Below, piece by piece: positions 1-64,000 of a stretch of 64,000 bases of DNA. This DNA comes from Bacteroidia bacterium (GTDB lineage Bacteria > Bacteroidota > Bacteroidia > CAIKAF01). The first letter of the stretch is position 1, and every line of letters begins with the position of its first letter. A program made the position numbers and the translations under genes. The stretch spans positions 62,001-126,000 of the forward strand of contig JAUHWY010000002.1 in assembly GCA_030427255.1 (NCBI GenBank). Direction: 5' to 3'. The notes under the pieces were generated by a model. It had not been told where the DNA came from. It saw only the letters and a list, made by a program, of their open reading frames with translations, and did not search any database.

Positions 1-1429
1 TGCATTTAACCCTGCTCCCTCTTTTACCGTAGAAAATCAAGGAACGACCTTGCGCCGTTCGGCCTATTTTATTCAACGCGACCACAACGACCATAGCTGG
101 TATGGTTTGCTAAGTACCTTTGATTGGAAACTCCCTGCGGGACTTAGCCTAAGCGGTGGAGCCGATGCTAGGTATTACAACGGCAGAGTGTATAGCACCA
201 TGGACGACCTATTGGGAGGCGATGTGTATACCGCTTCCGACGACCTAAACCGAATGGCCAATCGATTGATTTTTGAAGGAGATACCCTAAGGCAGCATAT
301 TGAACGCGATATTCTTTGGGGAGGAACCTTTGCCATGCTTGAGTTTAAAGGCGAAAAAATTTCGGCATTTATAAACCTTAGTGGCGCCATTAACGGCTAC
401 AGACAATACAACCATTTTTTGGAGCAAACCTTACAAGTAGGAGATACTACCTTGAACATTGGTTTTGGAGACACCCTAAATTACCAAGGCCAAACCTACA
501 CCCAAGGAAGCGAAGGCTTGGAAACCAATGCTACAGAGTGGGTGGTGCGCCCGGGTTACACGGTTAAAGCCGGTATGAACTACAATTTCACCAAGCGGCA
601 AAACGCCTTTTTTAATGTGGGCTACTTTAGCAGGGTGCCTTATTTTACTGCCTTGGTGCGCGCCGACAATACCTTGGTTCGGGACTCCCGAAACGAAGAA
701 CTCTTTAGTGTTGAAATGGGCTACAGCTACCGTAGTCCTTCCTTCACCATAAACGGCAATGTATATTATACCGAATGGTTCAACAAGCCGACCTCGGCCA
801 CGGTAACCATTGACGGTGAGCCTGTTTTGGTTAACATAGCCAATATGGGAGCCCGCCACATGGGTTTGGAAGTGGATTTTGCTTGGAAAGCCCACAAAAT
901 GCTTACCGTAGAGGGTATGGCCAGTTGGGGAGATTGGCAATGGAACCGCGTGGCACGCGGTGAATTTTTTAATTTGAATGGAGAAGCCGCCGGGGAGATT
1001 GTTTTTGACCCCACCGGCGTAAAAGTGGGAGATGCAGCTCAGCACAGCTACGCCTTAAGTTTGAGGTTTATGCCCATCAAGCGCTTATACATTATGCCGG
1101 AAATAAATCTGTTTACCCACAATTATGCAGATTTTAGGCCCGAAGATTATCAGGTTACCGATTTAGAAAGCGGATCCGGCCCTAACTTAGGCAGGCAAGC
1201 TTGGCGTATGCCCGACTACTACTTTATTAACCTGCATGCCGGCTACCATTTTTACATTGGTAAAGTACGGATGGATGTGCGCGGAAACATCCTTAACTTA
1301 ACCGATGGATTCTTTATTACAGATGCCAGCAACAACGGTTTGGGTGGGTCTACCTACAATGCCAGCTCCGCTACGGTATATGCGGGTTTGGGTACTCGAT
1401 GGATGTTCTCTTTAATGGCCACTTTTTAA
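1..1429 (+). CDS. TonB-dependent receptor, C-terminal part (cut by window edge)
   Basis: The frame is open from base 2 to the stop at 1427-1429, so the gene begins outside the window. The visible ~475 residues look like the C-terminal half of an outer-membrane TonB-dependent receptor barrel: alternating aromatic/polar strands, repeated F/Y-x-N-x-G-Y type strands (for example NAFFNVGYFSRVPYF), and a C-terminal Phe, which is the usual barrel-insertion signal. The plug domain is not visible, so the substrate cannot be predicted. A lipoprotein gene follows after nine bases and then a secreted endonuclease overlaps it, suggesting one operon. The receptor assignment is inferred from fold features and is fairly secure; any SusC-like role is not shown. 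Confidence 0.8.
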   Translation, partial: AFNPAPSFTVENQGTTLRRSAYFIQRDHNDHSWYGLLSTFDWKLPAGLSLSGGADARYYNGRVYSTMDDLLGGDVYTASDDLNRMANRLIFEGDTLRQHIERDILWGGTFAMLEFKGEKISAFINLSGAINGYRQYNHFLEQTLQVGDTTLNIGFGDTLNYQGQTYTQGSEGLETNATEWVVRPGYTVKAGMNYNFTKRQNAFFNVGYFSRVPYFTALVRADNTLVRDSRNEELFSVEMGYSYRSPSFTINGNVYYTEWFNKPTSATVTIDGEPVLVNIANMGARHMGLEVDFAWKAHKMLTVEGMASWGDWQWNRVARGEFFNLNGEAAGEIVFDPTGVKVGDAAQHSYALSLRFMPIKRLYIMPEINLFTHNYADFRPEDYQVTDLESGSGPNLGRQAWRMPDYYFINLHAGYHFYIGKVRMDVRGNILNLTDGFFITDASNNGLGGSTYNASSATVYAGLGTRWMFSLMATF

Positions 1430-1438
1430 TTGCCTGCC

Positions 1439-1891
1439 ATGAAATCTATATTCCCCATTCTATTTTTTACGGTTTTGCTCTCGGCATGTTACAAGGAGAA
1501 CCGCTTGGCCGGTGATTTGGAAGGACTTTGGGAAATTACCCAAATTCATCCGCAAGATACATCGGCCTTTGGCCTTGTAGATAGTTTGGAGTACCAAATA
1601 ACCTTTTTGCCTTGCGACGATGCCTACACAGCCAACTGCTCCTTTTCTTTAGCCCTACGTTATGCTCCTTTAGATAGCATTTTGAGGGTCGATACCTTTA
1701 AGTATGTGCTAAAAGAGAATGAGTTAGACCCGGTTAGCTCGGCCCTTCAGCCGGCCCCGGATTTGCTGCAATACAACAACCTTTGGAGATTACGTCGATT
1801 TTTTGTCGAAAATCTTCAAGAAAACGCCTTTACTTTGCGGCGTTACGACGATGCTAATATTTACATGACCTTCGAAAAACTGAGCGAATGA
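1439..1891 (+). CDS. Putative lipoprotein, 150 aa
   Basis: The protein starts MKSIFPILFFTVLLSAC, a signal peptide ending in a lipobox (LSAC), so it should be cleaved by LspA and lipidated at Cys17. The mature part begins with a short polar linker and a GLWEI segment reminiscent of lipocalin-like Bacteroidota lipoproteins, but I recognise no family. A TTG nine bases upstream is in frame; I prefer the ATG because it starts the signal peptide directly. It sits between a TonB-dependent receptor and a secreted endonuclease, and its stop overlaps the next start (ATGA), suggesting translational coupling. Function unknown. Confidence 0.75.
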   Translation: MKSIFPILFFTVLLSACYKENRLAGDLEGLWEITQIHPQDTSAFGLVDSLEYQITFLPCDDAYTANCSFSLALRYAPLDSILRVDTFKYVLKENELDPVSSALQPAPDLLQYNNLWRLRRFFVENLQENAFTLRRYDDANIYMTFEKLSE

Positions 1892-4209
1892 AACGTGCAC
1901 ACCTCCTCCCCTTATTCCTTTTGCCCCTATGGAGCCTGCAGGCCCAAGTGGCTCCCGTGCCCACCAGTTGGGATTGCGAAACCGGATTACCCGCCGGATG
2001 GACCAGCAACATGGCCTCCGGTTCTGAATTTTACATCAGTTCTACTTGCGACTTTAGTGTCCCAAACCCTAGGTCTTTCAAACTAGACTTTACCGGAAGG
2101 TTTTTGCAAATCGAAGTAGGTGCCCAACCCGGTCCCATAGCCTATGAAATTGGAGGGCAAACTGGTTCTGCACCATATTGGAATGGAACCTTTGTTGTTC
2201 AAGAATCCGTAAACGGTGCCTCTTGGAACACCATCAAAACCTATACCGGAGCTCAGGTCATTCCCGACCAATCCGACAACCAAATTTGCATGCAGGATAC
2301 GGCATTTCCTACCGATCCTAATGCCCGGTTTATCCGCTTCTTTTTTCAAGACAAGCAAAGCGGAAACTCAGCCTCCGGAGGTGGAAACGTTAAGTTGGAC
2401 AATATCTTTATTCTTCAACCTCCTTTCACCAGCCAAAAGTTGGAGCTAACCCAAGGCAGCGATGTAATGTTTAACGGTGGAAACAGCAACCCCGTTGGCA
2501 CAGCCGTGGCCAGCCCCACCAGCTTTAACCTGGGAATGGCTAACATTGCCTTGGCAGGTGGTTTAAGCATTGACTCTGTTGTGCTTTCCGGTCCAAATCC
2601 CGGCGACTTTAACATCACAGGGCCTGCTTTGCCCTCCAATATTGCGCCCGGCAACAGCCTAACCTTGCAAATGACTTTTACTCCTGCGGCTGCAGGAAGC
2701 CGCGAGGCGCTGCTGACCATTTACAGCAACGACCATACCGTAGACTCGGTGTTTACCTTGCGTTTGTACGGAATCGGCGGAAACCTAGCCTCGGACCCTT
2801 CCTTTGCCGTCTCTAACTTTAACGTTACAAACCTAAAAACCTTTAGGTACCACCTCAATATGAACCTTCCTCAAACCGGGCCCGATGCCTATGGGGGGTA
2901 CTTAATTCTGCGTTCTGAAGGTCAGGCCCTGAGCGCACAACCTGTCGACGGCCAAACCTACCAACGAGGAATGACCATTGGCAACGCCAAGGTAATTTAT
3001 GTGGGCCGGCCTTCTGGAAATAGCTTAAGCTTTATTCCCAACTGGATAATGGCCAACACTAATTATGAGTTTGCCGTATACAGCTACAATGGTTTGGGCA
3101 CCTTCACCAACTATGCCGCAACAGCGGTCACGGCCTCCACTACCACCCCGCAAACCATGTTGGATCCCACCTACTACAGTGGCGTGTCAGAGACCAACTC
3201 CAGCTTTGTGGGCGACTTACACAATGTGGTAAACCCACACACCGCCATTTTTTACAGCGATTATATAGAAACCATGGTGAGCGGCTTTCAAATCCGGGAC
3301 ACTTTTGTGGTAAGCGGTCAAATTATAAACGACAAAGTGTTGGATTGCCCCTACAGTGGCGCGCCTATCCTTTTCCAAGAACCTTATCAGTTCGGATCTA
3401 CGGGCACCAGCCGCGAGCATACCTTTAGCCACTCTTGGATGCCTACCTTTAATGCCAGCAGCCCGGAGCGTCCGGAATACAGCGACCAGCATAATTTGTA
3501 TCCGGTGTTTCAAAACATCAACGAGATTCGCTGCAACTACCCCTTTGGGGAAGTGGAAACACCCATTTTGCAAAGCGGCTTAGGCACTTTAGGCTTGAAC
3601 GCCCTCGGAAACCGCGTTTTTGAACCCACAGAAGGCCACAAAGGACGCGTAGCCCGTGCCCTCATGTACATGACCATTTGCTACAACAGTGTGAACGGCA
3701 ACGGATGGAACCTAAATGCGCCCATCGGCGAAAACTGCAACGGGAACCCAATCAACTACCCACAAGACCAACAGCTTTTGCTCGATTGGCACTTCAACCA
3801 CCCTCCCAACAATTTCGATGTTGCCCGCAACGACTTTTTAGACAGCTTGCAAGGCAACCGTAATCCATTTGTGGATAATCCCGATTGGGCTTGTTACATC
3901 GATTTTACCACCATGACTTGGATTGCCAATCCTACCATTCCTTGCGCTACCGTGGGCTTGGATGCACAAAACCCACTTCAAGCTAAGATCTGGCCCATCC
4001 CTGCCCATCAAGTGCTGAATTGGAGCATTCCCGGCAATGGAAACAGCTTCCAACTTTCGGCTACCGACATAGCAGGTCGCGAAGTAATGCGCACCGAGCT
4101 GCAAGGCACCGAAGGTCAACTTGACTTAGGAAGCTGGCCCACAGGAATGTACATTCTCCGCATCGAAAAGGATGGCCTTGAATCTACCTTTAAAGTGTTG
4201 CATCCTTAA
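1888..4209 (+). CDS. Secreted endonuclease I family protein with T9SS sorting domain
   Basis: 773 aa. Residues 1-20 are a signal peptide (ends SLQAQ). Residues ~20-170 look like a beta-sandwich, ~210-300 resemble an ASPM/SPD-2/Hydin-type immunoglobulin domain (FTPAAAGSREALLTIYSND), and ~300-420 are fibronectin-like. Residues ~425-685 match the endonuclease I fold (Pfam Endonuclease_1): REHTFSHSWMP near 509, SDQHNLYPV, NYPFGEVETP, and QGNRNPFVDNPDWA near 650. The His/Asn of such motifs bind the metal and catalyse cleavage in that family. The last ~85 residues (IWPIPAHQVLNW to the end) form a type A type IX secretion tail. The enzyme is therefore predicted to be exported to the surface or medium to degrade DNA or RNA, perhaps for phosphate or nucleoside scavenging. 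It overlaps the preceding gene by four bases and is followed by a strong terminator. Confidence 0.88.
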   Translation: MKRAHLLPLFLLPLWSLQAQVAPVPTSWDCETGLPAGWTSNMASGSEFYISSTCDFSVPNPRSFKLDFTGRFLQIEVGAQPGPIAYEIGGQTGSAPYWNGTFVVQESVNGASWNTIKTYTGAQVIPDQSDNQICMQDTAFPTDPNARFIRFFFQDKQSGNSASGGGNVKLDNIFILQPPFTSQKLELTQGSDVMFNGGNSNPVGTAVASPTSFNLGMANIALAGGLSIDSVVLSGPNPGDFNITGPALPSNIAPGNSLTLQMTFTPAAAGSREALLTIYSNDHTVDSVFTLRLYGIGGNLASDPSFAVSNFNVTNLKTFRYHLNMNLPQTGPDAYGGYLILRSEGQALSAQPVDGQTYQRGMTIGNAKVIYVGRPSGNSLSFIPNWIMANTNYEFAVYSYNGLGTFTNYAATAVTASTTTPQTMLDPTYYSGVSETNSSFVGDLHNVVNPHTAIFYSDYIETMVSGFQIRDTFVVSGQIINDKVLDCPYSGAPILFQEPYQFGSTGTSREHTFSHSWMPTFNASSPERPEYSDQHNLYPVFQNINEIRCNYPFGEVETPILQSGLGTLGLNALGNRVFEPTEGHKGRVARALMYMTICYNSVNGNGWNLNAPIGENCNGNPINYPQDQQLLLDWHFNHPPNNFDVARNDFLDSLQGNRNPFVDNPDWACYIDFTTMTWIANPTIPCATVGLDAQNPLQAKIWPIPAHQVLNWSIPGNGNSFQLSATDIAGREVMRTELQGTEGQLDLGSWPTGMYILRIEKDGLESTFKVLHP

Positions 4210-4230
4210 ATAGGCCAAACATCATACATA

Positions 4231-4263
4231 AAGCCGATTCTTATGGGAATCGGCTTTTTTTTT
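4231..4263 (+). terminator. Rho-independent terminator of the endonuclease operon
   Basis: A perfect 10-bp stem AAGCCGATTC / GAATCGGCTT (4231-4240 with 4247-4256) closes a six-base loop and runs into a T tract to about 4263. It lies 22 bases after the endonuclease stop. Repeat R1 begins directly behind the T tract. Confidence 0.9.
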
Positions 4264-4265
4264 GT

Positions 4266-4417
4266 GGGCCCTGCAAAGCACCGGGCCCTCCCTCCAAGCC
4301 CCGTTGCCAAAACCTCATGCATGCAAAGGCTCATGGGGCGTTTGCTGCGCGCCACGCCCACAAGCCTGCATGCATGGGCTTTGGCTGCCGGGGGCTTTCC
4401 GTACCGGTCCCTGGGCC
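4266..4417 (-). repeat. Structured intergenic repeat R1 (family member, minus orientation)
   Basis: Read on the minus strand it starts GGCCCAGGGACCGGTACGGA and ends with GGAGGGAGGGCCCGG followed by CTTTGCAGGGCCC. The ends can pair (GGCCC/GGGCC), then AAGCCCCCG with CGGGGCTT, then a long central stem around GCCAAAGCCCATGCATGC. It is a near-copy of R2 (13839-13989) with about eight substitutions; in the stem one C-G pair has become T-A and two pairs have become G.T, so pairing is kept. It separates the terminator at 4231 from the RidA gene. Any ORF in it is incidental. Confidence 0.85.
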
Positions 4418-4469
4418 TTGGTTTAAACTGTTTCTTTTGTTTTTCTTTATACTCCAAATAATCGAAACT

Positions 4470-4886
4470 ATGAGCCGTATTGATTCCAACCGTGCGCCTG
4501 AACCCGTAGGCGCTTATCCTCATGCCCGCAAAGCAGGAGATTTTATTTATTACAGTGGAATGGGGCCACGAAGCCGAGGCACTAAAGAAATTCCCGGAGT
4601 GGAGCTCGACGCCCATGGCAATATCCTTAGCTACGATATCGAAACCCAGTGCCGATCGGTATTCAATAACCTTAAAATGGTGGTGGAAGAGTCTGGAGCC
4701 TCTTGGAGTGATTTGGTAGATATTACCGTGTTTTTAACCAATATGAAAGCCGATTTTGCTATCTACAACCGCGTGTATGCTGAATATTTCGCCGAACATC
4801 AGCCCTGCCGAACCACACTCGAAATTTGTAGCCTGCCTACACCTATTGCGATAGAGGTAAAGGCCATTGCCTATATAGGCAAATAA
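4470..4886 (+). CDS. RidA family protein, 2-aminomuconate deaminase-like
   Basis: 138 aa of the RidA/YjgF/UK114 family, small trimeric proteins that hydrolyse reactive enamine/imine intermediates. The motifs PVGAYPHARKAGDF, YSGMGPRSRGTKEIPGV, DIETQCRSVFNNL and PCRTTLEICSLPTPIAIEVKAIA are closer to 2-aminomuconate deaminases of tryptophan/aminophenol degradation than to canonical RidA, where the Arg in PCRTT is the catalytic-site arginine. I chose the ATG at 4470; the frame stays open upstream only because it runs through repeat R1. No other kynurenine-pathway gene is in the window, so the substrate is uncertain. It stands alone between R1 and the ileS promoter. Confidence 0.85.
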   Translation: MSRIDSNRAPEPVGAYPHARKAGDFIYYSGMGPRSRGTKEIPGVELDAHGNILSYDIETQCRSVFNNLKMVVEESGASWSDLVDITVFLTNMKADFAIYNRVYAEYFAEHQPCRTTLEICSLPTPIAIEVKAIAYIGK

Positions 4887-4907
4887 GCCTTAGCCGCTTC
4901 TTTTGGT

Positions 4908-4915
4908 TATCTTTG
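4908..4915 (+). promoter_or_regulatory. Bacteroidota -7 box upstream of ileS (TATCTTTG)
   Basis: TATCTTTG matches the phylum's -7 consensus TAnnTTTG. It lies 26 bases before the ATG at 4942, so the in-frame TTG at 4903 would be untranscribed, which fixes the ileS start at 4942. No clear -33 TTG is seen. Confidence 0.65.
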
Positions 4916-4941
4916 CCAGCCCAATTGCAAAGCATGGAGTC

Positions 4942-7900
4942 ATGAGCAAAGCGTATCCCGAATACAAGGAACTGAACTTAGCCGAAAGACAAGCCGAAAT
5001 CCAACAGGATTGGAAGGAAAATAAAACCTTTGCGCAAAGCATTCGTGGAAGCGATAGCCCCAGCTTTACTTTTTTTGAGGGCCCTCCTTCCGCCAACGGC
5101 ATGCCGGGAATCCACCATGTGCTCTCACGCGCTATTAAAGACTCTATTTGCCGCTACAAAAGCTTGCAAGGCTTCCGGGTGGAGCGCAAAGCTGGCTGGG
5201 ATACCCACGGCCTTCCGGTTGAATTGCAGGTAGAGAAAGAATTAGGGATTACCAAGGAGGATATTGGAAAGTCCATCAGCATTGAAGCATACAATGCCGC
5301 TTGCCGTAAGTCGGTCATGAAATTTACTGGTAGTTGGCAGGAGCTCACCGAACTCATGGGCTATTGGGTAGATATGGACGACCCTTACGTTACCTACCAA
5401 ACCAAATACATGGAAACGGTATGGTGGATTCTTAAACACTTTTACGACCAAGGTCTTATTTATAAGGGCTATACCATTCAACCCTTTAGTCCGGCGGCAG
5501 GAACCGGATTGTCGAGCCATGAGCTCAATCAACCGGGGACCTACAAAATGGTAAGCGACACCACCATTGTTGCTCAGTTTTTGTTTGAACCGGGGCAAAG
5601 CGTTACCGGTGAGTCCCTTCCCGAACCTACCTTTGGCTTAGCCTGGACCACTACTCCTTGGACCTTGCCTTCCAATACAGCGCTTGGTGTGGGGCCCAAC
5701 ATCGATTACGTTTTGGTGAAAACCCTTAATCCTTATACAAGGGAAGCTCAGTATGTTATTTTGGCGGAGGCGCGACTTCAGGCCTATTTTGATGCCGATT
5801 GGAACAAGGCTTGGGACAAAGCCGAAGACAAATCCAGAAAAGTTCCTTGGGAAGTGCTTCGAAGCTTTAAGGGAAAAGAGCTGCAAGGATTGCGGTACCG
5901 GCAATTGATGCCTTATGCCCAACCTGAAGAAGGTAAGGCCTTTCAGGTAATTTCCGGCGATTTTGTAACTACCGAAGACGGCACCGGGATGGTACACTTA
6001 GCTCCCAGTTTTGGTGCAGATGACTTTAAAACGGCCAAAGAACATGGGATTGGTGCCCTTACTTTAGTGGACCGCAGAGGTCGTTTCACCCAAGAGGTAA
6101 GCGATTTTGCCGGGGAGTATGTGAAAGAAGCCTACCTCACAGAGGAAGAAAAAACCGAAGGCTACGAGTCTGTGGATGTCCGTATTGCTGTAAAACTTAA
6201 GCAAGAAGGCAAAGCCTTTAAAATTGAAAAATACGAGCATACCTATCCTCACTGTTGGCGAACCGACAAACCTGTTTTGTATTATCCATTAGACTCTTGG
6301 TTTGTTCGTACCACCGCCATGAAAGAGCGGCTGCTGGAACTAAACAAAGAAATCAACTGGCGCCCGCCCTCCACAGGAACCGGAAGGTTTGGTCAATGGT
6401 TGGAGAACCTACAAGATTGGAATCTAAGCCGCTCTAGATATTGGGGCATTCCTTTGCCTATTTGGCGCACCAAAGATGGAAAAGAAGAACGGTGTATAGG
6501 GTCGGTAAGCGAACTCCTAGAGGCTATTGAGGCCTCCGTGCAGGCCGGAATAATGCATAAAAATCCCTATGGAGACCTTAAGGATGGTCCGGACTATGAC
6601 GCCATTGACCTACATCGCCCTTTTGTGGATGAGGTGGTGCTTGTTTCTCCCTCCGGTCAAGCCATGTACCGTGAGCCCGATTTGATTGATGTTTGGTTTG
6701 ATTCCGGTTCTATGCCTTTTGCTCAATGGCACTATCCTTTCGAAAACAAAGAAAAAATTGAGCAAGGCTCCGCTTTCCCCGCTGATTTTATTGCCGAGGG
6801 AGTAGACCAAACACGCGGTTGGTTTTTTACCCTGCACGTTATAGCTGCCGGTATTATGGATTCGGTGGCTTATAAGTCGGTCATTTCTAATGGTTTGGTG
6901 CTCGATAAGCATGGGCAAAAGATGTCCAAACGTCTGGGGAATGCGGTGGATCCTTTCCAGACCATGCAAAAGTTTGGCGCCGACGCCACTCGGTGGTACA
7001 TGCTTACCAATGCAGCTCCTTGGGATAACCTTAAGTTTGACGAGCAAGGCATAGAAGAAGTTCGCCGACGATTTTTTGGCACTTTATATAATACCTACGC
7101 CTTTTTTGCTTTGTACGCCAACCTGGATGGCTGGACAAAAAGCACACCCGACTTGCCCAAAGTACCTGCCCAACTCGATGCTTGGATTTTGTCTCGATTG
7201 GAGGGCCTAAAGCAAGAAGTTACCCAAGCTTACGAGGCCTATGACTTAACTTCAGCAGGCCGCTTAATTCAAGATTTCGTTACTGAATCTTTATCGAACT
7301 GGTATGTGCGCCTTTCACGAAAAAGATTTTGGGTAGGTAGCATTACCGATGATAAAGATGCGGCATTCAGCACCTTGCATTGGTGCTTGGACACGGTGGC
7401 ACGCCTTATGGCCCCTTTGGCCCCTTTTTATGCCGACCGATTGTATAGAGATTTAAGACCGGAAAGTACTTCTGTTCATTTGTCCCATTGGCCGCAATTG
7501 GGCTTGGCAAAAAGAGACGAATCGCTGGAGGCCGCAATGGACTTGGCCCAACGTGCCACTTCTTTGGTATTGTCCCTGCGAAAAAAGCAGAGAATTCGAG
7601 TGCGTCAGCCCTTACGAAAAGTCTTGGTGCCTGTTATGGATGCCCGTCAAAAAGAACTTTTAGAGCAGGTAATGCTCTTGTTTTTGAACGAGGTAAATGT
7701 GAAACAACTTGAGTTTTTGACCGACATTGGAGAGCTCTTAGTACTTAAGGCCAAGCCTGACTTTAAAAAGCTGGGCCCACGTTTTGGCGCCGATATGAAA
7801 TTGGTGAACCAACGCATTCAAAGCCTTTCACAAAGCCAAATTCAAGAGTTAAGAACAACAGGAGCCTTGAACCTTGAATTGGAGGAAGGAAGAACCGAGC

Positions 7901-8280
7901 CCATTAGTTTGGATGAGGTAGAAGTGGTATCGGAAGACGTTCCCGGATGGCAAGTGGCAGTGGACGGCGACCTTACCGTGGCTTTGGATATTGCCTTGGA
8001 CCAAGAGCTCCTGGCAGAAGGTATGGCCCGCGATTTTGTGAATAGGGTGCAAAACCTTCGAAAGGATTTAGGCTTGGAAGTGGGACAGCGTATTCGTGTT
8101 TATGTTCAAGCAGCACAACAAGTGCAGGAGGCATTGCGTTTGAATAAAGCGTATATTTGCGCCGAAGTTTTAGCAGCAGAACTATACGATCACGCCAAAG
8201 AGGATTCCTACTCCACGGTTCATACCTTGGAATTAGAAGATGAATTCAAGGCCGATGTTCAAATAGAACCCTTACTTTAA
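4942..8280 (+). CDS. ileS: Isoleucyl-tRNA synthetase
   Basis: 1112 aa class I synthetase charging tRNA-Ile in the cytoplasm. The HIGH-type ATP site appears as PPSANGMPGIHH near residue 50 and the KMSKS loop as KMSKRLGN near 660. Editing-domain signatures (TTPWTLPSNTALGVG, EDGTGMVHLAPSFG) lie between them, followed by SRSRYWGIPLPIW and DVWFDSGSMPFAQWHYPF. The length and the absence of the C-terminal Cys4 zinc module found in E. coli-type enzymes suggest a eukaryote-like (type 2) IleRS; that class is generally less sensitive to mupirocin, but this is inference. The start at 4942 follows from the -7 box at 4908. The DksA-like gene begins 10 bases after the stop. Confidence 0.96.
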   Translation: MSKAYPEYKELNLAERQAEIQQDWKENKTFAQSIRGSDSPSFTFFEGPPSANGMPGIHHVLSRAIKDSICRYKSLQGFRVERKAGWDTHGLPVELQVEKELGITKEDIGKSISIEAYNAACRKSVMKFTGSWQELTELMGYWVDMDDPYVTYQTKYMETVWWILKHFYDQGLIYKGYTIQPFSPAAGTGLSSHELNQPGTYKMVSDTTIVAQFLFEPGQSVTGESLPEPTFGLAWTTTPWTLPSNTALGVGPNIDYVLVKTLNPYTREAQYVILAEARLQAYFDADWNKAWDKAEDKSRKVPWEVLRSFKGKELQGLRYRQLMPYAQPEEGKAFQVISGDFVTTEDGTGMVHLAPSFGADDFKTAKEHGIGALTLVDRRGRFTQEVSDFAGEYVKEAYLTEEEKTEGYESVDVRIAVKLKQEGKAFKIEKYEHTYPHCWRTDKPVLYYPLDSWFVRTTAMKERLLELNKEINWRPPSTGTGRFGQWLENLQDWNLSRSRYWGIPLPIWRTKDGKEERCIGSVSELLEAIEASVQAGIMHKNPYGDLKDGPDYDAIDLHRPFVDEVVLVSPSGQAMYREPDLIDVWFDSGSMPFAQWHYPFENKEKIEQGSAFPADFIAEGVDQTRGWFFTLHVIAAGIMDSVAYKSVISNGLVLDKHGQKMSKRLGNAVDPFQTMQKFGADATRWYMLTNAAPWDNLKFDEQGIEEVRRRFFGTLYNTYAFFALYANLDGWTKSTPDLPKVPAQLDAWILSRLEGLKQEVTQAYEAYDLTSAGRLIQDFVTESLSNWYVRLSRKRFWVGSITDDKDAAFSTLHWCLDTVARLMAPLAPFYADRLYRDLRPESTSVHLSHWPQLGLAKRDESLEAAMDLAQRATSLVLSLRKKQRIRVRQPLRKVLVPVMDARQKELLEQVMLLFLNEVNVKQLEFLTDIGELLVLKAKPDFKKLGPRFGADMKLVNQRIQSLSQSQIQELRTTGALNLELEEGRTEPISLDEVEVVSEDVPGWQVAVDGDLTVALDIALDQELLAEGMARDFVNRVQNLRKDLGLEVGQRIRVYVQAAQQVQEALRLNKAYICAEVLAAELYDHAKEDSYSTVHTLELEDEFKADVQIEPLL

Positions 8281-8290
8281 ACATGCATCT

Positions 8291-8680
8291 ATGGCAGCTG
8301 AAAAAGTAAAATACTCAGAAGAAGAATTAGAAGAGTTCAAAGAACTTATTAATGGAAAGCTGGAAAAAGCAAAAAAAGAGCTGGAACTGCTCATCGACGC
8401 TTTCTCCCATAAGGATGGAAATACCACCGACGACACTTCTCCTACCTTTAAGCTAATGGAGGATGGAGCAGAGGTGTCTTCCAAAGAGGAGATTGGGCAG
8501 CTTGCAGCACGTCAAAAGAAATTTATCCAGAATTTGGAGAATGCTCTTTTGCGCATTAAAAACGGAACCTACGGCATTTGTAGGGTAACCGGAAAATTAA
8601 TTCCTAAAGAAAGGCTTCGGGCAGTTCCTCACGCCACCTTAAGCATGGAAGCAAAAACTTCCCAAAACCGCACGGATTGA
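8291..8680 (+). CDS. TraR/DksA family regulator with a degenerate zinc finger
   Basis: 129 aa. The N-terminal half is a charged helical hairpin (residues ~5-95, rich in E and K), like the coiled coil that DksA-type proteins insert into the RNA polymerase secondary channel. The C-terminal part reads NGTYGICRVTGKLIPKERLRAVPHA, the DksA C-terminal domain, but only one of the four zinc-binding cysteines remains. Loss of the cysteines is, as I recall, common in Bacteroidota members of the family. It lies in a tight cluster ileS-dksA-lspA; its stop overlaps the lspA start. A role in stringent-type transcription control is inferred from family only. Confidence 0.85.
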   Translation: MAAEKVKYSEEELEEFKELINGKLEKAKKELELLIDAFSHKDGNTTDDTSPTFKLMEDGAEVSSKEEIGQLAARQKKFIQNLENALLRIKNGTYGICRVTGKLIPKERLRAVPHATLSMEAKTSQNRTD

Positions 8681-9264
8681 AAGCACTCCGCCTTCCTTTG
8701 CTGTTGATTTTTGGAATATTGGTCTTTGACCAATGGACTAAGATTTACATCAAAACCCATTTTGAGTTACAGGAAAGCGCGCGCTTAATACCCGGACTCA
8801 TAGAATTATTCTTTATTGAGAATAATGGAATGGCTTGGGGACTTGAGCTAGGGGGCACCACAGGAAAATTGTTTCTAAGTATTTTTAGAATCATTGCGGT
8901 AAGCCTCATCGGTTACTTGTTGTTTGATCTGGTGCGCAAAAAAAAGAACCGCTGGCTGGTCATTAGCTTATCCCTCATTTTTGCAGGAGCTTTAGGGAAT
9001 ATCCTTGATTCTATGTTTTATGGGATCATATTTAGCGAAAGCAATACCTTCCAATTAGCACAAGCCTTTCCTCCCGAAGGTGGCTATGCTCCCTTTCTTC
9101 AAGGAAAAGTAGTGGACATGTTGCACTTTACGGTTCACTGGCCGGATTGGGTTCCCTATCTTGGTGGAGACCCCATCTTTAGACCTATATTTAATTTTGC
9201 AGATACGGCCATAACCATTGGGGTTTCTATTTTGGTCATATTATCTATCCGCAAAAAGATTTAA
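8677..9264 (+). CDS. lspA: Lipoprotein signal peptidase (signal peptidase II)
   Basis: 195 aa inner-membrane aspartyl protease that removes signal peptides from diacylated prolipoproteins; several predicted lipoproteins in this window would be substrates. Four hydrophobic segments are visible (about residues 4-18, 65-85, 92-112 and 168-190). The two catalytic Asp motifs are GNILDSMFYG near residue 110 and FNFADTAI near residue 170, and the NNGMAWG motif is at ~48. Translation appears to begin at a TTG overlapping the stop of the DksA-like gene, indicating coupling. It is somewhat longer than the E. coli enzyme owing to an insertion between the two Asp motifs, as in other Bacteroidota. Confidence 0.94.
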   Translation: MKALRLPLLLIFGILVFDQWTKIYIKTHFELQESARLIPGLIELFFIENNGMAWGLELGGTTGKLFLSIFRIIAVSLIGYLLFDLVRKKKNRWLVISLSLIFAGALGNILDSMFYGIIFSESNTFQLAQAFPPEGGYAPFLQGKVVDMLHFTVHWPDWVPYLGGDPIFRPIFNFADTAITIGVSILVILSIRKKI

Positions 9265-9371
9265 GGGCTTCTATTGCTTTAGAGGGAACTTCTATCTGAA
9301 ACAATGTAAAGGCAAGAGCATCTTTTATTATGTTGTAAAGATTCGCTAATTTGCCTTGATACATGTTACCT

Positions 9372-10607
9372 ATGAAAACCTTTGTTTACCTAACTTTCTG
9401 TGCTTTATTTAGCATGGTATTAAACGCCCAACAAGTGGGTATCAATACCTCCAATCCGGATCCATCCGCCGTTTTAGACGTCTTTTCTTCCGACAAAGGC
9501 TTGCTTTTTCCACGCTTAACTACTGCGCAACGGAACAACATCAACAACCCTGCACATGGTCTTACCATTTACAATACCACCAGCCAGTGTATGGAAACCT
9601 ACTTTCCTACCGGATGGGCCCAAATGGCTTGTGCATGTCAAAGCTTTCCCTCGGCAAGCTATACCACCAGCCCTGCCAACCCTTCCACTACTCAGCCTGT
9701 AGTTTTCTCCCCGGCAACCACAGGCGCAAGTTATGCCTGGCAGTTTCAGTCTGGCACGCCTGCCAGTTCCAATGCCCAAAACCCATCGGTTACTTGGGCA
9801 AATACAGGTACGTTTCAAGTGATTTTAACCATAACCGATGCCAACGGATGCAGTACCATAGATACCACCGGCATAACGGTAAATCAGTGTGCGCCTAGTG
9901 GTTCTCAAACTTTTAATTATACAGGGTCTGCCCAAAGTTGGACGGTGCCTGCCTGCGTAACCAGCATACAAGTGGATGCATACGGTGCCCAAGGTGGTTC
10001 GGGAACTTCCGGCGGTGCCGGCGGCCTCGGTGGCAGAGTACAAGCCACCCTAACGGTTACTCCCGGTGAGGTGTTGCAAATAAATATTGGAGGTGCCGGT
10101 GCCAGTCCCGCAGCAGGATGGAATGGCGGAGGCGCCGGTGTTGGTACAGGCGCCGGTGGTGGCGGAGCAACAGACATTCGCAGAAATGGCACAACGCTTA
10201 GCGACCGCATTTTGGTTGCCGGTGGTGGAGGCGGTGGTGCTCAGGGCGCCGGAGGTGCCGGTGGTGGTTTAACGGGTGGTCAAGGCTCTACTAACGGAAA
10301 TGGCGTTTGGGCTCAAGGAGGTACCCAAAGCTCCGGTGGTGCCGGAGGAATGTACAATAATGGAGGCTGCTCCCCCGGTCAAGCTTTTGCCCCCTCCGGA
10401 GTATTTGGTATTGGAGGAAATGGATTGTCGAATTCGGCATGTTGCTGCTACGGAACCGGTGGCGGTGGCGGATGGTATGGCGGCGGGGGGATGCAAATTA
10501 ACGGGGCCGGAGGAGGTTCTAGTTATGTTACAAGCAGCGGCTCTAGCAATATCTCCCACAGCCAAGGCGTTCGATCCGGAAACGGAACCCTAAGCATCAG
10601 CTGGTAA
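9372..10607 (+). CDS. Secreted PKD / glycine-rich surface protein
   Basis: 411 aa with signal peptide MKTFVYLTFCALFSMVLNAQ. Residues ~20-75 (VGINTSNPDPSAVLDV, GLLFPRLTTAQR) are the stalk-like N-terminal module common in Bacteroidota surface proteins and tail-fibre-like proteins. Residues ~90-170 look like a PKD domain (YAWQFQSGTPASS, VILTITDANGCSTIDT). From ~175 onward there is a glycine-rich domain (GGAGGLGG, AGGGGGGA, YGTGGGGGWYGGGG) like the glycine-rich region of ALK/LTK-type proteins, ending SGNGTLSISW. No type IX sorting tail is evident. An in-frame ATG nine bases upstream is possible. Function is unknown; adhesion or matrix contact is a guess. Confidence 0.75.
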   Translation: MKTFVYLTFCALFSMVLNAQQVGINTSNPDPSAVLDVFSSDKGLLFPRLTTAQRNNINNPAHGLTIYNTTSQCMETYFPTGWAQMACACQSFPSASYTTSPANPSTTQPVVFSPATTGASYAWQFQSGTPASSNAQNPSVTWANTGTFQVILTITDANGCSTIDTTGITVNQCAPSGSQTFNYTGSAQSWTVPACVTSIQVDAYGAQGGSGTSGGAGGLGGRVQATLTVTPGEVLQINIGGAGASPAAGWNGGGAGVGTGAGGGGATDIRRNGTTLSDRILVAGGGGGGAQGAGGAGGGLTGGQGSTNGNGVWAQGGTQSSGGAGGMYNNGGCSPGQAFAPSGVFGIGGNGLSNSACCCYGTGGGGGWYGGGGMQINGAGGGSSYVTSSGSSNISHSQGVRSGNGTLSISW

Positions 10608-10623
10608 ACCCTAAGCTTTTTTG

Positions 10624-10631
10624 TATCTTTA
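10624..10631 (+). promoter_or_regulatory. Candidate -7 box upstream of ssb (TATCTTTA)
   Basis: TATCTTTA differs from the TAnnTTTG consensus only in the last base and sits 18 bases before the ssb ATG. It is the only promoter-like signal between the glycine-rich protein gene and ssb. Confidence 0.45.
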
Positions 10632-10649
10632 CCCTTAAGGAAAATCATT

Positions 10650-11141
10650 ATGGCAGGCAGCGTAAATAAAGCAATACTTATCGGTAATTTAGGCAAAGAC
10701 CCCGAAACCAAAACCTTTGGAGACGGCACTCAAGTTTGTCGATTTCCCTTGGCCACCAGCGAAACGTACAAGAATAGAGAAGGCGCTCAAATAGAACAAA
10801 CAGAATGGCACAATGTGGTGTTGTGGCGGCGCTTGGCCGAAATTGCAGGACAATACTTGCGGAAAGGCTCAAAGGTGTATATCGAAGGTCGTATCAAAAC
10901 CAGAAGCTGGGACGATGACCAAGGCCAAAAAAGGTATATTACCGAAATTGAGGCCGACCAAATGACCATGTTGGATTCCAAAAGAGATGGAAATGAGCAA
11001 GGCACTTATGCACCGGCGCAAGAGCAACCAACAGCAGCCCGCACAAGCCCTAGCGAAACAGCCTCTGCTCAAGAACCTAATCAAGCCAATACGCCTCCAC
11101 CTCCGCCTTCCGGAGACGGAACAGATGATTTACCTTTTTAA
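10650..11141 (+). CDS. ssb: Single-stranded DNA-binding protein
   Basis: 163 aa. Residues ~1-110 are the OB fold of bacterial SSB (NKAILIGNLGKDPE, FPLATSETYKN, TEWHNVVLWRRLAEIAGQYL, GSKVYIEGRIKTRSW). A low-complexity Pro/Gln/Ala linker follows, ending in the acidic tip DDLPF that recruits replication and repair partners. It coats single-stranded DNA as a tetramer during replication, recombination and repair. It lies directly ahead of gldE, the order usual in Bacteroidota (mutY-ssb-gldE-gldD), though mutY is not here. Confidence 0.96.
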   Translation: MAGSVNKAILIGNLGKDPETKTFGDGTQVCRFPLATSETYKNREGAQIEQTEWHNVVLWRRLAEIAGQYLRKGSKVYIEGRIKTRSWDDDQGQKRYITEIEADQMTMLDSKRDGNEQGTYAPAQEQPTAARTSPSETASAQEPNQANTPPPPPSGDGTDDLPF

Positions 11142-11162
11142 GTTAAACTAAGCGCCTCATCT

Positions 11163-13067
11163 TTGGACATTCCCTTAGCCAACGGTAACGACGACCCTTT
11201 TAGTTTGATTTGGTGGTTTATTCTGCCGGTCTTATTAATGCTTTCTGCCCTAATTTCCGGCTCCGAAGTAGCCTTCTTTAGCCTTTCTGCCAAAGGTTTG
11301 GATGAACTGGACCAAGAAAAACCGGGATTGGCCCTAAGGGTTAGGAAACTTTTGGACCATCCCCGTAGATTGTTGGCTACCATTCTTATTGCCAACAATT
11401 TTATAAATATTGCCATTGTCATTATTTCCGGCTTGCTTACAGACTCTTTAAGCTTGAGCAGCCTTTGGCCTTACTGGGCTGTGTTTCTTTTTCAGGTAGT
11501 AGCCGTTACCTTTTTGATTTTACTGTTTGGCGAAATCCTTCCCAAGGTTTTTGCCACCCAACGCCCTCTGGTACTCATTCGAGCAATGACAGGGCCTTTA
11601 ATTGTAACGGAACGGTTAACCCGATGGCTAAGCACCATATTGCTTGCCTCAGGTCGTATTTTTGACCGTAAATTGCAGCGGAGCCCGGCTGCCCTTAGTC
11701 CCGACGAATTATCGGCAGTGATTGATATGACCCACGACGACTCGGTGTCAGAAGAAGAAAGAAAAATTTGGAAGGGCATTGTAGAGTTTGGCCAAATTTC
11801 TGTTAGCGAAACCATGAAACCTCGGATTGACGTTGTGGCCTTAGATTCCGGCTTAGATTTTAAGCAGGTGTTGGAAACCATTCTTCAATCCGGTTATTCC
11901 CGGATTCCGGTGTATACCGACTCTTTTGACCAAATCAAAGGAGTATTGTATATTAAAGACTTGCTGCCTCACTTAGACCAGCCGGCATCTTTTCCCTGGG
12001 CTAATTTGGTGAGAAAGCCCTTTTTTGTCCCGGAAAATAAACCTATCGATGACCTGCTTAAGGAGTTTCAAGAGAAGAAAATGCACATGGCCATTGTGGT
12101 AGATGAATATGGTGGCAGCTCCGGAATCATTACCCTTGAAGATGTTATTGAAGAAATTGTAGGAGAAATCAATGACGAATTCGACGACGAAGAGGTGGTC
12201 TATTCTCGCCTTGACAACCTTAACTACGTTTTTGAAGGAAAAACGACACTAGTTCAACTCTGTAGAATTTTAGATATTCCTTTTGATCATTTGGGGGAAG
12301 CAGGGCAAGAGGCCGACACCTTGGCCGGACTCCTGCTTAATTTGCATGGCAAAATGCCCCTAAGAGGGGAGCAAATGGAAATGTTGGGTATAAAGTTCAC
12401 GGTAGAATCGGCAGATACACGACGAATTAAACGGGTTAAAGTGCAGCTGAGCGCTCCCGATCGATTAAAGGAGCACCGTTTTCCTATCCCTTTGCTTTTG
12501 CTTTTATTGGCTTTCTTGCCTTTTTCTTGTGGGGAAACGCCTTCGGTACCTAAACCCAGAGGTTACCCTTCCATAACCCTGCCCGTGCACGATACGGTGC
12601 CCCTTGCCCGCGATTGTCCTTTTGTTTTTTATTATTTTGAAGGAGCTAAAGTTCGCCCTTATGTGGGCAACAGCGAAATGGCCAATCCCTGTTGGTTCAA
12701 TTTGGATTATCCTAGCTTTAATGCAGCACTTTATTTAACATATTTGCCTGTAACCTCACGTGAGGCTTTGGGTGAGTTGATCGACGATGCCCACCAACAA
12801 GTGTTTAGCGGCCACTCTATGATGGCCTCAGCCATAGCGCAGCAAACCATCCTAAGGCCCAATGAGGAGGTGTATGGCACTTTGTTTGCACTGGAAGGAA
12901 AGGCCGCAACTCCTTTTCAATTTTACCTAACCGATTCTAGCAAGCACTTTTTAAGAGGAAGCTTGTACTTTAATTTCACCGCCAATTACGATAGCTTGGC
13001 TCCTGTGGTATCTTTTTTGCATAGAGATATCCAAACAATGGTTAATTCGCTTCGTTGGGAGCCTTGA
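11163..13067 (+). CDS. GldE-GldD fusion reading frame (CNNM/CBS membrane protein fused to gliding lipoprotein)
   Basis: One 634-aa frame. Residues ~1-430 are GldE-like: a DUF21/CNNM membrane domain (ALISGSEVAFFSLSAKGLDEL, four hydrophobic segments), two CBS domains (MKPRIDVVALD, YSRIPVYTD, KKMHMAIVVDEYGGSSGIITLEDVIEEIVGEI) and a CorC/HlyC domain to ~430. Residues ~440-634 are GldD-like: a hydrophobic segment ending in lipobox LPFSC at Cys456, then VPKPRGYPSITLP, CPFVFYYFEGA and CWFNLDYPSFNAALYLTY. In relatives these are separate adjacent genes needed for gliding and type IX secretion. No stop or ATG separates them here; an in-frame GTG at 12441 (residue 427) could start a separate GldD. The start is a TTG; no ATG lies upstream of the first membrane segment. 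A true fusion, internal initiation and a sequence error are all possible. Confidence 0.85.
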   Translation: MDIPLANGNDDPFSLIWWFILPVLLMLSALISGSEVAFFSLSAKGLDELDQEKPGLALRVRKLLDHPRRLLATILIANNFINIAIVIISGLLTDSLSLSSLWPYWAVFLFQVVAVTFLILLFGEILPKVFATQRPLVLIRAMTGPLIVTERLTRWLSTILLASGRIFDRKLQRSPAALSPDELSAVIDMTHDDSVSEEERKIWKGIVEFGQISVSETMKPRIDVVALDSGLDFKQVLETILQSGYSRIPVYTDSFDQIKGVLYIKDLLPHLDQPASFPWANLVRKPFFVPENKPIDDLLKEFQEKKMHMAIVVDEYGGSSGIITLEDVIEEIVGEINDEFDDEEVVYSRLDNLNYVFEGKTTLVQLCRILDIPFDHLGEAGQEADTLAGLLLNLHGKMPLRGEQMEMLGIKFTVESADTRRIKRVKVQLSAPDRLKEHRFPIPLLLLLLAFLPFSCGETPSVPKPRGYPSITLPVHDTVPLARDCPFVFYYFEGAKVRPYVGNSEMANPCWFNLDYPSFNAALYLTYLPVTSREALGELIDDAHQQVFSGHSMMASAIAQQTILRPNEEVYGTLFALEGKAATPFQFYLTDSSKHFLRGSLYFNFTANYDSLAPVVSFLHRDIQTMVNSLRWEP

Positions 13068-13072
13068 CCATG

Positions 13073-13080
13073 TATCTTTG
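13073..13080 (+). promoter_or_regulatory. Bacteroidota -7 box (TATCTTTG)
   Basis: An exact TAnnTTTG match five bases after the gldE-gldD stop and 17 bases before the ATG at 13098, with a TTG at 13055 that could serve as a poorly spaced -33 element. It suggests that the following gene has its own promoter. Confidence 0.6.
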
Positions 13081-13097
13081 TTCACTAAATTAATGAT

Positions 13098-13781
13098 ATG
13101 AAACGTTTTCTTATTTCTTTTGGCTTTATGGTTTTGGCAGCATTAGGTATGCAAGCCCAAAACGAATTTGAAGGCCTGATTCACTATTCCATTACATATA
13201 GCCAAGATATTCCGGGAGCTGAGGGTATGTTGCCTAGTGCCTCTGAAAATATTGTGTCCAAGCAAAGAGCCTTGACGCGTATGATTGGTGGCATGCAAGC
13301 GGCTATGATTGGAGATATTTTGTATGATAAAGCCACCGACAGCATTTATATCATTAATCACGGATCTAAAAAAATCAATACCGTTTCTGCTTCGGAGATG
13401 GAAGATGATACCGATACGCCCAAAAACAAGGTGACCAAGAGTAAAGAAAAGGCCACCATTATGGGCTACAAATGCCGCCTCTATGAGGTAGAAATTACGG
13501 AGGGTGACCAGGTAATGAAAGCAAAGTATTGGATTACCGAAGATTTTAAGCCTGCTACCCAAGGAAAATCCGGTGCTACCAATACTTCAGGGCTTGATTT
13601 GCCCGGTTTTCCTATGAAGGTGGAAACCGAGTTGCCCGTGCCGGGAATGGATGGCTTGTTCATGATAATGACCGTAACCAAGATTCAACCTTTGGCCGAA
13701 TTGAAAAAGAATGTGCTGAGTATACCGACTTCTTATAAGCGGGAATCGGGACTTCCTTCCCTTATGCGTATGGGAGAATAA
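13098..13781 (+). CDS. Secreted DUF4412-like protein
   Basis: 227 aa with signal peptide MKRFLISFGFMVLAALGMQAQ. The mature part (FEGLIHYSITYSQDIPG, DKATDSIYIINHGSKKINTV, KATIMGYKCRLYEVE, AKYWITEDFKPA) has the pattern of the DUF4412/GLPGLI-like periplasmic proteins of Bacteroidota: an initial beta-strand set, a central K-x-x-I-x-G-Y-x-C motif and a closing proline-rich region. Function is unknown in these families. It has its own -7 box and a good terminator at 13806, so it is probably monocistronic. Confidence in the family name is moderate. Confidence 0.65.
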   Translation: MKRFLISFGFMVLAALGMQAQNEFEGLIHYSITYSQDIPGAEGMLPSASENIVSKQRALTRMIGGMQAAMIGDILYDKATDSIYIINHGSKKINTVSASEMEDDTDTPKNKVTKSKEKATIMGYKCRLYEVEITEGDQVMKAKYWITEDFKPATQGKSGATNTSGLDLPGFPMKVETELPVPGMDGLFMIMTVTKIQPLAELKKNVLSIPTSYKRESGLPSLMRMGE

Positions 13782-13805
13782 AATTCCTATGAATGGATTA
13801 GAAGG

Positions 13806-13838
13806 ACTCCGTTTCATTTTGGAACGGAGTTTTTTTTT
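13806..13838 (+). terminator. Rho-independent terminator
   Basis: Stem ACTCCGTT / AACGGAGT (13806-13813 with 13823-13830), nine-base loop, then a T run to 13838. It ends the DUF4412-like gene. Repeat R2 starts on the next base. Confidence 0.88.
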
Positions 13839-13989
13839 GGCCCAGGGACCGGCACGGAAAGCCCCCGGAAGCCAAAGTCCATGCATGCAGGCTTGCGGGC
13901 GTGGCGCGCAGCAAACGCCCCGCAAGCCTTTGCATGCATGAGGCTTTGGCAACGGGGCTTGGAGGGAGGGCCCGGTGCTTTGCAGGGCC
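13839..13989 (+). repeat. Structured intergenic repeat R2 (plus orientation)
   Basis: Starts GGCCCAGGGACCGGCACGGA and ends GGAGGGAGGGCCCGG plus CTTTGCAGGGCC. The terminal helix is GGCCC/GGGCC and the second helix AAGCCCCCG/CGGGGCTT. The central stem has left arm GCCAAAG..CATGCATGC..GGCTTGCGGG and right arm CCCGCAAGCC..GCATGCATG..CTTTGGC, closed by the loop region TGGCGCGCAGCAAA. It is the inverted near-twin of R1, 9.6 kb away. It abuts a terminator T tract on its left, and its right end is eight bases from the rsmF stop codon. Confidence 0.87.
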
Positions 13990-13996
13990 CCATCCA

Positions 13997-15319
13997 TCAA
14001 TTTCCGTGCATGCGTATTCGAAGCGCTTCGGGGTAGTGATTGTTGAATCTGTTGCCGGCTTTTTTGAGCCAACCTAAGGGAAGGCCGCGATAGCCGGCAG
14101 TTATCCAAGTTTGCTCCACTTCGCGATAGCTTGGGGTTTCGCCGCGGAGGTAGCGAAGGGCTTCTTCGTTTTCTAAGGGCAGCAATGTTGTATTTGGGGC
14201 ATGGAGGCTTAGGGCCAGGCCATGGTGCGGTAGCCATCGTCCATTTTTGTGGTAGGCTAAGGGGGTTCCAAGCGACCGTAGGTTGGGGATTTGAGACCAA
14301 AAATGGGGCAAAGGCTCCAGGCTGCCGAAATAGGTGTTTTGGTGCACCAGTCGGTGGCTAAATGCGTCCGGAACAGGCATGGGTAAATTCATGGTTTCCA
14401 GCTTGGTTGAGGGAGACGGTTGAGGGTGTTGAGGCAGCTGCCCCGGTTTTTTCCAAACCATGAAAAAGAGCCCTTCCACCGGCATTTGGTCCGGATAGGC
14501 GTAGCATCCATTCGGTTCAACGTACGTTAATCCCCAATCTTCCGGAAAATCAAGATTGACCGGTTCAAGTCCTTGCTGCAAAAGCTCTTGGGCATGCCCT
14601 TGATTCTCTTCCGGCGCAAAAGTACAGGTAGAGTAGATGAGGTATCCGCCGGGGGCCAAAAGCCGCACGGCTTCTTCTAAAATGCCTTGTTGGGTTTGGG
14701 CGCAAGCTTGAACGAGTTCGGGATTCCATTGCTTGCGTGCATGCGGTTCTTTGCGAAACATGCCTTCGCCACTGCATGGGGCGTCTAATAAAATGCCATG
14801 AAACACCGAACCAAGAGCATCGGCAAGTTGTTTGGGCCAAGCCCTACACAGCATTTGATTGGCATAGCCCCAGCGTGCCATGGTATCTTGCAAAATGGGG
14901 AAACGTTTGCCGTCGGGTTCGTTGGCCAAAAGCCAGCCGTGGTGGTTAAGTTGTTCCAGAAGCAAGGTGCTTTTGCCACCGGGCGCGGCAGCAAGGTCAA
15001 GCCAAAGCAACAAGGGCGGTAGTCGATCTAAAATGGCTTTTAGCATCATGGAAGCCGATTCCTGCACGTAGTATGCGCCGGCATGAAAGGTCGGGTCTAA
15101 AGTAAAGCTGGGCCTTTGTTGCAGGAAATGGGCATTTGGATGCCAAGGCACCTTTTGGGTGTTGGAAAAGGGTTGAGGAAAGGACCGTTGAGGGTGAAGT
15201 CGTATGCTGGTTAAAGGGGGAGCGTTTAGCGCCTCCAATCGCTGCTTTGCGGCGGTTTCTCCCCATCGTTTGCCGGCGAATTCGGCATAGTTTTTGGGGA
15301 TTTCATTAAGGGCGCTCAT
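13997..15319 (-). CDS. rsmF: rRNA cytosine-C5 methyltransferase (RsmF/Sun family)
   Basis: 440 aa SAM-dependent RNA m5C methyltransferase, probably acting on 16S rRNA. SAM-binding motif I is LDLAAAPGGKSTLLLEQL (~120), motif IV LLDAPCSGEGMFRKEP with catalytic-loop Cys (~190), and motif VI YSTCTFAPEENQG with the nucleophilic Cys (~240). The remaining ~180 residues match the C-terminal extension of RsmF/YebU-type enzymes. The start at 15319 (MSALNEIPKNYAEFAG) overlaps the end of rlmB by 14 bases; longer versions would run through rlmB. It is the last gene of the apparent operon clpP-clpX-rlmB-rsmF. The exact target base cannot be deduced. Confidence 0.9.
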   Translation of the reverse strand: MSALNEIPKNYAEFAGKRWGETAAKQRLEALNAPPLTSIRLHPQRSFPQPFSNTQKVPWHPNAHFLQQRPSFTLDPTFHAGAYYVQESASMMLKAILDRLPPLLLWLDLAAAPGGKSTLLLEQLNHHGWLLANEPDGKRFPILQDTMARWGYANQMLCRAWPKQLADALGSVFHGILLDAPCSGEGMFRKEPHARKQWNPELVQACAQTQQGILEEAVRLLAPGGYLIYSTCTFAPEENQGHAQELLQQGLEPVNLDFPEDWGLTYVEPNGCYAYPDQMPVEGLFFMVWKKPGQLPQHPQPSPSTKLETMNLPMPVPDAFSHRLVHQNTYFGSLEPLPHFWSQIPNLRSLGTPLAYHKNGRWLPHHGLALSLHAPNTTLLPLENEEALRYLRGETPSYREVEQTWITAGYRGLPLGWLKKAGNRFNNHYPEALRIRMHGN

Positions 15320-16049
15320 GGCGTTGGCGTGCGCATTCGTAAAGGGCAATACCCGTGGCAACGGAAACGTTGAGGGAGCCTACAGGGCCTTGCACCTGAG
15401 GTATGGCTGCTTTATGATCACACAAGTCCAAATACGCAGGGGAGATGCCATCTTCTTCGGAGCCCATAAGCAATAGGGTAGGTCCGGTTAGTGGACATTG
15501 CTGCAATGGAGTCTCTGCTTTTTCGGTGAGGGCAACCAGTTGCAAGCCGCTGCTTTGGAGTTCGAGTAGGCTGTCTTTTAGGTTCCAAGCACGGCAAACA
15601 GGCAAATGCAGCAAGGCTCCGGCAGAGGATTTTATGGCGCCTTCCTGAATGGGTGCGGTGCCTCTCGAAGGCACCAAAAGGCCATGGGCCCCAAAGCATA
15701 ATGCGCTTCTGGAGAGTGCTCCCAAATTACGGACATCGGTTACCCGATCCAAGGCTACCAGCAAAGGCTGCTCGCCCCGTTCAAATGCTTGGGTAACCAG
15801 TTCCACCGGATCTTGGTACCGGATAATGGATTTCCAGGCCACTACCCCTTGATGCCTTGCATTAACGGTTCTGTTGAGTTTTTCAACGGGCACTTCTTGC
15901 CAAGGAATGGAAGCGGCGGCGCAATAATCAATAATTTGTGCTCGGGCTTGGCCCACGCCCCCCTTTTTAAGAATGACTTTGTCCAGAGCTACTCCGGTTT
16001 CCAAGGCCTCCAATACCGGGTGAATGCCGCAAATGAGCTGCTTATCCAT
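15306..16049 (-). CDS. rlmB: 23S rRNA (guanosine-2'-O)-methyltransferase, TrmH/SpoU family
   Basis: 247 aa. An N-terminal substrate-binding domain (CGIHPVLEALETG, NARHQGVVA) is followed by a SPOUT trefoil-knot domain with the three signature motifs NLGALSRSALCFG, LLLMGSEEDGIS and GSLNVSVATGIALYE. RlmB methylates the 2'-OH of G2251 in 23S rRNA using SAM; other TrmH paralogues look alike, but the N-terminal domain favours RlmB. It starts two bases after the clpX stop and overlaps rsmF, so these genes are almost certainly co-transcribed. Confidence 0.92.
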   Translation of the reverse strand: MDKQLICGIHPVLEALETGVALDKVILKKGGVGQARAQIIDYCAAASIPWQEVPVEKLNRTVNARHQGVVAWKSIIRYQDPVELVTQAFERGEQPLLVALDRVTDVRNLGALSRSALCFGAHGLLVPSRGTAPIQEGAIKSSAGALLHLPVCRAWNLKDSLLELQSSGLQLVALTEKAETPLQQCPLTGPTLLLMGSEEDGISPAYLDLCDHKAAIPQVQGPVGSLNVSVATGIALYECARQRHERP

Positions 16050-16051
16050 AC

Positions 16052-17287
16052 TTATGCGGCTGAACCAAAGCTGCTTTTGGCCAATTGGGATTTGGCAAAT
16101 TCAAGGCTCACCACAAACTCTTTTTCTTCCGAATCGGGAGCGTGGTACATCACGTCTTTCATTATGGCTTCGCAAAGGGACCTTAGGCCTCGAGCACCCA
16201 ATTTGTATTCCATGGCCTTTTCCACGATCAAGTCCAAGACATCGGGCTCAATGGTGAGCTGCTTATGGTCAATACTGAGTAAGCGTTGGTATTGTTTAAT
16301 AAGCGCATTTTTGGGCTCGGTGAGGATTCGCTTCAAGGCTTCTGCGTTGAGTGGGTTCAAATGAGTAACCACGGGAATTCGCCCCACAAGTTCAGGAATA
16401 AGCCCAAAGGATTTTACGTCTTGCGGAGTCACAAATTGCAGCAAATTTTGGGTTTGTGGATTGGCCCTTTCTTCGGCACTAAAGCCAATGGATTGCCTCG
16501 AAAGTCTAGAAGCAATACGGTGTTCAATGCCTTCGAAGGCACCTCCACAGATAAACAAAATGTTTTTGGTGTCTACCTGAATAAGTTTTTGTTCCGGGTG
16601 TTTTCTGCCGCCTTGAGGAGGAACCCCAATAACACTTCCTTCCAAAAGCTTAAGCAAGCCTTGTTGCACGCCTTCTCCTGAAACATCTCGGGTTAAGGAA
16701 GGATTATCGCCTTTGCGGGCAATCTTGTCGATTTCGTCGATGAAAACAATGCCCCTTTCGGCCTTTTCTACTTGGTAATCTGCCGCTTGAAGCAAGCGGG
16801 TAAGTACACTTTCCACGTCTTCGCCCACGTAGCCTGCTTCGGTGAGCACGGTGGCATCGGCAATGCAAAAGGGAACGTCAAGCATGCGGGCGATGGTGCG
16901 GGCAATTAAGGTTTTGCCTGTACCGGTTTCGCCTACGAGCATCACATTGCTTTTTTCGAGCTCCACTTCTTCTGTTTCTTGAGAAGTCGAAGGAGCCATA
17001 ACCCGTTTATAGTGGTTGTATACGGCTACGGCCAAGGTAGTTTTGGCCTCGTCTTGCCCAATAATGTAATCGTCCAAGTAAGATTTTATGGCCGAAGGTT
17101 TTAGCCAGGTGAGGTCGGTTTCCAAACTTTCTTTTTGGAACCGTTCTTTTTCTTCCCGGAGAATAGCCAAGCCTTGTTCCAAGCAATCGTTGCAAATGTT
17201 GGCTTCACGGCCGGTTATAAGCATATCGACTGCCGACCGCGGCCTTAGGCAAAAGGAGCAGTTGTCTTCGCGCTGTTGTTTAGCCAT
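16052..17287 (-). CDS. clpX: ATP-dependent Clp protease ATP-binding subunit ClpX
   Basis: 411 aa AAA+ unfoldase that feeds tagged proteins to ClpP. The N-terminal zinc-binding domain is visible as CSFC near residue 10 and CNDC near 37. Then come Walker A GETGTGKT (~117), the pore loop GYVGED (~150), Walker [12 protein letters not shown] (~180) and the sensor/arginine region [10 protein letters not shown] (~308). The ClpP-docking loop (IGF-type) appears as SIGF near residue 270. It lies 13 bases downstream of clpP in the same transcription unit. Confidence 0.97.
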
Positions 17288-17300
17288 AAGGCAAGATCAT

Positions 17301-17978
17301 TTAGTCTTTTTTGGTGCGTACAAGCACTTCGTCAATCATGCCGTATTCTTTGGCTTCTTGGGCAATCATCCAATAGTCTCTGTCGGAATCCTTCTCTACC
17401 TTATCAAATGGGTTTCCACTGTGGTCTGCAATGATTTGGTAGAGTTCCTTTTTGAGTTTTTGAATTTCCCTGTGGGTAATTTCAATGTCAGAGGCTTGTC
17501 CTTGAGCTCCACCCATGGGTTGGTGAATCATTACTCTGGAGTGGCGCAATCCGGTACGTTTACCTGCTGTTCCTGCACAAAGCAATACGGCGCCCATGGA
17601 GGCGGCCATTCCTACGCAAATGGTGGCTACGTCGGGGCCAATCCACTGCATGGTGTCGTAAATCCCTAAACCGGCATACACAGAGCCGCCGGGGGAGTTG
17701 ATGTAAATTTGGATATCTCTTTTGCTGTCGGCGCTTTCTAAGAAAAGCAATTGCGCTTGAATGATATTGGCAATATAATCGTCGATGGGAGTGCCCAAGA
17801 AAATGATGCGGTCCATCATAAGCCGAGAAAACACATCGACCTCTCTAAAATTGACCGGACGTTCTTCGATTACGGTTCGAGTCATGCCTTGAACGGAAGA
17901 CATGTAGTTTTCCAAGTGCATGCTGGAGATGCCCCGGTGCTTAACGGCATATTTTTTGAATTCGTCGTGCGGAATCAT
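17301..17978 (-). CDS. clpP: ATP-dependent Clp protease proteolytic subunit ClpP
   Basis: 225 aa serine protease forming the tetradecameric Clp chamber. The nucleophile is Ser127 in [10 protein letters not shown], the His is His152 in [11 protein letters not shown], and the Asp lies in the usual position ~50 residues further on. INSPGGSV near residue 95 is the oxyanion-hole region. There is a ~30-residue N-terminal extension relative to E. coli mature ClpP, likely processed. The start at 17978 lies 24 bases downstream of the -7 box at 18003-18010. Confidence 0.97.
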
Positions 17979-18002
17979 AGCTTAAAATTTAAAACAAGGT
18001 AT

Positions 18003-18010
18003 CAAAAATA
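18003..18010 (-). promoter_or_regulatory. -7 box for clpP-clpX-rlmB-rsmF (TATTTTTG, minus strand)
   Basis: On the minus strand TATTTTTG matches TAnnTTTG and directly follows the stem of the trigger-factor terminator, so the T-rich tail of the terminator doubles as the -7 element. It is 24 bases upstream of the clpP ATG. Confidence 0.55.
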
Positions 18011-18037
18011 ACCCCAACCTCGGAGAAAGGTTGGGGT
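18005..18037 (-). terminator. Terminator after trigger factor
   Basis: A perfect 10-bp stem ACCCCAACCT/AGGTTGGGGT (18011-18020 with 18028-18037) with a seven-base loop is followed on the minus strand by TATTTTTG. It lies 18 bases after the tig stop. Confidence 0.75.
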
Positions 18038-18055
18038 CTTAGCCTTTAAAAATGC

Positions 18056-19435
18056 TTAAGCCTGCGGAGCCTCTGCTTGTTGGATTTCTTTTTCGGCTTC
18101 TTCCCAAGGCAGGTTTTGCTCTGGAATGCTCATTTGATCTTTGAGGTATTGAAGCACTTTAAACTCAACCATGTTGGTGTAAATGCGCTCCATTTCTTCC
18201 CGGTCGGTTTTGAATCGTGCCACAACGGCTTGCATTTGCTCTTCGGGCAAGGGGTAGCCCATATCGCGCAACCTTCTGCGTACTGTAGTTTCGGCTTCTT
18301 GGTTGAGTTCTTCCTGACTTACCTCAATCTTATTGTCCTGTTCAACCTTGGCTCTTAGCACTTGCCAGCGGATGTAGCGTTCGTCGTTTTGGAACATATC
18401 CTCGGCAATGCTCAAAAAGTCTTGTGCTTTATTGTCGCTTTGTTTTTCGGCTTTTATGGCCAACCAACGTTTCAAAAAGGATGCGGGAAGGGGAACAGGA
18501 TTGGCATCAATTATGGCCTCTCTGAGCTCACCCAGCAATTTTCCGTCCAATCGAGGTTGGATGGTAGATTTTAGGTAGTCGTTAAGCCGTTGTCTGGCTT
18601 CTTCTTCGTTCGTTACTTCTCCTTCTCCAAAAACTTTATCATAAAACTCTTGGGTGAGTTCGGCATCGGTCATGCGGGTAATATGCACCACCTTAAAAAG
18701 TACTTCGTTGGGAAGGCTTTCTAGCGCCTCCTCGTCCGTAGCCAAATAAATGGAGGCTGCTTTTTTATCTTCGAAAAGGGTGTGTGGGTTAAAGCTAAAC
18801 TCATCGTCCCTGTTTAAGCCCACAAAAAGCGCTTTGTCTTCCTCCTTTTGAATCCGATCGGTAGGGATAAACAAGCCTTTTACCGTTTTAAAGGTTTCAG
18901 GGTCGTCCAAGTTTTCGTGATAATACATTTCGCCGGAAACCATATCGCCTTGTTGAGACTCTTCCGGGCTTTCGGTTTTGCCGTATTGCTTGCGCAAATT
19001 TTTGAGCTCTTCGTCTATTTGGGCATCGGTAACTTCAACTACCAAACGTTGCAGTTCGTGTTTTTTAGGCACTTCTACGGTAGCCTCGGGCATTAAGCCA
19101 ATGGAGTAGGCAAAGGAAAAGTCCGATTCCTTAGCAAAATCCATGGCATCTTGGGTTTCCGGAATGGGTTCGCCCAAATAATCGATTTTATTTTCTCTAA
19201 GGAATTCAAAGAGTTTTTCGGTAACCAGTTTTCCCACTTCGTCTGCTCTAACCGAAGAAGCATACATTTTATTTACCAAACCGGGAGGCACTTTTCCCGG
19301 TCTGAAACCGGGCATGTTCACCCGTTTGCGAAGGTCTTTAAGGGCTTGATTTACTTGAGTGCTGTAGTCTTCTGGAACCACATCAATAGAGACCTTCAGT
19401 ACGAGGTCTTCTTGTTTTTCCTGGGAAATGTTCAT
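18056..19435 (-). CDS. tig: Trigger factor
   Basis: 459 aa ribosome-associated chaperone. The ribosome-binding signature is FRPGKVPPGLVNKMY in the N-terminal domain (~40-55), preceded by beta strands (VSIDVVPEDYSTQVNQAL). The middle domain (~155-245) replaces a canonical PPIase-like FKBP domain and is diverged (PTDRIQKEEDKALFVG), as commonly seen in Bacteroidota. The C-terminal domain is long and helical. The start MNISQEKQED at 19435 was chosen because the frame upstream runs into the tRNA gene. It is followed by clpP-clpX, a classic protein-quality-control neighbourhood. Confidence 0.93.
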   Translation of the reverse strand: MNISQEKQEDLVLKVSIDVVPEDYSTQVNQALKDLRKRVNMPGFRPGKVPPGLVNKMYASSVRADEVGKLVTEKLFEFLRENKIDYLGEPIPETQDAMDFAKESDFSFAYSIGLMPEATVEVPKKHELQRLVVEVTDAQIDEELKNLRKQYGKTESPEESQQGDMVSGEMYYHENLDDPETFKTVKGLFIPTDRIQKEEDKALFVGLNRDDEFSFNPHTLFEDKKAASIYLATDEEALESLPNEVLFKVVHITRMTDAELTQEFYDKVFGEGEVTNEEEARQRLNDYLKSTIQPRLDGKLLGELREAIIDANPVPLPASFLKRWLAIKAEKQSDNKAQDFLSIAEDMFQNDERYIRWQVLRAKVEQDNKIEVSQEELNQEAETTVRRRLRDMGYPLPEEQMQAVVARFKTDREEMERIYTNMVEFKVLQYLKDQMSIPEQNLPWEEAEKEIQQAEAPQA

Positions 19436-19456
19436 GAAGTATTCTAAAAGAAGTAG

Positions 19457-19538
19457 TGCGGATGGAGGGACTCGAACCCCCACGCCTTTCGGCACCAGAT
19501 CCTAAGTCTGGCGCGGCTACCAATTACGCCACATCCGC
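19457..19538 (-). tRNA. tRNA-Leu (anticodon UAG)
   Basis: On the minus strand a complete cloverleaf can be drawn: acceptor stem GCGGATG/CATCCGC, D arm with AATTGGTAGC, anticodon arm CCAGA-CTTAGGA-TCTGG with anticodon TAG, a long variable arm (TGCCGAAAGGCG) typical of leucine, and T arm GGGGGTTCGAGTCCCTC. The discriminator base is A and CCA is not encoded. It lies 21 bases upstream of tig and may share its promoter. Confidence 0.96.
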
Positions 19539-19555
19539 GTGCTAAATTGAGGGGG

Positions 19556-19586
19556 CAAAGTTAAGTGCTGTTTGTGGAATTGCCAA
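19556..19586 (-). promoter_or_regulatory. Promoter of tRNA-Leu and probably tig
   Basis: On the minus strand TAACTTTG (19556-19563) matches the -7 consensus, and TTG at 19584-19586 is a -33 element with a 20-base spacer. The box ends 17 bases before the tRNA 5' end. Confidence 0.7.
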
Positions 19587-19588
19587 AA

Positions 19589-19936
19589 CTATTTGCCCTC
19601 CCTTTGCCTTAATTTTTTCCAGCTATAAAATCCTTTTCTAAACCAATGCAGCAGCAACAGACCCAACACTAGGGAAATCAGCCAACCCAAAGGATGGTAA
19701 TCCAAGCTTTCTTGCCATTCACCATGCATTAAATGCTTTATGCTTCTGGTTAGTCCGCAGCCCCAGCATTCCACCTGAAACAAACGGACCGAAATACACA
19801 CCGGTTCGCCCTCGTCAAAATAGCCGGCAGGAAGACTCCATATATATAAGACAATGCCAAAGGCAACAAAAGGCCTTAAAACTATGAAAAGAGCTTTGAG
19901 ACTTTGTTTGTCAAAGCTTTTCTTCATAGTCCTCAT
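19589..19936 (-). CDS. DUF2752 membrane protein
   Basis: 115 aa (or 112 aa from the ATG at 19927). Two hydrophobic segments flank the signature VECWGCGLTRSIKHLMHGEW, equivalent to the CPGCGxTRA motif of DUF2752 small membrane proteins, followed by DYHPLGWL. The Cys pair may bind metal or form a disulfide; the function of the family is unknown. The gene overlaps the 3' end of the TM2-domain lipoprotein gene, so the two are probably co-transcribed. Confidence 0.8.
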   Translation of the reverse strand: MRTMKKSFDKQSLKALFIVLRPFVAFGIVLYIWSLPAGYFDEGEPVCISVRLFQVECWGCGLTRSIKHLMHGEWQESLDYHPLGWLISLVLGLLLLHWFRKGFYSWKKLRQREGK

Positions 19937-20714
19937 AATTGGCAGGCTTTAAATCGCCAGTGAGGATGCGGATAAAATCTACTAAGGCCCAAATACCACA
20001 ACAGCCCACAGTAAACAATTGAATGATGCCAATAACGGTATAGCCTAAGTAAAACCGATGCACGCCCAATGCCCCAAAGAAAAAGCAAAGCAATGCTGCC
20101 ACCAACTGGCTGAGTCCCACGTATGGCTCTTGCTCTTGATTTTCTGAGCCGGTCACCGTATCGGAGTCCTCCGAACTTTCGCTTCTTGCCTTTTCAATGA
20201 TGGTTGGTTCTTCCTCTTCTTTCTCCGGTAGTTCAGGTTCTATCAAATCGTTAAACAACATGCTGGTGCCTTTAGCGTAGACAATGCGGTGCACCCGCTC
20301 CAGTGGCTCCACAATAATGTCGCCGGATTCTTTTTGACCACAATTTTTGTAGGCCACTCCAGATTCGCGTACCTCTACCACATGCACTTCCTTTTCCGAA
20401 CCATCAATAAAAACAATTCGGTCGCAATCTTCCTTTAAGAAAACCCGAATTGGAGAAATGGGTTCCGCTGTGGCTGCCTCCAAAGCGACTTCCCTCTTTT
20501 CGGTTTCTGCTGCACCCATGGCTGCCCAGACCTGACCAAGCTCCGGTTTTGCAGGTGTTGCCTTTGTGGGTGTTTTTATGTTTTTAGCCATGCGCCACGC
20601 ATAGCCGGGATTGTATTTCCTTTTCTGTGCAAAACGGCCATTGTTCACTTGGTCGGTGGTTTCACAGGAAAGGAGAGCGATTAAAAAACAGAAGATTAAG
20701 GGTAAAAGGCGCAT
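19911..20714 (-). CDS. TM2-domain lipoprotein
   Basis: 267 aa. MRLLPLIFCFLIALLSC is a lipoprotein signal with lipobox Cys17. Residues ~95-165 form a small beta domain (DRIVFIDGSEKEVHVVEV), then an acidic Glu/Ser-rich linker (~165-195). The C-terminal ~60 residues are a TM2 domain: FFFGALGVHRFYLGYTVIGI, TVGCCGIWALVDFIRI. Combining a lipobox with a C-terminal membrane domain is seen in Bacteroidota proteins of unknown function. The start at 20714 was chosen for the signal peptide; its -7 box is at 20733. Confidence 0.8.
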   Translation of the reverse strand: MRLLPLIFCFLIALLSCETTDQVNNGRFAQKRKYNPGYAWRMAKNIKTPTKATPAKPELGQVWAAMGAAETEKREVALEAATAEPISPIRVFLKEDCDRIVFIDGSEKEVHVVEVRESGVAYKNCGQKESGDIIVEPLERVHRIVYAKGTSMLFNDLIEPELPEKEEEEPTIIEKARSESSEDSDTVTGSENQEQEPYVGLSQLVAALLCFFFGALGVHRFYLGYTVIGIIQLFTVGCCGIWALVDFIRILTGDLKPANYEDYEEKL

Positions 20715-20732
20715 GGATAAGGTTTTTCGAGG

Positions 20733-20740
20733 CAAATATA
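20733..20740 (-). promoter_or_regulatory. -7 box for the TM2-domain lipoprotein (TATATTTG)
   Basis: On the minus strand TATATTTG matches TAnnTTTG, 18 bases before the ATG at 20714. The -33 position would fall inside or at the edge of repeat R3. Confidence 0.55.
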
Positions 20741-20756
20741 TTGATTTTATGGTTTT

Positions 20757-20905
20757 GGGCGGCCGGGCGGGCCCTTGTTGCAAGTCCTCACAGGCAAGTT
20801 TCTGTGGCTAAGCCGTGCGTGGTCCCCCGAAGCCTCGGGGGCCTCCGCCGGCCAAGCCACAGTGCCTTGCCTGCTCCGGGCTTTTCACAGCGGTCCCTGC
20901 CGCAG
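20757..20905 (-). repeat. Structured intergenic repeat R3 (minus orientation)
   Basis: Read on the minus strand it begins CTGCGGCAGGGACCG and ends AAGGGCCCGCCCGGCCGCCC. The terminal helix is GCGGC/GCCGC, the second helix AAG/CTT as in R9, and the central stem pairs CTGTGGCTTGGCC with GGCTTAGCCACAG and GCAGGCAAG with CTTGCCTGT. An apical hairpin GGCCCCCGAGG/CTTCGGGGG is conserved in position with R8 and R9. It lies in the divergent promoter region between the TM2 lipoprotein and the DEAD-box helicase. The rest of this 413-base gap holds the two promoters and the helicase leader. Confidence 0.83.
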
Positions 20906-20990
20906 ATTCCCCCTCCGTGTACGGTGCATTTTAGTGCCTTAATGAATGGTGGTCTTCGTCCATGTAAAGCGTCTCTTGGACTCAAAATAG

Positions 20991-21019
20991 TTGCAAGCCA
21001 AAGAAATTCCGTATATTTG
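20991..21019 (+). promoter_or_regulatory. Promoter of the DEAD-box helicase
   Basis: TTG at 20991-20993 and TATATTTG at 21012-21019 with an 18-base spacer form the best -33/-7 pair in the window. Transcription would begin near 21024, leaving a leader of about 100 bases before the ATG at 21128, longer than others here. Leaders of cold-inducible helicases are often regulatory; no specific fold is claimed. Confidence 0.72.
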
Positions 21020-21127
21020 CAGTCATAATTCAATATCTCATCCCGCACCTGCAACCCAATTTTTACGATTCTATCAGGTCTGAAGAGCCGTCATTACCGG
21101 CCAGCGCGGGGTGTACAAATTCAATGT

Positions 21128-22519
21128 ATGCATAAATCAAATCAGGCTTCCGATGGGAAGCGCGGGAACCAAGAGAGAAACAATTACCGCCCACAAAAAT
21201 CAAGATCCAGAAACAACAAGAAAAGCAGCAGAGAGTTTATTTCTCTGGACATGTTGCAAAAAGAGGCCAAAGCGCCTACTGTGGAAGAGCAAATGCAAAC
21301 CCGCAGTTTCGATTCCTTGGCTCTTTACCACGGCTTTGCCCGTAACCTTAAGAGTCAAAATATTGAACGCATGACCGAGATCCAAGAAGGAACTTGGGAT
21401 CCGCTCATGGAAGGCGAGAATGTGCTAGGCTTAGCACGTACCGGCTCCGGCAAAACACTGGCTTTTTTGTTGCCATTGCTTCAGCGTAAAATGGACGGTG
21501 AGTCCGGTCTAAAAGCCTTGGTCATTAGTCCAACCCGTGAATTGGCCGGACAAATTGGCGCCAATGCCAATAAACTGGTAGCAGGTACCAACATCAAAGC
21601 AGCTTGCTTTACCGGTGGTACAGATATGCTCAACGATATCCGCCACTTGCACCGCAAACCCGAGATTGTTATCGGCACTCCCGGTCGTCTAATGGACCTT
21701 TTGGAAAGAGGGCACATGGACTTAAGGGGCTTTTCGGTGCTAATTCTCGACGAATTTGACCGTATGCTAGACATGGGATTCGTGGACGACGTGCATATGA
21801 TTGCCTCTGCCATGCCCCAGCGTCAGCAAACCTTGCTTTTTTCTGCCACCGTTCAAGGCCGGATTGAGCCTGAAATCAAACGCATTTTAGATGGCGCTCC
21901 AGCCGTTCGGGTGGAAGTAAATAAGGGCGACAAGCCCAATGAGAGCGTGCAGCAAGAAGTGGTGCATGTGCCCGAAGGAGGTACCCGTTTCGATACCTTG
22001 GTGGATGTGCTCAAGGAAAAAGGCGGAGAACGCGTATTGGTGTTCTCTGAAACCAAGCGCGGGGTAAGCAAAATCACCGCTCGTCTTAAAAAGGCAGGAG
22101 TTGCCGTCGACGAAATTCATGGCGATAAGTCACAGAATTACCGCAACCGAGCTTTGGATAAATTTAAGAAAGGTAAGATCCGGGTTTTGGTAGCTACCGA
22201 TGTAGCCGCCCGTGGACTTGATATTCCTTTGGTTTCAGACGTTATTAACGTTGAAATTCCAAGAACCTACGATAGCTACATTCACCGAATCGGCAGAACA
22301 GGTAGAGCAGGAAATATGGGTCGTGCCTTTACTATTGTAGAGGGCAACGAAGGTATGTCGCCTTCCGGCGGATCTAAAGGTGGACGCGGGAATTCAAGAC
22401 CTCCCAGAAGCGACAAATTCAAATCGGAGCGTAGCCAAACCGGGTTTAAGCCAAAAGGACAACGTAAGTTCCAAAGCAACAAACCAAAAGCAGTTAAAGA
22501 CGCTCAAGTTACCTTTTGA
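21128..22519 (+). CDS. DEAD-box ATP-dependent RNA helicase
   Basis: 463 aa. A basic, Asn/Arg/Ser-rich N-terminal tail (1-60) precedes the helicase core. Motifs: Q-motif region MTEIQEGTW, I ARTGSGKT, Ia PTRELAGQ, Ib TPGRLMDL, II LDEFDRMLDMGF (DEFD instead of DEAD), III SAT, IV VLVFSETKRG, V ATDVAARGLDIP and VI HRIGRTGRAGN. The C-terminal tail is basic and disordered. Proteins of this type remodel RNA in ribosome assembly, mRNA decay and cold adaptation. The DEFD variant keeps the catalytic Asp-Glu. It is transcribed from its own promoter at 20991. Confidence 0.93.
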   Translation: MHKSNQASDGKRGNQERNNYRPQKSRSRNNKKSSREFISLDMLQKEAKAPTVEEQMQTRSFDSLALYHGFARNLKSQNIERMTEIQEGTWDPLMEGENVLGLARTGSGKTLAFLLPLLQRKMDGESGLKALVISPTRELAGQIGANANKLVAGTNIKAACFTGGTDMLNDIRHLHRKPEIVIGTPGRLMDLLERGHMDLRGFSVLILDEFDRMLDMGFVDDVHMIASAMPQRQQTLLFSATVQGRIEPEIKRILDGAPAVRVEVNKGDKPNESVQQEVVHVPEGGTRFDTLVDVLKEKGGERVLVFSETKRGVSKITARLKKAGVAVDEIHGDKSQNYRNRALDKFKKGKIRVLVATDVAARGLDIPLVSDVINVEIPRTYDSYIHRIGRTGRAGNMGRAFTIVEGNEGMSPSGGSKGGRGNSRPPRSDKFKSERSQTGFKPKGQRKFQSNKPKAVKDAQVTF

Positions 22520-22564
22520 TTCGAACTTTAGCCCCTTGGCATATGTTCGGTGGTAAAACACCTT

Positions 22565-22843
22565 ATGGATGCTTTAACGGATAAAGAAATGGACCGTGTA
22601 ATAGAAATGGCCTGGGAGGATCGAACTCCTTTCGAGGCCATTTATGTTCAGTTTTCTCTTACCGAATCGGATGTAATTCGGCTTATGCAACGCCAATTAA
22701 AGCCAAATTCTTTCAAGCGGTGGAGAAAGAGAGTCCAAGGTCGTTCTACCAAACACTTGAAGCTAAGAAGTTTCACAGCCGGCACCTTTAAAAGTAAGGC
22801 TCAGCGGCACATTACCGGGAATCGAATTTCCGGAAAGAATTAA
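22565..22843 (+). CDS. DUF2805 / TIGR03643 family protein
   Basis: 92 aa. The N-terminal half (LTDKEMDRVIEMAWEDRTPF, LTESDVIRLMQRQLKPNSF) looks like a small helix-turn-helix-like domain and the C-terminal half is strongly basic (KRWRKRVQGRSTKHLKLRS). This matches the short DUF2805 proteins that I recall as common in Bacteroidota and Proteobacteria with unknown function; DNA or RNA binding is plausible from charge alone. The ATG at 22565 is preferred to an in-frame GTG at 22550. Confidence 0.75.
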   Translation: MDALTDKEMDRVIEMAWEDRTPFEAIYVQFSLTESDVIRLMQRQLKPNSFKRWRKRVQGRSTKHLKLRSFTAGTFKSKAQRHITGNRISGKN

Positions 22844-22870
22844 GATTTAATAGTATTTTTCGCCCGGCTA

Positions 22871-22878
22871 TACATTTG
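22871..22878 (+). promoter_or_regulatory. -7 box immediately ahead of the desaturase (TACATTTG)
   Basis: An exact TAnnTTTG match only three bases before the ATG at 22882. If used, the mRNA would be leaderless. No TTG is seen at the -33 distance. Confidence 0.4.
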
Positions 22879-22881
22879 CCT

Positions 22882-23856
22882 ATGAACACTGAGAACATTT
22901 CTCCGGCGCAAGCCTTAAAAAAACCAAGTTACACCTCCCCTGAGGGCCCGGCGCCTCAAGAGTTGGAAAAGGAAAGCCGCAACAAACCGCGGGTGGCAGA
23001 TCAAATAGGTTTTGCCTTGATTCACTTGTCTCCCTTGCTCATGATATGGACAGGGTTTACTTGGAAAGACTGGTTGGTATGTTTGTTTATGTATTATTTC
23101 CGAATGTTCTTTATCAGTTCGGGCTACCACCGCTACTTTGCGCACAAAACCTACAAGACCGGAAGGATTTACCAGTTTTTAATTGCGTTTTTTGCTCAAA
23201 CCAGCGTGCAAAAAGGAGCGCTTTGGTGGGCCTCAACCCATAGGGTGCACCACCGCTACAGCGATACCCCAAAAGACCCGCACTCTGCCAATATCTATGG
23301 TTTTTTCTATGCCCACATGGGATGGATTATGGGACCCGACTACCAAAAAACGCGTTATGAGCTAATCCAAGATTTTGCCAAATACCCTGAGCTGCGGTTT
23401 TTGAATAAATTTTTCCTAGTTCCTCCGGTGATTATGGCGGCAGCCATTTATTTTTTGGGCAACAAACTTAATGGTACCGGTTGGACCGATTGGAATGCCG
23501 GCTGGTCTACTTTGGTGGTCGGTTTCCTTACTTCTACTGTGATTTTGTATCACGGAACCTTTACCATTAACTCGTTGATGCATAAAATTGGGAAGCGCAG
23601 GTACCGTACCAAAGACCATAGCCGCAACAATTTTATTCTTGCGCTAATTACCATGGGCGAAGGTTGGCACAACAACCACCATTATTACCAAGGCGCTTGC
23701 AGACAAGGCTTTTTTTGGTGGGAGATTGACCCCAGCTTTTATGTCCTTAAGTTGCTTTCTTTTTTAGGTATTGTGAGTGATATACGTGGAGTTCCCGACG
23801 AAGTGAAATTCAGCGACAAACGAATCGACGGAAAGAAAGCACCCCAAAACGCTTAA
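22882..23856 (+). CDS. Fatty acid (acyl) desaturase
   Basis: 324 aa membrane-bound di-iron desaturase. The three histidine boxes are HRYFAH (SSGYHRYFAHK, ~77), HRVHHRYSD (~117) and GEGWHNNHHYYQ (~255), with hydrophobic spans between them. It resembles delta-9-type acyl-CoA/acyl-lipid desaturases that insert a double bond using O2 and electrons from a ferredoxin or cytochrome b5. The next two genes encode a ferredoxin-NADP reductase and a [2Fe-2S] ferredoxin, which could supply those electrons. Membrane-fluidity control is the likely role. Confidence 0.92.
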   Translation: MNTENISPAQALKKPSYTSPEGPAPQELEKESRNKPRVADQIGFALIHLSPLLMIWTGFTWKDWLVCLFMYYFRMFFISSGYHRYFAHKTYKTGRIYQFLIAFFAQTSVQKGALWWASTHRVHHRYSDTPKDPHSANIYGFFYAHMGWIMGPDYQKTRYELIQDFAKYPELRFLNKFFLVPPVIMAAAIYFLGNKLNGTGWTDWNAGWSTLVVGFLTSTVILYHGTFTINSLMHKIGKRRYRTKDHSRNNFILALITMGEGWHNNHHYYQGACRQGFFWWEIDPSFYVLKLLSFLGIVSDIRGVPDEVKFSDKRIDGKKAPQNA

Positions 23857-23883
23857 AAGGCTTTTCGTTTTTGGGAAGCTTAC

Positions 23884-23891
23884 TATTTTTG
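23884..23891 (+). promoter_or_regulatory. -7 box ahead of the ferredoxin reductase (TATTTTTG)
   Basis: An exact TAnnTTTG match eight bases before the ATG at 23900, in the 43-base gap after the desaturase. It implies a very short leader if active. Confidence 0.45.
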
Positions 23892-23899
23892 TGCGCGTC

Positions 23900-24916
23900 A
23901 TGGAACAATCTGCAATACAAACCGATATTTGCATCGTAGGAGCCGGCCCGGTAGGTCTCTTTGCCGTGTTTGAGGCCGGTCTGCTTAAAATGCGTTGTCA
24001 TTTGGTAGATGCGCTTCCCCAAGTGGGAGGCCAACTCTCCGAAATTTATCCGAAGAAACCTATTTACGATATTCCCGGCTACCCTTCGGTTTTAGCAGGT
24101 GAACTGGTAGATAAACTCATGGAGCAAATAGCTCCCTTTAAACCGGGCTTTACTTTAGGTGAAAGAGTCGAAACCCTGGAACGCCAAGCCGACGACAGCT
24201 TTGTGGTAACTACGTCAGAAGGTACTCAAATTGCTTGCAAAGTGGTAGTGATTGCAGGAGGTTTAGGCTGCTTTGAGCCTAGAAAGCCTGCAGTAGGCAA
24301 CTTAGAAAAATTCGAAGGTAAGGGTGTTTCTTATATGGTATTAGACCCCGAAAAATACAGAGACCAAAAGGTGGTTTTGGCCGGTGGTGGCGACTCCGCC
24401 TTAGATTGGGCTATTTTTCTTTCGGATGTGGCTTCCGAACTATCCTTGGTGCACCGCAACAATACCTTTAGAGGTGCCCCGGAAAGCGCAGAAAAGGTGT
24501 TTGACTTAGCCAAGTCCGGAAAACTGAATTTGTTGTTGGAAAGTGAGGTCACCCAAATATCGGGCAATGGGCATTTGCAAACCGTAACGGTTACCAACAA
24601 ACAAAAAGAAATTCAGGAGCTAAATACCGACGCATTTATTCCTTTGTTTGGACTTACTCCAAAATTAGGTCCCATTGCCGAATGGGGCTTGAACATAGAT
24701 AAAAATGCCATAGAAGTCGATACGTTTGACTACAGCACGGGAGTGCCCGGAGTTTTTGCTATTGGCGATATAAATACCTACCCGGGAAAGTTAAAGCTTA
24801 TTCTTTGCGGCTTTCACGAAGCGGCACTTATGGCTCAATCGGCTTTTAAATTCGTCTACCCCGACCAAAAGCTTAGTTTTAAGTATACCACCGTAAACGG
24901 GGTTAATGCCTTCTGA
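23900..24916 (+). CDS. Ferredoxin--NADP reductase, thioredoxin-reductase-like type
   Basis: 338 aa flavoprotein. FAD motif VGAGPVGLFAVFEAG at ~13, then PQVGGQLSEIYPKKPIYDIPGYP, the second Rossmann motif VVLAGGGDSALDWA (~160) for NAD(P)H, HRNNTFRGAP, and the FAD-closing motif GVFAIGDINTYPGKLKLI (~285). It lacks the CxxC of thioredoxin reductases, as expected for type 2 FNR of the YumC kind. It transfers electrons between NADPH and ferredoxin. Its stop overlaps the start of the ferredoxin gene by one base, which supports a functional pair. Confidence 0.93.
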   Translation: MEQSAIQTDICIVGAGPVGLFAVFEAGLLKMRCHLVDALPQVGGQLSEIYPKKPIYDIPGYPSVLAGELVDKLMEQIAPFKPGFTLGERVETLERQADDSFVVTTSEGTQIACKVVVIAGGLGCFEPRKPAVGNLEKFEGKGVSYMVLDPEKYRDQKVVLAGGGDSALDWAIFLSDVASELSLVHRNNTFRGAPESAEKVFDLAKSGKLNLLLESEVTQISGNGHLQTVTVTNKQKEIQELNTDAFIPLFGLTPKLGPIAEWGLNIDKNAIEVDTFDYSTGVPGVFAIGDINTYPGKLKLILCGFHEAALMAQSAFKFVYPDQKLSFKYTTVNGVNAF

Positions 24917-25257
24917 TGATGGACGAATCTTTTGTGTCCATAGAAGCGGAAGACTTAAATGGCCGTAAGTCGCATTTTGAGGTTCCCAAAGGCATGGGCC
25001 TTTCCTTAATGGAAGTACTCAAGGGCGAAGGGTTTCCTATTTTGGCCACTTGTGGCGGTATGGCTTTGTGTGCTACCTGCCATGTGCAGGTGCTGCAAGG
25101 ATATGATGAGCTGCCCGAAGCCTCAGACGATGAACTGGATATGCTGGAGTCTTTACCTGTGCTTACCGATACTTCACGGCTGAGTTGCCAGTTAAAGATT
25201 GATGCCTTGGAACTGCCCAATCTTAAGGTAAAAGTGTTGGGCGAAGACAATAGTTAG
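24916..25257 (+). CDS. [2Fe-2S] ferredoxin, adrenodoxin type
   Basis: 113 aa. Cluster ligands are seen in CGGMALCATCHV (three Cys, ~47-56) plus LSCQLKI (~93), the pattern of adrenodoxin/Isc-type ferredoxins. The segment LPEASDDELDMLE is the acidic partner-binding helix of this class. It is translationally coupled to the reductase upstream and lies behind an acyl desaturase, so it may carry electrons to that enzyme. An Isc or hydroxylase partner elsewhere cannot be excluded. Confidence 0.92.
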   Translation: MMDESFVSIEAEDLNGRKSHFEVPKGMGLSLMEVLKGEGFPILATCGGMALCATCHVQVLQGYDELPEASDDELDMLESLPVLTDTSRLSCQLKIDALELPNLKVKVLGEDNS

Positions 25258-25359
25258 CCTTGTTTTGACGTTCTAAGCATAGAAAAGATGCATAATCTTT
25301 TTGTTTTAAACGTTGTTTTGGGGAAAACTCGTTTTTTCTTACTACTTTAGTAGTACAAA

Positions 25360-26082
25360 ATGTCGTCAATGCTAAGACAAATAACCACGTACCTTCTTGT
25401 GTTCTTCACCTTGGCCGGTGGTTTTCAGTCTTGTTCTTATCACTATGCTAAGAAAATCAAGGCGTATCGTCGTGCAACTTTGGGAACACCCAATAAGGCC
25501 ACTAAGGATTTTGTTACTGGTCGGTCCAAAACGGGTTACTCCGCTGACTTAGTTCATAAAATCGCTATAGGTTCCTCTGTAGGACTCAATTCTTTTAACC
25601 TAGTCGCCAACAACGTTACTGCTACAGTCAGCGGCATGGTTATGATGGCAGATATTCACTACCATTTGCGTTGGAACTTTTTGCCCATTGGCTACAAAGC
25701 ATCTTTAAGCGCAGATTTTCCTTTCCACCTAGGTATACCTTTGGTTTCCTCAGCAACAGGAACCGTAAGTGATGGCCTCGCCGTTACTCGAATCAACGAT
25801 ATTGGTCCCATGGATATGAGCTTCTTCATACCTGTAACGGTCAACTTTAACTATGGACGAAATGCTCAGGCAGGAGTTCGTGGCGCTGGTATAGGAATCG
25901 GTGGAGGCTACATGATGGCCATTGCGCCCGGAACCGATTTTGCCGACTCAGGTCCATTTACCCATGGTCCTATGGGACAGTTTAACTTCCGTTTTGGAGC
26001 TTGTACCATTGGAAACTGGACCATGTACAGCATCCGTCACCAGACCTTCCAACTCGGCGGATTGTTCGGTATTTCTTTCTAA
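25360..26082 (+). CDS. Putative lipoprotein or outer-membrane protein, 240 aa
   Basis: The N-terminus (MLRQITTYLLVFFTLAGGFQSC, counted from a second ATG at 25369) ends in a lipobox-like GFQSC, suggesting lipidation. The mature part contains amphipathic beta-like strands (IHYHLRWNFLPIGYKASLSADF, SFFIPVTVNFNYGRNAQAG, AGIGIGGGYMMAI, FNFRFGACTIGNW) and a C-terminal Phe, compatible with a small barrel or surface protein. I do not recognise the family. It stands alone after the ferredoxin; the 311 bases after it hold no further gene, only repeat R4. Confidence 0.6.
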   Translation: MSSMLRQITTYLLVFFTLAGGFQSCSYHYAKKIKAYRRATLGTPNKATKDFVTGRSKTGYSADLVHKIAIGSSVGLNSFNLVANNVTATVSGMVMMADIHYHLRWNFLPIGYKASLSADFPFHLGIPLVSSATGTVSDGLAVTRINDIGPMDMSFFIPVTVNFNYGRNAQAGVRGAGIGIGGGYMMAIAPGTDFADSGPFTHGPMGQFNFRFGACTIGNWTMYSIRHQTFQLGGLFGISF

Positions 26083-26240
26083 ACTGCACAACTTTATTGC
26101 TTCTTTACCTGCTAAGGCACTCTTGACTCAGGTCTTCAACGGTTGTCTACTTTATGCAGACTTTTGGGAATTCCCAAAGGGTAGGTTAGTGGATTGGTGA
26201 AGTAGTGTAAATTGTCTCAAAAATTTTTGGAGATTTTAAA

Positions 26241-26386
26241 GCGCCAGGGACCGGCACGGATACCCCGCCCTTGGGTTTGGGATGGCAAAACATGCAGGCG
26301 GGTGTGTAGCTTTGCGGAACGCCCCGGCTGCATAGTTTTGCCCCCAAAACCTAGGGTGGAGTAGGAGGGAGGGCCCGCCCGGGCGC
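26241..26386 (+). repeat. Structured intergenic repeat R4 (plus orientation)
   Basis: Begins GCGCCAGGGACCGGCACGGA and ends GGAGGGAGGGCCCGC then GGGCGC. The terminal helix is GCGCC/GGCGC and the second helix TACCCC/GGAGTA. The central stem pairs CCCTTGGGTTTGGG..GGCAAAAC..TGCAGGCGG with CCGGCTGCA..GTTTTGCC..CCAAAACCTAGGG. The stem sequence is unlike R1/R2 but the fold is the same. It ends eight bases before the stop codon of the convergent gene at 26394. The ~155 bases to its left (26083-26240) show nothing recognisable. Confidence 0.85.
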
Positions 26387-26393
26387 CCTAAAC

Positions 26394-27626
26394 CTAATTT
26401 CGTTTCTTTAATTGATGCGTTAGCTGCCACCAAAGCAGCCGGTCTAGGCCATTAAACAGGCAGTTTTCTTCCCATTCCACGCCGGGTTTTCGATCCGGGT
26501 GCAGCCATCGGTTTTCGCAACGCCAGCCCGGTGGAGGGTTAGTATGGCCGGGTACTTTCCATTGTGGAGGTGACCAAAGACCTTGGCTTAGCTCTTGTTG
26601 TTTTTGCTGTAGGTTGTGAGGCAGCGGCTCTGTTTCGTGCCACAGCCACCAAAGCAATGCATAGAATTCAAGGTCGGCCTTTTGGGCAAAGCGCTGCATT
26701 TTTGCTTTGGGAAAACGGGCGTCAAGGGAGGCTAAGGCCAACTGCATGCACCGGTTGACCTCATGATGGAGCGGAGGGTTTTTGCTCATATCGGGCAATT
26801 GCCAAGCATACCAGAGCCAACGTCCAAGCATTTCGGTTTGAAAGTCAAAGGGCAGGTCTACTTTTTTTCTTAGGGCGGCTTTTCGGAGGGGCAAGGCTCC
26901 GGGAAGCATCCATCCGCCAATGTGCACCTGTTTTCCCAAGGGGTCTTTGATGACCCACTCGTTGCTTGTAAGTCGGAGCAAAAGCCTTTGCCATTGTTTT
27001 GTTAGGCGTTCACGTTCGGGAAACCAGGTCGGTTTTGCGAGCCAACTGAAATAGCCTAAGCTTAGGTAAACCATTTGGTCTTGGCTCATAAGGTTGCCCA
27101 GTCCGGGTCTTTTGCGGCAGGTCCAACCACTGCGCATGCAGCCTGCGGTATCGGGCCATGCGGCCGATATTAAGGCGTCGTCGCGTAAGATAAATCCATC
27201 GAGTTGGGTAGAGGTGCCGTACCAAGCTCCGGCAAGTGAGTCAAGCCGGTCTATGGTGTTGAGGCACTCTGTCAATTCACTTTGCGCCCTTTGAGGGTTC
27301 CAATTTCCATGAAATTCAAGTCCCAAAAGAAGCATTCGGAAGCCCAAATGCGCGGTTGCGTCTTCAAACTCAAAAATATTACGTGCTCCGGGAACCTTGC
27401 CTTGTCCTCCGCAGGCCTCATCGAACCAATAGGCATGAGTGCAGGAAGTGCCAAGTCGAATTCTAGCTACAGGAAGACCATAACCGGGTCCGGGGCTTTG
27501 CCGAAGAAAAAGGCTATGAAACCTATGCCGAAACAGTTCATAATGATTGCTGTCGTTGGAGAAATCCTGAGCTGAAACTGCGGATTGCAGCAGCCAAAAG
27601 AGCCATATGCTTATTCGCCACGCCAC
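26394..27626 (-). CDS. Secreted protein of unknown function, 410 aa
   Basis: Starts at a GTG (read as MAWRISIWLFWLLQSAVSAQ), a plausible signal peptide. The mature protein is unusually rich in Trp and Leu (for example GRWLWYAWQLPDMS, ALLWWLWHETEPLP, LLWWQLTHQLKK) and contains scattered Cys (CTHAYWFDEACGG, AGCMRSGWTC). Helical repeats like those of alpha/alpha-barrel glycosidases are possible, but I recognise no motif. It overlaps the end of queA by 16 bases and is probably co-transcribed with it. No function is proposed. Confidence 0.7.
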   Translation of the reverse strand: MAWRISIWLFWLLQSAVSAQDFSNDSNHYELFRHRFHSLFLRQSPGPGYGLPVARIRLGTSCTHAYWFDEACGGQGKVPGARNIFEFEDATAHLGFRMLLLGLEFHGNWNPQRAQSELTECLNTIDRLDSLAGAWYGTSTQLDGFILRDDALISAAWPDTAGCMRSGWTCRKRPGLGNLMSQDQMVYLSLGYFSWLAKPTWFPERERLTKQWQRLLLRLTSNEWVIKDPLGKQVHIGGWMLPGALPLRKAALRKKVDLPFDFQTEMLGRWLWYAWQLPDMSKNPPLHHEVNRCMQLALASLDARFPKAKMQRFAQKADLEFYALLWWLWHETEPLPHNLQQKQQELSQGLWSPPQWKVPGHTNPPPGWRCENRWLHPDRKPGVEWEENCLFNGLDRLLWWQLTHQLKKRN

Positions 27627-28771
27627 AATAAAGATGCATCGCCGTAACTTAAGAAACGGTAGGAGTTGTTTAAAGCCTCTTGATAAATGTTTTTCCAGGC
27701 GTCTCCAACCAATGCAGCAATGAGGAGCATAAGGGTGCTTCCGGGTTGGTGGAAATTGGTGATGATGGCGTCGGCCATTTGGGTTTTATAGCCGGGGTAA
27801 ATGTATATGGAGGTTTCTCCTGTAATTCCTGTTGGGTATTTTTGGAGCAAATGGAGCATGGCATCTTGCCTGCTTGCGAAGCGTATTTTTTGCTCATAGG
27901 GAGCGTGGGAGGGAATGGAAGTGCTGTTTAACTGTGCCGCCCAAAACATGCTTTCTAAGGTGCGCAGCGCGGTAGTTCCTACCGGAATAATGGGTCCTTG
28001 GTGTGTGGCCAAGGTCTTTAACACTTCTGCCTCCACCCGGAAAGATTCGGTGTGCATGTGGTGGTCTTTGGCATTTTCGGTGGTGACGGGTTGAAAGGTG
28101 CCGGCTCCCACATGCAGCACCAGGCTTTGCATGCGTATGCCTTTGTCCTTTAGTTGTGCAATTACCTCATCGGTGAAATGCAGGCCGGCAGTGGGTGCAG
28201 CTACAGAACCTTCTTCTTTGCTGTAAACCGTTTGGTAATCTTCTTTATCGCTGTCCACGGCTTCTCTATTGAGGTAGGGTGGCAGCGGCATTTTTCCGGC
28301 TTGATCTACCAAATCTTTGAACCTATGCTTAGGGTTTGTGAGTTCCACCCCCACCAGATTTAGGTTTTTGTTTACCCAGAAAAAGCGGGCCGGCACGGGG
28401 CCATCGAGGAGTAGGGATTCGTCTTCCGCCCAGCGTTTTCTATTGCCCACCATGGCCTCCCAAGTTAGGGTTCCATGAGCTTGCATGGCTTCCTCCGTGG
28501 CTATTTCCGAAGGTTTTAACAAGAATACCTCAACTTTAGCTCCGCTTTTTCGGTGTAAAATCAACCTTGCTGCAATAACGCGGGATCTGTTTACTACCAA
28601 AAGTGCATTTTCGGGTAGGATTTTAGGTAAATCAAAAAAGTGGTGATGGTCTATGGAGCCGTTTTTCCATTGAAGCAAGCGTGCATGATCTCTTGGTTTG
28701 ACAGGGAATTTTGCAATTCTGTCGTTGGGCAAATCATACATAAATTCAGAAATGAGCAATTCTTCGGCCAC
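27611..28771 (-). CDS. queA: tRNA S-adenosylmethionine ribosyltransferase-isomerase, QueA family
   Basis: 386 aa from a GTG at 28771 (a TTG at 28759 or ATG at 28741 are alternatives). QueA transfers and isomerises the ribosyl group of SAM onto preQ1 in tRNA to give epoxyqueuosine. Family motifs: LPNDRIAKFPVKPRDHARLL, SRVIAARLILHRKSGAKVEVFLL, GKMPLPPYLNRE, YQTVYSKEEGSVAAPTAGLHFT, LHVGAGTFQPV and TNFHQPGSTLMLL. The frame extends to a TTG at 28792, but a -7 box overlaps that codon, so I reject that start. Its pathway successor queG is at 39538. Confidence 0.9.
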   Translation of the reverse strand: MAEELLISEFMYDLPNDRIAKFPVKPRDHARLLQWKNGSIDHHHFFDLPKILPENALLVVNRSRVIAARLILHRKSGAKVEVFLLKPSEIATEEAMQAHGTLTWEAMVGNRKRWAEDESLLLDGPVPARFFWVNKNLNLVGVELTNPKHRFKDLVDQAGKMPLPPYLNREAVDSDKEDYQTVYSKEEGSVAAPTAGLHFTDEVIAQLKDKGIRMQSLVLHVGAGTFQPVTTENAKDHHMHTESFRVEAEVLKTLATHQGPIIPVGTTALRTLESMFWAAQLNSTSIPSHAPYEQKIRFASRQDAMLHLLQKYPTGITGETSIYIYPGYKTQMADAIITNFHQPGSTLMLLIAALVGDAWKNIYQEALNNSYRFLSYGDASLLWRGE

Positions 28772-28789
28772 GTTGCTTATTTTGGTCTC

Positions 28790-28797
28790 CAAAGGTA
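28790..28797 (-). promoter_or_regulatory. -7 box for queA (TACCTTTG, minus strand)
   Basis: On the minus strand TACCTTTG matches TAnnTTTG and would start transcription near 28783. It rules out the upstream in-frame TTG at 28792 as the queA start. Confidence 0.55.
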
Positions 28798-28842
28798 GCT
28801 ATTGCCTTGAACAGACTCATAAGAACACGCAAAATTGAACGC

Positions 28843-30153
28843 ATGGAAACAGACACAAGCTGGCTTTCCTCTTTATACCAAAGCTATTTGGCGCATCCTA
28901 GAGTTTGCACGGACCATAGAAAGCTTGCCCCCGGCGATGGCTTTGTGGCCTTAAAAGGAAGTCGGGTGGATGGCAATTCATTTGTTGCTGAAGCCCTCAG
29001 GTTGGGAGCTGCTTGGGTCTTGTGCGAGAATCATGCGTTTGCGGACCATCCAAAGGTTTGGACCTGTTCTGATGCGGTGCTTGCTTTGCAGCAACTGGCA
29101 TCACGGCATAGGCAGAATTTTAAAGGGAAGGTACTATGCGTGGCCGGTTCCAATGGAAAAACCACCACAAAAGAATTACTCTATGCTTGCTTTTCGGAGG
29201 CTTTTAAAACCGAGTGTACTCAAGGAAATTTCAATAATCACTTAGGCGTGCCTCTTAGTTTGCTGTCATTTTCTACAGAAACGGAGTGGTATTTGGTAGA
29301 GATTGGGGCCAATCATGAAGGCGAAACCGCATTTTTGGCCGAATTGGCCAAGCCGGAGGTTGGTTTGGTGACCAACAACGGCAAAGACCACTTGGAAGGG
29401 TTTGGGGATGAAGCCGGCGTGCGAAAAGCCAATGCCGAATTGTATGCATGGTTAGCTGGGCATGATGGCATTGCTTTGGTTCCTGACTTTCATGCAGATT
29501 TAATGGAGGACAGCGCCAATCAAGCCCGTTGGGTTTATGGTTGGGAGTCGAGCTCAAACCTTCAGGGTAAACCCTTGGAGCAGGGGCACCGGCCCGGTTT
29601 GCAATTGCAAGGTTGGGAGCAACCGGTCTGGTCTCAACTTGCCGGCACTTTTAATGCCGAGAACATGATGCATGCAGCTGCCGCAGCTGTTTGGGCCGGA
29701 GCTTCCATGGATGCCGTGAGGAGGGGCTTGGAGCGGTACAAGCCTGCTTTAATGCGTTCGCAGTGGATAGAAAGCCAGGGGTGGAAGATATTGTTGGACG
29801 CTTACAATGCCAATCCAAGTAGTATGGAAAAAGCGGTGGATAGTTTTTTGAAGCACGCACGTGCTCCTTACGGGTTTTTGTTGGCAGATATGTTGGAGTT
29901 GGGGAGTTTTTCGGAGGAAGAGCATAAACGCATAGCCGAAAAGTTATCCAAAAGCGGGGCTAAAAAAATTGTGCTCATTGGAGCCGAATGGGCTAAATGC
30001 AGAGAGGTATTGCCTGGAGCCCTTTACTTCTCAACGACTCAAGAAGCCCTTGAAAAACTTAATCCGGAAGCATTGAGGCCCCTAGAATGGTTGGTAAAAG
30101 GTAGCCGAGGTTTTGCTTTGGAAAAATTACTGAATGCTTGGGGTCTTTTTTGA
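28843..30153 (+). CDS. murF: UDP-N-acetylmuramoyl-tripeptide--D-alanyl-D-alanine ligase
   Basis: 436 aa cytoplasmic ATP-dependent ligase adding D-Ala-D-Ala to the UDP-MurNAc-tripeptide. The N-terminal domain has TDHRKLAPGDGFVALKG and DGNSFVAEAL; the ATP loop is GSNGKTTTKELL (~105), followed by NFNNHLGVPLSLL, EIGANHEGE, and the C-terminal DAYNANPSSMEKAVD (~320). The ATG at 28843 is preferred to a TTG at 28807 because homologues begin close to it. It stands alone, divergent from queA. Confidence 0.94.
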   Translation: METDTSWLSSLYQSYLAHPRVCTDHRKLAPGDGFVALKGSRVDGNSFVAEALRLGAAWVLCENHAFADHPKVWTCSDAVLALQQLASRHRQNFKGKVLCVAGSNGKTTTKELLYACFSEAFKTECTQGNFNNHLGVPLSLLSFSTETEWYLVEIGANHEGETAFLAELAKPEVGLVTNNGKDHLEGFGDEAGVRKANAELYAWLAGHDGIALVPDFHADLMEDSANQARWVYGWESSSNLQGKPLEQGHRPGLQLQGWEQPVWSQLAGTFNAENMMHAAAAAVWAGASMDAVRRGLERYKPALMRSQWIESQGWKILLDAYNANPSSMEKAVDSFLKHARAPYGFLLADMLELGSFSEEEHKRIAEKLSKSGAKKIVLIGAEWAKCREVLPGALYFSTTQEALEKLNPEALRPLEWLVKGSRGFALEKLLNAWGLF

Positions 30154-30154
30154 A

Positions 30155-30469
30155 CTATTCCAACTTAACGGCCGTTCCATAGGCTAGGATTTCGGCAGCA
30201 CCTTGGGTAATTACCGAGGTTGTTATTCTAAGGTTTACTACTGCATCCGCTCCCATAGCTTTGGCACGCTGTTCCAATCTTTGCATGGCTTGGGCTCTGG
30301 CTTGTTCTTGAAGCTTGGTATATTCAGAGATTTCGCCACCTACAATGTTTTTAAGACCGGCAAAAATATCGCGGCCAATATTCCGAGCTCTTACGGTACT
30401 TCCTTCGCAAATTCCAAGGGCTTCTGTTATTCTTTTGCCGGGAACTTCCGGGCTTGTAACTAAGATCAT
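30155..30469 (-). CDS. YbjQ / UPF0145 family protein
   Basis: 104 aa. Signature segments: MILVTSPEVPGKRITEALG, RNIGRDIFAGLKNIVGGEI, ARAQAMQRLEQRAKAMGADAVVNLRI and ILAYGTAVKLE, covering the full YbjQ domain. These proteins form pentamers and are sometimes annotated as heavy-metal binding, but the cellular role is unknown. It is convergent with murF with one base between the stops. Confidence 0.9.
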   Translation of the reverse strand: MILVTSPEVPGKRITEALGICEGSTVRARNIGRDIFAGLKNIVGGEISEYTKLQEQARAQAMQRLEQRAKAMGADAVVNLRITTSVITQGAAEILAYGTAVKLE

Positions 30470-30506
30470 AAAGCAATTCGTATTTTCGGAAAGTTATGAC
30501 TAAAAA

Positions 30507-31508
30507 ATGAATATGCCTTGCATTGCGGTAACCGGAGGAACCGGGCATTTGGGGCAACATGTGGTGCCTTTACTCCTCAACAAAGGCTATAGGGTTCGAT
30601 TGTTGGTCAGAAAAGAGCTCCCTGTCTTTTTTGAACACTTAAAAGGTTTGGAGCCGGTGGTTGGGAGTTTGGAGGATCGGGAATCGTTGATTGCTCTTTT
30701 AAACGGCGCAAACGCCCTTGTTCATGCAGCGGCATATATTGCCGTTGGCCGGGGTAAGCGCGAAGACATTTTTAAGGTAAATGTAGAAGCTACTCAAAGG
30801 CTTTATGAGCTGTCTTCCGGTTTAGGCTTGAAGCGTTTTGTTCATATAAGCTCCGTGCATGCCTACCGTCCTTTTCCAATTCATGAGGTATTGGATGAGT
30901 GTAGGCCACTAAATTTTAGTGGGGGATTATACGATCAATCCAAAGCTGCGGCTCATGATTATTTGAGAAATCAGGCCAAAGCCGGTGATTCCATGGAGGT
31001 GGTGGTATTAAGCCCAAGCTCAATGTTGGGGCCACCCGATTACAAACCATCCCTATTGGGAAATGCTTTATGGCGTATGGCACATGGCAAAGTACCGGCA
31101 CTTTTTCCCGGGGGCTTTGACTTTTGTGACATCCGTGATGTAGCTCAGGCTACGGTTCAGGCTATAGAACGTGCAGCGCCGGGTTCTGAATATTTGCTTG
31201 CAGGAAAATGGTACAGCATGCATGATTTAGCGGCTGTTTTGATGGATTTGGCAGGTTCTCAAAAGCGGCCTAAGGCCTTGCCTTTTTGGGTAGGGGAGTG
31301 GACCGTTCCTTTGGTAGAACTCGGGGGGCGTTTGGCCGGAAAAGCTCCTGTGTTTAGCAAAGAAGCATTGCATATTTTGAAACATAGCCCTCGAAGGATT
31401 TCTTCAGAAAAGGCTCAAAGGGAGCTTGGGTACTCCAGCAGACCACTGGAAGTAAGCCTAAGGGATTTGGTAGAATGGTGGAAACAAGAACAAGTATGGA
31501 AGCGATGA
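30507..31508 (+). CDS. Extended SDR, NAD(P)-dependent epimerase/3-beta-HSD-like
   Basis: 333 aa Rossmann protein. The nucleotide motif VTGGTGHLGQHV lies at the N-terminus, HAAAYIAVGRG near 75, the active-site Ser in HISSVHAY and the Tyr/Lys pair in YDQSKAAAHDYL (~145-152), VLSPSSMLGPPDYKPS, then a variable substrate domain. It is of the dihydroflavonol reductase / 3-beta-hydroxysteroid dehydrogenase / HpnA-like type. The ATG at 30513 is an alternative start. Its stop overlaps the start of a steroid 5-alpha-reductase-like gene (ATGA), suggesting that both act on the same polycyclic or prenoid substrate. Confidence 0.85.
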   Translation: MNMPCIAVTGGTGHLGQHVVPLLLNKGYRVRLLVRKELPVFFEHLKGLEPVVGSLEDRESLIALLNGANALVHAAAYIAVGRGKREDIFKVNVEATQRLYELSSGLGLKRFVHISSVHAYRPFPIHEVLDECRPLNFSGGLYDQSKAAAHDYLRNQAKAGDSMEVVVLSPSSMLGPPDYKPSLLGNALWRMAHGKVPALFPGGFDFCDIRDVAQATVQAIERAAPGSEYLLAGKWYSMHDLAAVLMDLAGSQKRPKALPFWVGEWTVPLVELGGRLAGKAPVFSKEALHILKHSPRRISSEKAQRELGYSSRPLEVSLRDLVEWWKQEQVWKR

Positions 31509-32254
31509 ATACCTTTGAATGGATGGTTTTTGGCTGGATGGGACTGGGGCTGCTCACCTTTTTTTATCTGTTAAAGCAAGCGGCTCCTTACGGAAGACAT
31601 AACCGGGAGGGATGGGGACCTCAAATGCCTAACCGCTGGGCTTGGGTATTGATGGAAGCTTGGGTTTTGGTGGTACTTTATGGGGGATTATACCTGTGGG
31701 GTTTCCCTTTAGAAGGGCCGGGTCTTTGGATGGTTGTATTCTTTAGTTTGCATTATCTGCACAGGTCTTTTGTGTTTCCGTTCCGAATAAAAAGCAAAGG
31801 CAAACAAATGCCTGTTATGATCATGCTTTCGGCGGTGCTTTTTAATTCGGTAAATGGAGGCTTTTTATCTTATCATTTTGCACACAGGCAGTATGCAAAC
31901 GACTGGTATTTAAGTGCTCCATTTGTTGTAGGGCTAATTTTGTTTTTTGGGGGAGCGGCGATAAATATGTGGTCGGATTACAAGCTTATTGGGCTAAGAA
32001 AGGAGGGCGAAACCGGGTACAAAATTCCAAGAGGTGGACTATTTGAATGGATGTCCTGCCCGAATTTGTTTGGAGAGATGGTAGAATGGCTTGGTTTTGC
32101 TTTAATGGTATGGGATTGGGCGGCATGGAGTTTTTGGGTTTGGACTTTGGCCAATTTGGTTCCCAGAGCCTTGGCTCACCACGCTTGGTACCAAAAAACC
32201 TTCGAAAAGTACCCCAAACAAAGGGGAGCTTTGTGGCCAAAGTTTGGAAAATAG
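31505..32254 (+). CDS. Steroid 5-alpha-reductase-like membrane enzyme
   Basis: 249 aa integral membrane protein with about six hydrophobic spans. The C-terminal signature GYKIPRGGLFEWMSCPNLFGEMVEWLGFA and ANLVPRALAHHAWYQKTFEKYPKQRGALWP (split here by a hydrophobic span) is characteristic of 3-oxo-5-alpha-steroid 4-dehydrogenases, NADPH-dependent enone reductases. Its length is close to the ~255 aa usual for the family. The start at 31505 forms an ATGA overlap with the SDR gene; an ATG at 31496 is an alternative. Bacterial members may act on sterols, polyprenols or other enones; the natural substrate here is unknown. Confidence 0.88.
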   Translation: MNTFEWMVFGWMGLGLLTFFYLLKQAAPYGRHNREGWGPQMPNRWAWVLMEAWVLVVLYGGLYLWGFPLEGPGLWMVVFFSLHYLHRSFVFPFRIKSKGKQMPVMIMLSAVLFNSVNGGFLSYHFAHRQYANDWYLSAPFVVGLILFFGGAAINMWSDYKLIGLRKEGETGYKIPRGGLFEWMSCPNLFGEMVEWLGFALMVWDWAAWSFWVWTLANLVPRALAHHAWYQKTFEKYPKQRGALWPKFGK

Positions 32255-32411
32255 CCCTTTTGGTAGTCTTTTTGGGTGCTTTTTTAAGTGCTCATTTCTG
32301 ATTTAACACTTTTTTTTACTCATTATCTTTTGATCTTCAAAGGGTTATGTGAGATTCCAAACCGTGGAACAGATTTTCCAAACGGCGAACTTTAATTGGT
32401 TTGGGCTAGCG

Positions 32412-32419
32412 TAGATTTG
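32412..32419 (+). promoter_or_regulatory. -7 box (TAGATTTG)
   Basis: An exact TAnnTTTG match 33 bases before the ATG at 32453. The 198 bases between 32255 and the ATG hold no gene; they are T-rich after the upstream stop. Confidence 0.55.
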
Positions 32420-32422
32420 CAG

Positions 32423-32445
32423 TGTTCGAGAACCCAAGTCGAACA
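32423..32445 (+). promoter_or_regulatory. 7-bp inverted repeat in the leader
   Basis: TGTTCGA and TCGAACA are separated by nine bases, just after the predicted transcription start and eight bases before the ATG. It could be an mRNA hairpin or a repressor site. Confidence 0.35.
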
Positions 32446-32452
32446 GCAGTTT

Positions 32453-33958
32453 ATGAAAACAATTTTTGTAAAATCCCTCATTTTAGGGGTGTGGACTCTT
32501 TATGCCCTTTCGGTTCAGGCTCAAGTCTCTGTTCCAAGCATACCTCCCAGCGGAGTGTGTAGCGGTGGCAACGGAGCTTTGGGAACAAGCACAACCATTA
32601 ATAATGGCGAAACGTATTGGTATACCGGCAACGGGAATTTGGGGAATATTAGCATTAACAATGGCGGCACACTGGTAGTCTGTGGTGACCTAACCATTAA
32701 TAGCGGCAACTTAAATGGGGGAATCATTTTAATTGAACCGGGAGGTTCTTTAAGTTTTGGCAACAGCATCAGCAGCACCAATGCTCAGATTGTCAACAGA
32801 GGTACCTTAAATTTAGATCGCAATGCAGGCTTTGCCGTTAACGCAGGCCCATTGTTTGTTGCTCCCGGAGCCTCCCTAAATACCAATGGTCGTTTATCGC
32901 TCAATACCCTCACTTCTTTTGGAGATAATGCGCAAATCAATATTGATGGACCACTGGTGGTTAATGGCGGAGGTTTGGCCGTTGGCGACAATGCCCAATT
33001 GGATATTGATGGGAACTTTACCTTAAATACCAACGTAGATGTTGGAGAGTCAAGTTTGATCAATGTAACCGGTAGCTTAACCTTAAACGGAGGTAACTTT
33101 AACCTTGGCAATAGCACAGAATTAAACGTGGATGGTCCGGTAACCACCATCAACTCCAATATTTTTCTCGACGATTTTGTTTCCATGAATTTGCTGGGAG
33201 ACTTTGTATTTAATGGAGGTACTTTTGAGCTCAATGACTTCTCAAATCTAACCGTGCAAGGGAACTCCACGGTTAACGATGAGTTTACCTATGCCGGCAA
33301 TCCCGGCAATGGAGCATTTGTTAATCTACAAGGCAGCTCCACCTTCAACGCTCCGGCTTCTTTTAGCCAATGGGTGAATGTTTGTTCTCCCAACCCACTT
33401 ACTCCCTCTGATTTGGGAAATGCCACTCCCGGCTGTGTTACTCCACTGCCTATTGAATTGGTAAGCTTCGAAGCGGAACACAACGGTGCGGATTTTGAAT
33501 TTGAATGGGAGACCGCCTCAGAGCTTAATAACGCGTATTATTTTATCGAAGTCTCTAAAGACTTAGTGCACTGGGAGCGGGTTGCTCAGTTGAATGGTGG
33601 CGGCACCCTGCCTTACGGCAGCACCTATGCGCATACGGTTTTTGCAACCCGCTACATGCCTTATGCACGCCTTATTCAACAAGACTTTGATGGTAAGCAA
33701 GAAATTTTTGCACCGGTGAGCGTTTCAAAATCTGCGCAGGGAAGCGCTAGCCTTTGGAAGGTAAATGGAGCTAAATTGCAGATTATGCCTCAAGGGCAAC
33801 GCCTGCATATTGCACAATACAATTTGGAAGGGAAACTTCTACAATCTTGGGATCTTGAAACAAGCCAAACCTTGGAGCTGCCTTCCGGCTTCAGCCTTTG
33901 GCAACTTTGCGACCAAAGCGGCGCATGCAGCTTTGAAAAAGTTTACCTAGCTCCTTAA
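32453..33958 (+). CDS. Secreted beta-solenoid-like surface protein with C-terminal sorting-like tail
   Basis: 501 aa. Signal peptide MKTIFVKSLILGVWTLYALSVQAQ. Residues ~55-295 are a repeating Asn/Gly-rich region (LTINSGNLNGG, LSLNTLTSFGDNAQINIDG, PLVVNGGGLAVGDNAQLDIDG, FTLNTNVDVGESSLI) with ~20-25-residue periodicity, as in right-handed beta-helices. Residues ~325-500 form a module with PLPIELVSFEAEHNG and WETASELNNAYYFIEVS, very common at the C-end of Bacteroidota secreted proteins, and a degenerate type IX-like tail. Likely a cell-surface adhesin or matrix protein; no catalytic site is seen. Confidence 0.7.
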   Translation: MKTIFVKSLILGVWTLYALSVQAQVSVPSIPPSGVCSGGNGALGTSTTINNGETYWYTGNGNLGNISINNGGTLVVCGDLTINSGNLNGGIILIEPGGSLSFGNSISSTNAQIVNRGTLNLDRNAGFAVNAGPLFVAPGASLNTNGRLSLNTLTSFGDNAQINIDGPLVVNGGGLAVGDNAQLDIDGNFTLNTNVDVGESSLINVTGSLTLNGGNFNLGNSTELNVDGPVTTINSNIFLDDFVSMNLLGDFVFNGGTFELNDFSNLTVQGNSTVNDEFTYAGNPGNGAFVNLQGSSTFNAPASFSQWVNVCSPNPLTPSDLGNATPGCVTPLPIELVSFEAEHNGADFEFEWETASELNNAYYFIEVSKDLVHWERVAQLNGGGTLPYGSTYAHTVFATRYMPYARLIQQDFDGKQEIFAPVSVSKSAQGSASLWKVNGAKLQIMPQGQRLHIAQYNLEGKLLQSWDLETSQTLELPSGFSLWQLCDQSGACSFEKVYLAP

Positions 33959-33979
33959 ATGCTAAGGAAAACAATCAAT

Positions 33980-34011
33980 AGGCCAATGTTCATAAATTTG
34001 AACCTTGGCCT
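33980..34011 (+). terminator. Hairpin after the beta-solenoid gene
   Basis: AGGCCAA-t-GTTC pairs with GAAC-c-TTGGCCT (33980-33991 with 34000-34011), 11 bp with one mismatch and an eight-base loop. The following T run is weak, so this is a probable but not certain terminator. Confidence 0.55.
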
Positions 34012-34034
34012 CCTTTAGCCGCCTAAAAGACCGC

Positions 34035-34042
34035 TATTTTTG
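34035..34042 (+). promoter_or_regulatory. -7 box for the OmpA lipoprotein (TATTTTTG)
   Basis: An exact TAnnTTTG match 13 bases before the ATG at 34056, behind the hairpin of the previous gene. Confidence 0.55.
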
Positions 34043-34055
34043 AAAAAAATGCGGT

Positions 34056-35003
34056 ATGAGGATTGTTTGTTTGGCTTTTGGACTTCTGTTTTTGTGCTCG
34101 TGTGTTTCTTCTCGCCAGTTTAAAGAGCTGGAAGCAAAAAAAGAAGACCAACAACGCAGAGCCGATAGTTTGCAAACCATTGCTCAAAACTGTGGAGCAG
34201 ATCTTGCCGATGCCCGGCAACAAAATGGTCAGCTTAGTAAGCAACTGGAGCAACTACAGACTGATACAACACAGCAAGGACTTGCCTTTAGACAAAACCA
34301 ACAAAGGCTCCTTGAGGCAAAAAAGCAAAACAGCCTCTTAGAAGAAAATTACAGCAAACTCTTAGCAGGTCGAGAGTCTGAAACCAGCGCTTTAATGGCC
34401 GAACTCAGAAGTACCCGAGAGCGCCTCCAAAATAGAGAAGACTCCCTCAACAGCCTCGCAACTACCCTGGAGCGAAAGGCCGCACAAATGGAAGAACTCC
34501 AAGCTATTTTGGACCAAAAAGACAAAGACGTAGAACAATTGAGGCGACGCGTGGCTGCCGCCTTAAAGGGCTTTGAAGGCTCGGGACTCAGTATCGATAT
34601 CCGCCAAGGAAAGGTATATGTTTCTATGGACGAAAAACTGCTTTTTGCTTCAGGAAGCACCGAAGTGGGAAGTCAAGGCAAAGATGCCCTCCAAAAACTG
34701 GCCGACGTTTTGGCCAAGGACTCTACCATTCAAGTAATGATTGAAGGACATACCGACGATGTTCCCCTACGGTCAGGTGCCCGTTTTGCCGATAACTGGG
34801 ACCTTTCTGTACTGCGCGCTACCTCCATTGTTCGATTGCTTACTGCAAACCCCGGAGTTGCTCCCGATCGACTTATTGCGGCAGGACGTGGAGAATTTGT
34901 GCCGGTAGCACCCAACGATAGCCCCGAAAACAAAGCCAAAAACCGTAGGACAGAAATAATTCTTACCCCTAAGCTCGACGCCCTTTTCGAAATCCTTGAA
35001 TAA
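34056..35003 (+). CDS. OmpA-family lipoprotein with coiled coil
   Basis: 315 aa. Lipoprotein signal MRIVCLAFGLLFLCSC with lipidated Cys16, then ~150 residues of heptad-rich, Gln/Glu/Leu coiled coil (~22-175). The C-terminal ~130 residues are an OmpA/MotB peptidoglycan-binding domain: LLFASGSTEVGSQGKDALQKLADVL, IEGHTDDVPL, NWDLSVLRATSIVRLL, AAGRGEFVPVA and NRRTEIILTP. The Asp and Arg of NWDLSVLRA bind diaminopimelate in the family. It probably tethers the outer membrane to the cell wall. Confidence 0.9.
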   Translation: MRIVCLAFGLLFLCSCVSSRQFKELEAKKEDQQRRADSLQTIAQNCGADLADARQQNGQLSKQLEQLQTDTTQQGLAFRQNQQRLLEAKKQNSLLEENYSKLLAGRESETSALMAELRSTRERLQNREDSLNSLATTLERKAAQMEELQAILDQKDKDVEQLRRRVAAALKGFEGSGLSIDIRQGKVYVSMDEKLLFASGSTEVGSQGKDALQKLADVLAKDSTIQVMIEGHTDDVPLRSGARFADNWDLSVLRATSIVRLLTANPGVAPDRLIAAGRGEFVPVAPNDSPENKAKNRRTEIILTPKLDALFEILE

Positions 35004-35029
35004 GCTCCCACGAGCTTTGGGAAGCTTCT

Positions 35030-35037
35030 TACCTTTG
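35030..35037 (+). promoter_or_regulatory. -7 box close to the start codon (TACCTTTG)
   Basis: An exact TAnnTTTG match five bases before the ATG at 35043, suggesting a leaderless or nearly leaderless transcript. Confidence 0.45.
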
Positions 35038-35042
35038 TGCTT

Positions 35043-35402
35043 ATGGACGCAAAGGCAGAAATCCTAAGGTCAGTCAAAAAAGACTTAGAGGTGCTCGAGG
35101 AGCTTATAAAAGAAAGCGCAGAAACCATGCGCAACGAGGAACTTACCCAATACCCCATTTTTGTGTTGAGTAAACCTCCTTTTCCTGCCGGAACTTTGCT
35201 GGCTAACCAAGACGAAGCCCAAACCCATTTCTCGCTTTATGCTGCCACCACCGAAGATTTTATTCGAATTGGTTTAATTCCCATGGACAAAGCAAAAAAG
35301 TTTGTGGCCTCTTATAAACCCGTAGACAAATACATGTGTTTGTTCATTGTTCCGGAAAATCCACAAGAAGCTCACTTTATTTTTCAGCCCTATGGCGTCT
35401 AG
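35043..35402 (+). CDS. Conserved-looking cytoplasmic protein, 119 aa
   Basis: No signal peptide or membrane segment. The N-terminal ~35 residues are helical and charged (AEILRSVKKDLEVLEELIKE); the rest is alpha/beta (YPIFVLSKPPFPAGTLL, FSLYAATTEDFIRIGLIP, KYMCLFIVPENPQEAHFIF). I cannot assign a family. The upstream in-frame GTG at 35037 overlaps the -7 box, so the ATG at 35043 is preferred. It overlaps the next gene by 11 bases, so the pair is probably co-translated. Confidence 0.65.
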   Translation: MDAKAEILRSVKKDLEVLEELIKESAETMRNEELTQYPIFVLSKPPFPAGTLLANQDEAQTHFSLYAATTEDFIRIGLIPMDKAKKFVASYKPVDKYMCLFIVPENPQEAHFIFQPYGV

Positions 35403-35835
35403 CACACCTAAAGATTCGCAATCTCCCAAAGCCAAACTTTGGACAGGTTTTTTTGTAGGCTGGCTTGCCATGGCCTTTCCGGCCGGCTTTTTGCTACCCT
35501 CCATTTACCGAATAGACCTTATGGGTCCTGATGTGGCACTTTTTTTGCTCTTTTTTATTTCCCTAATGCTTTTGGGAACGGTGGTAGCCGCTTGGTTTTG
35601 GTGCAAAATTCCTTTGCCTTTGCCGAGCACCAAAATCCTAGCCCTTTGGCTAAGCTTGCCCGCAATGGCTTCCGCTGTTTTTCATCCGGAATTTGGTTGG
35701 CAAGCCTTTATGTTTTGGGCTTCCCGCTGGAGCAACCACCAACTGCTTACTCTTTTTTTATTGCTGGCCGCTTTTATTATGAGCCGTCTGGGGCCTTGGT
35801 TTGCCCGCCGCTTTTTTTATCCTGAACTCGACTAA
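35392..35835 (+). CDS. Small integral membrane protein, 147 aa
   Basis: Four hydrophobic segments are visible (about residues 20-37, 48-72, 80-98 and 120-138), with a short polar N-terminus. No motif is recognised. It overlaps the upstream gene by 11 bases and is followed two bases later by the DUF2797 gene, so it belongs to a three-gene unit. The start ATG at 35392 is chosen over upstream in-frame starts that lie inside the previous gene. Confidence 0.65.
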   Translation: MASSTPKDSQSPKAKLWTGFFVGWLAMAFPAGFLLPSIYRIDLMGPDVALFLLFFISLMLLGTVVAAWFWCKIPLPLPSTKILALWLSLPAMASAVFHPEFGWQAFMFWASRWSNHQLLTLFLLLAAFIMSRLGPWFARRFFYPELD

Positions 35836-35837
35836 GC

Positions 35838-36641
35838 ATGCAGTACTTCACTACGGTTTTGGAAAAAATGGAAGTGCGCTTGGCAGATCCCATTCAATAC
35901 CGCTTGGTAGGGGCCGAACAGGACGAACACTTGGATTTAAATCCCTTGCTCGGTCATGAGCTTTCCTTGAAGTTCTCAGGCCAAATGCAATGCTTGAATT
36001 GCCACAAAAAAATCAAGGTGTTTCGTCAAGGCTATTGCTATGAGTGTTTTGTTAGTGCACCTTCCGCTGCCGATTGTATTCTAAAGCCGGAACTATGCAT
36101 GGGTCACTTGGGTATGGGACGTGACCCAGCTTGGGAAATGGCCCACCATGTGCAGCCCCATTTTGTGTACCTCGCGGCAACGCAGTCCATAAAGGTGGGC
36201 GTTACCCGATCCACCCAGATTCCCGACCGTTGGATAGACCAGGGCGCCGAACGGGCACTGGCTATTGCCAAAGTCCCTTACAGAAAGTTAGCAGGATTAA
36301 TTGAAGTTGCTTTAAAGCAATTGTTTACCGACAAAACCAGCTGGCAGGCTATGGTAAAAGGCTTGGATAGCCCCGAACTTTCTCTGGAAGAGGCCCGCAA
36401 CAGGGCTTTTAAAGCCCTTGGCTCTAGCTTTGAACCGTATTTCCTGTCGGAAGAAAAGCCCCTACATTTGAAGTATCCCATTCAAAGGTATCCCGAAAAG
36501 GTGAGCTCGCTTAACCTTCAAAAGCAAGCATCCTACTCAGGACTACTTAGAGGCATTCGTGGTCAATACCTGTTGTTCGAAGATGGCACGGTATTCAATG
36601 TTCGGAGTTCATCGGGCCTGGTAGTTCAGCTAAGCTACTGA
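35838..36641 (+). CDS. DUF2797 protein
   Basis: 267 aa. A Cys-rich zinc-like module is CLNCHKKIKVFRQGYCYECF (~52-71), followed by CILKPELCMGHLGMGRDPAWE (split Cys pair), VYLAATQSIKVGVTRSTQIPDRWIDQGA and IEVALKQLFTDKTSWQ. This is the full DUF2797 pattern; the segment YLAATQSIKVGVTR recalls the GIY-YIG-type core that has been noted for such proteins. Nucleic-acid binding is plausible but the function is unknown. Confidence 0.85.
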   Translation: MQYFTTVLEKMEVRLADPIQYRLVGAEQDEHLDLNPLLGHELSLKFSGQMQCLNCHKKIKVFRQGYCYECFVSAPSAADCILKPELCMGHLGMGRDPAWEMAHHVQPHFVYLAATQSIKVGVTRSTQIPDRWIDQGAERALAIAKVPYRKLAGLIEVALKQLFTDKTSWQAMVKGLDSPELSLEEARNRAFKALGSSFEPYFLSEEKPLHLKYPIQRYPEKVSSLNLQKQASYSGLLRGIRGQYLLFEDGTVFNVRSSSGLVVQLSY

Positions 36642-36649
36642 TGCACCTA

Positions 36650-37315
36650 CTACTTTTTTCGCAACCAACGCCAAAATTCGGCGCGGCTTTCTTTGTGTTT
36701 TAAAGTTTGCCAAGCGGTTTTCCACAGCTGCTTCGATGAAGTGTTCGGAACCTTATTTTCCGGCTCTTCCACCACCTCTTCCTCTTCGGGCAGCTTCTTA
36801 TCCCAGTCGCTGAGCATTTGATTGAGTTTGTCGGCCTTCTGGAAATTTTTTTCTGCCTTTAGTTTGTAGCCAAGCTTTTCTTGCAGTAGGCCCAGGTTGT
36901 TGTAGGACACGGCATCTTCGGGGTCCAGAGCCAATGCTTTTTCATAGTCGCCAATGGCACCCTCAATATCTCCAAAAAACTCTCTGGCATAAGCTCTGGA
37001 AGCATAGCGGTAGGGGTTCTCGGGTTGCAAATCCACGGCCCGATTAAAATCTAAGAGGCACAAAGACTTCTTTTTTAAATGCAGGTACACTACCGCGCGT
37101 TCGCTTAGCACTTCGGCACGATCGGGCTGCATGTCCAATAAGGCATTAAATAAGCCTAGGGCTTCAGAAAGCTTGCGCAACCTGGCTGTAGCCATGGCGC
37201 GCAAAAACAAAACTTCAGCATTACTTGCCTTAATTGCTTCGGTGTCCTTTAGCAGTGCCTCGTAAGCACCTTGACGGAGCATAGCTTCCCACTTTTCTAC
37301 ATCCTTGCTTTCCAT
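36650..37315 (-). CDS. TPR-repeat protein
   Basis: 221 aa with at least four tetratricopeptide repeats (~15-160), e.g. FLRAMATARLRKLSEALGLF, LSERAVVYLHLKKKSLCLLD, YASRAYAREFFGDIEGAIGD and SYNNLGLLQEKLGYKLKAEK. A basic C-terminal tail follows an acidic Glu/Pro linker (LPEEEEVVEEPE). No signal peptide. A scaffold role is typical, partner unknown. The ATG at 37315 is preferred to a TTG two codons upstream. It is convergent with the DUF2797 gene. Confidence 0.85.
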   Translation of the reverse strand: MESKDVEKWEAMLRQGAYEALLKDTEAIKASNAEVLFLRAMATARLRKLSEALGLFNALLDMQPDRAEVLSERAVVYLHLKKKSLCLLDFNRAVDLQPENPYRYASRAYAREFFGDIEGAIGDYEKALALDPEDAVSYNNLGLLQEKLGYKLKAEKNFQKADKLNQMLSDWDKKLPEEEEVVEEPENKVPNTSSKQLWKTAWQTLKHKESRAEFWRWLRKK

Positions 37316-37438
37316 ATGCAATGCTAAACAATTTGCCGGTGGAATCAGTTCACTTCATAGGGTTAGGCTATTGTTTTGCGCCAAAAATGAAAGCTACTAA
37401 AGCTTGTTATTGTGCAGCAGACGCCCCACGGAGCTTAA

Positions 37439-37584
37439 GGGGCAGGGACTGAGCCGATACCCCGTTTTGGGCTAAGGCCATCCGCTTTTGTTTCGGCGTA
37501 GCGGAACGCAGTGAGCTCCCGCCGGAACTTAAAGCGGTGTGCCTTGGACCAAATGGAGTAAAGGGGAAGGCCCGTTTGCCCCCC
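37439..37584 (+). repeat. Structured intergenic repeat R5 (plus orientation)
   Basis: Begins GGGGCAGGGACTGAGCCGATACCCC and ends AAAGGGGAAGGCCCG then GCCCC. The terminal helix is GGGGC/GCCCC and the second helix TACCCC/GGAGTA. The central stem pairs GGCTAAGGC..CCGCTTTTGTTTCGGCG with CGCCGGAACTTAAAGCGG..GCCTTGGACC, a sequence unrelated to R1-R4. It fills most of the 331-base divergent gap between the TPR gene and the oxidase subunit gene; 37322-37438 shows nothing else. Confidence 0.83.
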
Positions 37585-37629
37585 AAACAAAAAATATGCC
37601 GCTTCGGGCAACCAAACGGCAGCGAATGG

Positions 37630-37637
37630 TATCTTTG
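37630..37637 (+). promoter_or_regulatory. -7 box for the oxidase subunit III gene (TATCTTTG)
   Basis: An exact TAnnTTTG match nine bases before the ATG at 37647, about 45 bases after R5. Confidence 0.55.
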
Positions 37638-37646
37638 TTATAACGT

Positions 37647-38279
37647 ATGTTAGAACGCGAAAAAAAACAATCAACGCATTTTTTGGGATTGACGGAAGTA
37701 GGTAAACTGCATCCGCTTAAAACCATGCTGTACTTTAGCATGGCTGCCAGCGCGCTCCTCTTTTTGGTAATGCTGGGTTTGTATACGGCCCAACGTTTTC
37801 ACGGCCAAAATGCCATGTTGCAGATTCAAGTGCCTAAGGCATTTATGGTCAGTACGGTAGTTTTGCTTTTTTCTTCGGGTTTAATGCACAGGGCCCGCAT
37901 AAGTTTCCAACAAGATCGGGTTAAACGCACCATTTCTTTGTTGTGCATATCCGGTGCGTTGGGGTTGACCTTTGCCGTTTTGCAGGTGCTTGGCTGGCGC
38001 GAATTTTTTATGCTTGGCTATGGATTTCCCACGGTTAATGTGGCCAGCTCCTACGTGTTTGTCATTACAGGCATTCATTTTTTGCACGTGCTCATGGCTC
38101 TTGGCCTTTTGGTATATGGAATATTGCCCATTTGGCGCAAAAGCAAAGATCCTGTAAGCGAACTTCTGCTGATTACCAATCCATTTGAGAAGCGCAAACT
38201 CGACGTGGTTATTCGCTTTTGGCATTATGTGGATGCCCTTTGGATGGTCCTTTTTTTGTATTTCGTACTTACTTTTTGA
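37647..38279 (+). CDS. Heme-copper oxidase subunit III family protein
   Basis: 210 aa with five hydrophobic spans (about residues 28-48, 66-84, 98-116, 130-160 and 190-208). Signature segments: SYVFVITGIHFLHVLMALGLLVYGI and VVIRFWHYVDALWMVLFLYFVL, where the His residues and HYVD motif are typical of COX3/CyoC. It would be part of a terminal oxidase in the inner membrane; no other oxidase subunit is adjacent, which is unusual but not rare in Bacteroidota, where extra subunit III-like genes occur. Confidence 0.87.
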   Translation: MLEREKKQSTHFLGLTEVGKLHPLKTMLYFSMAASALLFLVMLGLYTAQRFHGQNAMLQIQVPKAFMVSTVVLLFSSGLMHRARISFQQDRVKRTISLLCISGALGLTFAVLQVLGWREFFMLGYGFPTVNVASSYVFVITGIHFLHVLMALGLLVYGILPIWRKSKDPVSELLLITNPFEKRKLDVVIRFWHYVDALWMVLFLYFVLTF

Positions 38280-38289
38280 GTGTTGTTTT

Positions 38290-38470
38290 GGGGCCCCCTG
38301 CGGGGCGGGCTGTCACTCACAGCCCTAAGGCCGGCTTTCAGCTGCGCTCAAGTTCCATGTATGGTGTAGCATTCCAAACCCGTCGCCGGGGTTTGCTGGC
38401 GCGCCACCAGGCTCCGGGTGCGCAGCATGTAAGCCGCCCATAGGGGCTGCCCGTTCCATCCCTTTGCCAC
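38290..38470 (-). repeat. Structured intergenic repeat R6 (divergent member, minus orientation)
   Basis: On the minus strand AGGGATGGAACGGGCAGCCCC parallels the family's 5' motif AGGGACCGG.ACGGA.AGCCC, and GAGTGACAGCCCG parallels GAGGGAGGGCCCG. GCAGCCC pairs with GGGCTGT, the central stem GGCTTACATGCTGCGC with GCGCAGCTGAAAGCC, and an inner hairpin AAACCCC/GGGTTT lies within. It is about 30 bases longer than the others and its terminal helix is unclear. It begins 10 bases after the oxidase subunit stop codon. Confidence 0.65.
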
Positions 38471-38504
38471 GCTCCGAATCTTAATTTATGGCTATTTTTA
38501 CGCT

Positions 38505-39551
38505 ATGAACGAACACCTCGATCCGGAATCCGAACGCTTAAGTCCGGGAGATCGCGAGGCCGAAAAAGCCCTGCGACCCGAAGGTTTTAGAGAATTTGCC
38601 GGACAAGATCAGGTGGTAGATAATCTAAAAGTTTTTGCCGAAGCAGCCCGGCAAAGAGAGGAGGCCCTCGACCATGTGCTTTTGCATGGGCCACCGGGTT
38701 TGGGCAAAACCACCTTAGCCCATATCATTGCCCGTGAAATGGGAGTGGGTATTAAAATTTCTTCCGGACCTGTTTTGGAAAAGCCCGGCGATTTGGCCGG
38801 TTTGCTTACCAACCTCGAAAACCACGACGTGCTTTTTATCGATGAAATCCACCGGCTCAATGCCACCGTAGAGGAATACCTGTATTCGGCCATGGAGGAT
38901 TTTAGAATAGATATTCTTATCGACTCCGGTCCCAGCGCCCGTTCGGTACAAATCGGACTCAATCCCTTTACGCTGGTAGGCGCCACAACGCGCAGCGGAC
39001 TATTAACCGCTCCTCTTCGGGCCCGTTTTGGTATTAATGCACGCCTGCAATACTACAATACCGAAGTTCTGGCCGGAATTATCCGTCGATCTGCTCATAT
39101 TTTAGGCGTAGAGATTCACGACAGTGCCTCCGAAGAAATTGCCCGTAGAAGCAGAGGTACGCCAAGAATCGCCAATGCTTTGCTGCGCCGGGTTCGCGAC
39201 TTTGCCCAAATCAAAGGCGATGGTACCATTCAAAAGAACATAGCCCAATTGGCTTTACAAGCCTTGCATGTAGACGCCTACGGCCTGGATGAAATGGACA
39301 ATCGAATTTTATTGACTTTAATCGATAAATTTAAGGGAGGTCCCGTTGGGCTTACTACCATTGCTACTGCCGTGGGAGAAGACCCGGGAACCATAGAAGA
39401 AGTCTATGAGCCCTATTTAATTCAGGAAGGCTTCCTCGCCCGAACTCCTAGAGGTCGAGTGGTTATGGAAAAGGCTTACCATCATTTGGGCAGGTCTCCG
39501 TTTAGGAGCGGTAATTCACCGGGTTTGTTCGATAATTATGAGTCTGCCTGA
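38505..39551 (+). CDS. ruvB: Holliday junction branch migration ATPase RuvB
   Basis: 348 aa AAA+ motor of the RuvAB complex. Walker A is [16 protein letters not shown] (~65), Walker [11 protein letters not shown] (~115), sensor [20 protein letters not shown] (~160), and the C-terminal winged helix contains [29 protein letters not shown] (given here as consecutive short motifs GGPVGLTT and [12 protein letters not shown]). N-terminal [15 protein letters not shown] is typical. It overlaps queG by 14 bases, as in other Bacteroidota. Confidence 0.97.
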
Positions 39552-40473
39552 GACCTACTTCCATAGAAGTAAGGTGGTAAAAGCCTTAGCATTGGAGGCC
39601 GGCTTTTTGGCCTGTGGACTAGCCCAAGCCGATTTTTTGGAAGAAGAAGCCCCACGACTAAGCGACTGGCTTAAGCGTGGCTTACACGGCGAAATGGGCT
39701 ATATGGAACGGAATTTTGATAAGCGACTCGACCCCAGAAAACTGGTGCCGGGTACCCAAACGGTTGTTTCTTTGCTGTACAACTATTTTCCGGGTAAGGA
39801 GCGTCAACAAGCCCAAGAGGCACCTAAAATTTCACGGTATGCTTGGGGAAAGGATTACCACCATGTACTTAAACCCAAACTCAAAAGCCTATTGCAGGAA
39901 ATCGCCAAGCATTTGGGGCCTGTGGAGGGCAGAGTGTTTGTGGACTCGGCTCCGGTAATGGATAAAGTTTGGGCCAAAAAGGCCGGTTTAGGTTGGATTG
40001 GAAAGCACAGCAATTTAATTTCTCCCAAATTGGGCAGTTGGTTTTTTATAGCTGAGTTGCTGATAGACATGCCCATGGCGCCCGATGTGGAGGTGCCTGA
40101 TTATTGCGGAACCTGCACACGGTGCATAGATGCATGCCCTACCGAGGCCATACATAAACCTTACGAAGTGGATGGCTCAAAATGCATTTCTTACTTTACC
40201 ATTGAGTTGAAATCGGCCATTCCGGAAGGCATGAAAGGCTCCTTTAAGGACTGGATGTTCGGTTGCGATATTTGTCAGGAGGTCTGTCCCTGGAATCGTT
40301 TTGCCAAACCCCATAGCGAAGCCCTGTTTGAACCTGACCCTAAGCTTTTGGAAATGAAACGGGAAGACTGGATGGACCTAACCGAAGATTTGTTCAAAGA
40401 CTTGTTTAAAGGTTCTGCTGTGAAACGCACAGGCTACGAAGGATTGAAAAGAAACCTCAAGTTTCTCGAATAA
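39538..40473 (+). CDS. queG: Epoxyqueuosine reductase
   Basis: 311 aa cobalamin- and Fe-S-dependent enzyme that reduces epoxyqueuosine to queuosine in tRNA. The catalytic Asp lies in [18 protein letters not shown] (~140). Two [4Fe-4S] motifs follow: [12 protein letters not shown] (~188) and [11 protein letters not shown] (~245). [15 protein letters not shown] is the cobalamin-pocket region. Length is close to the short Bacteroidota form lacking the C-terminal HEAT domain. It completes the queuosine branch started by QueA at 27611. Confidence 0.95.
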
Positions 40474-40496
40474 ACTCCTTTGCCGGCCAATTCCAT

Positions 40497-40504
40497 TATT
40501 TTTG
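40497..40504 (+). promoter_or_regulatory. -7 box (TATTTTTG)
   Basis: An exact TAnnTTTG match 20 bases before the ATG at 40525; it argues against the in-frame TTG at 40480 as start codon. Confidence 0.55.
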
Positions 40505-40524
40505 CAAAAATAGATTTGCATACC

Positions 40525-41415
40525 ATGCGCACTTTTTTAGTACCGGTCTTGTTGTTGGGCCTTATTTCCTGTGGCGAAAAAAGCCCCTCAAACCCTGATT
40601 TAGATCAAAGACTTTCTGAAGGCGAAACGCTAAGCTTGCGCTTGAATCCTTCCGAACTTATGGAATTTCAGGTCAGCCTAAATCTGGATATGGACATGGA
40701 CATGCCGGTCATGCAAATGGATCAAACCCTACATATGGAAATCCACCAAACCTATCGGCCGGGCAATGGAGATACTGCATGCCTATTGAGTAGCAAGCTC
40801 ACCCGCATAGTCATGGAACAAAAGCCCAAAGGACTTCTTGGCCGAGCCATAGGACCCTCTAGCTTTGATTCTGATGCCCCCGAAAAGGCCGAGGGAGCCA
40901 TGGCCATGGAATTAAAGGCGCGTTTTTCTGAGATGATTAACCAAAGCGTGAACACGGCTTTTGGAAGTAGAGGAAATGTGCTCATGCAACAAGGAAAAAC
41001 CGGTATGGAGAAGATGGGTAAGGGCAGTGGAGGCCCCGGCAGTGCCGAGGGAATCGTGTATTATTTAGCACAGTTCCCCGAGGCTGAAATTGCTCCCGGT
41101 GATTCTTGGGAAAGCTCCTATTTAACCGGTGAAGGCGAAGACGCATTAACCATTGTGGTAAACTATACCTATTTAGGCATGGAAGAAGGAAGGGTTGTTT
41201 TGGAAGCCGTGGGTGATATTCCTGAAAAAACGGTAGAAAGCCAAGGAAATCAAGTGGCGGTTTCTTCTGACTTTACCTCGGTTTTGCGCGTGGATCCGGA
41301 AACCGGTATTACCATGGAGGCAGATATGGAGCAAAAAATGCATATGAATACTCAAATGGACGGTTCCGAAATGCCTTCTGAAATTAGTATTTCCCTTACT
41401 TACAGGCTTCAGTAG
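40525..41415 (+). CDS. Lipoprotein, DUF6263-like
   Basis: 296 aa. Signal MRTFLVPVLLLGLISC with lipidated Cys16. The mature part contains LSLRLNPSELMEFQVSLN, a Met/Asp-rich strand (LDMDMDMPVMQMDQTLHME), MELKARFSEMINQSV, the motif FPEAEIAPGDSWESSYLTG and VLRVDPETGITMEADMEQ. This resembles DUF6263-type Bacteroidota lipoproteins that bear an amino-terminal beta domain and a PGDSW motif; the function is unknown. It has its own -7 box. Confidence 0.7.
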   Translation: MRTFLVPVLLLGLISCGEKSPSNPDLDQRLSEGETLSLRLNPSELMEFQVSLNLDMDMDMPVMQMDQTLHMEIHQTYRPGNGDTACLLSSKLTRIVMEQKPKGLLGRAIGPSSFDSDAPEKAEGAMAMELKARFSEMINQSVNTAFGSRGNVLMQQGKTGMEKMGKGSGGPGSAEGIVYYLAQFPEAEIAPGDSWESSYLTGEGEDALTIVVNYTYLGMEEGRVVLEAVGDIPEKTVESQGNQVAVSSDFTSVLRVDPETGITMEADMEQKMHMNTQMDGSEMPSEISISLTYRLQ

Positions 41416-41434
41416 GCCAGTAGAAAACGTCGGA

Positions 41435-41854
41435 TTATTCATCAAACCCACTGCGAAGGACCTTGAACCAGTGGTTTAGCATGTTTTGTTCTTCCTGAGT
41501 CCATAAGGAATCTTGGCCTTTGGATTTATACATGCGGTAATGAAGTTGTAATGCCACCTCAGGGCATGGACCGGTAACCCGCATAAATGCCTCGAATGTG
41601 GTTTTATTTACCGGTGCTTGCAGAGCAGAAGCGCTGAGGCACAGTTCAAAACCTTGGCTAAGGGCCGGTAAATCCTTGATATGCCAACATGCATTGCTAT
41701 CCGGCCTTCCATAGGCCCATTGCAATTGCTCCACTGCATAGCCGCAATGTTTCCACTCTTCAGTAAATTGGGCTTGGGTTTGTTGCGCATTCCATTGCAA
41801 CTGGGCAACAAGGCTACCGTTTACCAGCAAAAAAAAGAATAGGAACTTTTTCAT
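41435..41854 (-). CDS. Small secreted protein, 139 aa
   Basis: Signal peptide MKKFLFFFLLVNGSLVAQ. The mature part has four Cys residues (HCGYAVEQ, NACWHIKDL, ELCLSASAL, GPCPEVALQLHY) that may pair in the periplasm. No family recognised. The start overlaps the stop of the upstream barrel-like gene by four bases, so the two are co-translated and may work together at the outer membrane. Confidence 0.65.
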   Translation of the reverse strand: MKKFLFFFLLVNGSLVAQLQWNAQQTQAQFTEEWKHCGYAVEQLQWAYGRPDSNACWHIKDLPALSQGFELCLSASALQAPVNKTTFEAFMRVTGPCPEVALQLHYRMYKSKGQDSLWTQEEQNMLNHWFKVLRSGFDE

Positions 41855-42564
41855 GGAGCAACAAAGAATGTGTAGCGGACACCTGCCATTAAGGAGGCAT
41901 GAAATTGGCCTAAATTAACCTGTCCGAATACCGGGTTGAACTGCGTATTTCCATCCACGTTTTTAATAACCGGCAATACCGAATGCCTAAATCGAGCAGT
42001 GAACAACCACTTTGGATGCACAGCATAAGAAACACCAAAACTGATGCCCAGGTCAAAGGGTTCGCCCTGCTGCACATTGCCTACAGATCCAAAGGCATCT
42101 CTGACGGATTGACCAAGCAAAACGGCCGGCATTAGGTAAGCTTCCAAAGCCAGATTTCTATTGTTCAACAGCTTATATTTTGCCCCTATGCGCAGCTCCA
42201 AGTAATTGAAACGAGCTGTTAGTTGCTCAAAATCTCCATTGTCCGGGTCAGGATTACGAACAAATCCGCGCATGGCAAAGCCTGCTCCTGCTGCGGCTTC
42301 CCATCGGGTGTTGATGGGTTTTTCTAAAAATAAGCTTGCTGTAATTCCCGGCAATTGAAGGGCCACGACGCCACTGCCGCTCAAGGTAGAAAATAGAGCT
42401 CCGGCCTCTAGGCCTACACGGAATTTTGGGAGTTCTTCCATCTCAGTGGAATCAAGCGCTTGAGCTTGTACTGCAAAACCCCAGGAACAAAATACCGCAA
42501 ACAACAGGTATTTGCGGGCAAAAGACCACAAGCTCAGGGAATGTATAGGAGCAATTACAGGCAT
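41851..42564 (-). CDS. Outer-membrane beta-barrel protein
   Basis: 237 aa with a signal sequence (LLFAVFCSWGFAVQAQ, preceded by a ~20-residue polar stretch, so the start may lie further in). The mature chain has regular amphipathic strands: FRVGLEAGALFSTLSG, ITASLFLEKPINTRWEAAAGAGFAMRG, FNYLELRIGAKYKLL, SFGVSYAVHPKWLFTARFRHS and LMAGVRYTFFV, typical of eight-stranded PorT/OMP_b-brl barrels. Role unknown. It is divergent from the amidase gene. Confidence 0.78.
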   Translation of the reverse strand: MPVIAPIHSLSLWSFARKYLLFAVFCSWGFAVQAQALDSTEMEELPKFRVGLEAGALFSTLSGSGVVALQLPGITASLFLEKPINTRWEAAAGAGFAMRGFVRNPDPDNGDFEQLTARFNYLELRIGAKYKLLNNRNLALEAYLMPAVLLGQSVRDAFGSVGNVQQGEPFDLGISFGVSYAVHPKWLFTARFRHSVLPVIKNVDGNTQFNPVFGQVNLGQFHASLMAGVRYTFFVAP

Positions 42565-42634
42565 AAACGTTTATAAGCGTTTAATATACGACTAAACACA
42601 GGCAAGCAGGCTAGTTTTAAGCTAAAAAGAGCCT

Positions 42635-45532
42635 ATGCGTACTTTGTTTCTATTGTGCATATTATGTATGCAACAGCTGAGCAGCCAAAGAGTTGCTCCA
42701 CCTGCCTTTTTTGAGCAAATAGATCGGGAGTTTCCTCATCATCCCGCAGGTCTATCTGCTGCCGTTTCTTGGGAGCACTGCCGCTGGGAATGGATTGGTC
42801 CTAACATGCCGGATGCTTGCAACGGAAAACCCATTCCCATTGGTTTTATGGGTTGGCTTGCCGATGGTAAAGGCCTTTTTCGAGAGAATGCAGGCTTGGC
42901 AGAGGCTGCCACCGGTATTCCTTTCGACAGTTTGCTTGCTTCTCCTCAGGCCGAACTTAGGGCTTGGCATAAGGCCTTAGATGCCGTACTCGATGGAGTA
43001 CAGGACCCTTTGCCTCAGGACTGGTTATGGGCCGCAGCACTTATTTCGTACATTCCCTCCGAGGCTATGTGTGGCAGCACCACGCCTTTAGCTTTTTGGC
43101 TCGACGAAGTACTTAGGGCTTGGGCTCATTTAGGAGGACCCGAAATTAAGTTGGAGGAACTAATTCCAGAGGGCTTGCCTGAATCTTTAAACCTAAGGTC
43201 TGGAAATGACCCTTTTGCGGCATGGAATCCGGCACCTTCCTGCAATTACAACAGCCGGCAGGGTGTGCCGCCAAGCGCCATTACTGTACATACCATGCAA
43301 GGAAGTTTTGCTGGAACTATAGCCTGGTTTCAACATTGTCCCTCCAATGTATCTTGCCATTATTTGGTACGCAGCTCAGATGGCTACCTATTACAAATGG
43401 TAGATGAGGCCGATAGGGCATGGCATGTGGGCACAGAAAACAACTATACCATTGGAATTGAGCATGAAGGCTTTGTTTCTAATCCTGCTTGGTATACCGA
43501 CAGTATGTATGCTTCTTCTGCAGGTTTAAGCCGGAGAATTGCGGCCCGCCATGGCATAGACACCCTTAGAACAGCTTGGTGGCCTTGGGCTGCTGCCACT
43601 CAATACCGATATGCCTTTAGACCGGGCTCGTGCACACGAACCAAAGGACACCAACACTATCCAAACCAAACGCATACCGACCCCGGCCTGCATTGGAATT
43701 GGATGCGCTATGCCCGAAGTTTGGCCCAAATACCTCCGCCCCTTGACTTTGGCGGAACGTCCGGACAATGGAGCTATCCCATGTCGGGTCCTTACCCAAA
43801 CGATGACCTTAGGGCCTGGCGCATAAGCGTGCCCTCTGGCAGAGTGCGCCTGTCTTTTACCCATTTTGACACAGAAAGCGATTGGGACTACCTTATGGTT
43901 TTTGATGGGAGTAATGCCTTGGCGCCCCTGTTGGGGAGCTTTGATGGGCAACAATTGCCCGGGCCTGTAGAATCCTCCGGCAGCAGTCTCTATGTGCTTT
44001 TTCTTAGCGATTGTGCCACTCAGCGTACAGGGTTTTCTTGTGCTTGGCAACAGCTGAATGGCCAAATAGGGGACAGTATTGCGCCTCAAACCCAAATTCC
44101 TCAAAGTGCCCAATGGATTAGCGCCGATTTTAATCAAATGTTTTTGGATTCAGATGCCGGGGGATCCGGACTGCATCAAGCGTTTTGGTTAGCGGCCAGC
44201 CACGATGGTTTCGACTATAAGGGCAACACCGGCCTAGGCATGTTGGCCGAATTTTTTGATGGCCCGCCCGGAGCCTTGCATGCCGGTTGGTCCATCCTTT
44301 CCGGCAGTTGGCAGCAGGGTAGTGGTCGGGTGGTACAGCAACAAGCCATTCCTCAAGCCATTATTAGTATGCCTTTGCAGCAACAGGCCGGTGGTCGCTT
44401 TTATTCTTGGCGATCGGCATTGCATAATTATCAAGGGCAGGGCAGTGCCTCGTTCTATTTTCTTGCCGACAGCTCTGGGGGGCCGGGACGCAATCATAGC
44501 CTACGTTTGTATTGGGATGTGAACGGTCAAGCCCGTCTAGACCGCTGCAGTCAAGGGCATTGCAGCCCTTTAATGACTTGGCAAACTGCTATTCAAGCCG
44601 GTCAAACCCACCATTGGTTGGTGGCAAGCACCGACAGTACCGTACGTATTTGGTTGGATGGGGCTTGGTTGGGCGAGGCTGTGTACACCCCTTTGTTGGG
44701 CTCAAAGGCTTGGGTATCTATGGAAGCCGCCTACAGTGTTTTTGCACTTGAAGAGCTTTTGAGTGGTCCACAGCGCAGTCCAAGCCAACCGAAATGGGTG
44801 CAAACCCAAGCTTGGCCCCCGGGGCATTTGCCCAACCCCAATCCCAATCCTGCTTTGCCTGCCGGTAAAATTTTTGCTTTTGCCACAGATGGGGCAGGGA
44901 ATATGGGACCTTTGGAAGAATTAAGCTACCATTTAGATTTTACGCCCCCTTCGATTCCTCCCTATGTGTTGGACGGCATATTTTCGGATGTGGATACGCT
45001 ACATCAGTTGATGCGTCCGGGCTCTTGGGGAGCTTCGGACGATCCCCACTCGGGTTTAGCAGCCTACCAATGGTGCTTGGGAAGTGTACCGGGCCAATGC
45101 GATTTGGTAGCTTGGCAAAGCTTGGCAGGAGCGCAGTCCATTAACCAGCCCATGGCATTGACGGAAGGAAGCTGGACCTTTTTGTCGGTGCGGGCCGAAA
45201 ACCAGGCAGGCTTATTGTCAGGAATTGCCAGCAGCAATGGTGCCGTTTATGTGGGGGCTAGTGCACAAATAGAAAATCAAGAAGTGCAAACACTTAGGGT
45301 TTGGCCCAATCCATTTACCGGGGAAATCCACCTTAAGGGCAAGGGAATGCAGGGGCGTTTGCTCCGCTTGCTAGACATGCAGGGGCGTGAAGTGAAATCG
45401 GTAGTTTGGCCAGTGGACGGAGAACATCAGTTTGATTGGATTTTTGAGCGCCCTAGTCCCGGAGTATACATTTTACATATCGAAGGAATTCCGGCTTTGC
45501 GGGTGGTATGCAGCGGCATAGATAATTTCTAA
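42635..45532 (+). CDS. Secreted N-acetylmuramoyl-L-alanine amidase with CUB-like domain and T9SS tail
   Basis: 965 aa. Signal [18 protein letters not shown]. Residues ~210-355 are an amidase_2 (PGRP-like) domain: [17 protein letters not shown] with a zinc-binding His, [34 protein letters not shown] and [12 protein letters not shown] with the second His/Asp. Residues ~370-475 resemble a CUB domain ([20 protein letters not shown]). A golvesin-like or laminin-G-like beta region and an Ig-like repeat follow (~500-870), and the last ~80 residues are a type A sorting tail ([36 protein letters not shown]). It should cleave peptidoglycan stem peptides outside the cell, perhaps of prey or competitors. 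Confidence 0.88.
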
Positions 45533-45537
45533 CTTTG
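45530..45537 (+). promoter_or_regulatory. -7 box for asnS (TAACTTTG)
   Basis: An exact TAnnTTTG match that overlaps the stop codon of the amidase gene and lies 18 bases before the asnS ATG. Confidence 0.55.
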
Positions 45538-45555
45538 CCCAGCAAATTACAGACT

Positions 45556-47004
45556 ATGTTACCGGAATCCATCAAACGTATATTGGCCATGGAGCCATCA
45601 GGTCAAGCCGTGCAAACCGGCGGTTGGGTGCGCACCTTTAGAAGCAAGCGTTTTATCCATCTCAACGACGGGAGCTGTTTGTCGGGTTTGCAGGTAGTAG
45701 TTGATTTCGAGCACATGGAGGAGGCGCTCCTAGACCGAATCACTCCGGGCGCCTCCATAAAAGTCAAAGGAACTTTGGTGGCTTCTGCCGGAAAAGGCCA
45801 GCAGTCCGAAATTTTGGCCGACGAAATTGAGGTCTTGGGCGATGCCGTTTCCGATATTGAACACCCCGATTTTTATCCATTGCAACCCAAAGCACACAGC
45901 TTGGAGTTTTTGCGAGAAAAGGCCCATTTGAGGTTTCGTACCCAAACCTTTGGTGCCATTTTTCGTATTCGGCACGCCATGGCTTTTGCCATGCATCGCT
46001 TTTTTCACGAACAAGGCTTTTATTGGCTGCATACGCCCATCTTAACCGCCAGCGATGCGGAGGGGGCCGGCGAAATGTTTCGAGTAACTACTTTGGATCC
46101 GGCGAATACCCCCAAACATAGCGACGGTAGCCCTGACTTTTCTCAGGACTTTTTTGGTAAAGCCGCCCATTTAACGGTTTCCGGACAGTTGGAAGCGGAG
46201 TTAGGTGCATTGGGCTTGGGTAAGGTCTATACCTTTGGTCCTACGTTTAGAGCCGAAAACTCCAACACCACACGCCACTTGGCTGAGTTTTGGATGATTG
46301 AACCCGAGGTGGCTTTTGCCGATTTGAACGACAATATGGATTTGGCCGAAGCAAATCTAAAATACTTGGTGCGGTATGCCCTGGAGCACTGTGCGGAGGA
46401 TTTGGATTTCCTAGACCAAAGGTTTGCCAAAGAAGAAGCCGGAAAGAAGCAAGAGGAGCGAAGCAAGTATGGCTTGATAGAGCGTTTGAAATTGGTGGCT
46501 GAGCAGCCCTTTGAACGGATGACCTACAGCAAAGCCATTGAAATTTTGCAGCAATCTAAGCCCAACAAAAAAGGTAAGTTTGCTTATCCTATCCAAGGCT
46601 GGGGCACGGATTTGCAGTCGGAGCACGAACGTTTTTTGGTAGAAAAGGAAGTGGGAAGACCTGTGATTCTTACCGACTACCCCAAGGAAATTAAGGCCTT
46701 TTACATGCGCCTAGGCGAGGACAACAAAACCGTCCGTGCCATGGACATTTTATTTCCCGGAATTGGCGAAATGGTGGGCGGCTCTCAAAGAGAAGAGCGC
46801 TTGGAAGTGCTAAAAAGTCGCATGAAAGACTTCCACATTCCCGAGGAAGAAATGTGGTGGTATTTAGATACCCGAAAGTTTGGCAGCGTTCCTCACAGCG
46901 GTTACGGCTTGGGCTTTGAACGCTTTTTGCTTTTTGTAACCGGAATGACCAATATCCGTGATGTAATTCCTTTTCCTAGGTATCCAAGGCATATTGAGTT
47001 TTAA
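45556..47004 (+). CDS. asnS: Asparaginyl-tRNA synthetase
   Basis: 482 aa class IIb synthetase. N-terminal OB domain: [23 protein letters not shown]. Class II motif 2 region: [25 protein letters not shown] (split here: [16 protein letters not shown] and AEFWMIEPE), motif 3 [21 protein letters not shown]. The AsnRS-type binding loop with [12 protein letters not shown], not the AspRS signature, supports Asn specificity. Length and the ~50-residue insert around the catalytic core ([20 protein letters not shown]) match Bacteroidota AsnRS. The upstream in-frame TTG at 45535 overlaps the -7 box, so the ATG at 45556 is used. Confidence 0.95.
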
Positions 47005-47035
47005 GCTCCCTTTGGAACACGAATTTGCAAAGAGT

Positions 47036-47176
47036 GGCCCCCCGGCCTAAACGAATGCACGGCAAGCAATAGGCCATGCAGGGCCCGGCGAGGAGGCGGC
47101 TCCCATTTTTCGGGAAAGCCACCGCAGCAGGTTGCCATGCATAGGCCTATGCGCAGATGGGCAGCAGAAAAGGGCC
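47036..47176. repeat. GC-rich nested inverted repeat R7 (relationship to the family uncertain)
   Basis: GGCCC at 47036-47040 faces GGGCC at 47172-47176. Inside, GCAATAGGCCATGCAGGGC pairs imperfectly with GCCATGCATAGGCCTATGC, and GGCGGCTCCC with GGGAAAGCCACC as an apical hairpin. The layout (closing helix, long stem, apical hairpin, ~140 bases, intergenic) is that of R1-R9, but the AGGGACCGG and GGAGGGAGGGCCCG motifs are not present. It lies between the convergent asnS and SDR genes; the ~105 bases after it show nothing else. Confidence 0.5.
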
Positions 47177-47282
47177 GGTTAGATTAGAAAAATTTCTAGA
47201 TGCCGGGGCCCAAAAATCTCTACATCTAAAAAATTAAATAACTGGTTATCAGCACTTTGACTTTTGGCCAATCTCTACATAC

Positions 47283-48014
47283 TCAGAGTTGTTTTTTTCT
47301 GAACATGCCGTCCGGAATATTGCGGATAAGGCACATAATCCACCGCCAGACGGGCAATACATACACCCTTCCTTTCTTCTTCCGAAGTCCTGAAATGGTG
47401 GCTTTGGCTACTTGTTCGGGGCTTGCCGTAAGCGGCTTGGGCAAATCCATGCCGGCCGTCATAGCGGTTCGAATAAATCCCGGTTTTACGGTGCACACAT
47501 GAAACCCATGGTGGTAGCCATAGTTTCTTAGCCCATCAAGGTAGGCGCTAAGTCCGGCTTTGGCTGAACCGTAAAGAAAGTTGCTCATGCGCCCGCGTTC
47601 GCCCGCAACCGAAGAAATGCCTGCTATGGAGCCTTTGCCGCGTTTTTGCATGGCAGAAGCTAAGGCATTGAGCACAGAAACAGCTCCCGCATAATTTACT
47701 TGCACTATGCGCCGGGCATCGGTCGGATGCTCTAGGCTGCCGGGATGCGGTCCCAAATATCCAAATACCAAATACACCTCCTCGGGGCATTCCGGCAAGG
47801 CGTCTACAAAGGCTTGGTGGCTTTCCGGCTTTTCAGCATCGAAAGCAAAGCATTTAACGGGCACCTGATAGCGAATTTCCAAATCCTTTTGTATGGGTTC
47901 CAAATCCTGAAACCTTCGGGCTGCAAGCCAAAGGGAATGACCTTCTTTGGCCAGTTGATGGGCAATGGCTAGGGCAACGTCGGAATGCGCTCCCAAAATG
48001 AGGCAATGTTTCAT
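47283..48014 (-). CDS. SDR oxidoreductase, DprE2-like
   Basis: 243 aa short-chain dehydrogenase. NAD(P) motif LILGAHSDVALAIAHQLA (a GxxSDxA form seen in DprE2), NYAGAVSVLNALA, catalytic Ser in GISSVAGERGR and YGSAKAGLSAY with Tyr/Lys, and a C-terminal amphipathic segment. In mycobacteria DprE2 reduces the 2'-keto intermediate made by DprE1 to yield decaprenylphosphoryl-arabinose. The start overlaps the DprE1-like stop by four bases and that gene overlaps the UbiA gene the same way, so the three form one unit. The assignment rests on sequence plus context. Confidence 0.85.
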   Translation of the reverse strand: MKHCLILGAHSDVALAIAHQLAKEGHSLWLAARRFQDLEPIQKDLEIRYQVPVKCFAFDAEKPESHQAFVDALPECPEEVYLVFGYLGPHPGSLEHPTDARRIVQVNYAGAVSVLNALASAMQKRGKGSIAGISSVAGERGRMSNFLYGSAKAGLSAYLDGLRNYGYHHGFHVCTVKPGFIRTAMTAGMDLPKPLTASPEQVAKATISGLRKKKGRVYVLPVWRWIMCLIRNIPDGMFRKKQL

Positions 48015-49333
48015 AAGTGCAAATCTAGGCGTTGGGATTGCAAACTTTGGAAGGTAGCTTTAGGATCCCTCTCTTTGATTTTTTGACGAAATAGGTCCGC
48101 CTGTGGATAGCTTGCAAACAACATTTCCGGCGGCATGCGTAGGTCTTTGGTCAAATAAACCCGTCCTCCATGTTTCAACACCAGTGCATCCAATTGGCTT
48201 AGAAAACCCTCCAATTTAGGGCTCAGGGGAAAATCCATGGCTAGGGTGAAACCCTCTTTGGGGAACCGCAAATAATTTTCTTTTTGAGGTCCAAAAAGTT
48301 TGAGTACGGTCAAAAAAGAGCCCATGCCATGCGCACGTATGGTTTCTATAATTTTAATCAAGCCTTCCACTTGGTCCGGTGGCAATACGAATTGGTATTG
48401 GGTAAATCCGCGTTTTCCATAAATCCGGTTCCAATGGCCAATGGCATCGAGCGGATAGAAAAAAGGGTCGTAATGGACGAATTGCTCTTTTTGACCCGAA
48501 GGATGCTTGTGGTAGTACAGGAAATTAAAGGCCTTTACCGAAAAGGAGTTAAGCGCAAATCCCGGAAGAAAAAAGGGGAAGTTTTTTTGTTTGGTGCTAT
48601 GGGGGCTTAGGGCTTTGTTTTGCCACTTTTGGGGAAGCTCTTGCGTTTTGGCATGTTCGCCAAGGAGCAAAATGGAACGGCCCATGGCTTTGCCGGGAGC
48701 CAAACAGTCAATCCAAGCTACCGAATGGGTCCAGTCTTGGTTTGCTTGAATTTTTTCTATGGTTTCTTGCAAATTTCTGCACCGAATGCTCCGTTGCTTA
48801 ATGTAAGCCGTTTCTATAGGTTGCAGCTTTAAGGCCAGCCTTAAAATGAGGCCGGTAAGCCCCATGCCTCCCGCACTTAGCTCAAAAAGTTCCCTATGTT
48901 CTTTGCGGCTGCAGCGCAGCACCTCGCCTTTTGCATTCTCCAATTCAATCCAATGCACATGGTCTGAAAAGCAACCGTTTCCATGGTGATTTTTGCCGTG
49001 AATATCGCTGGCAAAGGCGCCTCCCAAGCTCACAAATTTGGTGCCCGGCGTAACAGGAAGAAACCAACCTCTTGGCACAAAAGTTTGTAAAATTTCGTCC
49101 AAGCTTAGTCCGGCTTCGGCCGTTAGGACTCCTGTGTTGGAATCAAAATCCAACATGCAGCGGTTGGCACGGCTCGACCAAATTTGGCCTTGCGAGGCCG
49201 AGTCTCCGTAGCAGCGTCCCATACCACGAGCAATATAGGGACCCGAAGACGGTCTCTCTTTTCCTTGGTAAACCAAAGATTCGGTAACGGGGAAGTTGCC
49301 CCAATTGCGTATGGACTGTTTAAAAGGACTCAT
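48011..49333 (-). CDS. FAD-linked oxidoreductase, DprE1-like (polyprenylphosphoryl-ribose 2'-oxidase)
   Basis: 440 aa of the vanillyl-alcohol-oxidase FAD family. FAD-binding segments: YIARGMGRCYGDSASQGQI, LTAEAGLSLDEILQTFVPRG, PVTPGTKFVSLGGAFASDIHGKNHH and GCFSDHVHWIEL. The C-terminal region has GFTLAMDFPL and RVYLTKDLRM: Ala365 sits where mycobacterial DprE1 has Cys387, and Lys396, 31 residues later, corresponds to catalytic Lys418. DprE1 oxidises the C2' hydroxyl of polyprenylphosphoryl-ribose. The middle gene of the three-gene cassette. Confidence 0.88.
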   Translation of the reverse strand: MSPFKQSIRNWGNFPVTESLVYQGKERPSSGPYIARGMGRCYGDSASQGQIWSSRANRCMLDFDSNTGVLTAEAGLSLDEILQTFVPRGWFLPVTPGTKFVSLGGAFASDIHGKNHHGNGCFSDHVHWIELENAKGEVLRCSRKEHRELFELSAGGMGLTGLILRLALKLQPIETAYIKQRSIRCRNLQETIEKIQANQDWTHSVAWIDCLAPGKAMGRSILLLGEHAKTQELPQKWQNKALSPHSTKQKNFPFFLPGFALNSFSVKAFNFLYYHKHPSGQKEQFVHYDPFFYPLDAIGHWNRIYGKRGFTQYQFVLPPDQVEGLIKIIETIRAHGMGSFLTVLKLFGPQKENYLRFPKEGFTLAMDFPLSPKLEGFLSQLDALVLKHGGRVYLTKDLRMPPEMLFASYPQADLFRQKIKERDPKATFQSLQSQRLDLHL

Positions 49334-50211
49334 GGCAAAACATTCCTATCTGCATAGAGCAAAACCACGAAACTTAGCACCCACAGCAGCAAGCTGATTT
49401 GAATGCCCCGGTCTTTCAATAAAATTTTAGACGGGTTGCCCGACTTTTCAAAAACCAAGGTAAGTTGCAAATACCTAAGCAAACCTATGAGCACAAATAG
49501 TCCGGTGATGTAGAGTTTGTCTGAGCCCATACGGGCAATAACTTCGGGGCTCATGGTGTACATAATATAGCTTACCATTACCACCCCGGCCATGAGCACC
49601 ATGGCAGATTGAATAAAGGGCAGGTTATAGCCGTCTAAGGATTGCCGCATTTTTTTTCCGGAGTCACGCAAAATGAGCAAGTCGTCGCGGCGTTTGGCCA
49701 GTCCCAGAAAAAGAGCCAGCAAAAAGGTCATAATAATAATCCAAGAAGAAATCGGCACCACAGCCAGTACACCGCCGGCCACCACGCGTAAGACAAAGCC
49801 GGTGGCAATCATGGAAATATCGAGTAAAGCTACTTTTTTAAGCCCGGCGCTATAGGCCAAATTAATGGCGAAATAGGCTAAAAGCACCCATAAAAAATTG
49901 GGCTGAAGCCAATAGGCTACAGCAAAGGCAGCTCCAATAAGCAGGGCTGCCAATACTTGACCGCTGCGAATAGACCAAGCTCCACTGGCAAAAGGTCTGA
50001 GTTTTTTTTCGGGGTGAAGCCTGTCTTCCTCTACGTCGCGGATATCATTAATAATGTAAACCGCAGAGGCCGTTAAGCTAAACAGTACAAAACCTAGTAT
50101 ACAGCTCAGTAGGGGGTTCCATTCCAAAAATGCCCCGGCAAAGAACAAGGGAAGGAACAAAAACAGGTTTTTGGTCCATTGATGAATCCGGAGAACTTTC
50201 AACAATACCAT
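49330..50211 (-). CDS. UbiA-family prenyltransferase, polyprenyl-phosphate phosphoribosyltransferase-like
   Basis: 293 aa with about eight hydrophobic spans. The Asp-rich motifs of the family are NDIRDVEEDRLHPEKKLRP (~52-70) and YSAGLKKVALLDISMIATGFVLR (short parts: YSAGLKKVALLD). LRIHQWTKNLFLFLPLFFAG at the N-terminus is typical of the UbiA subclass that attaches phosphoribose to decaprenyl phosphate (Rv3806c-type). It would provide the substrate for the DprE1/DprE2-like enzymes encoded next. A separate phosphatase is not seen here. Confidence 0.88.
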   Translation of the reverse strand: MVLLKVLRIHQWTKNLFLFLPLFFAGAFLEWNPLLSCILGFVLFSLTASAVYIINDIRDVEEDRLHPEKKLRPFASGAWSIRSGQVLAALLIGAAFAVAYWLQPNFLWVLLAYFAINLAYSAGLKKVALLDISMIATGFVLRVVAGGVLAVVPISSWIIIMTFLLALFLGLAKRRDDLLILRDSGKKMRQSLDGYNLPFIQSAMVLMAGVVMVSYIMYTMSPEVIARMGSDKLYITGLFVLIGLLRYLQLTLVFEKSGNPSKILLKDRGIQISLLLWVLSFVVLLYADRNVLP

Positions 50212-50231
50212 GTGTCCTTAACTGTATTTTC

Positions 50232-50239
50232 TATTTTTG
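50232..50239 (+). promoter_or_regulatory. -7 box for the epimerase gene (TATTTTTG)
   Basis: An exact TAnnTTTG match 22 bases before the GTG at 50262, within the 50-base divergent gap to the UbiA gene. Confidence 0.55.
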
Positions 50240-50261
50240 GCCCAAACATGCATGTACAAAG

Positions 50262-51320
50262 GTGAAAAAAATCCTTATTACCGGAACGGGCGGCTTTATT
50301 GGTTTTCACTTGGCTAAACACCTTTTGGATAATGGCCGGGGCGAAGTATTGGGTATTGACGTTCTAAACGACTATTACGATCCGGAGCTTAAAGCAGGGC
50401 GATTGGAGCAGTTGGGCTTAGATAAAGCACGATTAAACGACCCCGGGCCACTTCAAAGCAGCCGATACCCTTTCCGGTTTTGGAAGCTGGATTTATGCCA
50501 TAAAGAGGCCCTGTTTGAGCTGTTGGAAAAAGAAAAGCCGGATTTGGTAGTGCATTTGGCTGCCCAAGCAGGCGTACGTTACTCCTTAACCCATCCGGAA
50601 GCCTATTTGCATGCCAATTTAGAGGCCTTCTTGAATATGATTGAGGGCATGCGCAAAATCGAACCCGAACATTTTGTCTATGCCAGTTCCAGCTCAGTCT
50701 ATGGGCTCAACGGCGAAATCCCTTTTTCTACCCAACACAGCACCGTGCATCCGGTATCGCTTTATGCGGCTACCAAACGCAGCAACGAACTCATGGCGCA
50801 TGCCTACAGCCATTTGTTTCGTATTCCCACCACCGGTCTTCGCTTCTTTACGGTGTACGGACCTTGGGGTAGACCCGATATGGCCCTCTTTTTGTTTACC
50901 GAAGCTATTTTAAAAGGAAAGCCCATCGATGTGTACAACCACGGCAACATGCGGAGGGACTTTACCTATGTCGATGATATAGTAAAAGGTATTGAGGCCG
51001 TAATGGACAAACCTGCCCAGCCCGATTCCTCATTTAACCCTTTGCATCCGCAGCCCGATATTTCTTCGGCACCTTTTAGGGTGCTTAATATTGGACACAG
51101 CAGCCCGGTAAACCTCATGGACTATGTGCATGAAATTGAAAAACAGTTGGGCAAAAAGGCCGAAATAAACCCCATGCCTCTGCAGCCCGGAGATGTGCTT
51201 ACTTCCTACGCCGACGTTACCGAGCTCATTACCGAATATGGATACAAGCCAAACACTTCCATCCAAACCGGTGTAGAACAGTTCATCCGCTGGTACAAAT
51301 CCTATTATGGAGTAAAATAA
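50262..51320 (+). CDS. UDP-glucuronate 4-epimerase-like NAD-dependent epimerase
   Basis: 352 aa extended SDR from a GTG start (upstream in-frame starts are inside the ubiA gene and its promoter region). ITGTGGFIGFHLAKHLL is the NAD motif, then GIDVLNDYYDPELKAGRL, VVHLAAQAGVRYSLTHPEAY, YASSSSVYGLN, YAATKRSNELMAH (Tyr/Lys) and RFFTVYGPWGRPDMALFLFT, RDFTYVDDIV. These match UDP-glucuronate/UDP-glucose 4-epimerases of capsule and LPS synthesis, giving UDP-galacturonate. Divergent from the arabinose-type cassette; both point to envelope polysaccharide. It overlaps the convergent SRPBCC gene by 16 bases. Confidence 0.92.
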   Translation: MKKILITGTGGFIGFHLAKHLLDNGRGEVLGIDVLNDYYDPELKAGRLEQLGLDKARLNDPGPLQSSRYPFRFWKLDLCHKEALFELLEKEKPDLVVHLAAQAGVRYSLTHPEAYLHANLEAFLNMIEGMRKIEPEHFVYASSSSVYGLNGEIPFSTQHSTVHPVSLYAATKRSNELMAHAYSHLFRIPTTGLRFFTVYGPWGRPDMALFLFTEAILKGKPIDVYNHGNMRRDFTYVDDIVKGIEAVMDKPAQPDSSFNPLHPQPDISSAPFRVLNIGHSSPVNLMDYVHEIEKQLGKKAEINPMPLQPGDVLTSYADVTELITEYGYKPNTSIQTGVEQFIRWYKSYYGVK

Positions 51321-51742
51321 GCCGGATATACCTTTTCGCGGTAGCTGAATTGCTTACGCATCAAGGGCAGCAACATTTTGTATATGGGGCTGCTGAATTC
51401 AAATTCAATGTGGTCAATTACGCGGCATTTTCCCTCGCGGCTTTCTACCCGGTGCGTGTGTTTCCAATGGCTTAAGAAAAAGGGTAAGTCGGTGCCTTCG
51501 TCCACAAACCACCAACGGGTGGCCTCGTTTCCGGCCTCGGTTATTTCGCTGGTCCATGCCATGGTTAAAGGCGGAAGACCAATGGCCAATTGCACCTTAT
51601 CGCCGGGGGCACAGCCGTCAAATCGTACTACTTTCATGGGCATCCACTTGGGGTTTAGTGCCGAAAATAACTGCTCATCAAAGCCTTTTACCACCTCCTG
51701 AAGAGAGGCCTTAAACCAAGGGCTGCTAAATGTCCATTGCAT
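51305..51742 (-). CDS. SRPBCC (START-like) domain protein
   Basis: 145 aa. WTFSSPWFKASLQEVVKGFDEQLF, LAIGLPPLTMAWTSEITEAG, RWWFVDEGTDLPFFLSHWKHTHRVE and CRVIDHIEFEF fit a helix-grip START-like fold of about 145 residues that binds hydrophobic ligands. Substrate unknown. The start at 51742 (MQWTFSSPWFKAS) is chosen over longer versions that would run into the divergent folK gene. Confidence 0.75.
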   Translation of the reverse strand: MQWTFSSPWFKASLQEVVKGFDEQLFSALNPKWMPMKVVRFDGCAPGDKVQLAIGLPPLTMAWTSEITEAGNEATRWWFVDEGTDLPFFLSHWKHTHRVESREGKCRVIDHIEFEFSSPIYKMLLPLMRKQFSYREKVYPAYFTP

Positions 51743-51811
51743 AGCCTTATAACAAAAGAATCCGCCATAAGTTGGGAGGGCTTGTAGAACGGAGTTTTGT
51801 ACTTTTCGGCC

Positions 51812-52306
51812 ATGGAGCCATTGGCATGCATTCAGCTGGGAGGCAATCAGCCCCAAACGCCCTATTGGTTTGGCCGAGCCTTAGCTGCCGCTTGCACTTG
51901 GTCCAGCACCGGCTTTTGCTTGGCTAGTCCTTGGTACAGAAGCCCCCCTTGGGGCTACCAAAGCGCCAACGATTTCCTAAACCGGATTTTGGTCTTTCCT
52001 TACAGCTCCAAGCCCGAATCCTTGCTGCGCAATATGCAGCGTTTGGAACAACTGAGCGGAAAGCCCGACCAAAGCCAAGGCTATGCCGATCGGAAGCTCG
52101 ATTTGGATTTGTTGTTTTTGGGTGAAGAAATTGTGAATAAAAAAGACCTTGAATTGCCGCATCCGCGTCTTCATTTGCGCAATTTTGTGCTGTTTCCGTT
52201 GGTAGATATCGTCCCTGATTTCGTTCACCCCTTGCTGCAAAAGCAATTGCACGAGCTCAAGGAGCTTTCTCCCGACATGTCAACCGTAGAGCGATGGATG
52301 GATTAA
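51812..52306 (+). CDS. folK: 2-amino-4-hydroxy-6-hydroxymethyldihydropteridine pyrophosphokinase (HPPK)
   Basis: 164 aa folate-pathway enzyme that transfers pyrophosphate from ATP to the pterin. Motifs: IQLGGNQPQ at the N-terminus, SPWYRSPPWGYQSANDFLNRILV, RKLDLDLLFLGEEIVN (catalytic Asp pair) and LPHPRLHLRNFVLFPLVDIVP. It overlaps the deoxynucleoside kinase gene by 13 bases, a pairing common in Bacteroidota. The ATG at 51812 gives the usual HPPK N-terminus. Confidence 0.93.
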   Translation: MEPLACIQLGGNQPQTPYWFGRALAAACTWSSTGFCLASPWYRSPPWGYQSANDFLNRILVFPYSSKPESLLRNMQRLEQLSGKPDQSQGYADRKLDLDLLFLGEEIVNKKDLELPHPRLHLRNFVLFPLVDIVPDFVHPLLQKQLHELKELSPDMSTVERWMD

Positions 52307-52968
52307 GGCAAACCGAAAACCCCTGGAGGTACCTCGTAATCGAAGGCAATATCGGTGCCGGTAAAACCACCTTGGCCACCATGCTTTCTCAACACTTCAG
52401 CTCCAAACTGGTGCTGGAACAGTTTTCCGACAACCCCTTTTTGCCCGGATTTTACAAGGATCGAAAAAAATATGCGTTTCCATTAGAGCTATCTTTCCTT
52501 GCCGAGCGCTACCAGCAGTTAAAAGACGAGCTGGGCAAACCCGACTTATTTCAGCAAGGCATTGTCGCCGATTATTTTGTGCTAAAATCGCTCATCTTTG
52601 CTCAAATTACACTCGACCAACCCGAATTTGAACTGTTTGGACGGCTGTTTAAAATCATTCGCGACAGCCTACCCATGCCCGATAAACTCATTTACTTGCA
52701 CAGCGACCGGGAGCGGCTGCTGCAAAACATCCGCCACCGCGGACGCCCTTACGAACAAGAAATTCAAGAGGATTATCTGCAAAACATTCAATCCGGATAT
52801 TTTGAATTGCTTCGGTCTCTGCAAAACCTGCCCGTAGCCTTAGTCGACGTGTCAAAAATTGATTTTGTAGCGCATAATGAGGACTTTGAGCGCATGTTAC
52901 GGCTTGTGCACCTGCCCCTAAGCCCCGGCATGCACTACTTTGATAGCGATCGGTTAATGGAAGTTTAA
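52294..52968 (+). CDS. Deoxynucleoside kinase
   Basis: 224 aa P-loop kinase of the dNK/dCK/dGK family. Walker A IEGNIGAGKTTLATML (~17), LEQFSDNPFLPGFY with the catalytic acidic residue, LSFLAERYQQL, DYFVLKSLIFAQITL, and LID/Arg region HRGRPYEQEIQEDYL. It phosphorylates deoxynucleosides for salvage; which base is preferred cannot be said. It is coupled to folK. R8 starts five bases after its stop. Confidence 0.92.
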   Translation: MDGLRQTENPWRYLVIEGNIGAGKTTLATMLSQHFSSKLVLEQFSDNPFLPGFYKDRKKYAFPLELSFLAERYQQLKDELGKPDLFQQGIVADYFVLKSLIFAQITLDQPEFELFGRLFKIIRDSLPMPDKLIYLHSDRERLLQNIRHRGRPYEQEIQEDYLQNIQSGYFELLRSLQNLPVALVDVSKIDFVAHNEDFERMLRLVHLPLSPGMHYFDSDRLMEV

Positions 52969-52972
52969 AGTT

Positions 52973-53118
52973 GGGCGCCTTTTCCGGTCTCCCCTCCAAC
53001 TCCTCAGCCGCAGACTTTTTGTGGCTAAGCGCTGCGGGGGCCCTTCTTGGGTCGGGCCTCCACCCGCTAAGCCACAAATGGTCTCCGACTTCCGGGGTTT
53101 CCGGCTCACCCGGGGCGC
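52973..53118 (-). repeat. Structured intergenic repeat R8 (minus orientation)
   Basis: On the minus strand it begins GCGCCCCGGGTGAGCCGGAAACCCC and ends TGAGGAGTTGGAGGGGAGACCGG followed by GGCGC. Terminal helix GCGCC/GGCGC, second helix AAC/GTT, central stem AGACCATTTGTGGCTTAGCG with CGCTTAGCCACAAAAAGTCT, apical hairpin GGCCCGACCC/AAGAAGGGCCCCC-like. It begins five bases after the deoxynucleoside kinase stop. ORF extensions of the next gene into it are spurious. Confidence 0.82.
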
Positions 53119-53200
53119 AGTACCTTGTTCCAACAAAAAAAGCAGCCTCCAAAAACAGAAGTACAAATACGGCAAAAGCCGTACCTTCGAGGCATTCATT

Positions 53201-53956
53201 ATGCACAGCAGCATCTGGTCATATATTTGGGAAGGCCACAAAAGCGGAACCAAAACTTGGGCGCTTTTGCTAGACCCCGACAAAGCTCCTCAAACCCAAT
53301 GGGAGGGCTTACTTGCCTCTGCAGAACGCAATGGCTGTAGCCTTATTTTGTTGGGCACCAGCATGCAAGAAAGCGGCCGCTCCGGTCAGCAAGTCATAGC
53401 CGATATTCGAACGGTGAGTGCATTGCCCGTGGTGCTTTTTCCCGGCCCCGGAAACCCTGTGCTTCAAGAAGCCGATGCCCTATTGTTTTTGAGCCTGGTG
53501 AGTGGCCGAAATCCGGAGTTTCTTATTGGCCAACAAGTGCAAGCGGCTCCAAAAGTGCGGCAAACCGGTTTGGAAACCATTGCCACTGCCTACCAATTGG
53601 TCGACGGAGGAAAAACCACCACCGCACATTATGTGTCCCAAACCTTGCCGGTGCCTGCCGATAAACCAGGCATTGCCGCTGCCACGGCTTTGGCGGCTCA
53701 TTATATGGGCATGAAGCTGCACTATTTGGATGCAGGTTCCGGAGCATTAAACCCGGTTCCGCCCAATTTAATTCAAGCCATAAAGTCCCTAAACTTAGGT
53801 CCCCTTTGGGTTGGTGGAGGCATTCGAAGCCCCCGGCAGGTGCAAGAAGCATGGCAAGCCGGCGCCGATTTGGTCGTTATTGGTCAGGCCTTGGAAGAAA
53901 ACCCAAACCACATGGCTCAACTTTTTGAAGGATTAAGCCCGCAAAGCTGGCGATGA
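53201..53956 (+). CDS. Geranylgeranylglyceryl phosphate synthase family protein (PcrB/GGGPS-like)
   Basis: 251 aa TIM barrel. TWALLLDPDKAP (Asp binds Mg/phosphate), LILLGTSMQESGRSGQQV, LPVVLFPGPGNPVLQEADALLFLSLVSGRNP (short parts: LFPGPGNP, LSLVSGRNP), YLDAGSGALNPVP and WVGGGIRSPRQVQEAWQAGAD are the full GGGPS signature. These enzymes join a polyprenyl diphosphate to sn-glycerol 1-phosphate; members are known in Archaea and in some Bacteroidota such as Flavobacterium. The product here is unknown. The ATG at 53201 is preferred to the TTG-type start at 53021, which lies in R8. Its stop overlaps pnuC. Confidence 0.9.
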   Translation: MHSSIWSYIWEGHKSGTKTWALLLDPDKAPQTQWEGLLASAERNGCSLILLGTSMQESGRSGQQVIADIRTVSALPVVLFPGPGNPVLQEADALLFLSLVSGRNPEFLIGQQVQAAPKVRQTGLETIATAYQLVDGGKTTTAHYVSQTLPVPADKPGIAAATALAAHYMGMKLHYLDAGSGALNPVPPNLIQAIKSLNLGPLWVGGGIRSPRQVQEAWQAGADLVVIGQALEENPNHMAQLFEGLSPQSWR

Positions 53957-54522
53957 TTGCTTGGTCCGATGCGTTGGAGCCTACAGCCGTTGTCTTAGGC
54001 TTGGGCTTTACCCTTTTGGCCGGTCTCGGATATTCCATAAGTTGGTGGTTTGGCATGGTTTCCTCGGCCCTGTACGTAGTAATGGCTTGGCTTTCGGGGT
54101 ATTACTTAGACGTGGTATTGAACGTTTTTTATGTTTTGGCTGCCTTTTATGGTTTGTGGAGTTGGAAACAACCGGAGCAAAACACCTTTAAAGTACCAAA
54201 ACTTCCTAAGGATCAGGTGCTTCTTTGGTGGACTTTGCCCGCTCCTTTGGGCTTATTGGTTGGTTGGCTGGTAGGGATGATTCCCTCGGCAAGTCTTCCC
54301 TTGTTGGATGGTATGACCACCTTTTATGCCTTTGCCGGCACCTATTTGTTGGCCAAAAAGCAAAAATTGGGTTGGGCCATTTTTGTGCCTGTAGACTTGG
54401 TGATGGCGGCTATGTATGCGTATAAAGAATGGCGCTTCGCGGCCCTTCATTTTTTGTTGTTGACGGCTTTGGCCATTTTTGCATGGATGCGCTGGGAAAA
54501 GGATGGAAAAAAAGCAAGCTAA
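53953..54522 (+). CDS. pnuC: Nicotinamide riboside transporter PnuC
   Basis: 189 aa with about seven hydrophobic spans. SWWFGMVSSALYVVMAWLSGYYLDVVLNVFYVLAAFYGLWSW (short parts: ISWWFGMVSSALYV, YYLDVVLNVFYV) and FVPVDLVMAAMYAYKEWRF match PnuC. It imports nicotinamide riboside by facilitated diffusion. The next gene, which overlaps by 20 bases, encodes a NadR-type kinase that would trap the substrate as NMN, so the pair forms an NAD salvage unit. Confidence 0.92.
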   Translation: MIAWSDALEPTAVVLGLGFTLLAGLGYSISWWFGMVSSALYVVMAWLSGYYLDVVLNVFYVLAAFYGLWSWKQPEQNTFKVPKLPKDQVLLWWTLPAPLGLLVGWLVGMIPSASLPLLDGMTTFYAFAGTYLLAKKQKLGWAIFVPVDLVMAAMYAYKEWRFAALHFLLLTALAIFAWMRWEKDGKKAS

Positions 54523-55027
54523 GGTTTTGGTGGTGGCCGGTCCCGAAAGTTCCGGAAAATCTACTTTGGCGCAAGCCTTGGCCCGGCATTTAGGAGGCCG
54601 CTGTGTGCCTGAGCTGGCGCGGAGTTTTATGGAGGGAAAGGCCTTGCCTTTGTCTTGGCAGGAGCTGGAAACCCTGTACCGAAAGCAAGTAGAGGCTTGG
54701 CAGGCCTCTTTAGAGTTTGCAGGTTGGGTGGTTTGGGACACCGATGGATTTAATGGCATGCTTTGGGCCAAACTCGCCTATGGAAAGCGCTTAGATTTTT
54801 TAGAGGAGTTTTGGTCTTTGGAGCCTTGGGATTTGGCCTTGATTTGCAGCCCGGATCTTCCTTGGGAAGCAGACCCCTTAAGGGAAGGTCCCGATGGACG
54901 GTGGGAGCGTTTGGATTATTATACAGCCTGCTACCAAGCTACGAGAAAGCCATTTGCCTTGGTGAGCGGGGAGGGAGAGCCACGTTTTGACATGGCCTTA
55001 AAGGGCATTGATGATTGTTTAGTTTAG
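54503..55027 (+). CDS. NadR-type ATPase, ribosylnicotinamide kinase
   Basis: 174 aa AAA_28/NadR kinase domain only. Walker A GPESSGKSTLAQALA (~14), VPELARSFMEGKALPLSW, VVWDTDGFNGMLWAKL (catalytic Asp) and WEADPLREGPDGRWERLDY. The N-terminal NMN-adenylyltransferase and DNA-binding regions of full NadR are missing, which is normal in Bacteroidota pnuC-linked genes. It would phosphorylate nicotinamide riboside taken up by PnuC. The start ATG at 54503 lies inside pnuC; R9 begins six bases after its stop. Confidence 0.88.
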   Translation: MEKKQAKVLVVAGPESSGKSTLAQALARHLGGRCVPELARSFMEGKALPLSWQELETLYRKQVEAWQASLEFAGWVVWDTDGFNGMLWAKLAYGKRLDFLEEFWSLEPWDLALICSPDLPWEADPLREGPDGRWERLDYYTACYQATRKPFALVSGEGEPRFDMALKGIDDCLV

Positions 55028-55032
55028 ACCAT

Positions 55033-55178
55033 CTGCGGCAGGGACCGGTACGGAAAGCCCGGAGGAGCTAAGCCTTGTGGGGCTTGAGCGGTGTAGGCTG
55101 ACGAAGGAAGCCCACGCACGCTTTAGCCCCACAGGGCTTGGCTCTGAGGACTTGAAGGGAGGGCCCGTTTAGCCGCCC
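55033..55178 (+). repeat. Structured intergenic repeat R9 (plus orientation)
   Basis: Begins CTGCGGCAGGGACCGGTACGGA and ends GAGGACTTGAAGGGAGGGCCCG followed by GCCGCCC. Terminal helix GCGGC/GCCGC, second helix AAG/CTT, central stem AAGCCTTGTGGGGCTT..AGCG with CGCTTTAGCCCCACAGGGCTT; the C/T difference keeps G.T pairing. Apical segment GTGTAGGCTGACGAAGGAAGCC matches the layout of R3 and R8. It starts six bases after the kinase stop. Confidence 0.87.
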
Positions 55179-55199
55179 AAACCAAAAAAAACTTATTTT

Positions 55200-55473
55200 G
55201 AGACTGTTGATGCGTGGTGTTTTCAAGGTTATAACCCTGACCAAGGCGTCAGGGGCAAATTAAGGCGCAGACAAATTGAAAGGCCTCTGACGCTTCGGTC
55301 AGGACAGGCCGGAGTTTACTAATTGTAAATGAGGACCCCGTGACGCTGCGGTCAGGGCAAAAAGCTTGAAATTTGGCTGTAACGCAGACCCTGACGTTAC
55401 AGTCAGGGTTTTTAATCCTGATCGCAGCGTCAGGGCAGGATTGCCGCAAGAATAGCCTCGCATCAACAGTCTC
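55200..55473. mobile_element. 274-bp element with 15-bp perfect terminal inverted repeats (MITE-like)
   Basis: GAGACTGTTGATGCG at 55200-55214 is the exact reverse complement of 55459-55473. The interior carries no gene but five short dyads. The right end overlaps the uvrB stop codon. No transposase and no clear target duplication are seen (only T-rich flanks), so mobility is inference. Confidence 0.55.
55235..55435. repeat. Array of five 20-bp dyads, CTGAC-N6-GTCAG type
   Basis: Copies at 55235, 55285, 55338, 55389 and 55416, each 20 bases with two 7-base arms and a 6-base centre; the best form is CCGTGACGCTGCGGTCAGGG. Copies 1 and 5 are inverted relative to 2-4. The first four starts are 50, 53 and 51 bases apart, about five helical turns. 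They may be protein-binding sites or small hairpins. Confidence 0.75.
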
Positions 55474-57481
55474 ATTTTTTGGCCTGCAACTCAAAGAGTA
55501 AGTCTCTAAGGCGCGCTGCCTCAATGAAATCCAAGGCTTTGGCGGCTTTTTCCATTTGTCGGCGCACCTGTTCTATGCGTTTGTTCAGGGCCTCAGGGCC
55601 TGCATAGTCCAAGTTGGCTTCGGCAGCCAGCGCACTTTCTTCGGGCTGCTTATAATCCTCGTATTTTTTACTCTTCCCGCCCATGGAAGTGCTGCGTAGA
55701 ATGGCTTCGCGGTCGCGCACCAAAGGCGTCGGTTTCATGTTGTGTTTTAGGTTGTAGGCCACTTGCTTTTCGCGCCTGCGCTCGGTTTCTTCTATGGCCT
55801 TTTTCATTGAATCGGTCTCCCGATCGGCATACATAATTACGGTGCCGTTTACGTTTCTGGCGGCGCGTCCAATGGTCTGAATGAGCGAACGTTGATTTCG
55901 TAAAAAGCCTTCTTTGTCGGCATCCAAAATGGCCACCAAAGACACCTCGGGCAGGTCTAATCCTTCGCGCAGCAGGTTCACTCCAATAAGCACATCAAAG
56001 ATGCCCAGTCTTAATTCCCTTAGAATTTCAACGCGTTCTAAGGTGTCCACTTCGGAGTGAATGTAGCGGCAGCGGATGTGCAATCTTTGGAAATATTTGT
56101 GGAGCTCCTCAGCCATGCGCTTGGTGAGGGTGGTTATCAACACCCGCTCGTCGCGTTCTGCCCGTAGGTTAATTTCTTCGATTAAATCATCGATTTGGTT
56201 TTTGGTGGGCCTCACTTCAATGAGCGGGTCCAGCAATCCGGTGGGGCGAATGATTTGTTCGGCAAAAAGTCCTTCGGACTTGTCGAGTTCGTAGTCGCCG
56301 GGGGTAGCGCTCACATATACGGCTTGGTTAATGAGTCCTTCGAATTCCTCAAATTTTAGGGGGCGGTTGTCAAGCGCTGCCGGAAGGCGAAATCCATATT
56401 CCACCAAATTTGTTTTTCGCATGCGGTCGCCGTTGTACATGGCGCGGATTTGGGGAATGGTTACGTGGCTTTCGTCAATGATGAGCAGCCAGTCGTCGGG
56501 GAAATAATCGAGCAGGCAAAAAGGGCGTGTACCGGGTTTTCTACCGTCAAAATAGCGGCTGTAGTTTTCGATGCCGGAGCAATAACCCAGCTCGCGAATC
56601 ATTTCGAGGTCATATTCTACTCTTTGCTCCAGACGTTTGGCCTCCAGCGGCTTGCCGGTTTCTTTAAAAAACTCAATTTGAGCCACCAAATCGTCTTGAA
56701 TTTTATAAGTCGCGCCTTTGATGCGTTCCCGGGTAGTTACAAAAAGGTTGGCAGGATTGATGGTAAACTGATCCATTTTGTCCAAGGCTTGTCCGGTAAG
56801 CGGATCAATAAGTTCAATGGCTTCAATTTCGTCGCCCCAAAAATAAATTCGAACGGCATTTTCGGCGTAAGCCAAAAAGACATCTACGGTATCGCCAATG
56901 ACTCGAAAGGTGCCTCTTTTAAACTCCTGCTCGGTTCTAAAGTAGAGTCCTTCAATAAGTTGATACAAAAATTTATTGCGGCTGATGTGGTCTCCAACCT
57001 TAATGCGAATGGTTTGCGCATAAAAATCCTCAGGGTTTCCCATGCCGTAAATGCAGGAAACCGATGCCACGACCAACACATCTCTTCTGCCGGACAACAG
57101 GGCCGAAGTAGTCGAAAGACGGAGCTTTTCGATTTCATCGTTGATGCTCAGGTCTTTTTCAATGTAGGTATCGCTGGTAGGGATGTAGGCTTCGGGTTGG
57201 TAATAGTCGTAGTAGGACACAAAGTATTCTACGGCATTTTGCGGAAAGAATTGCCTGAATTCTCCATACAGCTGTGCCGCTAGGGTTTTGTTGTGGCTCA
57301 ATACCAAAGTGGGTTTTTGCACCTGTTCCACCACATTGGCCATGGTAAAGGTTTTTCCTGTTCCGGTTGCTCCCAAGAGCGTTTGAAAGGGGATGCCGGA
57401 CTTAATTCCTTGGGTAATTTCAGCAATAGCCATGGGCTGGTCTCCCAAAGGCTTGTAAGCCGATTCTAATTTAAATTTCAT
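55472..57481 (-). CDS. uvrB: Excinuclease ABC subunit B
   Basis: 669 aa nucleotide-excision-repair helicase. Walker A GATGTGKTFTMANV (~40), the damage-probing beta-hairpin YYDYYQPEAYIP (~95), VASVSCIYGMGNPEDF, DESHVTIPQI (DEAD-like motif II), YVSATPGDYE, and helicase domain 2 VLITTLTKRMAEEL, GLDLPEVSLVAILDADKEGFLR (split), QTIGRAARN. A UVR motif (IEQVRRQMEKAAKALDF) ends the protein and binds UvrA/UvrC. The start at 57481 is preferred to a longer frame that overlaps the TPR gene. It follows that gene by 13 bases. Confidence 0.96.
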   Translation of the reverse strand: MKFKLESAYKPLGDQPMAIAEITQGIKSGIPFQTLLGATGTGKTFTMANVVEQVQKPTLVLSHNKTLAAQLYGEFRQFFPQNAVEYFVSYYDYYQPEAYIPTSDTYIEKDLSINDEIEKLRLSTTSALLSGRRDVLVVASVSCIYGMGNPEDFYAQTIRIKVGDHISRNKFLYQLIEGLYFRTEQEFKRGTFRVIGDTVDVFLAYAENAVRIYFWGDEIEAIELIDPLTGQALDKMDQFTINPANLFVTTRERIKGATYKIQDDLVAQIEFFKETGKPLEAKRLEQRVEYDLEMIRELGYCSGIENYSRYFDGRKPGTRPFCLLDYFPDDWLLIIDESHVTIPQIRAMYNGDRMRKTNLVEYGFRLPAALDNRPLKFEEFEGLINQAVYVSATPGDYELDKSEGLFAEQIIRPTGLLDPLIEVRPTKNQIDDLIEEINLRAERDERVLITTLTKRMAEELHKYFQRLHIRCRYIHSEVDTLERVEILRELRLGIFDVLIGVNLLREGLDLPEVSLVAILDADKEGFLRNQRSLIQTIGRAARNVNGTVIMYADRETDSMKKAIEETERRREKQVAYNLKHNMKPTPLVRDREAILRSTSMGGKSKKYEDYKQPEESALAAEANLDYAGPEALNKRIEQVRRQMEKAAKALDFIEAARLRDLLFELQAKK

Positions 57482-57494
57482 AGCAACGCTAGCC

Positions 57495-58343
57495 TCATTT
57501 TCCGGTTTTTTTGATGGATGCACTGAGCGAAAGCCACCAAGCAAGACCACCAAGGACTAAAACGCCAATTAATATTTTCCACCAAGTGAAATACTGCAAA
57601 AAGCTACTACGTAAAACGGATTTTCGGTCTTGAATGTTTGGTTCAAAATCGGGGTTTAATTCTTGCGCTTTTTGCCACCAAAGCTTGGCGTCTTCATTTT
57701 CTCCGGTTAAAAAATACAGGTCGCCCAAATCAAGGCAAAGTTGTGCAAGCCAAGGGTCGTTGGAGGGCAGCAAAAAGCCTTGATGCTCCATAAAGTCGGA
57801 GAGCTCCCTGCGCAATTTTTCCCAGGCCTGTATTTGATCCGGATTGCCTTGGGTTTCCTTCTTATGCCTAAGATTCACTTCTGTATTTAGGTCTAAAAAG
57901 GTATGCGGAGATTGCAAAGGGTTGGCACGGGCTTCAAGGTATTTTACCCAAAAATTTCCGGTACCAAAGCACCATTGGGGATTTAGCGCCAAGGTCTTTT
58001 GGGCGTAAGGCAGTGCTTTCTTATACTTTCCTTGCTTTTGGAGCGCCCAGGCCATGGCGGCATGGAATTGATCTATGCCTTGAACGTCTTGGCGAGGCAA
58101 AAGGCTTTGGAGTACCTGAAGTGCTGAGGAGCTTCGGTTTTGCACAATTTCCCATTGGAGCCATTGAATCAAGGGCCGTGGCTCATCTGTTTCCAAGTGT
58201 AAGGCAATCAGGCTGTCTTGGGTCGTTTGGACCCTAAGGCTGTCGGGGGTTCTTAGCAGTTTTTCGGGGCCGAAACCCTCGTCTGAATCGGGAGAAGATC
58301 CAAAAATGCCAATGCAGAGCAGAGAAACCAACAGTGCTTTCAT
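57495..58343 (-). CDS. TPR protein with N-terminal signal and C-terminal membrane anchor
   Basis: 282 aa. Signal-like MKALLVSLLCIGIFGSSP, then helical repeats (~60-115 and ~195-240: FHAAMAWALQKQGKYKKALPY, LCLDLGDLYFLTGENEDAKLW), and one transmembrane span (WWKILIGVLVLGGLAWWLSL, ~252-271) followed by a short basic tail. The repeats would face the periplasm. Function unknown. Probably co-transcribed with uvrB 13 bases downstream. Confidence 0.75.
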   Translation of the reverse strand: MKALLVSLLCIGIFGSSPDSDEGFGPEKLLRTPDSLRVQTTQDSLIALHLETDEPRPLIQWLQWEIVQNRSSSALQVLQSLLPRQDVQGIDQFHAAMAWALQKQGKYKKALPYAQKTLALNPQWCFGTGNFWVKYLEARANPLQSPHTFLDLNTEVNLRHKKETQGNPDQIQAWEKLRRELSDFMEHQGFLLPSNDPWLAQLCLDLGDLYFLTGENEDAKLWWQKAQELNPDFEPNIQDRKSVLRSSFLQYFTWWKILIGVLVLGGLAWWLSLSASIKKTGK

Positions 58344-58347
58344 AGGG

Positions 58348-58355
58348 CAAAAGTA
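58348..58355 (-). promoter_or_regulatory. -7 box adjacent to the TPR gene start (TACTTTTG)
   Basis: On the minus strand TACTTTTG matches TAnnTTTG and ends four bases before the ATG at 58343, implying a leaderless transcript if active. Confidence 0.4.
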
Positions 58356-58528
58356 GGGCTTTCCGAGGGCAAATGGAGGCAAATGGGTGTAGAATAGGGG
58401 AGTAGTGGTAGGGCTTTCCCAAAAATGAGTTTTATTATTCTATTTTAGAAATATACAGTATACCTAGAATGCGATTTATTTTTTCTTTTGGTGGTTTTGT
58501 ATTATCTTTAAGTCAAATTTTAATCGAC

Positions 58529-59689
58529 ATGAAAACTTGGATTGCAGCCTTATGCTGCTTGCCGATTCATGTCCTCCACCCCCAACACGCGGCCGGAATT
58601 GGCTTTGTCGATTTTAGGCCCATCAATAGGTTCGACATCCAAGGCAATGTGGCTATTGGCCACTCCTATGCCGGGGAAATTGAAGCGCCTCCCAATGGTT
58701 TATTGGTGCAAGGGAACACCGGAATTGGCGTGCTTCAACCCGGCTGTGCTTTGGAAGTGGCCGGTCAAACCTGGCTTAGAGACACCCTAAGGCTGCCCGG
58801 ACCTTTGCTTCATTCGCTGCAGTCCAATGGCAGCAGCTTGGCTTGGCAAGCCGAAAGTCCCATCGAATGGCTTCCGCCCTCGGGAAATCAGCGCATTGTG
58901 TTGCGGCCTTCCAGTGGCGAGCTGCATGCCAGCGGCTATTTGCAAAGCGGGGCTTTGGCCGGCACCGGCATGCAACATGTGGTTGCCGATGCTCAGGGGC
59001 GCTTGGTGCCCGGTGGGTCTGGCCTTCTGACCTTAAATTCCGCTTATCAATGGCAGCAAGCCGCTAGCACCTCAACCATGCTGCAAGTCTGGTATGGCCC
59101 TCAAGGTCACCAAAATCAATGGTCGTTGAAAAACGCGCAAGGCCAAACCGTAGCTTCGGGGGCTGGCGGCCCCAGTCAACACATGGCTTTTCAGCAGTCC
59201 ATGCCACTACCTCCCGGCCCTTACCTGTTGGAAGCTTGGGATTTGGGCGGCGACGGCTGGCAAACCGGCTATGTGCAGTTCCTGTTTTCGGGGTACTCTT
59301 TTGGCCCGGTGCAACCTCAAGGGGCCTACCAGTCCTGGCTTGTACAGGTTCCTGCTACCCAGGTTGCCGTGCCGGTGCAAAACCAAATGGTGGCCGAGCG
59401 CCTAATTCGTGGCCACGTAGGCGGCGACGGAATGCCCATGAAGGGAGGTGGTTTTGAGGTCCAAAAAACCGGCGTAGGAGTATACATTATTCGGTTTAGT
59501 CAGGCCTTTGCGGATGTTCCCGTGGCTTTAGTCTCGCAAGCCTTTGAATCCAGCGGAGCCATGAATTATGCCACCAGTCCTGTGCAACTGGCCGCAGCAG
59601 ATGCTCACCAGCTTCGGATAGAAACCTATGACGAAAGCGGTTTGCCTGAAGACCGAGCCTTTAGCTTTATGGCTATTGGGGCGCCTTAG
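58529..59689 (+). CDS. Secreted protein with C-terminal lectin-like domain
   Basis: 386 aa from the ATG at 58529 (MKTWIAALCCLPIHVLHPQ, a short signal); an in-frame ATG at 58469 would add 20 residues, but a weak -7-like TATCTTTA lies at 58503-58510 between them. The region ~40-85 (GNVAIGHSYAG, NTGIGVLQPGCALEVAG) is the stalk-type repeat of Bacteroidota surface proteins. Residues ~170-270 form a beta domain (LLEAWDLGGDGWQTGYVQFLF), and ~300-386 (GFEVQKTGVGVYIIRFSQAF, PVALVSQAFESSG) resemble H-type lectin-like beta folds. No sorting tail is evident. Probably surface or matrix; function unknown. Confidence 0.65.
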   Translation: MKTWIAALCCLPIHVLHPQHAAGIGFVDFRPINRFDIQGNVAIGHSYAGEIEAPPNGLLVQGNTGIGVLQPGCALEVAGQTWLRDTLRLPGPLLHSLQSNGSSLAWQAESPIEWLPPSGNQRIVLRPSSGELHASGYLQSGALAGTGMQHVVADAQGRLVPGGSGLLTLNSAYQWQQAASTSTMLQVWYGPQGHQNQWSLKNAQGQTVASGAGGPSQHMAFQQSMPLPPGPYLLEAWDLGGDGWQTGYVQFLFSGYSFGPVQPQGAYQSWLVQVPATQVAVPVQNQMVAERLIRGHVGGDGMPMKGGGFEVQKTGVGVYIIRFSQAFADVPVALVSQAFESSGAMNYATSPVQLAAADAHQLRIETYDESGLPEDRAFSFMAIGAP

Positions 59690-60437
59690 CCAAATCCTTT
59701 TCCCAAAGCCCCAAGGCAAGCTCGGCTTGCCTTTGGAGCATGCCTAAGCCATTTTTTACTTTACAGCCTTGCGCCTGTGCTTCCAGCATAAAAGGGGTTT
59801 CCGAAGGGGCATAGACCAAATCGTAGACCCGGGGTTGGTGGTCTAAGCCGTTTTTAGGAACAAAGGGCATTCGGTCACCGATACCCGTCATGCCTACCGG
59901 AGTAGTATGCACAATGAGGTTGGCTTCCCTCCAAATGGTCCATGGAGCCTTTGCCCAATCCAATTCCATTGAATTTCGAGGGGTTCGAGCTAAAACTTGG
60001 TAAGGTATGTTTGCCCATTCCAGCGCAAAAGTTACGGCCTTGGATGCGCCTCCATTGCCTAAGACCAGTGCTTTGGGATTTGAGGGAAGGCCCCAAGCTT
60101 TAAGGTCCTCCCAGAACCCCATAACATCGGTATTGTATCCCTTTAGCCAAGGCCCGCCGGAAGTATGTTCAATGGAAATGCAATTGACGGCACCGATGGC
60201 TTTTGCTTTCTCGTCGATATCGTCTAAATAATTGATAATAGAAGACTTCCAAGGAACCGTAACGTTGAGGCCTTTTAGGGTTTGGTCTTGGGCAAGCTCA
60301 TAAACCTTGGAGGGATCTTGGAGAGGAAACAGCCTGTATTCTCTCCCTTTTAAGTCAAATTTTTGGAACATCTGCTCAAACAGCTCCGGGCTTTTGGAGT
60401 GAGCAATCGGGTAGCCGATAAGTCCGTAGCAAATCAT
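59673..60437 (-). CDS. aroE: Shikimate 5-dehydrogenase
   Basis: 254 aa. Shikimate-binding residues are seen in YPIAHSKSPELF, LNVTVPWKSSI (catalytic Lys ~64), GAVNCI and KGYNTDVMGF (catalytic Asp ~100); NADP motif LVLGNGGASKAVTFAL (~125) and C-terminal VYDLVYAPSETPFMLEA, NGLGMLQRQAELALGLW. It reduces 3-dehydroshikimate in aromatic amino acid synthesis. It overlaps the DUF368 gene by four bases and is the last gene of a five-gene unit. Confidence 0.95.
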   Translation of the reverse strand: MICYGLIGYPIAHSKSPELFEQMFQKFDLKGREYRLFPLQDPSKVYELAQDQTLKGLNVTVPWKSSIINYLDDIDEKAKAIGAVNCISIEHTSGGPWLKGYNTDVMGFWEDLKAWGLPSNPKALVLGNGGASKAVTFALEWANIPYQVLARTPRNSMELDWAKAPWTIWREANLIVHTTPVGMTGIGDRMPFVPKNGLDHQPRVYDLVYAPSETPFMLEAQAQGCKVKNGLGMLQRQAELALGLWEKDLAKAPQ

Positions 60438-61363
60438 TCCCGGGTTTTTGGTTTGGGGGCAAAATCAAGCATTACTACCAAAAGTGTACCAACTACCAAA
60501 CCTAAAACGGCCAACATCAACTCTGGGTTTTGCTGGGTGTGTAGGGCATATTCCTTGGGTAGAACCGCACTTTCCTGAATGATTTTGGGTCCCTTAGCCG
60601 TTTCCATCACAAGGGTAGGAATGCGCCAGGGCCAAAGTTTGGGTAAAGAACCCAACATAAAGCCGGTGAGCAGTACTACCGTGAAATCGTGGTATTTTTT
60701 AAAGAAGAAAGAAACAAGGCGCACAAAACTTAGCAGGCCCGTTAGGCAACCCAAAGCAAAAACAGCCAAAGTAAGGAGGTCTAGGTTTTTAAATGCCTGC
60801 ATTATAAAGGCATACTTTCCTAAAATGAGCAAAATAAAGGAGCCGGAAATGCCCGGTAAAATCATAGCACAGATGGCTATGGCACCGGACAAAAAAACGA
60901 ACCAAAGCGCTTCAGGTGTTTCGGCAGGCACCGCCATGGTAATCCAAAAGGCTAGGCCTGCGCCCACCAGGAGAGCCGGAATCTGGTTCCAATGCTTGGT
61001 TTTTCGTTGCTTTTGCACCACCCAAACCGAGGCCAGCACCAGCCCAAAGAAAAAGGACCAAATGGGAATGGGGTGGTTTTCGAGCAAATAGGTGAGCAGT
61101 CGTGCCAAACTCACCAAACTGATGGCAATCCCGGCAAGTAGTGGCAGCAAAAATCCGGCATCGGCCTGTTTCCAAGCAGCGGCAATTCCTTTAGACCTAA
61201 GGGTTCCTAAAAGGGAAAGGTTTATGCTTTTAATGGCATTCAATAAACGCTCATAAATGCCGGTAATAAAGGCAATGGTTCCACCTGAAACCCCGGGAAC
61301 CACGTCTGCGGCACCCATAGCCATACCTTTCAACAATATAGTGAGCGTGCCGAAAACCTTCAT
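60434..61363 (-). CDS. DUF368 polytopic membrane protein (PopT-like undecaprenyl-phosphate translocase)
   Basis: 309 aa with about nine hydrophobic spans. The N-terminal signature KGMAMGAADVVPGVSGGTIA, repeated partly as ICAMILPGISGSFILLILG, is diagnostic of DUF368. Members of this family have been reported to recycle undecaprenyl phosphate across the inner membrane (PopT). It is upstream of aroE and downstream of a rhodanese gene, with 18 bases or less between the genes. Confidence 0.88.
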   Translation of the reverse strand: MKVFGTLTILLKGMAMGAADVVPGVSGGTIAFITGIYERLLNAIKSINLSLLGTLRSKGIAAAWKQADAGFLLPLLAGIAISLVSLARLLTYLLENHPIPIWSFFFGLVLASVWVVQKQRKTKHWNQIPALLVGAGLAFWITMAVPAETPEALWFVFLSGAIAICAMILPGISGSFILLILGKYAFIMQAFKNLDLLTLAVFALGCLTGLLSFVRLVSFFFKKYHDFTVVLLTGFMLGSLPKLWPWRIPTLVMETAKGPKIIQESAVLPKEYALHTQQNPELMLAVLGLVVGTLLVVMLDFAPKPKTRE

Positions 61364-61381
61364 AGGCTGATTTGCTAATAA

Positions 61382-61699
61382 TTAGTAGGAAGGTAGGCTT
61401 GGGTCAATTTGTGCCGACCAAGCCAAAATGCCTCCGCTGAGGTTGTAGAGATTGGTGTAGCCATGCTCTTCTTCAAGCACCTGAATTACGGTACCGGAGC
61501 GCCCACCGGAGCGGCAGTGCATCACCACTTTTCCCTCTTTTGGGATTTCGCTAAGCCGATCCAAAACTTCTCCCATAGGAATAAGAGTGCCATTGATATG
61601 GCAAATTTCGGCTTCGTAAGGTTCTCTAACGTCAATTAGGGTAAAGGCCTCGCCTTTATCCTGCATTTGTTTTAGTTCGGTTACGCTTAACTCCTTCAT
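61382..61699 (-). CDS. Rhodanese-like sulfurtransferase domain protein
   Basis: 105 aa, a single rhodanese domain without signal peptide. LIDVREPYEAEICHINGTLIPM is the N-terminal CH2A region (LIDVREPYEAEI) and VVMHCRSGGRSG contains the active-site Cys loop CRSGGR. It transfers sulfane sulfur to thiol acceptors. It starts inside the 3' end of comA (44-base overlap), so the two are co-transcribed. Confidence 0.9.
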   Translation of the reverse strand: MKELSVTELKQMQDKGEAFTLIDVREPYEAEICHINGTLIPMGEVLDRLSEIPKEGKVVMHCRSGGRSGTVIQVLEEEHGYTNLYNLSGGILAWSAQIDPSLPSY

Positions 61700-62528
61700 T
61701 GGACGTTTTCTTAAGGTAAGAGGAAGTATCGGGGATGTTTAGGTTTTGTACTTCGTTTTCTGCCAAATCTTTGGGTAAAAAATGGAAAAAAGTATCGCCT
61801 CTTAGCCCTTGTCTTAGGGTTTCTAAAGGAATCACTTCTTCCGGGGCAATATTGCCTAAGTTCACATTGGCGCCCAGCAATTTTATCCAAAACACTTGTT
61901 GCGGCTTTTGCGGAGCCTCCCAAATGATGTTTTCGGCTTCAATTACCCCCAATATTTTATTGATCAATTGGGTATGGGCTTTTCCCGAAGGCCTGTAAAT
62001 GCCCACGGTGCCGCTTTCTCTCGCTTCCGCAATTACTTTCCACGCTCCGGCAGACAGCTCATCTTGCATCATTTGCTTCCACTTGTTGGGAGCAATCAAA
62101 ATGCCCTCTTCTTTGGAGCCAACTTCCGAAAGCACCAAGGCTCTTTTGGACATGGCATGAATGAGTTCGCACTTAAGGTCAGGAGCAATTCGAATGGAAC
62201 CATCCGATACCTCCAATACATCCAAATCCCATGCGTCCATGAGCCGAAGATAATCTTCTACTTTGTTGCGCTTTACAAAGGCTTCAAATAAAGTTCCACC
62301 CAAATATGGCTTAATTCCGGCGGATTTATAAAGTTGAAGCTTTTCTTTGATTTTCGGATACACCAAAGAGGTGCCAAAGCCCAGTTTTACAAAATCTATA
62401 AGCGCGTGCGATGTGTCCAATAGGTCTTCTACCTGCCTAAGGCTAAGGCCTTTGTCCATAACCATATTAAGACCATGGTTTCTGGGCTTTTGGCTTCGTT
62501 CGGGAACAAAAGGGAGCTTAATTTCCAT
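61656..62528 (-). CDS. Phosphosulfolactate synthase (ComA family)
   Basis: 290 aa TIM barrel. Motifs: DKGLSLRQVEDLLDTSHALIDFVKLGFGTS (parts: DKGLSLRQVED, IDFVKLGFGTS), PYLGGTLFEAF, LEVSDGSI, VLSEVGSKEEG, IAEARESGTVGIYRPSG and NLGNIAPEEVIPLETLRQGLRGDT (parts). ComA joins sulfite to phosphoenolpyruvate to give phosphosulfolactate, first step of archaeal coenzyme M synthesis; bacterial relatives occur in Bacteroidota with unclear end product. ATG at 62528 is preferred to 62546. It overlaps the TPR gene upstream and the rhodanese gene downstream. Confidence 0.88.
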   Translation of the reverse strand: MEIKLPFVPERSQKPRNHGLNMVMDKGLSLRQVEDLLDTSHALIDFVKLGFGTSLVYPKIKEKLQLYKSAGIKPYLGGTLFEAFVKRNKVEDYLRLMDAWDLDVLEVSDGSIRIAPDLKCELIHAMSKRALVLSEVGSKEEGILIAPNKWKQMMQDELSAGAWKVIAEARESGTVGIYRPSGKAHTQLINKILGVIEAENIIWEAPQKPQQVFWIKLLGANVNLGNIAPEEVIPLETLRQGLRGDTFFHFLPKDLAENEVQNLNIPDTSSYLKKTSNEGVKRNRTKTNAG

Positions 62529-63927
62529 GGGATTTATGGGTTTCAATAATGTCGATAATAAATGGGTCTTGTTCTAAGTCAGGTAAATAATCCAACATGT
62601 CCTTATGTCCTGCATAGTCGATAAGCAAGGCCTGGTTGAGCGCAGATGCAGCGTCTTCTTTTAGGCCTCTTCGCCATTGAATGGCGGCAAGCCGGTAAAG
62701 GATTTCTGCAGAATTCGGCTCAATTTTCAGCGACTCCATTAAGGAAGAGGCTGCCATGCTAAAATCATCCATCCGAACATACAAATCGGACTGGTCAAAG
62801 AACAATTCCCAATGGTCGGGGTGGCTTTCCGAAAGTCGAATATACACATTCTCTGCTTCACCAAATTCACCCATTTCTTTGAGCATATTGGCCTTGCCAA
62901 GTCGCATGTCAAAACTCTCAGAATCCAGGCTTAAAGCATGGTTTAGGTGCGCTAAGCCTTCCTTTGAGTGCCCCAATTCATGCAAACAAAGGCCTATGCC
63001 AAACCAGGCCTCGGCATGGTCAGGTAAGTAATGGGCCACTTTTCGGAAGCAAAACAGCGATTTGTTATACCGCTCTTGGTGGAAATAGCATTCCGCCCTC
63101 AAATAAAGGATTTGTGTTGGGTCATTATAGCTTTTTCGGGCAGTTTTTAAAGCTTCAAGGGCTTTGCCCCACCACTCCATGGCCATGTAAGCGTTGGCCA
63201 AATCCATATACACCTCATAAAAGTCCTCGTCAATGGTTAGCACCAAATCAAAACAGTGCACCGATTCCTCATGCAAATCCAGCTGCTTGTAGCATAAGCC
63301 CATGCTATACCAAGCCAATTTATTGTAAGGGTTCTTGTCGGTGAGCCTTTTGAAATAGGCCAATACATCCTGCACTTCATCATTGGCATTCGCCAAAACA
63401 AAAAGCGAGGTATAGGCAGGCTCATAGTCCGGATAAGACCTAAGGCACATTTTAAGCGTGCGCCGGGCAGCATCCGTATCGTTTTTTAAAATTTGCTCAT
63501 GAGCCATCTCTACTTGGTAGTAAGCCCTATTGTCCGGATCACAAACTTCCAAGGCTTTTTGGTAATACAAAATGGCCAAGTCGTGTTCCAACAGCTCTGA
63601 ATATACCTCGGCTTTTAGTGCCCAAAGCTCATCGTTGTCTTGCTGCTCCAACAACAGCTCATCAAGCTGGTTTAGCGCCTGATTCAATTTGCCCTCATGA
63701 AGCAAAACCCTACTGTTCATTAGTAGTAAATCCGAGTGGCCGGGATGCTGGTCTAAGCCATGAGAAATGGCCTCCCGCGCATTTTCGGTGTCCTCAATGG
63801 CTAAATAATAAGAGGTGATTTCTTCAAACTCTTCCGAATCAAAGTAGCGCATTTCGCCTGAATTTTGCCCGTCTTCAAAGGCTTGGATAAGTTGGAGGTT
63901 GTAACTCTGGTCTTCGGATTCTTGCAT
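62518..63927 (-). CDS. Large TPR-repeat protein
   Basis: 469 aa with roughly ten tetratricopeptide repeats from ~45 to 445 (e.g. LLLMNSRVLLHEGKLNQALN, AWYSMGLCYKQLDLHEESVH, AWFGIGLCLHELGHSKEGLA, ILYRLAAIQWRRGLKEDAAS). No signal peptide or membrane span, so a cytoplasmic scaffold. The ATG at 63927 was chosen; an in-frame start at 63942 adds five residues and would lie next to the -7 box at 63945. First gene of the TPR-comA-rhodanese-DUF368-aroE unit. Confidence 0.85.
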   Translation of the reverse strand: MQESEDQSYNLQLIQAFEDGQNSGEMRYFDSEEFEEITSYYLAIEDTENAREAISHGLDQHPGHSDLLLMNSRVLLHEGKLNQALNQLDELLLEQQDNDELWALKAEVYSELLEHDLAILYYQKALEVCDPDNRAYYQVEMAHEQILKNDTDAARRTLKMCLRSYPDYEPAYTSLFVLANANDEVQDVLAYFKRLTDKNPYNKLAWYSMGLCYKQLDLHEESVHCFDLVLTIDEDFYEVYMDLANAYMAMEWWGKALEALKTARKSYNDPTQILYLRAECYFHQERYNKSLFCFRKVAHYLPDHAEAWFGIGLCLHELGHSKEGLAHLNHALSLDSESFDMRLGKANMLKEMGEFGEAENVYIRLSESHPDHWELFFDQSDLYVRMDDFSMAASSLMESLKIEPNSAEILYRLAAIQWRRGLKEDAASALNQALLIDYAGHKDMLDYLPDLEQDPFIIDIIETHKSHGN

Positions 63928-63944
63928 ATAATGAAAAGTCAATA

Positions 63945-63952
63945 CAAAGGTA
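63945..63952 (-). promoter_or_regulatory. -7 box of the TPR-comA-rhodanese-DUF368-aroE unit (TACCTTTG)
   Basis: On the minus strand TACCTTTG matches TAnnTTTG, 17 bases before the ATG at 63927. Confidence 0.6.
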
Positions 63953-63982
63953 CGGATTCCAAGGCATACTATCCGTTTTGGC

Positions 63983-63990
63983 TATCTTTG
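63983..63990 (+). promoter_or_regulatory. -7 box of a plus-strand gene beyond the window (TATCTTTG)
   Basis: An exact TAnnTTTG match ten bases before the window end, divergent from the TPR promoter; the gene it serves is outside the sequence. Confidence 0.5.
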
Positions 63991-64000
63991 CACAAAAGCG

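Follow-up and report, generated by a model that had tools for sequence, protein, structure and literature searches.

A continuous gldE-gldD reading frame with an internal lipobox recurs in Bacteroidia and may encode a lipoprotein-releasing precursor

In this study, we found that gldE and gldD are joined as one gene in a Bacteroidia bacterium (assembly GCA_030427255.1, contig JAUHWY010000002.1), within the 64,000-nucleotide stretch of DNA that was analysed, here called the window. Positions 11163-13067 hold 634 codons that are open from end to end with no stop between GldE and GldD, and both families are complete and above their curated cut-offs: in profile searches, the GldE part scored 509 bits to TIGR03520 (residues 23-429; cut-off 376 bits) and the GldD part 186 bits to TIGR03512 (residues 448-633; cut-off 120 bits). 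The continuous frame claimed in a preliminary description of this DNA was thus confirmed as two complete proteins in one frame, in which the Pfam domains CNNM, CBS, CorC_HlyC and GldD_lipo were recognized. We consider it rather probable that the frame is translated into a single GldE-GldD precursor, which Lgt and LspA would split into GldE and the lipoprotein GldD, a reading in which we infer one-piece translation, topology, lipidation and cleavage. The features concerned are the following.

8677-9264, + strand: lspA, encoding lipoprotein signal peptidase, which is proposed to cut the fusion (NF011369, 228 bits, cut-off 200)
11163-13067, + strand: fused gldE-gldD ORF, TTG start, 634 aa, stop TGA at 13065-13067
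11163-12449, + strand: GldE part, residues 1-429, with CNNM/DUF21 membrane domain, CBS pair and CorC_HlyC domain
12441-12443, + strand: in-frame GTG, codon 427, encoding Val in the last CorC strand; no other candidate internal start precedes the signal core
12450-12479, + strand: variable linker SAPDRLKEHR, residues 430-439, containing the charged n-region
12480-12530, + strand: internal hydrophobic signal segment FPIPLLLLLLAFLPFS and lipobox Cys456, with hydrophobicity kept against neutral change
12528-13064, + strand: mature GldD part, residues 456-634, TIGR03512 and Pfam GldD_lipo, with a confident AlphaFold2 model

The fused frame holds the only GldD copy of the host genome and must therefore supply this protein, while one further GldE relative was found at a lower score (183 bits). 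GldJ and GldL are also encoded in the genome, so a gliding or T9SS apparatus is plausible. The AlphaFold2 model of the GldE part was confident and matched CorB/CorC structures, and in the fused chain confident GldE and GldD domains flanked a low-confidence junction (pLDDT 48-60, below 50 over residues 434-441; pTM 0.46). The two domains had no defined mutual placement, and contact between them is neither proven nor excluded by the model. The model of mature GldD (pLDDT 91, pTM 0.85) found its best solved-structure matches in PsbP and, at a lower level, Mog1 (TM about 0.5, best E 3.4e-4, about 8-16% identity), and a sequence search of GldD against solved structures gave no match.

The preliminary description had also placed the lipobox cysteine inside the ORF, with no ATG at the junction and an in-frame GTG at 12441. 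Each of these points held on inspection: Cys456 is encoded by TGT at 12528-12530, neither ATG nor stop is present at the junction, and the GTG is codon 427, a Val in RVKVQL. The signal segment starts at residue 440 of the open frame and would be N-terminal only if translation began at GTG 12441; in the product of the full open frame, the signal peptide is not N-terminal. All 20 fused sequences keep the hydrophobic segment and the lipobox Cys inside the protein, with S, G or A at position -1 in every case. At position -3, 18 of them have L or F, L028 has I and the window has P. In at least three separate genes (L102, L109 and L133), automatic assignment picked the wrong Cys, which leaves the fused set unaffected, and the motif that served to extract junctions missed that of locus L139. 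A PS51257-like pattern was satisfied by 18 of the 19 non-identical fused sequences, and the window was the sole failure, at -3. Its lipobox, LPFSC, has Ser at -1, Phe at -2 and Pro at -3, and both of the latter lie outside the standard [LV][ASTVI][GAS]C (PMC8048626). Given the unusual Pro, cutting of the window's fusion may be slow, and lipidation or cutting of LPFSC may be poor. A scan of the window for other internal lipoboxes gave, besides Cys456, one match, in an ORF on the - strand (19914-20807) with no long soluble domain after it.

The junction is 27-28 codons long and changes fast. In three independent genus pairs, its dN/dS was 0.19/0.18 (the closest pair), 0.39/1.00 and 0.75/1.30, compared with about 0.03-0.10 for the GldE and GldD parts. 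When neutral change was simulated in a simple way, the frame stayed open with P = 0.54, 0.42 and 0.29 for the three pairs, which is weak evidence alone. The hydrophobicity of the last 16 junction residues was nevertheless kept beyond neutral expectation in the two deepest pairs (P = 0.0024 and 0.0002). Fast sequence change together with kept hydrophobicity points to constraint on the physical character of a signal peptide and not to a sequence-specific linker.

The fused state is not confined to the window. All six genus members (G000-G005, the window and the five others) have the frame open over 632-654 codons, and their proteins are 54-94% identical to that of the window; locus L040, also fused, shows 94% identity, and L040 and G004/L028 are probably the same genome. 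One further genus of the same family is fused (G010), and the other genera with a match have separate genes. Wider surveys found the fused frame in four more families, f28 (at least six genomes), f10 (at least three), f61 (at least six) and f4 (at least two), again alongside relatives with separate genes, giving at least 24 fused genomes in five families of Bacteroidia. On a tree of GldE plus GldD from 90 distinct loci (20 fused and 70 separate), at least seven changes between the fused and the separate state are needed, and the well supported branches require the same seven. This rules out the fusion as an oddity of one clade; the joining evidently arose at several separate places in the class, although some of the seven changes could be fissions, since the tree allows either direction for each. 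Therefore, the statement that relatives have adjacent separate genes stands for many relatives but has to be revised for the close ones, which are fused with no stop between the two parts, as well as for distant families where fusion recurs, and the objections that the preliminary description had foreseen from a survey of the junction fall away. Brumimicrobium and Roseivirga, which gave full-length matches in the first search, proved on inspection to have separate genes. Two of the fused genomes, G018 and G191 of one genus (L021 and L124), have identical GldE and GldD sequences, perhaps through recent transfer or bin mixing.

Where the genes are separate (70 loci), gldD in most cases overlaps gldE or directly adjoins it, its common ATG positions being -4 (ATGA), -8, -14 and -17 relative to the base after the gldE stop. 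Since overlapping gldE and gldD are read in different frames, they can be joined by an indel close to the overlap. In family f4, which gives the closest comparison of a fused with a separate locus, both flanks align around a junction that differs in length and sequence, and no single causative mutation can be read off. A sober alternative to selection for joint synthesis is neutral fusion, made easy by the adjacency and overlap of the two genes. At the other end of the gene, the gldE start was TTG followed by Asp/Glu in 60 of 89 distinct loci and ATG in 7 by the same simple rule; the weak start codon TTG is evidently conserved in gldE across Bacteroidia.

Considering the above results, we have proposed a plausible course for the processing of the precursor. 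The ribosome would make a single GldE-GldD chain, of which GldE would insert with its CBS and CorC domains in the cytoplasm. CBS domains are cytosolic in CorB proteins (PMC8242095), which places the end of GldE on the side where the signal peptide must insert, as far as topology can be predicted from this likeness. The old GldD signal peptide, now internal, would span the membrane as the last segment and deliver GldD to the periplasm. In lipoprotein processing, the lipobox Cys lies at the membrane-periplasm interface and is acted on by Lgt and then Lsp (PMC8048626); in the precursor, Lgt would lipidate Cys456 and LspA would cut before it, releasing GldD as a normal lipoprotein and leaving GldE with a short hydrophobic stretch at its C-terminus, the two being synthesized 1:1. 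The gene lspA sits 2 kb upstream of the fused ORF, and the Lgt-like match in the genome was weak and below the curated cut-off, in a 450-codon frame. Most likely, the fusion alters how GldE and GldD are made and not what they do.

The preliminary description had set a polypeptide cut by LspA against internal initiation at the GTG, which was the right pair of readings, and the evidence favours one-piece translation. Reinitiation or an internal start at GTG 12441 would give GldD alone and make the open frame incidental. The codon is in frame and is GTG in five of the six genus members, the GTG-started product scored 190 bits against 186 bits to TIGR03512, and the ancestral pairs overlap, so coupled starts would be normal. 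However, the codon specifies a Val that is conserved in GldE; the sixth member (L037, G005) has GTT, and in separate genes 10 of the 46 Val codons at this position are GTG without serving as a start. Conservation of GTG 12441 as a start codon was not decisive. Of the 19 distinct fused frames, 13 lack ATG, GTG and TTG in the linker proper. Six of them have GTG or ATG as the last Val/Met codon of the CorC strand, and the other seven (L009, L029, L037, L116, L117, L120 and L122) contain none of the three codons from the last CorC strand to the signal core, which makes one-piece translation the simplest reading. Starts inside the hydrophobic core of some fused frames are possible but would lack the charged n-region. 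Internal initiation is conceivable for individual members such as L118 and L123, which have an in-frame ATG in the linker, whereas at GTG 12441 of the window it appears less likely, and read-through would still yield the fusion too; we regard such separate translation as quite improbable. An assembly or sequencing error that removed a stop or shifted the frame would be a natural suspicion, as the genomes are mostly draft assemblies and several relatives are MAGs, but it is ruled out for practical purposes by the same open frame in the six genus members and four other families, and we give it almost no weight.

The chain might also be made in one piece and stay uncut, the former signal peptide serving as a transmembrane anchor that holds GldD at the inner membrane, tied to GldE. 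The window's lipobox, atypical at -3 and -2, would suit this, and a hydrophobic core of 16 residues could span the membrane. A pure anchor needs no Cys, yet the Cys is present throughout the fused set with a small residue before it, and neither a linker sequence nor a fixed arrangement of GldE and GldD is conserved or predicted, as the low pTM and pLDDT of the fused model indicate. We therefore hold the uncut chain to be unlikely and prefer the precursor cut by LspA. A broader speculation, which we put forward as doubtful, is that GldE and GldD are a functional pair repeatedly locked into a lipoprotein-releasing polyprotein made 1:1, and that species with a weak lipobox, as here, keep the CBS/CorC domain, which would sense Mg in the cytoplasm, joined part-time through a transmembrane link to the lipoprotein that would stabilise the T9SS in the periplasm.

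Recurrent fusion of two genes has long been taken as a sign that their products act together, and its occurrence here points to a testable GldE-GldD partnership. Lipoprotein signals are as a rule N-terminal, and the fusion would offer a natural way to see whether a lipobox deep in a polytopic protein is accepted by Lgt and LspA. To our knowledge, the closest precedent is FbcH of Bradyrhizobium, the cytochrome b/c1 precursor that is cut at an internal signal peptide by signal peptidase I. Both are a polytopic membrane protein followed by a protein exported via an internal signal peptide; FbcH exports a cytochrome with a signal peptidase I cut, whereas the fused ORF retains a lipoprotein signal of the LspA type. 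With its internal lipobox, the proposed GldE-GldD precursor would be a new variation on such internally cut precursors, and among the titles and abstracts searched, with subscription papers mostly outside reach, we found no gldE-gldD fusion or internal lipobox in a polytopic protein. The separate gldE and gldD of gliding/T9SS Bacteroidota, as described for Flavobacterium johnsoniae (Hunnicutt and McBride, 2001, cited in PMC5395568 and PMC9127263), belong to the same families in the same order and are usually adjacent or overlapping, but they remain two genes, unlike the single frame of the window with its internal lipobox. Gliding and the stability of GldJ and GldK require GldD (PMC9127263), and gldE overexpression partly suppresses a gldB mutant (PMC5395568). 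The GldE part shares domain order and fold with the CorB/CorC (CNNM) magnesium transporters, for example PDB 7m1t (PMC8242095), but, unlike the fused ORF, none of the solved proteins extends beyond CorC or carries a lipoprotein.

In the neighbourhood of the fusion, ORF 9363-10607 encodes a 414-aa protein that has Gly-rich stretches and a hydrophobic segment at its N-terminus; it had no match in NCBIfam and looks like a surface protein. The lspA gene (8677-9264) comes after a DksA/TraR-like gene, and ssb lies just upstream of gldE.
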